The translations under genes were made by a program, and so were the position numbers. From positions 1 to 34,175 of the forward strand of contig CALLAF010000049.1 of NCBI GenBank assembly GCA_938002605.1: a stretch of DNA of 34,175 nucleotides, given 5' to 3'. The notes beneath the pieces were generated by a model. It did no database searches and was not told where the DNA came from. It saw only the letters and a list, made by a program, of their open reading frames with translations. Position 1 is the stretch's first letter; every line of letters starts with the position of its first letter. Below are positions 1 through 34,175 of the stretch, piece after piece. This stretch comes from an uncultured Paracoccaceae bacterium. GTDB taxonomy: Bacteria; Pseudomonadota; Alphaproteobacteria; Rhodobacterales; Rhodobacteraceae.

Positions 1-103
1 GGTGGCGATCTTTGAATACATCAACGGCTTCTACAATCCGCGTCGGCGGCACTCAGCATTGGGCTGGAAAAGCCCAGTCGCCTTCGAACGGAAAGTGGCC
101 TAA
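1..103 (+). CDS. IS3-family transposase OrfB, C-terminal fragment
   Basis: Reading from base 2 the frame gives a peptide with NGFYNPRRRHSALGWKSP, the conserved C-terminal signature of IS3-family integrase-type transposases (YN..R.H..L....P), ending in TAA at 101-103. The rest of the gene is left of the window. The protein would catalyse transposition of its element through an rve/DDE domain, of which only the end is seen. Family assignment is firm; the subgroup is not decidable from 33 residues. Confidence 0.85.
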   Translation, partial: VAIFEYINGFYNPRRRHSALGWKSPVAFERKVA

Positions 104-141
104 ACGAGCACTTGGAGCGGCACAAAAACGGGACAGGTCCA
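1..141 (+). mobile_element. right end of an IS3-family insertion sequence
   Basis: The window opens inside an IS. The last 34 codons of a DDE transposase run to a TAA at 101-103, followed by about 38 bases of non-coding sequence. The likely right inverted repeat (GGGACAGGTCCA, 130-141) resembles the ends of IS3 elements that begin TGGACCTGTCCC. The other end is outside the window, so neither the target duplication nor completeness can be checked. The exact outer border (141 or a base or two further) is inferred. Confidence 0.65.
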
Positions 142-457
142 CCTTGGTGTGGTTTTAAGTCACGAAAGTAGTCCACCATTTAGATTAACGACCTGGGGTG
201 AAGGTACGCTCTGCATCTTTGAACCCACCTATGCCGAATTGGCGGAAATTGCGGCTTCTTTTCATCGGATTGCGGAACAATTTCCGAGTAAAAGGTGCGT
301 CGTTGACAAGAGAGAGAAAGAACAACATTTTTCAGATAAGCTATCTAGCTGCGCTCCCAAAACCCGACAGTGACCGAGTATCTCAGATCGGCAGCAAAGC
401 TCGCACTACCGAACTACGAGCTTCCGGTTATCCGATGACATCAACATCCCTTACCAC
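142..457. other. intergenic stretch between IS3 end and cco terminator, no recognised gene
   Basis: This stretch holds no gene I can support. A 74-codon frame from a GTG at 149 to 373 (+) has a protein-like opening (RLTTWGEGTLCIFEPTYAE) but no recognisable family, no clear ribosome binding site and a basic, low-quality tail. It could be the remnant of a gene cut by the IS. In related bacteria the ccoGHIS assembly genes often follow ccoP; here nothing of them is visible. Confidence 0.4.
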
Positions 458-489
458 GAAAAAGGGCACCTACTTGCGTAGGTGCCCTT
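458..489 (-). terminator. Rho-independent terminator of ccoNOQP
   Basis: A perfect 12-bp inverted repeat, AAGGGCACCTAC and GTAGGTGCCCTT, with a 4-base loop (462-489). On the minus strand the GC-rich stem is followed by a run of T (CCCTTTTTCG). It lies 55 bp beyond the ccoP stop codon and is correctly oriented to end the ccoNOQP transcript. Confidence 0.9.
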
Positions 490-543
490 CCTTCACTGGG
501 TACGTACCGATGCGCGAACAGATGGTACGCTGCCTTGTGATCC

Positions 544-1413
544 CTATTCGCCACCGCCCAATTGGTGAACATAGGCAGTCACCGCTTGGATTTCGGCCTC
601 TGTCAACCGTGTGCCCCAGTTGGGCATGACCCCAAATCGAGCATAGCGCACAGTTTCTTCCAACGTGTCGGTATCGCCACCATAAAGCCAAATAGCGTCT
701 GTCAGGTTTGGCGCACCGAGGTCGCGGCTCCCGGTACCGTCATCGGCGTGGCAGGCAGCACAGTTATCATAGAAAACTGTTGCCCCCGCTTCGGCCAATG
801 TGGCGTCGTGTTCTTGATTAGAAATGGCACGCACGTGCTGCACAACTGCGTCGATTTCCTCATCGCTGAGAATCTCGTCATAGGCGGTCATTTCAGAATA
901 CCGCGCGTCCCAATCGTCTTCATTCCGGATGCCGTGGCGCACTGTATAGGCGATGTTTTCGAAGTCACCGCCCCAAAGCCAATCATCGTCCAAAAGGTTC
1001 GGATAGCCTTTGGCACCCGCAGCACCCGACCCGTGACAGGTCGAACAATTGGTGCGGAATACCGCCGCGCCAGCAGATGTCGCAAAGCGCAACAGTTCTT
1101 CGTTCTCGGACAGCGTATTCAGATCAGCGGCAGCAAGTTGCGCTGAAATCTCGGCGTTTGCTTCTTCGAAACGGGCGATATCTGCGGCGACTTCACCGCG
1201 GGTCGAATAACCCAACACACCTTTGGTCGCACCTGAAATCATCGGCCAGGCAGGGTAAGCCACCGTATATGCGATTGCCCAAACAATACACATATACAGC
1301 GTATACAGCCACCAGCGTGGCAGCGGGTTGTTCAGTTCTTTGATCCCGTCCCAATCATGGCCTGTAGTGTCAGTGCCTGTGATTTCATCAATCTCTTTAT
1401 GCTCGCTGCTCAT
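544..1413 (-). CDS. ccoP: cbb3-type cytochrome c oxidase, diheme subunit III (CcoP)
   Basis: CcoP is the membrane-anchored diheme cytochrome c of the high-affinity cbb3 oxidase. It passes electrons from cytochrome c to CcoO and CcoN. The 289-residue length is normal. The N-terminal segment NNPLPRWWLYTLYM (about 28-41) starts the membrane anchor, which continues to about residue 57. Two c-heme sites follow: CSTCH at 123-127 and CAACH at 218-222, with likely axial methionines M175 and M263. The C-terminal domains face the periplasm. The start overlaps the ccoQ stop by four bases (ATGA), showing translational coupling in the ccoNOQP operon. Assignment is firm. Confidence 0.97.
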   Translation of the reverse strand: MSSEHKEIDEITGTDTTGHDWDGIKELNNPLPRWWLYTLYMCIVWAIAYTVAYPAWPMISGATKGVLGYSTRGEVAADIARFEEANAEISAQLAAADLNTLSENEELLRFATSAGAAVFRTNCSTCHGSGAAGAKGYPNLLDDDWLWGGDFENIAYTVRHGIRNEDDWDARYSEMTAYDEILSDEEIDAVVQHVRAISNQEHDATLAEAGATVFYDNCAACHADDGTGSRDLGAPNLTDAIWLYGGDTDTLEETVRYARFGVMPNWGTRLTEAEIQAVTAYVHQLGGGE

Positions 1414-1625
1414 GATTGCAGCTCCTTGATACTAGCGTCTTTGCTGGCGGGCGTTTCAACGCTACCGGGCGAAACTTCATTGCGAAACGGGATATTGGCG
1501 GTTTCGGCATGCACCGACTTGCTTCCCGGGCGGAACGCCCAAACAATCACCCCAAGGAAAAATAGGGTCATCGCCAGCAAAACCCAGCTGTCGGCGATTT
1601 CACGCAGGATAGAATAGGTATCCAT
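1410..1625 (-). CDS. ccoQ: cbb3 oxidase small subunit CcoQ
   Basis: A 71-residue protein with one membrane segment at about residues 13-31 (DSWVLLAMTLFFLGVIVWAF) followed by a polar tail. This is the expected form of CcoQ/FixQ, which stabilises the cbb3 complex and has been tied to oxygen signalling in Rhodobacter. It sits between ccoO and ccoP, ends in a four-base overlap with ccoP, and begins 12 bases after the ccoO stop. AGGAGA just upstream of the ATG is a strong ribosome binding site. Identity rests on position and topology as much as on sequence. Confidence 0.93.
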   Translation of the reverse strand: MDTYSILREIADSWVLLAMTLFFLGVIVWAFRPGSKSVHAETANIPFRNEVSPGSVETPASKDASIKELQS

Positions 1626-1637
1626 GATCTGTCTCCT

Positions 1638-2387
1638 TTACCGGCTTGCGTCTGGGGTGAAGGTCGAGAAGTCGACCGTTGTGCCCAGCATTTGAAGATA
1701 GGCAACAAGCGCATCCATTTCGGACACACCAGGCGCACCGTCAAAGTTGCGGACTTGCGCACCCGGATATCGTTCCATCAGCGCGTCATATGAATCGCTG
1801 TAAGGGTCGATTTGTGCCAAGACATCGGATTCTGCGGCTGCGATCATTTCGTCGGTGTAAGGCACACCAACGATCCGGTGTGTCGCCACCACATCCGCCG
1901 CATATTCTGCGTTGACCTCAACATCCATCAAATAGCCGTAACCGGGCATAATGGATTCAGGCACCACAGATTGTGGGTCGATCAAATGATCCACCTGCCA
2001 TGCATCTGAATATTTGCCCCCTACACGGGCCAAATCTGGCCCGGTCCGTTTTGACCCCCACTGAAATGGGTGATCATACATGGATTCCGCCGCGAGCGAG
2101 TAGTGACCGTAACGTTCGACTTCGTCGCGCATTGGCCGGATCATTTGACTGTGACAAACATAGCAGCCTTCGCGGACGTAGATGTCGCGCCCAGCCAGTT
2201 CAAGCGGCGAATATGGGCGCACCCCTTCGACCTCTTCGATCGTGTTCTCAAGATAGAACAGCGGCGCGATTTCAACGATGCCCCCGATGCTCACCACGAC
2301 AAGCGACGCGACGAACAACAGGGTTGGGCTTCGCTCAAGCATACCGTGTTTGGCCAGGAAGCCTTTGTTTTCTTGTGTATCAGACAT
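1638..2387 (-). CDS. ccoO: cbb3 oxidase monoheme subunit II (CcoO)
   Basis: CcoO is the monoheme cytochrome c subunit of cbb3 oxidase. I place the start at the ATG at 2387 (MSDTQENKG), giving 249 residues. A longer frame reaches 2468 but would overlap ccoN by about 70 bases, while the 2387 ATG is preceded by an AGGA-type ribosome binding site. A single membrane segment spans about residues 23-45. The heme c site CYVCH is at 75-79, in the family motif [12 protein letters not shown]. The C-terminal YLQMLG is typical. The gene follows ccoN after 11 bases in the operon. Confidence 0.96.
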
Positions 2388-2398
2388 GTTCCTGATCC

Positions 2399-3997
2399 TT
2401 ATGCTGTAGTGACGCCGACAAGGGCTTTTTGGCGTGCGCCACCCTTGATGGTCATGAAGATGTTCCACGCCATGATCAGCGCACCAGCCAAGTACAAGAC
2501 CCCGCCCAATCCACGGACAACAAGCATTGGGAACTTGGCAGAAACGGTGTCAGCAAAGCTGTTCACAAGGAACCCGTTTGCGTCGACTTCGCGCCACATC
2601 AACCCTTCCATGATGCCGGTAACCCACATAGAGGCGGCGTAAAGAATGATGCCGATTGTGGCCAACCAGAAATGCCAGTTGATGGCGGACATCGAATACA
2701 TGCTTTCTTTGCCCCACAGTCGCGGCGCCAAGAAATACAACGCCCCAAAGGTAATCATCCCGTTCCAACCAAGCGCACCAGAGTGCACGTGACCAATGGT
2801 CCAGTCGGTATAGTGTGACAGGCTGTTGACCGCACGGATCGACATCATCGGGCCTTCGAAAGTGGACATGCCATAAAACGCCAGACTGATCACGAACATA
2901 CGGATAATTGGATCTGTCCGCAGTTTGTCCCAAGCCCCTTGCAGGGTCATCAGACCGTTAATCATCCCACCCCACGAAGGCATCCAAAGGATGATCGAAA
3001 ACACCATGCCCAGTGTCGATGCCCAATCAGGCAACGCGGTGTAGTGCAAGTGGTGTGGGCCCGCCCAGATATAAAGAAAGATCAGCGCCCAGAAGTGGAT
3101 GATCGACAGCTTGTAGGAATAGACCGGACGGCCCGCTTGTTTGGGTACGAAATAGTACATCATCCCAAGGAAACCCGCAGTCAAGAAGAAGCCAACCGCG
3201 TTATGGCCATACCACCATTGCGTCATAGCGTCTTGAACACCCGCAAAGAGCTGTACAGATTTGCTGCCCCAGATACTGACTGGGATGGACAGGTTGTTGA
3301 CGATATGGAGCATCGCTACGGTAATGATGAACGACAGCAAGAACCAGTTCGCAACGTAGATGTGCTTTTCCTTGCGCTTGAAAATTGTGCCTAAATAAAC
3401 CGCCAAGAAAGCGACCCAGACGATCGTTAGCCAAATATCAACATACCATTCAGGTTCTGCGTATTCTTTGGATTGCGTCGCCCCAAGCAGGTAACCTGTC
3501 GCGGCAAGCACGATAAACAAATTGTACCCCCAAAACACAAACCACGACAGGTTTCCGCCCCACAACCGTGCACCGCAGGTGCGCTGCACGATGTAGAATG
3601 ACGACATAATCAACGCGTTGCCCCCAAAGGCAAAAATCACCGCACTTGTGTGCAGTGGGCGCAACCGACCAAAGTTGCCGAAAGGTTGGAGAAACTCAAA
3701 ATTAAGTGCAGGAAAGGCAAGCTGGAAGGCGATAACCACGCCGACTAAGAACCCCACAACCCCCCAAAAGGTCGTTGCGATGACACCTGCGCGGACGACA
3801 TCGTCCATATAGCCATCGGTTGCCACAGGCTTGATCGGTTCATCTGTTTGGCGCAGCGTGCGCAAAAACAAATAACCCGAAATAATCATAATGATGACCG
3901 CATGCACCACGTAGGCGATATCACGCCCCCAGTTTGCCGCGATGGCCGCGATCAGGGTAATTATCCCCAATACGACCAGCTTAATATAGTTCCCCAT
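2399..3997 (-). CDS. ccoN: cbb3 oxidase catalytic subunit I (CcoN)
   Basis: CcoN is the proton-pumping heme-copper subunit that reduces oxygen. From the ATG at 3997 it has 532 residues and about 12 membrane segments. Ligand histidines are visible: H116 ([11 protein letters not shown]) for low-spin heme b, H265 (WWYGHNAV) and H315/H316 (GPHHLHY) for CuB, and H403/H405 ([12 protein letters not shown]) for the two b hemes. The start is set by AGGGGA about 7 bases upstream; a longer frame to 4036 adds 13 residues without family support. It is first in ccoNOQP and is preceded by an FNR box about 90 bp upstream, as expected for micro-oxic induction. Confidence 0.97.
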
Positions 3998-4084
3998 CCG
4001 AGAATCCCCTTCGTTTGCCGCGCCCAACGCCGGCACAACATTTGCTTACGAGTCTCGTAATGGTGATCAGGTTGTGTTTCGTCT

Positions 4085-4098
4085 TTGACATGGATCAA
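4085..4098. promoter_or_regulatory. FNR/FnrL box between ccoN and usp
   Basis: The sequence TTGAC-ATGG-ATCAA matches the FNR consensus TTGAT-N4-ATCAA at 9 of 10 defined bases. Its centre is about 94 bp from the ccoN start and 102 bp from the usp start, so it can serve both divergent genes. The FnrL encoded 2.5 kb away carries the E-x2-S-R recognition residues expected to read TTGAT half-sites. Activation at low oxygen is inferred from this match and from known FnrL control of cbb3 oxidase genes. Confidence 0.85.
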
Positions 4099-4193
4099 GA
4101 CACCGCAATGCGGATTGGCCGATGGTAGCGCCAAGGTGTGGCTTGCGCGAACAGCCGTCCTACCGTCGAAACCGAAAAGGGAACCGCCAGTCA

Positions 4194-5027
4194 ATGGATT
4201 ACAAAATCATTGCAACCGTTCTGACCAGGCAAGATGACGCGCCCGACGCGTTGAATGCAGCAATCGCGCTTGCAACTGATATGAACGCGCATCTGGATAT
4301 TTACATCACCACCATCAGCCACACAGAAACCAACAATTATTATTTGGGTGCAGAAGCAATCTTGGTTGCCGAGCAAACCCGCGAGGCGATGACCGCACGC
4401 GAAGAAATCGAGGCCTGGCTTGAAGAGCGGATGAAAGGTGAGGTGATCCGTTGGTCGTCTAAGGCTGCGACGGTGCAAGGCCCCGCACTGACAGGGTATT
4501 TGGCGCGCAGCTTACGGTTTTCTGATTTGGTCGTGCTTCCACGGCCCTATCAAGACAATCCAGAAACCGCCACAGTGGTCGAAGCCTGCCTATTTTCCGC
4601 AGAGCGTCCGGTTCTGATGATCCCCGAAGGCTGTGAAATGCCTGCGCATGGCGGCCGTATTCTCATGGGTTGGAACGATGGCGCTGAAGCGCTTGCCGCC
4701 GTTCGGGCTGCATTGCCGTTGCTCGAAAAATCAGACCAAACGGACATCTGTATCATCGATCCGCCCGTCCATGCGGCTGATCGTTCTGACCCTGGTGGGG
4801 CGATGGCGCAATATTTAATGCGGCACGGAACAAAGACTCAGGTTGACGTTTTGGCAAAAACAGAGCCACATGTGGGCGAGATACTGCTGCGTCATGCTCG
4901 GGAGGTTGGCGCACAGATGATCGTATCCGGTGCTTATGGCCATTCCCGTCTACGCGAGGCCGTCCTTGGCGGCGCCACGCGCAGCCTATTGGAAATGGCG
5001 GATCGGCCGATCTTAATGTCGCGCTAA
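4194..5027 (+). CDS. tandem-domain universal stress protein (UspA family)
   Basis: This 277-residue cytoplasmic protein has two Usp domains, about 1-145 and 155-277. The second carries the nucleotide-binding loop GAYGHSRLREAVLGGATRS (G-x2-G-x9-G-G), the form common in alphaproteobacterial tandem Usp proteins. The first domain lacks a clear loop of this kind. The start is at MDYKII, with AAGGG upstream; an earlier in-frame start at 4122 lacks similarity and runs towards the FNR box. It is transcribed away from ccoN. A role in anaerobic or energy stress is inferred from the shared FNR box. Confidence 0.92.
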   Translation: MDYKIIATVLTRQDDAPDALNAAIALATDMNAHLDIYITTISHTETNNYYLGAEAILVAEQTREAMTAREEIEAWLEERMKGEVIRWSSKAATVQGPALTGYLARSLRFSDLVVLPRPYQDNPETATVVEACLFSAERPVLMIPEGCEMPAHGGRILMGWNDGAEALAAVRAALPLLEKSDQTDICIIDPPVHAADRSDPGGAMAQYLMRHGTKTQVDVLAKTEPHVGEILLRHAREVGAQMIVSGAYGHSRLREAVLGGATRSLLEMADRPILMSR

Positions 5028-5050
5028 GACTTGCGCCGCGACATACCGGG

Positions 5051-5097
5051 GAGGTGGGCGTGCTTGTGTTTTGGGAGGATCGCAAGCAACGCCCATC
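5051..5097. terminator. inverted repeat between convergent usp and retron RT genes
   Basis: GGTGGGCGTGCTTG (from 5053) pairs with CAAGCAACGCCCATCC (5083-5098) to give about 13 bp with two one-base bulges. It lies 3' of both convergent genes and just beyond the RT stop. Neither side has a clear T run, so it may be a weak bidirectional terminator or an mRNA end protector. Confidence 0.45.
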
Positions 5098-5099
5098 CT

Positions 5100-6410
5100 T
5101 CATTCACCGTTCATCGCACGCGCATACAATTGCCACAGCTTTTGTCCGCGCGATGGATTTAACGTGCAAACCCAATCGATTTGCCCTTCCAAAGACAAAC
5201 AATGCGCATGGTCCAACCGACGTGCATCATCACCATGGCGCAATGCATGAATTTTGGCTTTGATCAGATCATACTGCACGCGCGGCACATTGAGATGCTG
5301 GTTTACAACAATCCCTGTCACGACCTGACGCTGCGTTGCATGGCGCACACGCGTCTTACGTGGATTTAGAACGAACCCTTCCTCCTGCAAAATTTGCGGG
5401 ACTGCCCTTGTCAGAATGGGTGCAATTCTTGCGTCACCTGAAAATGTAAGATCATCGGCATACCGACTATATCGGGCGTCCAACGCACGCGCGAGCCCCG
5501 CCAAACGGCGATCTAGCGTGAATGCAATCAAATTCGCTAATGCAGGCGACGACGGCGCGCCCTGCGGTAAATGCGGGGTCCGCATCAACTGACCTTGCAG
5601 ATGAGGTAACCGTGCGCGGACCCGCTGTGGTGTCGTGGTCGTACAAAGCCCCGTTAAGGTTATCGCGACCGCATCCGGATATCCTAACCGCCGAAACAGA
5701 CCAAAAACCCGCGCGGCCCCGATCCGAGGAAAGAAATCGCGTAGATCAAAGCTAACCACAGTTTGCGCCCCGCAGTGGCGGTTCGCGGCTTGCGCACATG
5801 ACTTGCCACGCACAAAACCAAATGCATCTGGATGAACTGGAACTTTGTCCAATATCCCCCGCAAAATCTGACGTTGCAAGTTCTTGAGCCCCGACTTCGG
5901 GGCTTCGATTACGCGGTACTCGCCCGTTGGTTTGGCACGCAGCCCATATAAGTAGTGATGTACCGCCGCATCCGGATGCTCGTTGTGGCGGTTCGTGACA
6001 TCCGCCATATACGCGAGCCGTGCGCCATCAATCACCAACCAATCTGCAAGCGCTGCGAGTGTCGGGATATTGGGCAAATCCAGCCCTGCGAACGGGAACA
6101 ACGGGTGCATTTTATCGGAATTCAAATCTGGGTCCGGCCAAATCCCCAGTCGCAGGCATTCACCGTGCAATCGGACAAATGCATCACATGCGCACAAGGC
6201 CTTAGAAATCGCGCCCGCACTCCGTGCAGTCATTGCCTGCAGCAATGCAACAAGGTCTTCGGCGATCAATCGTGCTTCGCGGTGAAACTGTGCTGGCAGG
6301 CGCCGCTTTAATGCATCGGTGACATCCGGAACCGCCCAACACCCCTTTGCCAGGCTTGGCGCGATTAACTGTGCAAAGATTTTCAACGAATTTCTTTTGT
6401 CAGGGCACAA
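5100..6410 (-). CDS. retron-type reverse transcriptase
   Basis: The enzyme copies part of its own structured RNA into single-stranded DNA (msDNA). It has 436 residues from a TTG at 6410. RT motifs are in order: FDLRDFFPRI (221-230, catalytic D222), LPQGAPSSPALANL (281-294), YADD (317-320, D319 and D320), NPRKTR (349-354). Retron-specific boxes are present: AANRH at 208-212, matching the NAxxH box, and VTG at 364-366. About 150 helical-looking residues precede the RT domain, as in myxobacterial-type retron RTs; there is no maturase or HNH domain. The start is uncertain: TTG 6410 lies inside repeat a2 with AAAGGCAGAGA upstream, TTG 6386 is another choice, and no ATG occurs before codon 60. A msr-msd gene lies directly upstream on the same strand. 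Confidence 0.93.
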   Translation of the reverse strand: MCPDKRNSLKIFAQLIAPSLAKGCWAVPDVTDALKRRLPAQFHREARLIAEDLVALLQAMTARSAGAISKALCACDAFVRLHGECLRLGIWPDPDLNSDKMHPLFPFAGLDLPNIPTLAALADWLVIDGARLAYMADVTNRHNEHPDAAVHHYLYGLRAKPTGEYRVIEAPKSGLKNLQRQILRGILDKVPVHPDAFGFVRGKSCAQAANRHCGAQTVVSFDLRDFFPRIGAARVFGLFRRLGYPDAVAITLTGLCTTTTPQRVRARLPHLQGQLMRTPHLPQGAPSSPALANLIAFTLDRRLAGLARALDARYSRYADDLTFSGDARIAPILTRAVPQILQEEGFVLNPRKTRVRHATQRQVVTGIVVNQHLNVPRVQYDLIKAKIHALRHGDDARRLDHAHCLSLEGQIDWVCTLNPSRGQKLWQLYARAMNGE

Positions 6411-6423
6411 CGAACGATCTCTG
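6400..6423 (-). repeat. retron repeat a2
   Basis: 3' end of the retron RNA, pairing with a1 at 6540-6560. The upstream candidate start codon of the RT (TTG, 6410-6408) lies inside it, so the RNA stem and RT translation initiation may compete. Confidence 0.85.
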
Positions 6424-6490
6424 CCTTTCTTGGTCGCGCGTCACCCGGACTGGGTAAAACCCAGTCACGGTGATGCCGTGTATGCAAAGG
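6424..6490 (-). other. predicted msd template of the retron (msDNA about 67 nt)
   Basis: Copying this segment gives single-stranded DNA equal to the plus strand 6424-6490. It closes with CCTTT (6424-6428) and AAAGG (6486-6490), then a 9x9 internal loop, then GCGTCACC (6438-6445) with GGTGATGC (6469-6476), a 2x2 internal loop, and GACTGGGT (6448-6455) with ACCCAGTC (6459-6466) around an AAA loop. The pair 6440-6474 is G-T in the cDNA but C-A in the RNA, so the fold favours DNA. Ends are predicted from the a2 border. Confidence 0.75.
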
Positions 6491-6539
6491 TCGTTTGGTC
6501 AGGCGGGGATACCCCGCCCTTGGTATCAAAGACACCAGC

Positions 6540-6560
6540 CAGAGATCGCCGTTGCCCCTA
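6540..6560 (-). repeat. retron repeat a1
   Basis: 5' end of the retron RNA, complementary to a2 at 6400-6423. The inner nine bases CGATCTCTG pair perfectly; outward there is a G-U pair, AACG pairing with CGTT, and GGGC pairing with GCCC, separated by bulges. It begins 44 bases after the fnrL stop codon. Confidence 0.85.
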
Positions 6561-6561
6561 A

Positions 6562-6590
6562 GGCTTAACGCCAAAAAACCGCTGAGACAA
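6562..6590 (-). promoter_or_regulatory. weak candidate promoter for the retron RNA
   Basis: TTGTCT (6590-6585) is followed after 17 bases by TAAGCC (6567-6562), which would place the transcript start at or next to the G run that opens a1. The -10 match is poor, so read-through from fnrL, which ends 44 bases before a1, is an equally good explanation. Confidence 0.2.
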
Positions 6591-6603
6591 CACGCCCACT
6601 AGG

Positions 6604-7323
6604 CTAGTCAGCTTCACCGGTTTCATCCTTAAGCGCTTCAACATCAGGCACCGTGATATCGCGGCGGTCGGTAAATGAAATCAGCCCATCGCGCTTTAGC
6701 GCTGACATCTGTCGGCTTACTGTTTCGATCGTGAGGCCAAGATAATTTGCCATCGTTTCGCGGGTAATTGGCAGGGTGAACGTCGTGCTTTCTGACCTCT
6801 GCGCGGACAGCTTCGCCATTCGAATAGCGATCATATAAAGCAGCGAAGCAATTTTCTCGCGGGCGGTTTTGCGCCCCAACACCAACATCCATTCACGCGC
6901 CGCATCCAATTCATCCAACGTCATTTCCAGCAGGCGTTGACCGACATGTGGCGTGTGATCAATCAAACGTTCAAACGGTTTACGCCGAAAACAGCAGAGC
7001 ATCACATCCGTTTCAGCAACCACATCGCAATCAATCGTATCTCGGTTGGGGCGGCCCAAAAAATCACCGGGTAACAATAGCCCAACCATTTGGACGCGCC
7101 CGTCCGGCATGGTTCGCGTCAGGCTTGATACGCCCGAAACGATGGATGCCACAAATTCTAATGGATCCCCCGCAAAGAAAATCGGCTGACCTGCGGCGAA
7201 GGAGCGATAATATTTGATCGCTTCCAATTCTTGCATTTCATCAACGTCACACTTTGAACAAACCGCATTATACCGAATGGGGCAGTCGTCACAGGAGTTC
7301 ATCGATGGGACAGAGAGTTTCAT
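6604..7323 (-). CDS. fnrL: oxygen-sensing Crp/Fnr-family regulator FnrL
   Basis: FnrL senses oxygen through a 4Fe-4S cluster and controls micro-oxic genes. The 239-residue protein has N-terminal cysteines C11, C14, C22 and C25 in C-x2-C-x7-C-x2-C and a later C99, the candidate cluster ligands. A cNMP-type beta-barrel (about 35-120) and a dimer helix (132-160) follow. The winged helix (about 187-225) has recognition residues E200, S203 and R204 in ETVSR, the set that reads TTGAT. Its neighbourhood with usp and ccoNOQP supports the name. The ATG at 7323 is the only start that keeps the cysteines, with AAGG about 14 bases upstream. No FNR box was seen in its own promoter. Confidence 0.95.
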   Translation of the reverse strand: MKLSVPSMNSCDDCPIRYNAVCSKCDVDEMQELEAIKYYRSFAAGQPIFFAGDPLEFVASIVSGVSSLTRTMPDGRVQMVGLLLPGDFLGRPNRDTIDCDVVAETDVMLCCFRRKPFERLIDHTPHVGQRLLEMTLDELDAAREWMLVLGRKTAREKIASLLYMIAIRMAKLSAQRSESTTFTLPITRETMANYLGLTIETVSRQMSALKRDGLISFTDRRDITVPDVEALKDETGEAD

Positions 7324-7440
7324 AGTTCAAAACCTTGCGGCAGCTGGTTGGCGCCAGTATCGCGCAAACGAAGCCAAAGCGCCACTATAAACGCGAGGGA
7401 AGGCACGTCGGCAACGCCACGCGACCCGACGCCGCACATT

Positions 7441-7473
7441 GTATCCGCGCACAGGCATGCAGTGCGTGGATAC
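7441..7473 (-). terminator. hairpin after the fucose operon
   Basis: GTATCCGCGCAC and GTGCGTGGATAC form a 12-bp stem with one G-T pair and a 9-base loop, 16 bases beyond the stop of the FAH-family gene. There is no clean T run after it on the minus strand, so termination strength is uncertain. Confidence 0.5.
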
Positions 7474-7488
7474 CGCTGTGGCTAGGTT

Positions 7489-8343
7489 TTAGGCGTTTCC
7501 AACTTTTTGCTGTTGCTCGCCAAGCCCTTGAATACCAAGACGCATCACTTCGCCAGCCTTCAGATAGACCGGGGGCTTTTGCCCCATGCCAACACCCGGA
7601 GGCGTACCCGTGGAAATCACATCACCCGGTTGAAGTGACATAAACCGGCTGCAATACGCCACCAAGAAAGGCACTTTATAAACCATCGTCGCGGTGCTGC
7701 CATTTTGATAGCGCTTGCCATCGACATCCAACCACATCGACAGGTTATCATAATCGCCAACCTCATCGGGGGTCACAAGCCACGGGCCCGTGGGGCCAAA
7801 CGTGTCGCAACCTTTGCCTTTGTCCCACGTGCCTGCGCGTTCGATCTGGTACTCGCGCTCAGACACATCATTGACGACACAAAAACCTGCGATGTGGTTC
7901 ATTGCGTCGGCTTCGTCGATGTATGACCCGCCCGTACCGATCACGATGCCCAGTTCGACTTCCCAATCCGTCTTCACCGAGCCACGCGGGATCAAGACAT
8001 CATCGTTCGGTCCAACCACGGCAGATGTCCATTTGTTAAAAATCACCGGCTCTGGCGGCACCTCGAGCCCGCTTTCAGCGGCGTGATCTGCATAGTTCAG
8101 GCCGATACAGATAAATTTCCCAATATCACCGACACAGGCACCAAGGCGCAAATCCTCTTGCGGGGTGCCCGGAACGATGGGGAGCGCGCCAATATCAAGG
8201 CCGCGCAATTTTTCGATGCTTTGCGCTGTCAGTGCATCACCCGACAGATCGCCAATCACCCCTGACAGATCACGCACCTGCCCCTGATCATCCAAAAGGC
8301 CCGGTTTTTCCTGACCCGCAGGCCCATAACGCAACAGTTTCAT
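7489..8343 (-). CDS. FAH-family hydrolase, probable 2,4-diketo-3-deoxy-L-fuconate hydrolase
   Basis: Fumarylacetoacetate-hydrolase-fold protein of 284 residues. Likely metal ligands are E128 and E130 (WEVELGIVIG) and D159 (NDVSEREYQ); KGCDTFGPTGPWLV at about 176-190 and STGTPPGVGMGQKPP at 244-258 are typical of this subgroup. In the non-phosphorylative L-fucose route this family cleaves 2,4-diketo-3-deoxy-L-fuconate to pyruvate and L-lactate. Annotation pipelines often name such proteins ureidoglycolate lyase, but no purine genes are nearby. The gene is last in the minus-strand fucose operon, 63 bases after the binding-protein gene. Family is firm; substrate is inferred from context. Confidence 0.8.
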   Translation of the reverse strand: MKLLRYGPAGQEKPGLLDDQGQVRDLSGVIGDLSGDALTAQSIEKLRGLDIGALPIVPGTPQEDLRLGACVGDIGKFICIGLNYADHAAESGLEVPPEPVIFNKWTSAVVGPNDDVLIPRGSVKTDWEVELGIVIGTGGSYIDEADAMNHIAGFCVVNDVSEREYQIERAGTWDKGKGCDTFGPTGPWLVTPDEVGDYDNLSMWLDVDGKRYQNGSTATMVYKVPFLVAYCSRFMSLQPGDVISTGTPPGVGMGQKPPVYLKAGEVMRLGIQGLGEQQQKVGNA

Positions 8344-8368
8344 CTTTGCCCTTTCCGCAATTTATCGA

Positions 8369-8392
8369 CGGCCCGCCAACCATAGCGGGCCG
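8369..8392 (-). repeat. GC-rich hairpin between binding-protein and FAH genes
   Basis: CGGCCCGC and GCGGGCCG form a perfect 8-bp stem with an 8-base loop. It sits directly 3' of the periplasmic binding protein gene within the operon. Such stems commonly shield the upstream message and reduce expression of genes further on, which fits the need for excess binding protein. No T run follows. Confidence 0.6.
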
Positions 8393-8406
8393 CCCATTGA
8401 ACACAA

Positions 8407-9351
8407 TCAATCGTAGAGAACGGCCTGAATTTGGGCGTCATCGATGTTGGATTGGTCATAATAGTAAAAGCCAGTGTCAATGATCGCTGGTAGCTCTTCA
8501 CCATTTGTCGCCGCAATCGCAGCCATCACGGTTTCATAGCCGATCCCGACAGGGTTTTGCGTGATCGCACCCGCCATCAGACCGTCACGGATCGCGTCTG
8601 TCTGGGCTTTGCCGGAATCGTACCCGATGATTGTAACTCCTTCAGAACCCAGCTCGCGTACCGCATTCACAACACCAATGGCAGAGCCTTCGTTGGTGCC
8701 GAACAGGCCGTCAAGGTCTGGGTTAGCGATCAAAATTGCCTTGGCGACTTCGGTCGATTGTAATTGGTCGCCTTGGCCGTATTGCACGCTGACAACTTGG
8801 ATATCAGGATAGTTGGCTTCCATCTGCTCCAAGAACCCGTCGCGACGATCGATCCCTGTGCGGCTGGTTTGGTCGTGCGCAACCACAGCAACGGTCCCGG
8901 ATCCACCGATCAGTTCTGCCATTTTGTCGGCCGCCAAAGCGGCTGCTGCACGGTTATCCGTAGTCGCCGTTGTCACAGGGATATCGCTGTCGACACCGCT
9001 GTCAAACGCAACGATTGGAATACCGGCGTCATGGGCTTGGCGCAGCAATGGAATAGCCGCTTGGCTATCAAGCGCTGCAAAGCCAATCGCGGCAGGATTA
9101 TTTGCCAAAGCGGCCGCCAACATATCGATTTGGCGGTCGACCATCGCTTCGCTGTCAGGACCTTCAAAGGTGATACGCACACCTGCTTCGGCTGCGGCTT
9201 GTTCTGCACCGGCTTGTACCGCCTGCCAGAATTGGTGCTGGAACCCTTTGGACACAAGCGGGATGAACAACTCATCCTGTGCCATCGCAGGGGTGGTGCC
9301 CATTAGGGCTATGGCGCTGATGGCGCCCATCAGGGTACGGCGTGACAACAT
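8407..9351 (-). CDS. periplasmic sugar-binding protein of an RbsB-type ABC importer
   Basis: A 314-residue Peripla_BP_4 family protein with a signal peptide (MLSRRTLMGAISAIALM, likely cleaved after AMA near residue 24). It captures a sugar in the periplasm and delivers it to the adjacent permease. Family features include the two-lobe alternation, GIPIVAFDSGVDSDIP, and AIGFAALDSQAAIPLL. The ATG at 9351 is chosen because GGAGGAG lies directly upstream; a GTG at 9366 would put that site inside the gene. It follows the permease gene by 42 bases. L-fucose as ligand is inferred from the cluster; ribose-like sugars are possible. Confidence 0.88.
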   Translation of the reverse strand: MLSRRTLMGAISAIALMGTTPAMAQDELFIPLVSKGFQHQFWQAVQAGAEQAAAEAGVRITFEGPDSEAMVDRQIDMLAAALANNPAAIGFAALDSQAAIPLLRQAHDAGIPIVAFDSGVDSDIPVTTATTDNRAAAALAADKMAELIGGSGTVAVVAHDQTSRTGIDRRDGFLEQMEANYPDIQVVSVQYGQGDQLQSTEVAKAILIANPDLDGLFGTNEGSAIGVVNAVRELGSEGVTIIGYDSGKAQTDAIRDGLMAGAITQNPVGIGYETVMAAIAATNGEELPAIIDTGFYYYDQSNIDDAQIQAVLYD

Positions 9352-9393
9352 GTTTTTCTCCTCCACTGTTGTTTTGGTCGTATCGTATCGTGA

Positions 9394-10401
9394 CTAGTTC
9401 GATTTATTGCGACGCATCATGTCCGCATAAACCGCCAGAATAATAATCGCGCCGGTGACAACGGTCTGCCATTCTTGGGCAACCTGCAAAACCCGAAGCC
9501 CGTTGGTCAGCACCGCCATGATGAGCGCACCGATCAATGTGCCGATGATTGTGCCGCGTCCACCCGACAGCGATGTGCCGCCAATAACCACGGCTGCAAT
9601 CGCTTCGAGCTCATAGCCAAGACCAAGCGCGGGCTGGGCCGAATTCAAACGCGACGCAATCAACAGGCCGCCGATCCCCACGATGGCGCCAGAAAGCGCG
9701 TAGATCGCGATTTTCCAACGGTCCGTGTTCACGCCCGACAGGCGTACGGCCTCTTCATTTGATCCCAAGGCAAAGCAATACCGCCCCAAAACTGTCCGGC
9801 TCAGCACATAGGATGCAGCCCCCGCAACGAGAAACAAGATCAGCACGCCATTCGGGATTGGCAAAAACGGCAGCACCTCGCCAATCAGTGACCCCCGCGA
9901 GATTTGGTCAAAACCCGGCGTGTCGTTGAAATAGATTGGGCGGGTCCCCGAAATCACAAGGCTTAGCCCCTTTAGGATCAACATCATCCCCAGCGTCGCG
10001 ATAAAGGGGGGAATTTTCAACTTGGCAACAAATGTCCCAGAACATAGGCCACAAAACGCCCCTGCCCCAATCGCCGCGACGATCCCCAAAGGCATCGGCA
10101 GCCCAGCTTTGGTCAACACCACCCCGGCCATCACGGCACAAAACGTCATCATCGTGCCAACCGACAGGTCAATGCCCCCGGTGATAATCACCAGTGTCGC
10201 AGCAATCGCCAGCACGCCATTCACACTGGTCGCTTGCAAAATCGCGATCATGTTTGACGTTTGCATGAAGTTCGGTGAAGCCAGCGAAAACACGATAAGC
10301 AAGACAATCAGCGACGCAAAAGCCAGCAATCGTTGGTGCATAAATGCGCCAAGCAGTTTGGACGCAAATGTCTGGGTGGGGTCGGTGGTTAGGGTTGTCA
10401 T
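9394..10401 (-). CDS. ABC sugar permease, RbsC family
   Basis: Inner-membrane channel of the sugar importer, 335 residues with about ten hydrophobic segments. Family signatures are GGIDLSVGTMM near residue 70 and the cytoplasmic loop GGTSLSGGRGTIIGTLIGAL near residue 275 that contacts the ATPase. A single permease gene implies a homodimer, as usual for this family. The ATG lies one base after the stop of the ATPase gene, so the two are translated together. Substrate is inferred to be L-fucose or a related 6-deoxy sugar from the surrounding catabolic genes. Confidence 0.9.
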   Translation of the reverse strand: MTTLTTDPTQTFASKLLGAFMHQRLLAFASLIVLLIVFSLASPNFMQTSNMIAILQATSVNGVLAIAATLVIITGGIDLSVGTMMTFCAVMAGVVLTKAGLPMPLGIVAAIGAGAFCGLCSGTFVAKLKIPPFIATLGMMLILKGLSLVISGTRPIYFNDTPGFDQISRGSLIGEVLPFLPIPNGVLILFLVAGAASYVLSRTVLGRYCFALGSNEEAVRLSGVNTDRWKIAIYALSGAIVGIGGLLIASRLNSAQPALGLGYELEAIAAVVIGGTSLSGGRGTIIGTLIGALIMAVLTNGLRVLQVAQEWQTVVTGAIIILAVYADMMRRNKSN

Positions 10402-10402
10402 C

Positions 10403-11917
10403 TTATTCTCCCACTGGGGCGGCTTCGCGCCGGGTCGCCAGTTCCATGATTTGTTCTTGTGTGGTGTCTGCGCCGCCGGGTAGAATCCCGGTTAAGCGGC
10501 CTTCGCACATGACTGCGATCCGATGGCTCAGGCGCATGACCTCGGGCAACTCCGAACTGATCACGATGATCGCGCGCCCTTGGGCGGCCAAATCTTCAAG
10601 CAGGCGGTAGATTTCGGATTTTGCACCAACATCAATGCCGCGCGTTGGTTCATCAAAGATCAAGATATCGCAATCGCGCAGCAACCATTTGGCAATGACC
10701 ACCTTTTGCTGGTTACCGCCCGATAAAAGACCAACATCTTGCATATCCGACGGGGTCCGAATGCCAAGCTGCGCAATAAACCCATCGGCGGTTTGTTTCA
10801 TCGCAGCCTCATCGAGGACACCTGTTTTGCTAGTAAACTTGCCCATCGCAGCCATCGCGATGTTTGCACGCACCGTCATATCAAGCGCGAGACCAAAGTG
10901 TTTACGGTCCTCGGACAGATACCCGATCCCTGCGCCAACAGCATCATAAGGGCTACGGATATTGCAGGGCTGCCCATGCACCAGAATGTCGCCGCCATCA
11001 CGCGGGTCGGCACCAAAGATGATCCGCGCTATCTCTGTCCTGCCCGCCCCCATCAGACCGGCAAAGCCCAGAATTTCACCTTTCTTGACGCTAAAGCTAA
11101 CGTCGTGAATTTCACGCCCTCGGCGCAACCCGCGCACCTCAAGCGCGGTTTGCGCGCCCGACGTATCGGGGATGACAGGCGGTTCATCTTTGACCTCGCG
11201 GCCAACCATCAGTTCAATAATCTTGGCAAGCGGGGTTTGCGCCGCATCCAGCGTATCAATCCACGCGCCGTCCCGCATCACCGTCACGCGGTCCGCTATG
11301 CGCTTAATTTCGTCCATCTTATGGCTGATATAGATGATGCCCACACCGTCGGCCTTGAGGCGGCGAATAACTTCGAACAGCTCAGCAATCTCAACATCAT
11401 TGAGCGCGGCCGTCGGTTCATCCATAATCAAAACGCGCGGTTTGTAAGACAAAGCCTTGGCGATTTCGATCAACTGCTGACGGGCGATGGTTTGATCGCC
11501 GACTTGCGCACGCGGATCCATGTCCAGCTTCATCGACGCAAAGATTTCTGCAGTTTGGCGATTGAGCGCGGGTTCATCCAAACGCCCGAAACGACGACGC
11601 GGTTCGCGCCCGATAAAGACATTTTGCGCTGCGGTCAGATCATTCATCAGGCTAAGTTCCTGATGGATAATTCCGATCCCCATCTCTTGGGCGGCGCGCG
11701 GGCTGTCGGGGGCCGTATCGAACCCGTCGATCACCACCGTCCCGCCATCGCGCGTGTAAACACCTGACAGGATTTTCATCAGCGTCGATTTGCCCGCACC
11801 GTTTTCGCCCATCAGCGCGTGGACCTCACCGCTGTGCAGGTCAAACTGCACGTTTTTCAAGGCATGCACGCCCGGAAACCGCTTTTCGATACCCGTCATT
11901 GCGACCAATTTTGTCAT
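10403..11917 (-). CDS. duplicated sugar ABC ATPase, RbsA family
   Basis: A 504-residue protein with two fused ABC domains that energises the sugar importer. Domain 1 has Walker [10 protein letters not shown] at about 38-46 and Walker [12 protein letters not shown] near 165. Domain 2 has the degenerate Walker [10 protein letters not shown] typical of RbsA and XylG proteins, the signature LSGGNQQKV near 400 and Walker [13 protein letters not shown]. It lies between the SDR gene (33 bases upstream) and the permease. No loss of key residues beyond the normal family pattern. Confidence 0.92.
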
Positions 11918-11950
11918 GATGCTGAGGCCCTCCCAAACCTTGGCGCGGTG

Positions 11951-12697
11951 CTAAATCGTTACACCGCCATCAACCAAGACCGCTTGCCCGGTGACATAGC
12001 TGCTGCCGTCCGACAGCAAATGAATGATCGTCGGGGTCATGTCGTCGACCGTTGCAAGCCGCCCAATAGGTTGGCGCGCGGCAAAGTCTTTTTCGGCCTG
12101 GACGGGGTCATCAAACGCATCAATCCGCCCGCGCAGTGACGGGGTATCAACCGTGCCCGGACACAGCGCATTGCAGCGCAGCCCTTGGGCGACAAAATCA
12201 GCAGCGATACCTTTGGTCAGCCCCAAAACTGCGGCTTTCGTTGTCCCATATGCGGTGCGCATCGGGAAACCTTTGATCGATGAGGCCATCGACGACATAT
12301 TCAGGATCGATGCAGTGCCGGTCATTTCAGCACGGCGAAGCATACCGGGAATAAATGCCCGGCTGATCCGCACCATCGAGGTGATATTCAAGCTAACTGA
12401 CAGATCCCAATCAGCATCAGAAATATCCAAGATAGTACCATTGTGGACCATACCCGCGCAATTAAACAGCCCGTCAAGATCTGGCAGCTCTTCTGCCAGC
12501 GCCAAAATCGCTGCCGCATCTGTCACATCGAAATAACGGGTTTCGATCCCGTCGATTTCATTTAGCGTCGCAAGCGCGTCACGGTTCACATCTGTTGCAA
12601 ATACCTTTGCGCCTTCGGCAGCACAGGCAATTGCGGCAGCGCGCCCCATGCCTTGGCCCGCAGCTGTAATCAGGATCGTTTTATTTTTTAGTCGCAT
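11951..12697 (-). CDS. SDR dehydrogenase, probable 2-keto-3-deoxy-L-fuconate dehydrogenase
   Basis: Classical short-chain dehydrogenase of 248 residues. The nucleotide loop is TAAGQGMGRA (11-20, G14, G16, G18), NCAG is at 79-82, N104 and the catalytic pair Y150 and K154 (YGTTK) are present, and the C terminus VLVDGG is typical. Aspartate D36 after strand 2 suggests NAD rather than NADP. In the L-fucose pathway an SDR oxidises 2-keto-3-deoxy-L-fuconate to the 2,4-diketo acid cleaved by the FAH enzyme in this operon. The start is at MRLKNK because GGGGAGGAG lies just upstream; the frame is open to 12748 but would overlap uxaA-like coding. Substrate is inferred from context. Confidence 0.85.
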   Translation of the reverse strand: MRLKNKTILITAAGQGMGRAAAIACAAEGAKVFATDVNRDALATLNEIDGIETRYFDVTDAAAILALAEELPDLDGLFNCAGMVHNGTILDISDADWDLSVSLNITSMVRISRAFIPGMLRRAEMTGTASILNMSSMASSIKGFPMRTAYGTTKAAVLGLTKGIAADFVAQGLRCNALCPGTVDTPSLRGRIDAFDDPVQAEKDFAARQPIGRLATVDDMTPTIIHLLSDGSSYVTGQAVLVDGGVTI

Positions 12698-12723
12698 AAC
12701 AGGCTCCTCCCCTTTTTGGTCAC

Positions 12724-14238
12724 TTACATGACCGCGCCGATTTGCCATGGAACGAATTCAACGCCGCCAAAGCCCAGCTCTTCGCTTTTTGTTTTTTCGC
12801 CAGAGGCGACCCGAATGAACAATTCAAACAGGTCGCGCCCCTTGTCTTCGATCGTGACGCCGTCGGTGACGATGTCACCACAGTTCATGTCCATATCTTC
12901 GGACAACCGCGCATACATTTCGCTATTGGTGGCGATCTTGATGCCCGGTGTCGGCATATAGCCAGACACAGACCCGCGCCCGGTGGTAAACGCGATCAGG
13001 TTCGCCCCCGATGCGACTTGCCCGGTGACAGAGCAAGGATCAAAGCCGGGGCTATCCATAAAGACAAAACCGGGCGTCGTGATTTTTTCGGCAAATTTGT
13101 AAACATCCGCCAGCGGCGCACTACCGCTTTTCGCAACGGCCCCCAGCGATTTTTCCAAAATTGTGGTCAGCCCACCGCGCTTGTTGCCGGGGCTCGGGTT
13201 GTTGTCCATTTCGCCACCGTTACGCGCGGTATAGTCTTCCCACCAACGCACGCGTTCGATCAACTTTTCACCCACGTCAGCAGAAACGGCCCTCCGTGTG
13301 AGCAGGTGTTCAGCGCCATAGATTTCAGATGTTTCTGACAGGATCGTGGTGCCACCATGTTGCACCAGCAAATCAGACGCCACGCCCAGCGCAGGGTTGG
13401 CCGTAATCCCAGAATAACCGTCGGAACCGCCACATTGCATGCCAACCATGATTTTAGATATTGGCGAAGGCTTGCGCGTAGCTTCATTTGCCAACGCAGC
13501 CACCCCCGCCAATTCAGACAGACCTTTTTCGATTGTTTTGCGCGTACCGCCTTCTTGTTGGATCGTCATGTACCGCAGTGCGCCATCAGCACGAATGGGT
13601 CGCCCGTCGACCAATGCCGACAACTGCATCACTTCGCAGCCAAGCCCGATTAGCAAAATGCCGCCGAAATTTGGGTGGCACGCATAGCCCGAAAGCGTGC
13701 GGAACAACGCATCATAACCTTCATTTTCACCCGACATGCCGCAGCCCGTGCCGTGGGTGATAGGAACAATGCCATCAACGTTGGGAAAATCATTTAGCAG
13801 GCCCGACTTTTCAGCCGCCTCTGCGATGAATTTCGCAACCGATCCGGAACAATTCACCGATGTCAGAATACCAATATAATTTCGCGTACCCACGCCGCCA
13901 TCGGCACGGTGATAGCCGTCGAATGTGCGCCGGTCATTGGCAGCAGCAAGCGGTCTAACCTCACTGGCAAACGCATAATCTTGGGTGTGGTCGCCCATGC
14001 CAAGGTTTTGCACGTGGACATGCTCCCCTACGGCAATATCTGTTTTGGCCTGCCCAATCGTCTGACCATATCGAATCACATTTTCGCCCTGCGCAATTGG
14101 GCGTCGCGCGACTTTATGACCCCGTTTTATGGCTCCAATTAACGGCACGGCGACCCCGGCCACAACAGCACCAGCCCCCAAATCTGCAAGCGCGATGACG
14201 ATATTATCGTCGTCATGAAGGCAGATCACGTCGGGCAT
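12724..14238 (-). CDS. UxaA-family sugar acid dehydratase, probable L-fuconate dehydratase
   Basis: Full-length 504-residue member of the altronate/galactarate dehydratase family. An N-terminal SAF domain spans about 1-85, then GGVGTRNYIGILTSVNCSGS opens the catalytic domain. NTPG-like motifs TTPGFVFMDSPGFDP and GRGSVSGYMPTPGIK follow near residues 390-440. The family uses a metal to dehydrate aldonates. Between a transporter, an SDR and a lactonase for fucose, it most likely converts L-fuconate to 2-keto-3-deoxy-L-fuconate, replacing the enolase-superfamily enzyme seen in other bacteria. UxaA-type proteins do this in the Campylobacter jejuni fucose locus. First gene of the minus operon, with AGGATG upstream of its ATG. 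Confidence 0.82.
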   Translation of the reverse strand: MPDVICLHDDDNIVIALADLGAGAVVAGVAVPLIGAIKRGHKVARRPIAQGENVIRYGQTIGQAKTDIAVGEHVHVQNLGMGDHTQDYAFASEVRPLAAANDRRTFDGYHRADGGVGTRNYIGILTSVNCSGSVAKFIAEAAEKSGLLNDFPNVDGIVPITHGTGCGMSGENEGYDALFRTLSGYACHPNFGGILLIGLGCEVMQLSALVDGRPIRADGALRYMTIQQEGGTRKTIEKGLSELAGVAALANEATRKPSPISKIMVGMQCGGSDGYSGITANPALGVASDLLVQHGGTTILSETSEIYGAEHLLTRRAVSADVGEKLIERVRWWEDYTARNGGEMDNNPSPGNKRGGLTTILEKSLGAVAKSGSAPLADVYKFAEKITTPGFVFMDSPGFDPCSVTGQVASGANLIAFTTGRGSVSGYMPTPGIKIATNSEMYARLSEDMDMNCGDIVTDGVTIEDKGRDLFELFIRVASGEKTKSEELGFGGVEFVPWQIGAVM

Positions 14239-14295
14239 ATGGGCATCCTATCTTGGCGCGAAACAATTCATTAAGAAGTGAAGACACAATTAGCT

Positions 14296-14305
14296 TTACA
14301 TGTAA
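14296..14305. promoter_or_regulatory. candidate GntR operator 1
   Basis: Perfect 10-bp palindrome TTACATGTAA between the divergent uxaA-type and gntR genes. It shares the ACATGT core with a second palindrome whose centre is 21 bp away, two helical turns, so two regulator dimers could sit on the same DNA face. Confidence 0.6.
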
Positions 14306-14315
14306 CACCTGTCAA

Positions 14316-14327
14316 CTAACATGTTAG
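14316..14327. promoter_or_regulatory. candidate GntR operator 2
   Basis: Perfect 12-bp palindrome CTAACATGTTAG, 20 bases before the TTG start of the GntR gene. It shares the ACATGT core with operator 1. Autoregulation and control of both arms are inferred. Confidence 0.62.
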
Positions 14328-14346
14328 CTGAAAGTGGAGAGACAGT

Positions 14347-15054
14347 TTGGCGAATATAGCAAATATCTACAGCGGCACGCTCGCAGACATCGAAAAACTA
14401 GATGGGCCGCTATCGCAGCGGGTCTACACGGCGCTGCGTGACGCGATCCTTGATATGAAAATTGCACCCGGCGAGGTGCTGCGCAAAGCAACGATCTGCG
14501 AACAGTTCGGCGTTTCGCGATCCCCCGTAGCAGAGGCGCTGACCCGGCTATCAGGCGAAGGGCTGGTTGACGTAATACCGCAATCCGCGACACGGGTTAC
14601 CCGGTTCTCGCTTGAAGAAATCCGCGAGGAATGTTTCCTGCGCGACGCGGTAGAGGTCGCAGCCGTCAAGCGCGTTGCAACCACCCGCACTGATGATCAG
14701 CTTTTGCAACTCTCTCGCAATATACGCCTGCAATCATTGCTGGTCGAAGACAAGGATTTCCACGGGTTCTTTGAGGCCGACGAGGCATTCCACGCAATGC
14801 TGCTCGAATTTACGGGCTTTCGGTCGGTCGCCGCAATTGCCGGACAACTGTCATTGCAGCTCCGGCGTGCCCGTGTGCTGATCCTCCCCGAAGAAGGTCG
14901 GCCTGCCGAAACTGTCATTGAACACACCGCCGTGCTTGATGCCATTCGCGCAGGTGACGAAGACGGGGCCGCGCGCGCCATGCGCCACCATCTTGGCCAG
15001 TTGATCGTCCGGATTGAGCCGCTTGAACAACAATTCCCCGACTTTTTTCGCTAG
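14347..15054 (+). CDS. GntR-family regulator with FCD domain, probable fucose cluster repressor
   Basis: A 235-residue regulator of the FadR/FCD subfamily. The winged helix-turn-helix is at about 22-86 (SQRVYTALRDAILDMKI then FGVSRSPVAEALTRLSGEGLV). The all-helical FCD domain follows, with candidate metal or ligand histidines H149, H193 and H215 in the usual spacing. The start is TTG at 14347 with GGAGAG upstream; no nearer in-frame ATG exists before codon 37. It is first in the plus-strand arm and faces the minus operon across the two palindromes. Its inducer is probably a pathway sugar acid; this is inference. Confidence 0.9.
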   Translation: MANIANIYSGTLADIEKLDGPLSQRVYTALRDAILDMKIAPGEVLRKATICEQFGVSRSPVAEALTRLSGEGLVDVIPQSATRVTRFSLEEIREECFLRDAVEVAAVKRVATTRTDDQLLQLSRNIRLQSLLVEDKDFHGFFEADEAFHAMLLEFTGFRSVAAIAGQLSLQLRRARVLILPEEGRPAETVIEHTAVLDAIRAGDEDGAARAMRHHLGQLIVRIEPLEQQFPDFFR

Positions 15055-15072
15055 GACCTAAAGGAATATACC

Positions 15073-16101
15073 ATGCGTGTTACGCAGCAAAACCTGCTCA
15101 GCAATCGGACAAAAACGCCAATCGCGTTGACCGCGATGGGGTTTGGGGCCGCCCCTTTGGGCAACCTGTACCGCGCTATGACCGATGCGCAGGCGGATGA
15201 AACAATGACCGTAGCGCTGGATGCCGGGTTTGGCTATTTTGATACGGCACCGTTTTACGGGCTTGGCCTGTCCGAACAGCGGGTTGGGCGCGCCTTGGGC
15301 AATCGCGCTGATATGGTCATTTCAACCAAGGTTGGCCGCCTCTTGCACGATTGTAAGCCAAGCGAGGCCACCCCAGAAATGTATGTCGATGTCCCGTCCC
15401 GGCGGATCACGTTTGACTATTCCTATGATGGGATCATGCGCAGCTATGCCGCCAGTTTGGGCCGTTTGAACGGTGCGCGCCCTGATATTCTATTGCTGCA
15501 CGATATTGATCCCGGCACCCATGGCCAAGCCGTATCGGACAGGCATTTGCGCGATCTGTTTAAACACGGCGGCTACCGCGCATTGCAAGAATTGCGCGAC
15601 AACGGCGATATCGCGGCCATTGGTGCTGGCGTGAATGATTGGAAAATTTGCGAAGAGCTGCTGGGCGAAGCAGATTTCGACTGTTTCCTACTTGCCGGGC
15701 GCTACACACTCTTAGAGCAAGAGGCGCTGGATAGCTTTCTGCCACTGTGTGAAAAGCGCGACGTCGGGATCATCCTGGGTGGCCCTTATAATTCCGGCAT
15801 TCTGGCGACAGGTGCCGTGCCCGGCGCGCGGTATAATTACATGCCAGCAGAACAACCTATCCTTGACCGGGTCGCCAATATCGAAGCCGTTTGTGCCAGC
15901 CACGGCGTGCCCCTGATCGCGGCGGCACTACAATTTGTGATGGGGCACCCCGCCGTGCGCAGCGTCATCCCGGGCGCTGCGAACCCGACCGAGATCGCCA
16001 GCAATGTCGCCGTTTTCAACACGAAGATTCCCACATCTTTTTGGTCGGATCTTCGCACCCAAGGGCTGGTCCGCCCGGACGCCCCCTGCCCTCAGGAGTA
16101 A
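15073..16101 (+). CDS. aldo/keto reductase, probable L-fucose dehydrogenase
   Basis: A 342-residue aldo/keto reductase with the catalytic tetrad D57, Y62, K86 and H143 (FDTAPFYGLGLSE, STKVG, LLLHDID). The subgroup matches bacterial D-threo-aldose 1-dehydrogenase and pyridoxal 4-dehydrogenase proteins, which oxidise C1 of L-fucose-type sugars to lactones with NAD(P). The adjacent mutarotase and lactonase genes support L-fucose to L-fucono-lactone as its reaction. It starts 18 bases after gntR with AAAGGAA upstream, so is co-transcribed. Family firm, substrate inferred. Confidence 0.85.
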   Translation: MRVTQQNLLSNRTKTPIALTAMGFGAAPLGNLYRAMTDAQADETMTVALDAGFGYFDTAPFYGLGLSEQRVGRALGNRADMVISTKVGRLLHDCKPSEATPEMYVDVPSRRITFDYSYDGIMRSYAASLGRLNGARPDILLLHDIDPGTHGQAVSDRHLRDLFKHGGYRALQELRDNGDIAAIGAGVNDWKICEELLGEADFDCFLLAGRYTLLEQEALDSFLPLCEKRDVGIILGGPYNSGILATGAVPGARYNYMPAEQPILDRVANIEAVCASHGVPLIAAALQFVMGHPAVRSVIPGAANPTEIASNVAVFNTKIPTSFWSDLRTQGLVRPDAPCPQE

Positions 16102-16104
16102 TCG

Positions 16105-16521
16105 ATGCTATACAACATCCCACCAATTCTATCGCCTGATTTGCTGTGGACCTTGCGCGCAATGGGTCATGGCGATGAAATCGTGATCGCCGATGCGAAT
16201 TTCCCCGCCGAAGGGCTTGGCCCCAGAACCTTGCGCCTTGATGGGGTCAGTGCGACCGATACGCTGGCAGCCGTGGTGCAATTGCTTCCGCTCGATATCT
16301 ATGTGCCGACGCCCGCCAATACGATGCAGGTCGTGGGCGACCCCGAAGCGGTGCCTGAAATTGTCACTGCCTTCCAAACCTTGATCCCTGACTACACGAT
16401 TGGCTCCATTGAACGGTTCTCGTTTTATGAACGTGCGGCCAAAGCCTTTGCCGTGGTACAGACGGGCGAAACCCGGCTGTACGGCAATATCATCCTGACC
16501 AAAGGGGTAATTGGCCCATGA
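16105..16521 (+). CDS. fucU: L-fucose mutarotase
   Basis: RbsD/FucU-family protein of 138 residues. It interconverts sugar anomers so that the dehydrogenase receives the right form. Diagnostic segments are MGHGDEIVIADANFPAE (20-36, with H22 and D30), LPLDIYVPT, FYERAAKAFAVVQTGE and the C-terminal YGNIILTKGV. It starts three bases after the aldo/keto reductase stop and ends in a four-base overlap with the lactonase gene. FucU rather than RbsD is favoured by the cluster and by the length. Confidence 0.92.
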   Translation: MLYNIPPILSPDLLWTLRAMGHGDEIVIADANFPAEGLGPRTLRLDGVSATDTLAAVVQLLPLDIYVPTPANTMQVVGDPEAVPEIVTAFQTLIPDYTIGSIERFSFYERAAKAFAVVQTGETRLYGNIILTKGVIGP

Positions 16522-17333
16522 AAATCGACGCCCACCAACATTTTTGGGCGCTCGCACGCGGGGACTATGGTTGGCTGACGCCCGATATTGCCCCGCTTTA
16601 CCGTGATTTTCTGCCCTGCGATCTGCGCCCACATTTATCCGCCTGCGGTATCGACGGTACGGTACTTGTGCAAGCCGCGCCAACTGACGCCGAAACCACC
16701 TATATGCTGTCGCTCGCTGCCCAAAACGATTTCATCCGCGGCGTTGTCGGGTGGGTCGATTTTGAAACCCCAGACGCCCCTGCCCAGATCGCAGCGCTTG
16801 CGCAAAATCCCAAGCTCGTCGGGCTACGCCCCATGATCCAAGACATTTCAGATGATGATTGGATGTTGCGATCCGACCTCGCGCCTGCGTTTGACGCGAT
16901 GATCATGCATGGTCTGACTTTTGACGCACTTGTGCTGCCACGGCATTTGAAAAACCTGACGAAATTGTTGAACCGGCACCCAAACCTGCGTGCAGTTATC
17001 GACCACGGGGCAAAGCCTGAAATCCGCATCGCCAAATTTGATGATTGGGCTACGGATATGACGCAGCTTGCGCGTGACACAAGTGCCTATTGCAAACTCT
17101 CTGGCCTTGTCACCGAAGCCAAGGCCGATTGGACCCTAGCCGATATCACCCCCTATATTGCGCATCTCTTGTCGTGCTTTGGCCCAGACCGGGTCATCTG
17201 GGGCAGCGATTGGCCCGTTTCAACCTTGGCCGCGACCTATCAACGCTGGCACGATGTCGCGCTAGAGATTGTTGGCCCGGATCATCCCCGCATATTTGGA
17301 GGAAACGCACAAAAGGCCTACCGTTTGGCGTGA
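16518..17333 (+). CDS. amidohydrolase-family lactonase, probable L-fuconolactonase
   Basis: Amidohydrolase_2 family protein of 271 residues. Metal and catalytic residues are visible: H6 and H8 in DAHQHFW, a central histidine in VIDHGAKP near 163, and D in IWGSDWPV near 233. The strand GLRPMIQD near 102 is typical of L-rhamnono- and L-fucono-lactonases. It would hydrolyse the lactone from the dehydrogenase to L-fuconate, the substrate of the UxaA-type dehydratase. ATGA overlap with fucU shows tight coupling. Confidence 0.87.
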   Translation: MKIDAHQHFWALARGDYGWLTPDIAPLYRDFLPCDLRPHLSACGIDGTVLVQAAPTDAETTYMLSLAAQNDFIRGVVGWVDFETPDAPAQIAALAQNPKLVGLRPMIQDISDDDWMLRSDLAPAFDAMIMHGLTFDALVLPRHLKNLTKLLNRHPNLRAVIDHGAKPEIRIAKFDDWATDMTQLARDTSAYCKLSGLVTEAKADWTLADITPYIAHLLSCFGPDRVIWGSDWPVSTLAATYQRWHDVALEIVGPDHPRIFGGNAQKAYRLA

Positions 17334-17388
17334 TCTCATTGCGCTTTGCGCGAAAACCACGCAAGTTTGCGGCGAAGGGGGGCGCGCT

Positions 17389-18615
17389 TTGATCCGCATC
17401 TTGCATACGGCAGACTTACATCTGGATTCGCCGCTCAAATCGCTGGCACTGCGTGATCCGGATATGCGCGACAGCGTGCAAACGGCTACGCGCACGGCCT
17501 TGGTTCGGATTGTCGACACAGCTCTGTCTGAAAATGTCGCCGCCTTGCTGATCGCAGGGGATTTGTTTGATGGGGCTGCACGCAGCGCCAAAACGGCAGC
17601 ATTTCTTGTCACCCAGCTTGATCGCTTGGCCGCCGCCGACATCCCTGTCTTTTATATCAAAGGCAATCATGACGCTGAAAACCCAATCACGGGCGAGGCC
17701 GCTTTGCCTGCAAACGTCCATATTTTTGACGGGCGCGGTGGCAAAGCGCAGCTACCCGGCTCCGATATTTGGATACACGGCGTCAGCTTTCGCGACAGGC
17801 ACGCGCCCGACAGCCTATTGGATAAGTTCAGCGCGCCCGTTGCTGATGCGATCAATATTGGGATGCTGCATACGTCACTTGCGGGTGCAGCGGAGCATGA
17901 CACCTATGCGCCTTGCGCGGTCGCTGATCTGCAAGGCATGGGGTTCGATTATTGGGCGCTGGGCCATATTCACAAACGCCGTATCTATAGTGACGCCCCG
18001 TGGATCGTGATGCCCGGCATCCCTCAGGGCCGCGATATCGGCGAAGCAGGGCCGCAATCCGCCACGATGTTAGAGATCGTTGGTGGCGCGATTACGCTGC
18101 GCGAAATCCCCACGGCAGCGGTGATTTTCCAGAATGTCGATTTAGATATCACTGCGCACACCGACGACGATCAGCTACGTGGCGCGATCCGAACCGCCCT
18201 GCGCGACAATACAACACCAGACTGCACCCGCATTCTGCGCCTCAGATTAACCGGGCAAAGCGACCGCCATTGGCAGATAATGCGTGATCAGGCGATGTGG
18301 ACAGAGACCGCTCGCTCACTCGCCCAAGAAAGCGGTGACGTTTGGATCGATAAGTTGCGCTTTGATCTATCGGCCCCGTCGATGGTGAAAAATAATGCTA
18401 CTGATGAGCTTGCCCAAATCATGCAAGCGATGCGCGATGAACCCGGTATCGCGGCAAAGCTGACCGACCTGCTTGAAACCACGTTATCGGAACTACCTGC
18501 ACAGGCGCGCGCCGACCTATTACCGGACCCCGACGCGCTGGCCACGTTGGCGCAAGAACTCACCGACCAAGGCACCGCGCAAATGATCGCCCTGATGAAA
18601 GGGACCAGCGAGTAA
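17389..18615 (+). CDS. YhaO/SbcD-like metallophosphoesterase (DNA exonuclease)
   Basis: Calcineurin-like nuclease of the Mre11/SbcD group, 408 residues. The five metal motifs are present: DLH at 9-11, GDLFD at 57-61, GNHD at 92-95, H161 in MLHTS, and GHIH at 192-195. A capping domain and a C-terminal partner-binding region follow. The start is taken as TTG 17389 with AGGGGGG upstream, which puts HTADLHLD at the usual N-terminal place; the frame is open back into the lactonase gene but that part has no similarity. It overlaps the next gene as TAATG. Together they resemble YhaO-YhaN, Firmicute-named relatives of SbcCD, likely for DNA end processing. Confidence 0.88.
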   Translation: MIRILHTADLHLDSPLKSLALRDPDMRDSVQTATRTALVRIVDTALSENVAALLIAGDLFDGAARSAKTAAFLVTQLDRLAAADIPVFYIKGNHDAENPITGEAALPANVHIFDGRGGKAQLPGSDIWIHGVSFRDRHAPDSLLDKFSAPVADAINIGMLHTSLAGAAEHDTYAPCAVADLQGMGFDYWALGHIHKRRIYSDAPWIVMPGIPQGRDIGEAGPQSATMLEIVGGAITLREIPTAAVIFQNVDLDITAHTDDDQLRGAIRTALRDNTTPDCTRILRLRLTGQSDRHWQIMRDQAMWTETARSLAQESGDVWIDKLRFDLSAPSMVKNNATDELAQIMQAMRDEPGIAAKLTDLLETTLSELPAQARADLLPDPDALATLAQELTDQGTAQMIALMKGTSE

Positions 18616-21600
18616 TGCGGCTGCGTAAATTAAACCTTGACCTATTTGGGCATTTTTCGGGGAAATCTTATGATTTTGGGGCTGCGAAACCCGGCACCCC
18701 AGATTTTCATATCATCTACGGACCCAACGAGGCCGGGAAAACCACCACAATGGAGGCCTACCTGCGCCTGCTTTATGGGTTTGATGCACGCGAAGCTTAT
18801 GATTTTCAGCATCAGCGCAAGAACCTGCGTGTCTCTGGCGCCTTTGAAACGGGGCAAGGCGATCTTTCTTTGGTCCGATTACCCACGCGGAACGCTTCCC
18901 TACAAGACGCCCATGGCGCGCCATTGCCAGAGGCCGCGATCGCTGCGCACTTGGGCGGGCTGGGGCCGGATGACTACCGCAGCTTACTTTGTCTCGATGA
19001 CGACACGATTGAACGCGGTGGCGAAGAAATCGCCAATAGCCAAGGCGACATTGGACGGCTTCTATTCTCTGCGGCGGCGGGCGTAAGCGATCTATCTCAG
19101 GTGCTCGATAGTGTTGACGTAAAGGCGAATGCCTTGTTCCTGAAACGGTCCAGCAAAACGGAAATGGCGCAGCTGAAAAAAGAACTGGCCGAGGTCACCG
19201 CCAAAATCAAAGCTCAAGACGTGCCAGCCAGCACCTACCGCAAGCTGCGCCAGAGGTTGGCCGCTGCCGAGGTAACGCAAGACCAGATCAACACGCAACG
19301 CACAGCGTTGATGGTGCAATTAGCGCAGGTTAAGGCCCAACAAAACGCCCTGCCGCTTTTGCAAAAGCTAGAACAACTGGATGCGGCTTTGGCAGAAATG
19401 CCGGACTACCCGTTGCATCTTGACGTATCTCCAGAAGACTTGGTGCAGCTTTTGACCACACAAAATCAGGCCGATCATGACCTGTCCCGGCTGAACCAAG
19501 AACGCGATGCGCACAAAACTGCGTTAGCGCAGATTGATCTTGAGCCCAACCAACTGAACTTGCGGCAGGCATTGGATGATCTAGATGCCACGCGCAGTCG
19601 CTTTGCGACGGCGCAGCTTGATCTGCCGCGCCGCGTTGAAACGCGCGACACTATCATCAAGGACATGCAGCGCGCCGCCGCCGAACTCGGGGCGACCTGC
19701 GACCCGGCCCAATTGATCATCTCGCCCGCCGCGTTGACCGAACTTGAAACCGCGCGCGACATATTGCGAACAACCGCGCATGACCTAGACTCCGGATCGC
19801 GCGAATTGACCCGGCTTGCCGATCGGGTGGCGCTCGCCGAAGATAGCACGACACTATCCGCACGCCCAGATGACACCGAAATCGGTGAAATTTTGGACAG
19901 ATTTTCAATCGACGGCTTCGCCCCGACCTATGCGACGGCGCTACAAGCAATCAACAGCGCAAAGCGTGACCTTGCAGCGGCACTAGCCGCGCTAGCGATG
20001 AATGGTCAAACATTCAATCAGGTCCCTGCATGTGCTGTTACTGTGCCAGAGATCGCCGCGCACGCGGAAAAGCACACCGAGCTGGACCGTAAGATCACCC
20101 AAGCCAAGGATGATCTGGACCGGATGCGCGCAGATCACGCCGCGCAAAATGCCCAGATCAATGCGCAACGCGGCGCAGGCACGCTTATCGATGATACACA
20201 GGCGCAAGCAGCGATCACATTGCGCGACACAGCGTGGAAGGCCCACCGTGCGTCGATGACGGATGCGAGCGCCGATGCGTTTGAAGCCGCATTGAAGAAG
20301 ACAGATGCCGATGCAACACAACGACTGTCGCAGGCTGATGAGATTGGGCAGCTTAGACAACTGTCGCAAAATGCTGCGCAAACCGCGGCACGCATCACGC
20401 AACACACAGAACGGCTAGCGCGGCTGACCTCTGAACAGATGGCGATTACGAATCAACTCGCGACCATCGCTAACGACATGGGATTCACAGTTGCACCTGC
20501 CCCTTTGGCCTTTGCGCAATGGACAAATCTGATCACAACCGCAGAGGCCGCCGCACGACACCTGCACGTCACAGAACAAGATCACGCCGCGACGTTGGAG
20601 AAAGCTGATCGGTTGATCAGCGCACTAAGCCAGCATATCGCGCAAGATGCGCCAGATTTTGAAACGCTGGTCGCGGCTGCCCGGGAACGCGCAAAAATTG
20701 CACGCGATCAAGATGCAGATCAAAAGGCCAATCAACGCGCGCTTAATGATTTACGCGCTGAACTGAAGAAACGACAAGACCAATGCGCCACACTGAAAAA
20801 GACCGCACAAGACGCCCAGACAGCATGGCGCAATTTGGTCGCGGAACACCTGCATGAACATGTGCAGGCAGATCGGCTTGCACTTTCGTTTGAACCCTTA
20901 CGCACCCTGCGTGAACTGAACGCCCGTCACAGTACGGCAGCACGCCAAGTCACATCGATGCAAGAGGATCAGGCAAAGTTTACCGCAGCCATAAATACAT
21001 TGGCCACGCAGCATGCTGTTAACGTTGATGATCCTCTTGCAGCTTTTTCAACGCTCGCCAGCCTCGCCGATGAAGCCCACGCCCAAGAAGAGCGTAGTGC
21101 CATGCTTGGGCAAAAAATCGACGCGGGCGCAGAACAAATCACACAGGCACAACGCGTCATCGACGATATCGCACGCAAGGTCGCGGCGATTGGGGCACAG
21201 TTCCCCGCCGACATCCCAACCGCGTCAATTGATGACCTGCGGCGCGCTGTTGCGGGGGCCCATGACGCGGTGGTCGCGCATAAAGATAGGACAGAGGTAG
21301 CCGCGCAAATAACGCTGCAACTAGGGACATCAGATTTAACGCAAGCACGCGACGCATTAACCGGACAAACCGCAACAAGCCTCGCGGCGACCGCGATGCA
21401 AGTTCAGGGCGATCTAGACGCCATTGAAACCCAGTACCGCGACGCCATCACCGCCCACGCAGAAGCCGCGCGCGATCTGAACGCAGTCACGGGTGACGAC
21501 AGTGTCGCCACGATGGTCACACGAAAAACGGCAATTGAACTGGCGATCCAAGACGTGGCGCTGCGCTATGTCAAATTGCGTGCGGGTCATATGCTGGCCC

Positions 21601-22037
21601 AAGAAGCAATCCGGCGTTACCGCGATAAGCACCGCAGCGGCATGATGGAAGCGACGCAAATCGCCTTTGGAGAGCTTACCAATGGGGCCTATACCGCGCT
21701 GCAAACGCAAACCCAAGGCAGCAATGAAACGTTAATCGCAATTGACGCGTCGGGGCGCGCGAAACACGCGCAAGATATGTCGAAAGGTACCCGGTTTCAG
21801 CTATATCTCGCACTACGCGCGGCAGCCTATGAACAACTTGCCGATCAGGGCACGTGTTTGCCGTTTTTTTGCGATGATATTTTTGAAACCTTCGACGAAG
21901 CCCGCACCAAATCCGCCTGCGCCATGATGGCACGGATCGGACGGCGCGGTCAGGCGATCTATCTCACCCATCACCAGCATGTCGTTGATATCGCGCGTGC
22001 AACCTGCGGCGACGGTGTTCGGGTACACGAAATTTGA
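18615..22037 (+). CDS. YhaN/SbcC-like AAA ATPase with long coiled coil
   Basis: A 1140-residue SMC/Rad50-type ATPase. N-terminal Walker A is GPNEAGKTT at 36-44. A long heptad-rich, Gln- and Ala-rich coiled coil spans about 180-1000. The C-terminal half-domain has an LSxG-like signature MSKGT near 1055, Walker B LPFFCDDIFETFDE at 1082-1095 and an H-loop THHQH near 1118. I see no zinc-hook CxxC at the middle of the coil, as expected for YhaN rather than Rad50 proteins. It is translationally coupled to the nuclease gene and probably forms a complex with it that opens or trims DNA ends. Confidence 0.88.
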   Translation: MRLRKLNLDLFGHFSGKSYDFGAAKPGTPDFHIIYGPNEAGKTTTMEAYLRLLYGFDAREAYDFQHQRKNLRVSGAFETGQGDLSLVRLPTRNASLQDAHGAPLPEAAIAAHLGGLGPDDYRSLLCLDDDTIERGGEEIANSQGDIGRLLFSAAAGVSDLSQVLDSVDVKANALFLKRSSKTEMAQLKKELAEVTAKIKAQDVPASTYRKLRQRLAAAEVTQDQINTQRTALMVQLAQVKAQQNALPLLQKLEQLDAALAEMPDYPLHLDVSPEDLVQLLTTQNQADHDLSRLNQERDAHKTALAQIDLEPNQLNLRQALDDLDATRSRFATAQLDLPRRVETRDTIIKDMQRAAAELGATCDPAQLIISPAALTELETARDILRTTAHDLDSGSRELTRLADRVALAEDSTTLSARPDDTEIGEILDRFSIDGFAPTYATALQAINSAKRDLAAALAALAMNGQTFNQVPACAVTVPEIAAHAEKHTELDRKITQAKDDLDRMRADHAAQNAQINAQRGAGTLIDDTQAQAAITLRDTAWKAHRASMTDASADAFEAALKKTDADATQRLSQADEIGQLRQLSQNAAQTAARITQHTERLARLTSEQMAITNQLATIANDMGFTVAPAPLAFAQWTNLITTAEAAARHLHVTEQDHAATLEKADRLISALSQHIAQDAPDFETLVAAARERAKIARDQDADQKANQRALNDLRAELKKRQDQCATLKKTAQDAQTAWRNLVAEHLHEHVQADRLALSFEPLRTLRELNARHSTAARQVTSMQEDQAKFTAAINTLATQHAVNVDDPLAAFSTLASLADEAHAQEERSAMLGQKIDAGAEQITQAQRVIDDIARKVAAIGAQFPADIPTASIDDLRRAVAGAHDAVVAHKDRTEVAAQITLQLGTSDLTQARDALTGQTATSLAATAMQVQGDLDAIETQYRDAITAHAEAARDLNAVTGDDSVATMVTRKTAIELAIQDVALRYVKLRAGHMLAQEAIRRYRDKHRSGMMEATQIAFGELTNGAYTALQTQTQGSNETLIAIDASGRAKHAQDMSKGTRFQLYLALRAAAYEQLADQGTCLPFFCDDIFETFDEARTKSACAMMARIGRRGQAIYLTHHQHVVDIARATCGDGVRVHEI

Positions 22038-22181
22038 CAACATCCGCGCCAGAAGTGTCGGATCGGAAATTCGCAAGTGTCTATTCCGGCATCTGAGGCG
22101 TCGCTTTGATCTAGTCAAAGGCTGATCAAGGCCATTATCACTCAAATGAAACAGGTTCACCATGCCAGGAAAGTTGACGCC

Positions 22182-23066
22182 ATGAACAATTTTGCCCTTC
22201 GCGTGCAATGCAAATCCACCCGCGGGATCGTTGCTGAAACATCGACGTTTTTGACCGAGCAAGGCTGTAACATTACAGACAGTTCTCAGTTCGACGACAC
22301 GGACACCGGTAATTTCTTTATGCGCAACAGCTTTAGCTCCGAAGAGGGCGTAACGCTGGCCGAAATCGAAGAACGCTTCGCTGGCATCGCCGCAAAATAC
22401 GAAATGAAGGCTGAGTTCTTTGACGAAACATCCAAACCCAAAGTGATCATCATGGTGTCCCGCTTTGGACATTGCTTGAATGACCTTTTGTATCGCTGGC
22501 AGATCGGCGCGCTGCCGATTGATATCGTGGCGGTCATTTCCAACCATATGGATTATCAAAAGGTTGTCGTGAACCACGACATTCCGTTCCACTGCATCAA
22601 AGTGACCAAGGAAAACAAACCCGAAGCCGAAGCCCGCATCATGCAGGTTGTCGACGATACAGGTGCCGATTTGATCGTTCTTGCACGTTATATGCAGATC
22701 CTGTCAGACCAAATGTGCACGCAGATGTCGGGCAAGATCATCAATATCCACCATTCATTCTTGCCGTCATTCAAAGGCGCAAACCCCTATAAGCAAGCGT
22801 TCGAACGGGGAGTTAAGCTGATCGGCGCGACGTCACACTACGTCACCGCTGATCTGGATGAAGGCCCAATTATCGAACAAGACATCACCCGCGTCACCCA
22901 TGCGCAATCGCCCGCAGACTACGTGTCATTGGGCCGCGATGTCGAAGCGCAGGTGCTTTCGCGTGCGATCCATGCACATATCCACGGACGGGTTTTCTTG
23001 AACGGCAATAAAACCGTTGTGTTCCCCGCGTCGCCAGGGTCGTTTGCGTCTGAGCGGATGGGTTAA
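22182..23066 (+). CDS. purU: formyltetrahydrofolate deformylase
   Basis: PurU hydrolyses 10-formyl-tetrahydrofolate to formate and tetrahydrofolate, balancing one-carbon pools. The 294-residue protein has an N-terminal ACT domain (about 5-80, GCNITDSSQFDD) and a formyltransferase-fold catalytic domain (about 86-290). N188 and H190 in INIHHSFLPSFKGANPY, and D226 in DLDEGPII, are the catalytic set. The start is set at ATG 22182, which has AGGAAAG upstream and gives the usual length; an in-frame ATG at 22146 is the alternative. It converges on the DeoR gene with overlapping stop codons. Confidence 0.94.
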   Translation: MNNFALRVQCKSTRGIVAETSTFLTEQGCNITDSSQFDDTDTGNFFMRNSFSSEEGVTLAEIEERFAGIAAKYEMKAEFFDETSKPKVIIMVSRFGHCLNDLLYRWQIGALPIDIVAVISNHMDYQKVVVNHDIPFHCIKVTKENKPEAEARIMQVVDDTGADLIVLARYMQILSDQMCTQMSGKIINIHHSFLPSFKGANPYKQAFERGVKLIGATSHYVTADLDEGPIIEQDITRVTHAQSPADYVSLGRDVEAQVLSRAIHAHIHGRVFLNGNKTVVFPASPGSFASERMG

Positions 23067-23827
23067 CCCCGCCCATAAACCACGCGCGTACCCCACGCGT
23101 CACATTCAGCGCGCAACCTGCTTGCGATGGGTCGGTCGGTGAAAAACACATCGACCGACGCCAATGACCCGATCCGTGCCGGGGCCGAGCGCCCGAATTT
23201 TGTATGGTCGGCAACCACAAACACATGGCGGGCTTGGGCGATGATTGCCTGACTGACCCCGACTTCATGGATGTCGAAATCCAGCAGATCACCATCATTA
23301 TCAAGCGCAGAGCACCCAATAATCGCGTAATCAAATTTGAATTTGCGGATCGTATCGGTGGTGATGTTCCCAACCAACCCACCATCTGAACGGCGCAGGC
23401 TGCCGCCAGTCACGATGACCTGACAATCCGCGTTTCCTGCCAAAATATTGGCCACGTTCATGTTATTTGTCACCGCCATCAGATTGCGATGGTTCAACAG
23501 CTCAGCTGCGACCGCTTCGGTCGTGGTGCCAATATTAAGAAACACAGAACAATCTTCAGGCAATTCGCGCGCACAGGCGCGGGCGATATCGACCTTTTCT
23601 TGACTATTCAGGCTGCGTCGATCCTCGTACCCAATGTTTGTCGTGCTAGAAGGTAAAATCGCGCCCCCATGCACCCTTTCAAGGCGCCCGGCATCTGCTA
23701 ATTCTGTCAGGTCACGCCGGATCGTCTGCAAAGTCACACCAAAGCGCTCCGCCAATCCTTCGACGGTCACCTTACCCTCACGGCGCGCAATTTCGACAAT
23801 TTCAGGAGCCCTAAAGGTTTGCGCCAT
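23063..23827 (-). CDS. glpR: DeoR-family repressor of glycerol-3-phosphate genes (GlpR)
   Basis: A 254-residue regulator. The N-terminal helix-turn-helix (about 17-56) has the DeoR signature KVTVEGLAERFGVTLQTIRRDL then RVHGGAI. The C-terminal DeoRC sugar-phosphate sensor has NIGTTTEAVA, VTNNMNVANIL, VVADHTKFGR. It is divergent from glpD, and half-sites matching the E. coli GlpR core GTTCG lie between them, so it probably represses the glp operon until glycerol-3-phosphate binds. Start ATG 23827 is chosen by family similarity; a GTG at 23845 adds six residues. The TTAA at 23063-23066 provides stop codons for both this gene and purU. Confidence 0.9.
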   Translation of the reverse strand: MAQTFRAPEIVEIARREGKVTVEGLAERFGVTLQTIRRDLTELADAGRLERVHGGAILPSSTTNIGYEDRRSLNSQEKVDIARACARELPEDCSVFLNIGTTTEAVAAELLNHRNLMAVTNNMNVANILAGNADCQVIVTGGSLRRSDGGLVGNITTDTIRKFKFDYAIIGCSALDNDGDLLDFDIHEVGVSQAIIAQARHVFVVADHTKFGRSAPARIGSLASVDVFFTDRPIASRLRAECDAWGTRVVYGRG

Positions 23828-24083
23828 CGGTTTACCCACGTTCACTTACACTCAATTGCGCCCAATATTTAGTTCGTTTTCAGCCTGTTTTCCACATAAA
23901 ATTTTCGTTTTTGTTCGTTTTATCAAATTTTCGCTAACCCTACCAATGTGAATTACAAAAATTACCTATAATTTTCACAATCTTATACAATTTCGAACTA
24001 AAACGAACAAAAATATCTTCCAATCACACGCGACTCACCGCATTAATTTTCGACAACCCACGCACCCTAAGAAGGAAAGCCCG
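23828..24083. promoter_or_regulatory. AT-rich glpR-glpD intergenic region with GTTCGTTTT repeats
   Basis: This 256-bp region is much more AT-rich than its surroundings. It contains GTTCGTTTT at 23872-23880 and 23913-23921 and its inverse AAAACGAAC at 24000-24008, the last preceded by TTCGAAC at 23992-23998. The half-site core GTTCG matches the E. coli GlpR operator (ATGTTCG and its inverse). Spaced half-sites near each promoter suggest repression with DNA looping over both divergent genes. Exact dimer sites are not resolved by eye. Confidence 0.7.
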
Positions 24084-25688
24084 TTGCAAACGCCGCAAAC
24101 ACCAGATGAAATCTGCGATCTATTTGTGATCGGTGGCGGCATCAATGGCTGCGGTATCGCCCGTGATGCGGCTGGTCGGGGGCTATCTGTGACGCTCGCG
24201 GAAATGTCCGATTTGGCCTCTGCGACTTCATCGGCATCAACAAAACTATTTCATGGTGGGTTGCGCTATCTTGAATATTTTGAAGTACGATTGGTGCGCG
24301 AAGCCCTCATTGAACGCGAAACACTGCTGCGCGCGATGCCGCATATTTCGTGGCCCATGCGGTTCGTGCTGCCCTACCACAAAGATATGCGGTTCGAAGG
24401 CAGCACCCCAACATCAAAGATCCTGAATGTGGTAATGCCTTGGTTGCGCGGACGGCGCCCGGCATGGCTGATCCGTCTCGGGCTTTTCATGTACGACCAC
24501 CTTGGCGGCCGTAAAATCCTGCCCGCGACATCAACGGTCGATTTGCGCAGCGGCCCCGAAGGCGCGCCGCTGAACGATAAATTCAGCAAGGCTTATGAAT
24601 ACTCTGATTGCTGGATCGAGGATTCCCGGCTTGTCGTGCTGAACGCGCGCGACGCCGTGGCACGCGGCGCAAAAATCATGACACGTACCAAAGTCACGCA
24701 GGCTGTCCGTGTGGGCGACATTTGGGAAATCACCCTGCAAGAAGACGAAAGTGACACGCCCAAAACGGTTCGTGCTCGTATGTTGATTAACGCTGCGGGC
24801 CCTTGGGTGGGCGATGTGATCCACCAAAAAATCGGCGTCAACAGCACCGAAAATGTGCGTCTGGTGCGCGGTAGCCATATCGTGACCCGCAAGCTTTACG
24901 ATCACGACAAATGCTACTTTTTCCAGGGCACCGACGGGCGCATCATCTTTGCGATTCCTTATGAAAACGACTTTACGCTGATTGGGACCACCGACGCCGA
25001 CCACAGCGATCCATCGGTGAAACCTATATGCACTGATGACGAACGCGACTATCTGATCAGCTTTGCGAACGGCTATTTCAAATCCGCGATCTCGGTTGAT
25101 GATGTGGTTTGGTCTTATTCAGGTGTGCGTCCGCTTTATGATGATGGTGCAAGCTCTGCGACGGCAGCAACACGCGATTATACGTTGAAGGTGAACGATG
25201 CTGGCGGCGCGCCTGTTCTGAATGTGTTTGGCGGGAAAATCACAACCTATCGGAAATTGGCCGAGAGTGCTATGGACAAGGTGCAGACCTACTTCCCGGA
25301 CCTTCCCGACAAATGGACAGCAGGGGTCGCGTTGCCGGGTGGTGATTTCGAGGTCAGTGAATTTGATAATTTGGTATCAAAAATATCTAATTCATATGCC
25401 TTTTTAACAAAACCATATGCCCGCCGTTTGGTGCGCGCCTATGGAACTGATGCAAACGCCATTCTAGATGGGGCCAGCACGCTTGATGATTTAGGTCGCG
25501 ATTTTGGTGCGCATTTATACGAAGCCGAAGTGAATTGGCTTATGGCAAATGAATTTGCCTGCTCGGCTGAAGATGTTGTTTGGCGGCGCAGTAAACTGGG
25601 GCTGCGCCTGTCACCTACACAGATTTCGGAACTTGATACCTGGATGCAGGCACAGAGGGCGAAAAGAATAGAATACGACACGGCTTAA
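24084..25688 (+). CDS. glpD: aerobic glycerol-3-phosphate dehydrogenase
   Basis: Membrane-associated FAD enzyme that oxidises glycerol-3-phosphate to dihydroxyacetone phosphate and feeds electrons to ubiquinone. The 534-residue protein has the FAD motif GGGINGCGIARDAAGRG at 17-33, the substrate and FAD segment SSASTKLFHGGLRYLEYFE near 49-67, and FGGKITTYRKLAESA near 375 followed by the C-terminal helical domain. The start is TTG at 24084 with GAAGGAAAG at 24071-24079; no ATG is available before the FAD motif. First gene of the glp operon; the next gene starts 24 bases after its stop. Confidence 0.95.
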   Translation: MQTPQTPDEICDLFVIGGGINGCGIARDAAGRGLSVTLAEMSDLASATSSASTKLFHGGLRYLEYFEVRLVREALIERETLLRAMPHISWPMRFVLPYHKDMRFEGSTPTSKILNVVMPWLRGRRPAWLIRLGLFMYDHLGGRKILPATSTVDLRSGPEGAPLNDKFSKAYEYSDCWIEDSRLVVLNARDAVARGAKIMTRTKVTQAVRVGDIWEITLQEDESDTPKTVRARMLINAAGPWVGDVIHQKIGVNSTENVRLVRGSHIVTRKLYDHDKCYFFQGTDGRIIFAIPYENDFTLIGTTDADHSDPSVKPICTDDERDYLISFANGYFKSAISVDDVVWSYSGVRPLYDDGASSATAATRDYTLKVNDAGGAPVLNVFGGKITTYRKLAESAMDKVQTYFPDLPDKWTAGVALPGGDFEVSEFDNLVSKISNSYAFLTKPYARRLVRAYGTDANAILDGASTLDDLGRDFGAHLYEAEVNWLMANEFACSAEDVVWRRSKLGLRLSPTQISELDTWMQAQRAKRIEYDTA

Positions 25689-25712
25689 CCGCCGCACGGG
25701 GGGAGACATAAA

Positions 25713-26801
25713 ATGACGCTTAAGATGGAGGGGGTGTCAAAATCGGTTGATGGGAAAACACATATTTTCCCTACGGATTTGACGCTGCAAAAAGGGACGA
25801 TGAACGTGCTGCTTGGGCCAACATCGGCGGGGAAAACCTCGCTTATGCGGCTGATGGCAGGGCTGGATGTGCCCAACACTGGCAAGATTTTCTGGGAGGG
25901 CAAAGACGTCACCGGCATGCGGGTCCAGGACCGCAAAGTCGCGATGGTGTACCAGCAATTCATCAACTACCCGTCGATGACCGTCTATGACAATATTGCA
26001 TCCCCAATGCGCCTGCTTAAGCAATCCCCCAAAGAGGTAGACGCCGCTGTGCGAGAAGCCGCTGATCTGATGCAATTGACCCCAATGCTGGATCGCAAGC
26101 CGCTGGAATTGTCAGGCGGGCAACAGCAGCGCTGCGCCTTGGCACGTGCGTTGGTCAAGAAAGCCGGGTTGGTTTTGCTAGATGAACCGCTGGCGAACCT
26201 TGATTACAAGCTGCGCGAAGAACTCCGCGCTGAAATCCCCCGCATCTTTGAAGAATCTGGCGCGATTTTTGTCTATGCGACAACCGAACCCGAAGAGGCG
26301 CTTTTGCTGGGCGGCAACACCGCCACGCTTTGGGAGGGCCGGATCACCCAGTTCGACCGCACGCCTTTGGTTTATCGCCGCCCTGTTGATGCGAGCACCG
26401 CGCGGGTGTTTTCTGATCCGCCGATGAACTTTCTTACGGTCACAAAATCCGGCAATCAAATTTCATTCGGTAGCGGCCATAGCGCCCCCGCCCCAAAGCA
26501 TTTTTCCGGATTAGCAGATGGGCTGTATACGGCTGGATTTCGGCCCAATCATTTAGGTCTTGAGCCACAAAATCCGCAATCAATAGAATTTGAAACGCAT
26601 TTGACCGTAACAGAGATCACCGGTTCTGAAACCTTCATCCACCTTGATCACCACGGCGAACGTTGGGTGGGTTTGGTGCATGGGGTGCGTGACCTGCCGA
26701 TTGGCGCGTCCATAAAGACTTTTCTTGATCCTGCTCATGCCTATGTCTTTGCCCCTGATGGCGTCTTACTGTCAGCCGCCCCTTATGCGGAGGCGGCGTA
26801 A
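25713..26801 (+). CDS. glpS: glycerol ABC importer ATPase GlpS
   Basis: A 362-residue ABC ATPase, one of the two non-identical ATPases of the GlpVSTPQ importer known from Rhizobium for glycerol uptake. Walker A is GPTSAGKTS at 35-43, signature LSGGQQQRCALARAL near 130, Walker B LVLLDEPLANLD. A C-terminal MalK-like OB regulatory domain spans about 235-350. GGGGGGAGA precedes the ATG. It is followed directly by glpT with no spacer, implying coupling. Confidence 0.93.
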   Translation: MTLKMEGVSKSVDGKTHIFPTDLTLQKGTMNVLLGPTSAGKTSLMRLMAGLDVPNTGKIFWEGKDVTGMRVQDRKVAMVYQQFINYPSMTVYDNIASPMRLLKQSPKEVDAAVREAADLMQLTPMLDRKPLELSGGQQQRCALARALVKKAGLVLLDEPLANLDYKLREELRAEIPRIFEESGAIFVYATTEPEEALLLGGNTATLWEGRITQFDRTPLVYRRPVDASTARVFSDPPMNFLTVTKSGNQISFGSGHSAPAPKHFSGLADGLYTAGFRPNHLGLEPQNPQSIEFETHLTVTEITGSETFIHLDHHGERWVGLVHGVRDLPIGASIKTFLDPAHAYVFAPDGVLLSAAPYAEAA

Positions 26802-27884
26802 ATGGCCAAAATTACCCTTGATAACCTTGCGCATTCTTATCTGCCCAACCCGAACGGCGAAGCCGATTATGCACTGAAAGAATTGAACCACGACTGGGCC
26901 GACGGCGAAGCTTATGCGCTGCTTGGGTCATCGGGCTGTGGGAAATCCACCCTGCTCAACATCATTTCAGGCCTGCTGCACCCCAGCCAAGGGCGCATTC
27001 TGTTTGACGGCAACGACGTGACGCATGCCCCAACTGCCGCGCGCAACATCGCGCAAGTGTTTCAGTTCCCTGTGGTCTACGACACCATGACGGTGCGCGA
27101 TAACCTTGCGTTTCCGCTGCGCAATCGCGGTGCGGACCCAACCTATATCGCGCAACGCGTGAACCAAATCGCAGCAATGATCGGGATGGAAGACAGGCTA
27201 AGCCAAAAAGCACGCGGGTTGACGGCGGATGCAAAGCAGAAAATTTCGCTCGGACGCGGGATGGTCCGTGAAGACGTAAACGCGCTGTTGTTTGATGAGC
27301 CGCTCACTGTGATCGACCCCCATATGAAATGGGAATTGCGCACGCAGCTCAAGGCGTTGCACCATGAATTTGGGCACACCATGATCTATGTGACTCATGA
27401 CCAAACCGAAGCACTGACTTTCGCAGATAAAGTGGTCGTCATGTATGATGGACGTGTCGTGCAGATCGGCACGCCACAAGAATTATTCGAACGGCCAGCC
27501 CATACGTTTGTCGGCTATTTCATCGGATCACCGGGTATGAACCTGTTTGATGCCACGATTGATGGGGCGACGGCCATAATCGCAAATACCCCTGTTGAAC
27601 TGGGTGCAGGCTACGCATCCGCGGGCCGTTTGCAAATTGGCGTGCGCCCTGAATTTATTCAGCTTTCATCCGACGGCACAGGCATCCCTGCACAGATTGT
27701 TCGGGTCGAAGACGTGGGCCGCCATAAAATCGTGCGGCTAGACGTGAACGGCCAAAAAATCGCAGCCATCGCAAATGAAGGCACAAGCATTCCTGCAGAC
27801 GCAAACCACATCACCTTTGATCCCAAAGGGATCAACGTCTACGCCAATGATTGGCGCGTCGCACCTGCCGGGGAGGCCGCGTAA
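26802..27884 (+). CDS. glpT: glycerol ABC importer ATPase GlpT
   Basis: Second ATPase of the importer, 360 residues (this is the ABC GlpT of the GlpVSTPQ system, unrelated to the MFS transporter of the same name). Walker A is GSSGCGKST near 45-53 and Walker B ALLFDEPLTVID. The signature segment is degenerate, LTADAKQKISLGRG instead of LSGGQ, which appears characteristic of this subunit, so one of the two ATP sites in the GlpS-GlpT pair is probably non-canonical. A TOBE/OB domain ends the protein. Its stop overlaps the glpP start as TAATG. Confidence 0.92.
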   Translation: MAKITLDNLAHSYLPNPNGEADYALKELNHDWADGEAYALLGSSGCGKSTLLNIISGLLHPSQGRILFDGNDVTHAPTAARNIAQVFQFPVVYDTMTVRDNLAFPLRNRGADPTYIAQRVNQIAAMIGMEDRLSQKARGLTADAKQKISLGRGMVREDVNALLFDEPLTVIDPHMKWELRTQLKALHHEFGHTMIYVTHDQTEALTFADKVVVMYDGRVVQIGTPQELFERPAHTFVGYFIGSPGMNLFDATIDGATAIIANTPVELGAGYASAGRLQIGVRPEFIQLSSDGTGIPAQIVRVEDVGRHKIVRLDVNGQKIAAIANEGTSIPADANHITFDPKGINVYANDWRVAPAGEAA

Positions 27885-28756
27885 TGAACAAGACTGTCAA
27901 TCAAAAAGCATGGTTTCTGGTGCTGCCGGTCCTGGTGCTCGTCGCGTTTTTTGCAGTGATCCCGCTGATGACCGTGGTGAATTATTCGGTGCAAGACACA
28001 TTTGGCAACAACCAGTTCTTCTGGGCAGGTCTGGAATGGTTCCGCGAGATGCTCGCATCTGAACGGATGTAGAACGCGCTGTCACGGCAATTAGCCTTTT
28101 CGGTGATCATTCTCGCGATTGAAATTCCGCTGGGCATCTACATCGCTCTCAACATGCCCAAAAAGGGATTCTGGGCCAGTTTGTGTTTGGTGTTGATGTC
28201 TTTGCCTCTGTTAATCCCTTGGAACGTCGTGGGAACAATTTGGCAAATTTTCGGGCGCGTGGATATCGGGCTTTTGGGCTATACGCTTGATAAAATCGGG
28301 GTGTCATACAACTACACCCAAGATTTCTTTGCCGCTTGGATCACTTTGATTGTGATGGATGTCTGGCATTGGACATCACTGGTTGCGCTTTTGGCCTATG
28401 CAGGGCTGCAATCGATCCCAGATGCATACTATCAGGCGGCCAAGATCGACCAAGCATCACGCTGGAACGTGTTCCGCTATATTGAGCTGCCAAAGATGAC
28501 GGGCGTATTGATGATCGCCATCCTGCTGCGGTTCATGGATAGCTTTATGATCTATACAGAACCGTTTGTTGTCACCGGCGGTGGCCCCGGCAACGCCACG
28601 ACATTCTTGTCAATTGACCTAGTTAAAATGGCGATGGGCCAGTTTGACCTTGGACCTGCGGCGGCATTCTCGATCATGTATTTCCTTGTGATCCTGCTGA
28701 TTTCTTGGGTGTTTTACACCGTGATGACGAACCTCGACAAACGGGATGGTGTATGA
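27884..28756 (+). pseudogene. glpP: glycerol ABC importer permease GlpP, interrupted by an in-frame amber codon
   Basis: The intact frame would encode about 290 residues of a MalF-like permease, with the first membrane segment at about 10-31 and the ABC-contact loop near YQAAKIDQASRWNVFRYIELP. Codon 63 (28070-28072) is TAG. The frame resumes unchanged after it, with NALSRQLAFSVIILAIEIPLG, so no frameshift is involved. The normal residue was probably Trp (TGG) or Gln (CAG), each one base away. The first piece has 62 residues; the rest could begin at a GTG at 28103, giving 217 residues without the first membrane helix. Upstream and downstream genes look intact, suggesting a recent mutation, a suppressor background or a sequencing error. 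Confidence 0.88.
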
Positions 28757-29583
28757 TGAGCAAGGCAATGAAAACCACCAGCCGCCTCAACGGGTCAGCC
28801 ATTGTGATGGGGCTGTATCTGCTGTTCCTTTTGCTGCCGATTTATTGGCTGCTGAATATGAGCCTGAAAACGAACACCGAGATTTTGGGTGGGTTTTCGC
28901 TCTGGCCGCGTGATCTGACCTTTGCCAACTATGCAAAGATCCTGACCGACCCAAGCTGGTACATGGGCTACGTTAATTCAATGATCTATGTGGTCTTGAA
29001 CATGGTGATCAGCCTGACAGTGGCGCTGCCTGCTGCCTACGCATTTTCGCGCTATTCCTTCATGGGCGACAAGCATTTGTTCTTCTGGCTGCTAACTAAC
29101 CGGATGGCGCCACCTGCAGTGTTCGCGCTGCCATTCTTTCAGCTGTATAGTTCGGTCGGCCTATTCGATACACATATCGCGGTCGCATTGGCGCATTGTT
29201 TGTTCAACGTCCCGCTTGCGGTTTGGATTCTCGAAGGGTTCATGCGTGGCGTGCCCAAGGAAATTGACGAGACCGCCTATATCGACGGCTATAGCTTTGG
29301 ACGCTTCTTCACCCGTATCTTTATGCCGCTGATCGCCAGTGGGATCGGGGTCGCCGCGTTCTTTTGCTTTATGTTCTCTTGGGTCGAACTGCTGCTAAGC
29401 CGCACGCTGACCTCCGTTGATGCAAAGCCAATCGCGGCCACCATGACCCGCACGGTTTCCGCCTCGGGGATGGATTGGGGTGTCTTGGCGGCTGCTGGCG
29501 TTCTGACGATCTTGCCCGGTGCGCTCGTGATTTATTTTGTCCGCAACTACATCGCCAAGGGCTTTGCCCTGGGCCGTGTGTAA
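28753..29583 (+). CDS. glpQ: glycerol ABC importer permease GlpQ
   Basis: MalG-like permease of 276 residues with six membrane segments and the EAA-type loop KEIDETAYIDGYSFGRFFTRIFMPL near 160-185. It pairs with GlpP to form the channel. The start overlaps the glpP stop (ATGA at 28753-28756); a second ATG follows at once. It is intact, although its partner GlpP carries a stop codon. The overlap means its translation may normally depend on ribosomes finishing glpP, so the amber mutation could also lower GlpQ. Confidence 0.92.
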   Translation: MMSKAMKTTSRLNGSAIVMGLYLLFLLLPIYWLLNMSLKTNTEILGGFSLWPRDLTFANYAKILTDPSWYMGYVNSMIYVVLNMVISLTVALPAAYAFSRYSFMGDKHLFFWLLTNRMAPPAVFALPFFQLYSSVGLFDTHIAVALAHCLFNVPLAVWILEGFMRGVPKEIDETAYIDGYSFGRFFTRIFMPLIASGIGVAAFFCFMFSWVELLLSRTLTSVDAKPIAATMTRTVSASGMDWGVLAAAGVLTILPGALVIYFVRNYIAKGFALGRV

Positions 29584-29598
29584 CGAAAGGGTTCGCAG

Positions 29599-29871
29599 AT
29601 GGCTTGGATGGCTTGGACAACACCGACAGCTATTTTCTTTATCGTGATCGCGTCGCTGCTTGTGACCTTTACACTGCTTGCAATCAAATTCCCCGAAACG
29701 CCCCGCACCGGTGTTTTGGGGATCGAAACAACGCGCGGTGATCGTTTGTTCATCACGCTGTTGGGATCGGCCTTTATCAATTTGATTTGGCTTGGTCTTG
29801 AAACAGGCCCTCAGCCCTATGCGCTGTTGGTCTGCCTGATCTACGCCAGCGCCGTTTTTCGTTGGGTATGA
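29599..29871 (+). CDS. DUF2160 small membrane protein of the glycerol importer operon
   Basis: A 90-residue protein with about three membrane segments (roughly 8-28, 50-66 and 72-88). It matches the DUF2160 proteins found between glpQ and glpV in alphaproteobacterial importer operons. Function is not known; constant position in these operons suggests it aids assembly or activity of the importer. It begins 15 bases after glpQ. Confidence 0.85.
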   Translation: MAWMAWTTPTAIFFIVIASLLVTFTLLAIKFPETPRTGVLGIETTRGDRLFITLLGSAFINLIWLGLETGPQPYALLVCLIYASAVFRWV

Positions 29872-29949
29872 TCCGCAAAACATGCTGTGCGGCAAGGTAC
29901 ATTGCCGCATGGTCTTCACCAAAGTTCAATTCTCGGGAGGAGATACGAT

Positions 29950-31671
29950 ATGAACTTACCACTTAAATCAACGACCGCGATGGCACTGACATTCGCAGTG
30001 CTGGGCAATATGGCCCACGCCGATATGGCCGCCGCGATCAATTTTCTAGACAACACAATTGAACGGTCATCCATTGATCGCGCGTCACAAGAAGCCGAAA
30101 TGCAATGGTTTGTGGATGCATCTGCACCTTACGCTGGCATGGATATTCGCGTTGTATCGGAAACCATCGCGACCCATGGGTACGAGGCCAACGTCCTGGC
30201 CCCAGCCTTTACCGCAATCACAGGTATCCAGATCACCCATGATCTGATCGGCGAAGGCGATGTTGTCGAAAAACTGCAGACGCAAATGCAATCCGGCCAA
30301 AACATCTATGACGCCTATGTAAACGACAGTGACCTGATCGGCACCCATTGGCGCTATCAGCAAGCGCGCAACCTGACCGACTGGATGGCCGGCGACGGTG
30401 CTGCGGTGACAAGCCCCACGCTGAATCTTGATGATTTCATCGGCCTCGACTTTACCACCGGCCCGGATGGCAAACTTTATCAGATGCCAACACAGCAGTT
30501 CGCGAACCTTTATTGGTTCCGCTACGACATGTTCACTGACGAAAAGAACATGGCTGATTTCGCAGCTGAATACGGCTATGATCTGGGCGTCCCTGTAAAC
30601 TGGTCTGCGTATGAGGATATCGCAGCCTTCTTTACCAACCGTGACCTCAGCCACATGGGCATCGACACCGAAGTCTATGGCCACATGGATTACGGCAAAA
30701 AAGACCCGTCGCTAGGCTGGCGCTTTACCGATGCGTGGATGTCCATGGCTGGCATGGGCGACAAGGGGGAACCAAACGGCCTGCCCGTCGATGAATGGGG
30801 CGTGCGCGTCAATGAAAACAGCCAACCTGTCGGGTCTTGTGTGGCGCGCGGAGGTGCAACCAATTCGCCCGCTGCGGTCTATGCGATTGAAAGCTACGTG
30901 GATTGGCTCACAAACTATGCCCCGCCTGCCGCCGCTGGGATGACGTTCTCTGAATCTGGGCCTGTGCCGTCTCAAGGTGGGATCGCGCAGCAAATGTTCT
31001 GGTACACAGCATTCACCGCCGACATGGTTGGCGAAGGTGCAGCAGCTGTGCTTGATGAAGACGGCATGCCGCTTTGGCGCATGGCCCCAAGCCCGCACGG
31101 CGCATATTGGGAAGACGGCATGAAAGTCGGCTATCAGGATGCAGGGTCTTGGACATTGATGGAATCGACACCGCTGGATCGCGCACAGGCCGCGTGGCTT
31201 TATGCGCAATTCGTCACATCGATGACCGTGGATGTTGAAAAATCCCACGCGGGCCTGACGTTTATCCGCGAATCCACAATCGACCATGAAAGCTTTACTG
31301 AGCGCGCGCCGCGTTTGGGTGGGTTGATCGAATTCTACCGCTCACCAGCACGGGTCCAATGGTCACCAACAGGCACCAACATCCCCGACTATCCAAAGCT
31401 GGCACAGCTTTGGTGGCAAAACATCGGCGATGCATCTTCGGGTGCAAAATCTGCGCAAGACGCGTTGGATAGCCTTTGTTCAGAACAAGAACGCGTGTTG
31501 GAACGGCTTGAGCGCGCAGGCGTCCAAGGCGATCTGGGGCCTGTCATGAACGAGGAAATGGACGCGGATTACTGGCTCAGCCAGCCCGGTTCGCCCAAGG
31601 CTGCATTGGACACCACAGATGAAGAGCCGATCACGGTGTCTTATGATGAGCTGATCCAATCTTGGCAGTAA
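29950..31671 (+). CDS. glpV: glycerol ABC importer substrate-binding protein GlpV
   Basis: Periplasmic binding protein of 573 residues, longer than most ABC binding proteins but usual for GlpV. The signal peptide covers residues 1-24 (KSTTAMALTFAVLGNMAHA, cleavage near AHA-DM). The mature protein has the extracellular solute-binding fold of group 1. The start is ATG 29950, preceded by GGGAGGAGA; an open frame back to 29887 lacks a signal peptide. It is followed by hairpins before glpK, consistent with higher expression of the binding protein. Confidence 0.92.
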   Translation: MNLPLKSTTAMALTFAVLGNMAHADMAAAINFLDNTIERSSIDRASQEAEMQWFVDASAPYAGMDIRVVSETIATHGYEANVLAPAFTAITGIQITHDLIGEGDVVEKLQTQMQSGQNIYDAYVNDSDLIGTHWRYQQARNLTDWMAGDGAAVTSPTLNLDDFIGLDFTTGPDGKLYQMPTQQFANLYWFRYDMFTDEKNMADFAAEYGYDLGVPVNWSAYEDIAAFFTNRDLSHMGIDTEVYGHMDYGKKDPSLGWRFTDAWMSMAGMGDKGEPNGLPVDEWGVRVNENSQPVGSCVARGGATNSPAAVYAIESYVDWLTNYAPPAAAGMTFSESGPVPSQGGIAQQMFWYTAFTADMVGEGAAAVLDEDGMPLWRMAPSPHGAYWEDGMKVGYQDAGSWTLMESTPLDRAQAAWLYAQFVTSMTVDVEKSHAGLTFIRESTIDHESFTERAPRLGGLIEFYRSPARVQWSPTGTNIPDYPKLAQLWWQNIGDASSGAKSAQDALDSLCSEQERVLERLERAGVQGDLGPVMNEEMDADYWLSQPGSPKAALDTTDEEPITVSYDELIQSWQ

Positions 31672-31683
31672 ACGGAACCCTTT

Positions 31684-31710
31684 GTCATGGGCGGCCTCCC
31701 TGCCCATGAC
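31684..31710 (+). repeat. perfect hairpin after glpV
   Basis: GTCATGGGC and GCCCATGAC form a perfect 9-bp stem with a 9-base loop, 13 bases after the glpV stop. It lies just before a second hairpin with a T run, so may protect the glpV message end. Confidence 0.6.
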
Positions 31711-31717
31711 CTCCACG

Positions 31718-31750
31718 GCGCGGCGGCGGTTTTACGGCCGTCGCGCTTTT
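31718..31750 (+). terminator. terminator or attenuator between glpV and glpK
   Basis: GCGCGGCGGC (31718-31727) pairs with GCCGTCGCGC (31737-31746) with one G-U pair, and TTTT follows at 31747-31750. It should end or attenuate the importer transcript ahead of glpK, whose ATG is 33 bases on, so glpK expression probably depends on read-through. Confidence 0.75.
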
Positions 31751-31782
31751 CTATTTCACACGAATCCGGATAAGATCGTGAC

Positions 31783-33276
31783 ATGACACATATCCTTGCA
31801 ATTGATCAGGGCACCACATCATCACGCACGATCGTTTTTGATCGCGACATGAAAATTGTGGCCTCAGCCCAAGAAGAATTTGAACAGCATTTTCCGCAAT
31901 CAGGCTGGGTCGAACATGCCGCTGATGACCTTTGGTCGACTGTCGCAGGCACAGCACGATCCGCGATTGAACGGGCGGGGCTGGGCCCTGACGACATCGC
32001 GGCCATCGGGATCACCAATCAACGCGAGACCACTGTGGTCTGGAACAAGCACACAGGCCAAGCGATCCACAACGCAATCGTCTGGCAAGACCGCCGCACC
32101 GCTGCATATTGCCGTGAGCTTGGCGATGCCGGCCACACTGATATGATCACAGCCCGTACCGGTCTTTTATTGGACCCGTATTTTTCGGCGACCAAGCTTA
32201 AATGGATATTAGACAACACCCCCGGCGCGCGTGAAAGCGCGGCAAAGGGTGATCTTCTGTTTGGGACTGTCGACAGTTACCTGATTTGGAAAATGACCGA
32301 TGGCGCGTCGCATGTGACCGACGCAACCAACGCTGCCCGGACCATGCTGTATGACATCCACAAAGGCCGTTGGAGCACTACAATCTGCGCGCTGCTCGAC
32401 ATTCCGATGAACATGCTTCCCGAGGTCAAGGACTGCGCGGCAGATTTCGGTACCACCCGCCCCGACCTTTTTGGGCGCGCTGTCCCGATCACCGGGGTGG
32501 CGGGCGATCAGCAGGCCGCGACCGTTGGACAGGCGTGTTTCGAACCGGGTATGCTAAAATCCACCTATGGCACGGGCTGCTTTGCGCTGCTCAATACCGG
32601 CGATACTCCTGTGACCTCGCGGAATCGCCTGCTGACAACCATCGCCTATCAGCTTGAGGGCAAACCGACCTATGCGCTTGAAGGGTCAATTTTTGTCGCA
32701 GGTGCTGTGGTGCAATGGCTGCGTGACGGGCTGAAAATCATCCGCGATGCGGCAGAAACCCAACCGCTCGCGCAGACCGCTGATGATACCCAAGACGTGA
32801 TCCTTGTGCCTGCTTTCACCGGTCTTGGTGCGCCCTATTGGGATCCTGAATGTCGGGGCGCGATTTACGGGCTGACACGCAACACCGGGCCCGCAGAGCT
32901 GGCGCGCGCAGCACTTGAAAGCGTCGGTTTTCAGACCCGCGATCTGATCGAGGCCATGCACGCAGATTGGCAAGGCGAAGGGGTGCAACCTACCCTGCGC
33001 GTTGATGGCGGGATGAGTGCATCTGACTGGGCCATGCAGTTCTTAGCAGATATCATCGGCGCACCCGTTGATCGCCCCGAAGTATTGGAAACCACAGCCC
33101 TCGGGGCTGCATGGCTGGCTGGGCAGCATGTGGGGCTATACCCGAACAAAGATGAATTTGCGCAACGCTGGCGGCGTGAACAGACGTTTTCTGCCGCAAT
33201 GGACGAAGACACGCGCGCGCGCAAATATAGTGGGTGGAAAAAGGCGGTCGCGGCCACGATGTCGGTCACTGCTTAG
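31783..33276 (+). CDS. glpK: glycerol kinase
   Basis: FGGY-family kinase of 497 residues that phosphorylates glycerol to glycerol-3-phosphate in the cytoplasm. Motifs include the phosphate loop [13 protein letters not shown] at 7-19, WQDRRT near 101, the FGGY signature segment [13 protein letters not shown] near 263-275, and [20 protein letters not shown] near 405. It acts before GlpD, so the operon runs from import to dihydroxyacetone phosphate. The ribosome binding site is weak (GGATAAGATC). No FruBP or IIA-Glc regulation can be judged from sequence. Confidence 0.95.
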
Positions 33277-33453
33277 CAAAAGCTGGTATCAAGATGCGCG
33301 GTGCTGGTCGCCTATGCCCTATACATTCTGCTCTTCATTGCGCACTTCCACTGCTGTGAGTTCAGGATGCGTGCATTAAAATACACGTGACTGCCCATCG
33401 CGGCTTATTCACTGCCCCTCGGAAAATCCCATCCTGTTTCGATAGGGCCAAAA
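33277..33453. other. intergenic region after glpK
   Basis: A 177-bp stretch between glpK and the convergent unrecognised gene. No clear terminator stem with a T run, no promoter and no small gene were seen on either strand. Confidence 0.5.
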
Positions 33454-34047
33454 CTAGCGCACTATATCACAGTCTTGGTTGGCGATCGCATCATGTAGGT
33501 TGACCTGCGTGACTTCAGCCCCATCATACAAAACAAGTATTTCTGCCGGGTCACGAAAATTCGCCGAAACCGGCACAAACGCAGCCAAACCATTATTCAC
33601 GTCATCTTTGTAATACCTAAGCATATCGCGTTCTAAAATAGGTACCCGGAGCATTTCAGTGCCGATTATTTCATAGACCCTGTATGACTGATAACCTGTG
33701 AGCCAATGTGGTTTGGTGTAGCCACTATAAAACTGGCGACCTAGTTCCGCGCTTCGGCGAATATCTTGCACGTCATCAATGTCATATGGCGGATCATAGA
33801 GGTTCGGGCGTATCTCTCCACTTTCGCCGAAACTCCAAACCCCAGCGTCGTTCGAAACGTTGATCCATCCGTTCATGAACCAACCATATACATAAACGCG
33901 CCCACTGTCGGGATCATAAGGGCCCACGCCGAAAATGAAATCGCCTGTTGGCGACCACACCGCCTCCCCTTCAACGGTGCCAAAATGCAGCTTTAACATT
34001 CCTTCGCTCGGAATGCTTATTTGTGGTTCCAGACGGCTTTGTTGCAC
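33454..34047 (-). CDS. unrecognised protein, 5' end apparently cut by an IS
   Basis: The frame encodes about 197 residues from a GTG at 34047, but that codon and the next three lie inside the inverted repeat of the adjacent IS5-family element. The native gene therefore probably began further right and was truncated by the insertion. The next start, ATG 33999, has AAGGA touching it, which is too close. The sequence is rich in aromatic residues (VYVYGWFMNGWINVSND, SGYTKPHWLTGYQSYRVYEI) and acidic, without membrane segments or signal peptide in what remains. No family recognised. It is transcribed towards glpK and has lower GC content than its neighbours. Confidence 0.5.
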   Translation of the reverse strand: MQQSRLEPQISIPSEGMLKLHFGTVEGEAVWSPTGDFIFGVGPYDPDSGRVYVYGWFMNGWINVSNDAGVWSFGESGEIRPNLYDPPYDIDDVQDIRRSAELGRQFYSGYTKPHWLTGYQSYRVYEIIGTEMLRVPILERDMLRYYKDDVNNGLAAFVPVSANFRDPAEILVLYDGAEVTQVNLHDAIANQDCDIVR

Positions 34048-34175
34048 AAATGGAGCCTTGGGTTGAGTACCCCTTACCTCAGACGGATTTATGCTGCGGC
34101 GACGGTTTTCGGGATGCCCAGTGCGGTGAAGCCATTGAGAATGGCAGCGCGGATCTGGATCTCTGCGACCTGCGG
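34035..34175 (-). mobile_element. end of an IS5-family (IS903-like) insertion sequence
   Basis: The border is GGCTTTGTTGCACAAA at 34035-34050, matching the IS903-type terminal repeat that begins GGCTTTGTTG. About 40 bases inside it lies the stop of a minus-strand transposase that runs off the window. The insertion lies in or at the start of the neighbouring unrecognised gene. The other repeat and the target duplication are outside the window. Confidence 0.82.
34089..34175 (-). CDS. IS5-family transposase, C-terminal fragment
   Basis: The last 28 codons end in TAA at 34089-34091 and include VAEIQIRAAILNGFTALGIP, a C-terminal block typical of IS5/IS903-group DDE transposases. The rest lies to the right of the window. 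Position relative to the terminal repeat is normal for the family. Confidence 0.85.
   Translation of the reverse strand, partial: PQVAEIQIRAAILNGFTALGIPKTVAAA

Follow-up and report, generated by a model that had tools for sequence, protein, structure and literature searches.

Among described retrons, Retron-Eco1 (Ec86) has the overall msr-msd layout, a linked effector and a reverse transcriptase (RT) without the N-terminal domain described below; the myxobacterial retrons are not known to have a linked effector. Retrons typically have an effector, and in the usual view the RT, the RNA and the DNA restrain this toxic protein (PMC12548924, available portion). Some retrons have no clear effector association, functions beyond defence have been suggested for those without effectors, and effector-less retrons are already known as a kind (PMC8867640, available portion). 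The priming motifs given for retrons in the available portion of PMC6868368 are TAGC, CAGA, CAGC, GAGC and ACGC.

The window analysed here is a stretch of 34,175 nucleotides from an uncultured, Yoonia-like Paracoccaceae bacterium (contig CALLAF010000049.1), the nearest named relatives of which are Yoonia and Loktanella records. RNA folding, covariation, a covariance model search, RT families and a predicted protein structure support the reading of one of its loci as a retron with a readable msr-msd gene. Together, the RNA gene and the RT probably make up a retron predicted to produce branched RNA-DNA (ca. 70 DNA bases), with no recognisable effector gene next to it.

The reverse transcriptase and its relatives

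The RT gene (5100–6410, minus strand) encodes a protein of 436 aa, identified by its translation and by profile, sequence and fold matches. All of the motifs listed in the first-pass annotation – FDLRDFF, LPQGAPSSP, YADD, VTG and AANRH – are present in the translation, with the catalytic YADD at 5451–5462 (minus strand). Across 57 RT rows, Y317, D319 and D320 are invariant and A318 is nearly so. NAxxH is a retron RT motif, and AANRH retains its A and H but not its N. The listed start codon is a TTG at 6410, inside the a2 end of the RNA gene described below; the alternative is an in-frame TTG at 6386.

The sole Pfam family found in the RT is RVT_1 (E 5.4e-22). The top PADLOC models are RT_other (PDLC02949; 421 bits, E 1.7e-126) and RT_outgroup (PDLC03740; 400 bits, E 2.6e-120), which by their names appear to be labels for RTs without an assigned type. 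The next typed model is RT_XIII (299 bits, E 1.8e-89), and the NCBIfam retron models match below their cut-offs. By sequence, the closest solved structure is the retron Ec86 RT (E 6.1e-38), with retron RTs at the head of the list. An AlphaFold2 model built on the 57-row alignment (mean pLDDT 91.9) had its best fold matches in Ec86, Eco7 and Eco2, with the Ec86 RT on top (E 3.8e-22, TM 0.83 by target) and the first 18 rows all retron RTs. The YADD and VTG motifs of the translation, together with PADLOC, PDB and fold matches headed by retron RTs, assign the protein to the retron RTs. The dN/dS values of 0.142 and 0.140 indicate that purifying selection acts on it.

In the AlphaFold2 model, approximately residues 1–104 form an N-terminal helical domain (6099–6410, minus strand; helices within residues 5–88), and residues 9–126 alone have a mean pLDDT of 85.6. 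The domain is conserved (dN/dS of the N-terminal part 0.213 and 0.171). Three members were searched for a Pfam family in it up to E 1, with none matching, and a Foldseek search against the PDB returned nothing with an E-value of 0.001 or lower.

A tree of 60 RT cores places the window RT in a clade of 37 rows with support of 100/100, away from 20 further retron-type RTs that occur in the window's bacterial family. Sixteen of the rows, the window included, come from its family and from Litoreibacter and Sulfitobacter loci; L075 is from the same class, L049 is from a Verrucomicrobia MAG, and 19 are beta rows. The adjoining branch holds L050, L053 and L010–L012, while L013–L029 and L057 are elsewhere in the tree. 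On this type-XIII-like branch, L010–L012 (G218, G054 and G063) have RT open frames of 595–662 aa, longer than the window RT.

All 19 members of the set A1 match both RT_other and RT_outgroup. PADLOC was also run on six single RTs that do not belong to the window's family: five clade members (L035, L036, L041, L048 and L049) preferred RT_other, with RT_outgroup as the other of their best two models, and L050 preferred RT_XIII. Near full-length relatives, with the window's own genome counted, were found in 7 of 56 genomes of the genus, 8 of 295 of the family and 2 of 385 of the class.

Structure and conservation of the RNA gene

The RNA gene that the first-pass annotation saw directly upstream of the RT on the same strand was located at 6405–6555 (minus strand, as are all of its parts), where 151 nt from a1 to a2 are supported by fold z-score, covariation and covariance model. 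The minimum free energy (MFE) of a 199-nt stretch was -90 kcal/mol (z -4.8), and none of 200 dinucleotide shuffles folded as well; the trimmed 151 nt gave -77.6 kcal/mol (z -7.1, 100 mononucleotide shuffles). None of the 4227 Rfam families reached its gathering threshold in the window, and none matched 6380–6640 up to E 10.

Within the MFE structure, the paired ends a1 (6540–6555) and a2 (6407–6423) form 16 pairs with one bulged base; paired ends had been read from the letters, as 9 perfect pairs plus about 9 more. Two msr hairpins with 3-base loops had also been described, both of 7 bp. The loops hold in the predicted fold, and the stems have 7 pairs in hairpin 1 (6521–6537) and 8 pairs in hairpin 2 (6501–6519, loop UAU). 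A hairpin of varied length occupies the place of hairpin 1 in relatives, and it is outside the consensus structure used for the covariation counts below. The 18-base core of hairpin 2 occurs once in its own genome at up to 2 mismatches. As anticipated, the fold prediction sets the long msd hairpin directly against a2. The predicted msd template (6424–6494) is a two-part hairpin with a CUGGG/CCCAG tip; from the base before a2 to a putative end at ca. 6494 it would measure 67–71 nt, in agreement with the 65–70 nt first proposed.

A lack of conservation of the paired ends and hairpins at homologous loci had been named as evidence against a retron. The matching stretch was cut from 15 further loci and each was folded against 100 mononucleotide shuffles. 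The plan recurs in all 16 loci (z -3.5 to -7.5): the ends pair, a GGGG/CCCC hairpin forms, and the msd is a hairpin of two parts with CTGGG/CCCAG or a close variant at its tip. In L066 the outer pairs of msr hairpin 2 are rearranged in the predicted fold, and some rows have small extra helices. The paired ends and hairpins are thus conserved, and an upstream msr-msd gene with complementary a1 and a2 is a feature of 16 of 16 loci.

Covariation was counted in A3, an alignment of 11 related rows. With a consensus structure derived from A3 itself, which favours it over slid versions, 96.3% of cells are paired and 11 of the 37 pairs have changed on both sides, and neither value was reached in 500 shuffles, which leave the relatedness of the rows in place. 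Slid-partner controls were 41–47% paired, and the statistic for further pair types was attained in 25 of 500 shuffles. In helix 1 (a1/a2), 93.6% of cells are paired over the 11 rows, and 4 of its pairs have changes on either side. Most covariation is in helix 3, the lower msd stem, where 5 of 8 pairs have changed on both sides. Helix 2 (msr hairpin 2) is paired in 100% of cells with 6 of 8 pairs invariable, and in helix 4 (the msd tip) 4 of 5 pairs are invariable; because these two helices hardly vary, recognition by the RT or a partner is suggested for them. Most of the a1/a2 helix was lost in the automatic 16-row alignment, A2.

A covariance model, R1, was built from A3 and run over 52 sources. 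It matched the window RNA gene at E 1.1e-38, by construction. Beyond the training rows, RNAs upstream of the RT were matched in L005–L009 and L075 (E 1.7e-7 or better), and in the Hydrogenophaga loci L036 and L039 (E 3e-7 and 4e-6). The model also matched L041, L043 and L044 (E 1e-4 to 3e-4) and, more weakly or in part, further Variovorax loci. Matches in L048, L051, L055 and L056 were at E above 1 only, and the 20 additional retron loci L010–L029 gave none up to E 10, as did L045, L046, L049, L050, L053 and L057. This pattern demonstrates the RNA among the Rhodobacterales rows and some of the beta rows, but not in the Verrucomicrobia row L049. The model provides a means of finding such RNAs, which go unmatched in Rfam.

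In A3, a1 is directly followed by an invariant G, at 6539 in the window. It stands in UGGCU in the window and in UGGAU in most relatives, and the predicted priming motif of the lineage is UGG(A/C/U)U; two relatives, L067 and L069, have AAGC. The window UGGCU matches none of the priming motifs in the available portion of PMC6868368, so UGG(A/C/U)U would be a variant motif, and priming at G 6539, a role modelled on the known retrons of that source, is a prediction.

A weak promoter-like site, TTGTCT-N17-TAAGCC (6562–6590, minus strand), is just upstream of the RNA gene, at a position shared with relatives, the sites of which are TTGGCA/TTGACA-N16-18-CATnnT/TATAAT-like. Using a consensus picked after inspection, and with related rows, 9 of 16 rows had a promoter score of at least 9, against an average of 0.32 rows and no more than 3 in 500 shuffles. 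Scores were only 6 for the window row and the three relatives with the retron at the same site, and a standard promoter scan did not call the window site. In L033, L034, L065 and L072–L074, which have differing genomic contexts, TTGGCA/TTGGCT-N17-CATnnT ends ca. 5–6 nt before a1.

Genomic context

The retron is between usp (4122–5027, plus strand; Pfam Usp) and fnrL (6604–7323, minus strand; NF045989 above its cut-off), where the first-pass annotation had placed it. Three sisters have a retron at the same site (L076, L077 and L078, from G299, G310 and G319), with RTs 67–91% identical. A match to fnrL was found in 35 of the 56 genomes of the genus; 30 fnrL loci were read, and four, the window included, have the RT. 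In seven (L091, L096, L098, L101, L112, L116 and L117) usp is 44–118 bp from the fnrL match, and L104 also has an 86 bp gap between the two, on a short contig. In L095 (G298) the interval retains a short and decayed piece of this RT but no recognisable RNA gene, and the retron seems to have been lost from this sister by deletion. Other intervals, read by eye, contain unrelated genes, such as one for a transporter-like protein in L107, L114 and L115. Since the interval is empty, remnant-bearing or otherwise filled in sisters, it is a turnover spot and not a retron-specific site. This small spot, the contents of which vary across L088–L117, adjoins the ccoNOP cluster. Elsewhere in the window, 18615–22037 (plus strand) encodes a 1140-aa AAA_27 ATPase with a weak SMC-like match.

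Twenty neighbour proteins from 13 loci, 12 of them in the clade, were scanned by Pfam. The families found were saccharopine dehydrogenase, dioxygenase, GNAT acetyltransferases, ABC ATPase, cytidylyltransferase, RtcR, RtcB, NUBPL-type ATPase, EPSP synthase, EamA transporter and Crp, Lrp/AsnC and LysR regulators; the divergent neighbour in L067 is an endonuclease/exonuclease/phosphatase-family protein (E 1e-7). Five of the 20 had no Pfam family, and PADLOC found nothing for these five. Among these is a 613-aa protein next to the type-XIII-like RT L050, outside the clade; PADLOC missed it too, so silence from PADLOC is not proof that an effector is absent. On the window flanks, PADLOC returned nothing for usp and a weak Csa3 match for fnrL (E 0.0037).

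Some flanks are shared. L067–L071 have an ABC ATPase gene and an upstream gene in common, and ten Variovorax loci (among L035–L054) share a downstream gene of 416–447 aa, ca. 100 bp after the RT match. The one member of this Variovorax family that was scanned matched nothing in Pfam or PADLOC, and the gene may be an effector or simply a fixed neighbour.

In total, neither Pfam nor PADLOC revealed a recognisable effector gene beside the RT in the window or at the 12 other clade loci with scanned neighbours. The linked or fused known effector of a tripartite retron defence system (the 13 types) was thus not recognised for this RT: its neighbours are fnrL and usp, with unrelated families at the relatives' loci, and its N-terminal domain had no Pfam match. 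Called a complete retron at first, the locus is complete in RNA and RT but not in a recognisable effector beside them, and the accompanying hint at an anti-phage system is not supported by the genes at these loci.

Interpretation

In the proposed mechanism, the RNA would fold via a1/a2, and both msr hairpins would be bound by the RT. The likely primer of DNA synthesis is the 2'-OH of the invariant G at 6539, directly after a1. From the position adjoining a2, the RT likely copies the msd as far as ca. 6494, and the RNA-DNA product would remain bound to the RT. As a guess, the conserved N-terminal helical domain may be a built-in docking or output part that replaces the usual neighbouring effector. 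Defence is put forward tentatively as the most likely use, with either this domain or an unlinked partner providing the output.

An ordinary defence retron, with an effector elsewhere in the genome or lost to leave an orphan sensor, is a possible but unlikely explanation. Retrons typically have an effector (PMC12548924, available portion) and none was recognised beside this one, at a site that turns over and that retains only a remnant in L095. However, no linked effector is recognised at 12 other clade loci either, so that the lack is not confined to one genome, and recent loss by itself does not fit because the RNA and the RT remain constrained.

It is rather improbable that the locus is an msDNA element domesticated for housekeeping or regulation and without a connection to phages, an idea raised for retrons generally. 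The lack of a recognised effector, the mostly housekeeping neighbours and the flanks common to the ten Variovorax loci are consistent with it, as are the functions beyond defence suggested for effector-less retrons (PMC8867640, available portion) and an N-terminal extension of the RT like that of myxobacterial retrons (PMC6868368, available portion). In addition, 50,697 phage records gave 14 matches to the RT, none covering 80% of it and all below 60% identity. The patchy distribution in genus and family, the several different sites and the deletion in a sister are, however, unlike a core function.

That the locus is no retron at all, but an RT on its own behind a structured leader RNA, is very improbable: the window has no AGC-type priming motif and its msDNA is a prediction, but the msr-msd layout, the invariant G in the 11-row set, the common plan of 16 of 16 loci and an RT whose profile, sequence and fold are all nearest to those of retron RTs argue against it.

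The retron reading leaves the effector-less lineage as the interesting part. An RNA and an RT that stay under constraint at several genomic positions, with no linked toxin recognised, make a testable case: the N-terminal domain may be the output, a partner may be unlinked, or the msDNA may have a use of its own.

Comparison with known retrons

The type XIII-like L050 prefers RT_XIII to RT_other (431 against 303 bits) and sits on a neighbouring branch of the tree, while the window RT prefers RT_other to RT_XIII (421 against 299 bits) and is in a different, supported clade. These scores and the separate clade place the window retron outside type XIII.

With Ec86, the window retron shares the overall msr-msd layout and the RT fold (TM 0.83), at 29% identity in the structural alignment. 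The effector question raised here applies equally to the myxobacterial retrons. The msd of one of these, Mx162, is 162 nt, against the ca. 70 nt predicted for the window retron. Like the window RT, the RTs of Mx162, Sa163, Mx65 and Ne144 have an extended N-terminus, while the priming motifs CAGC (Mx162 and Sa163) and GAGC (Mx65) differ from the UGGCU of the window (PMC6868368, available portion).
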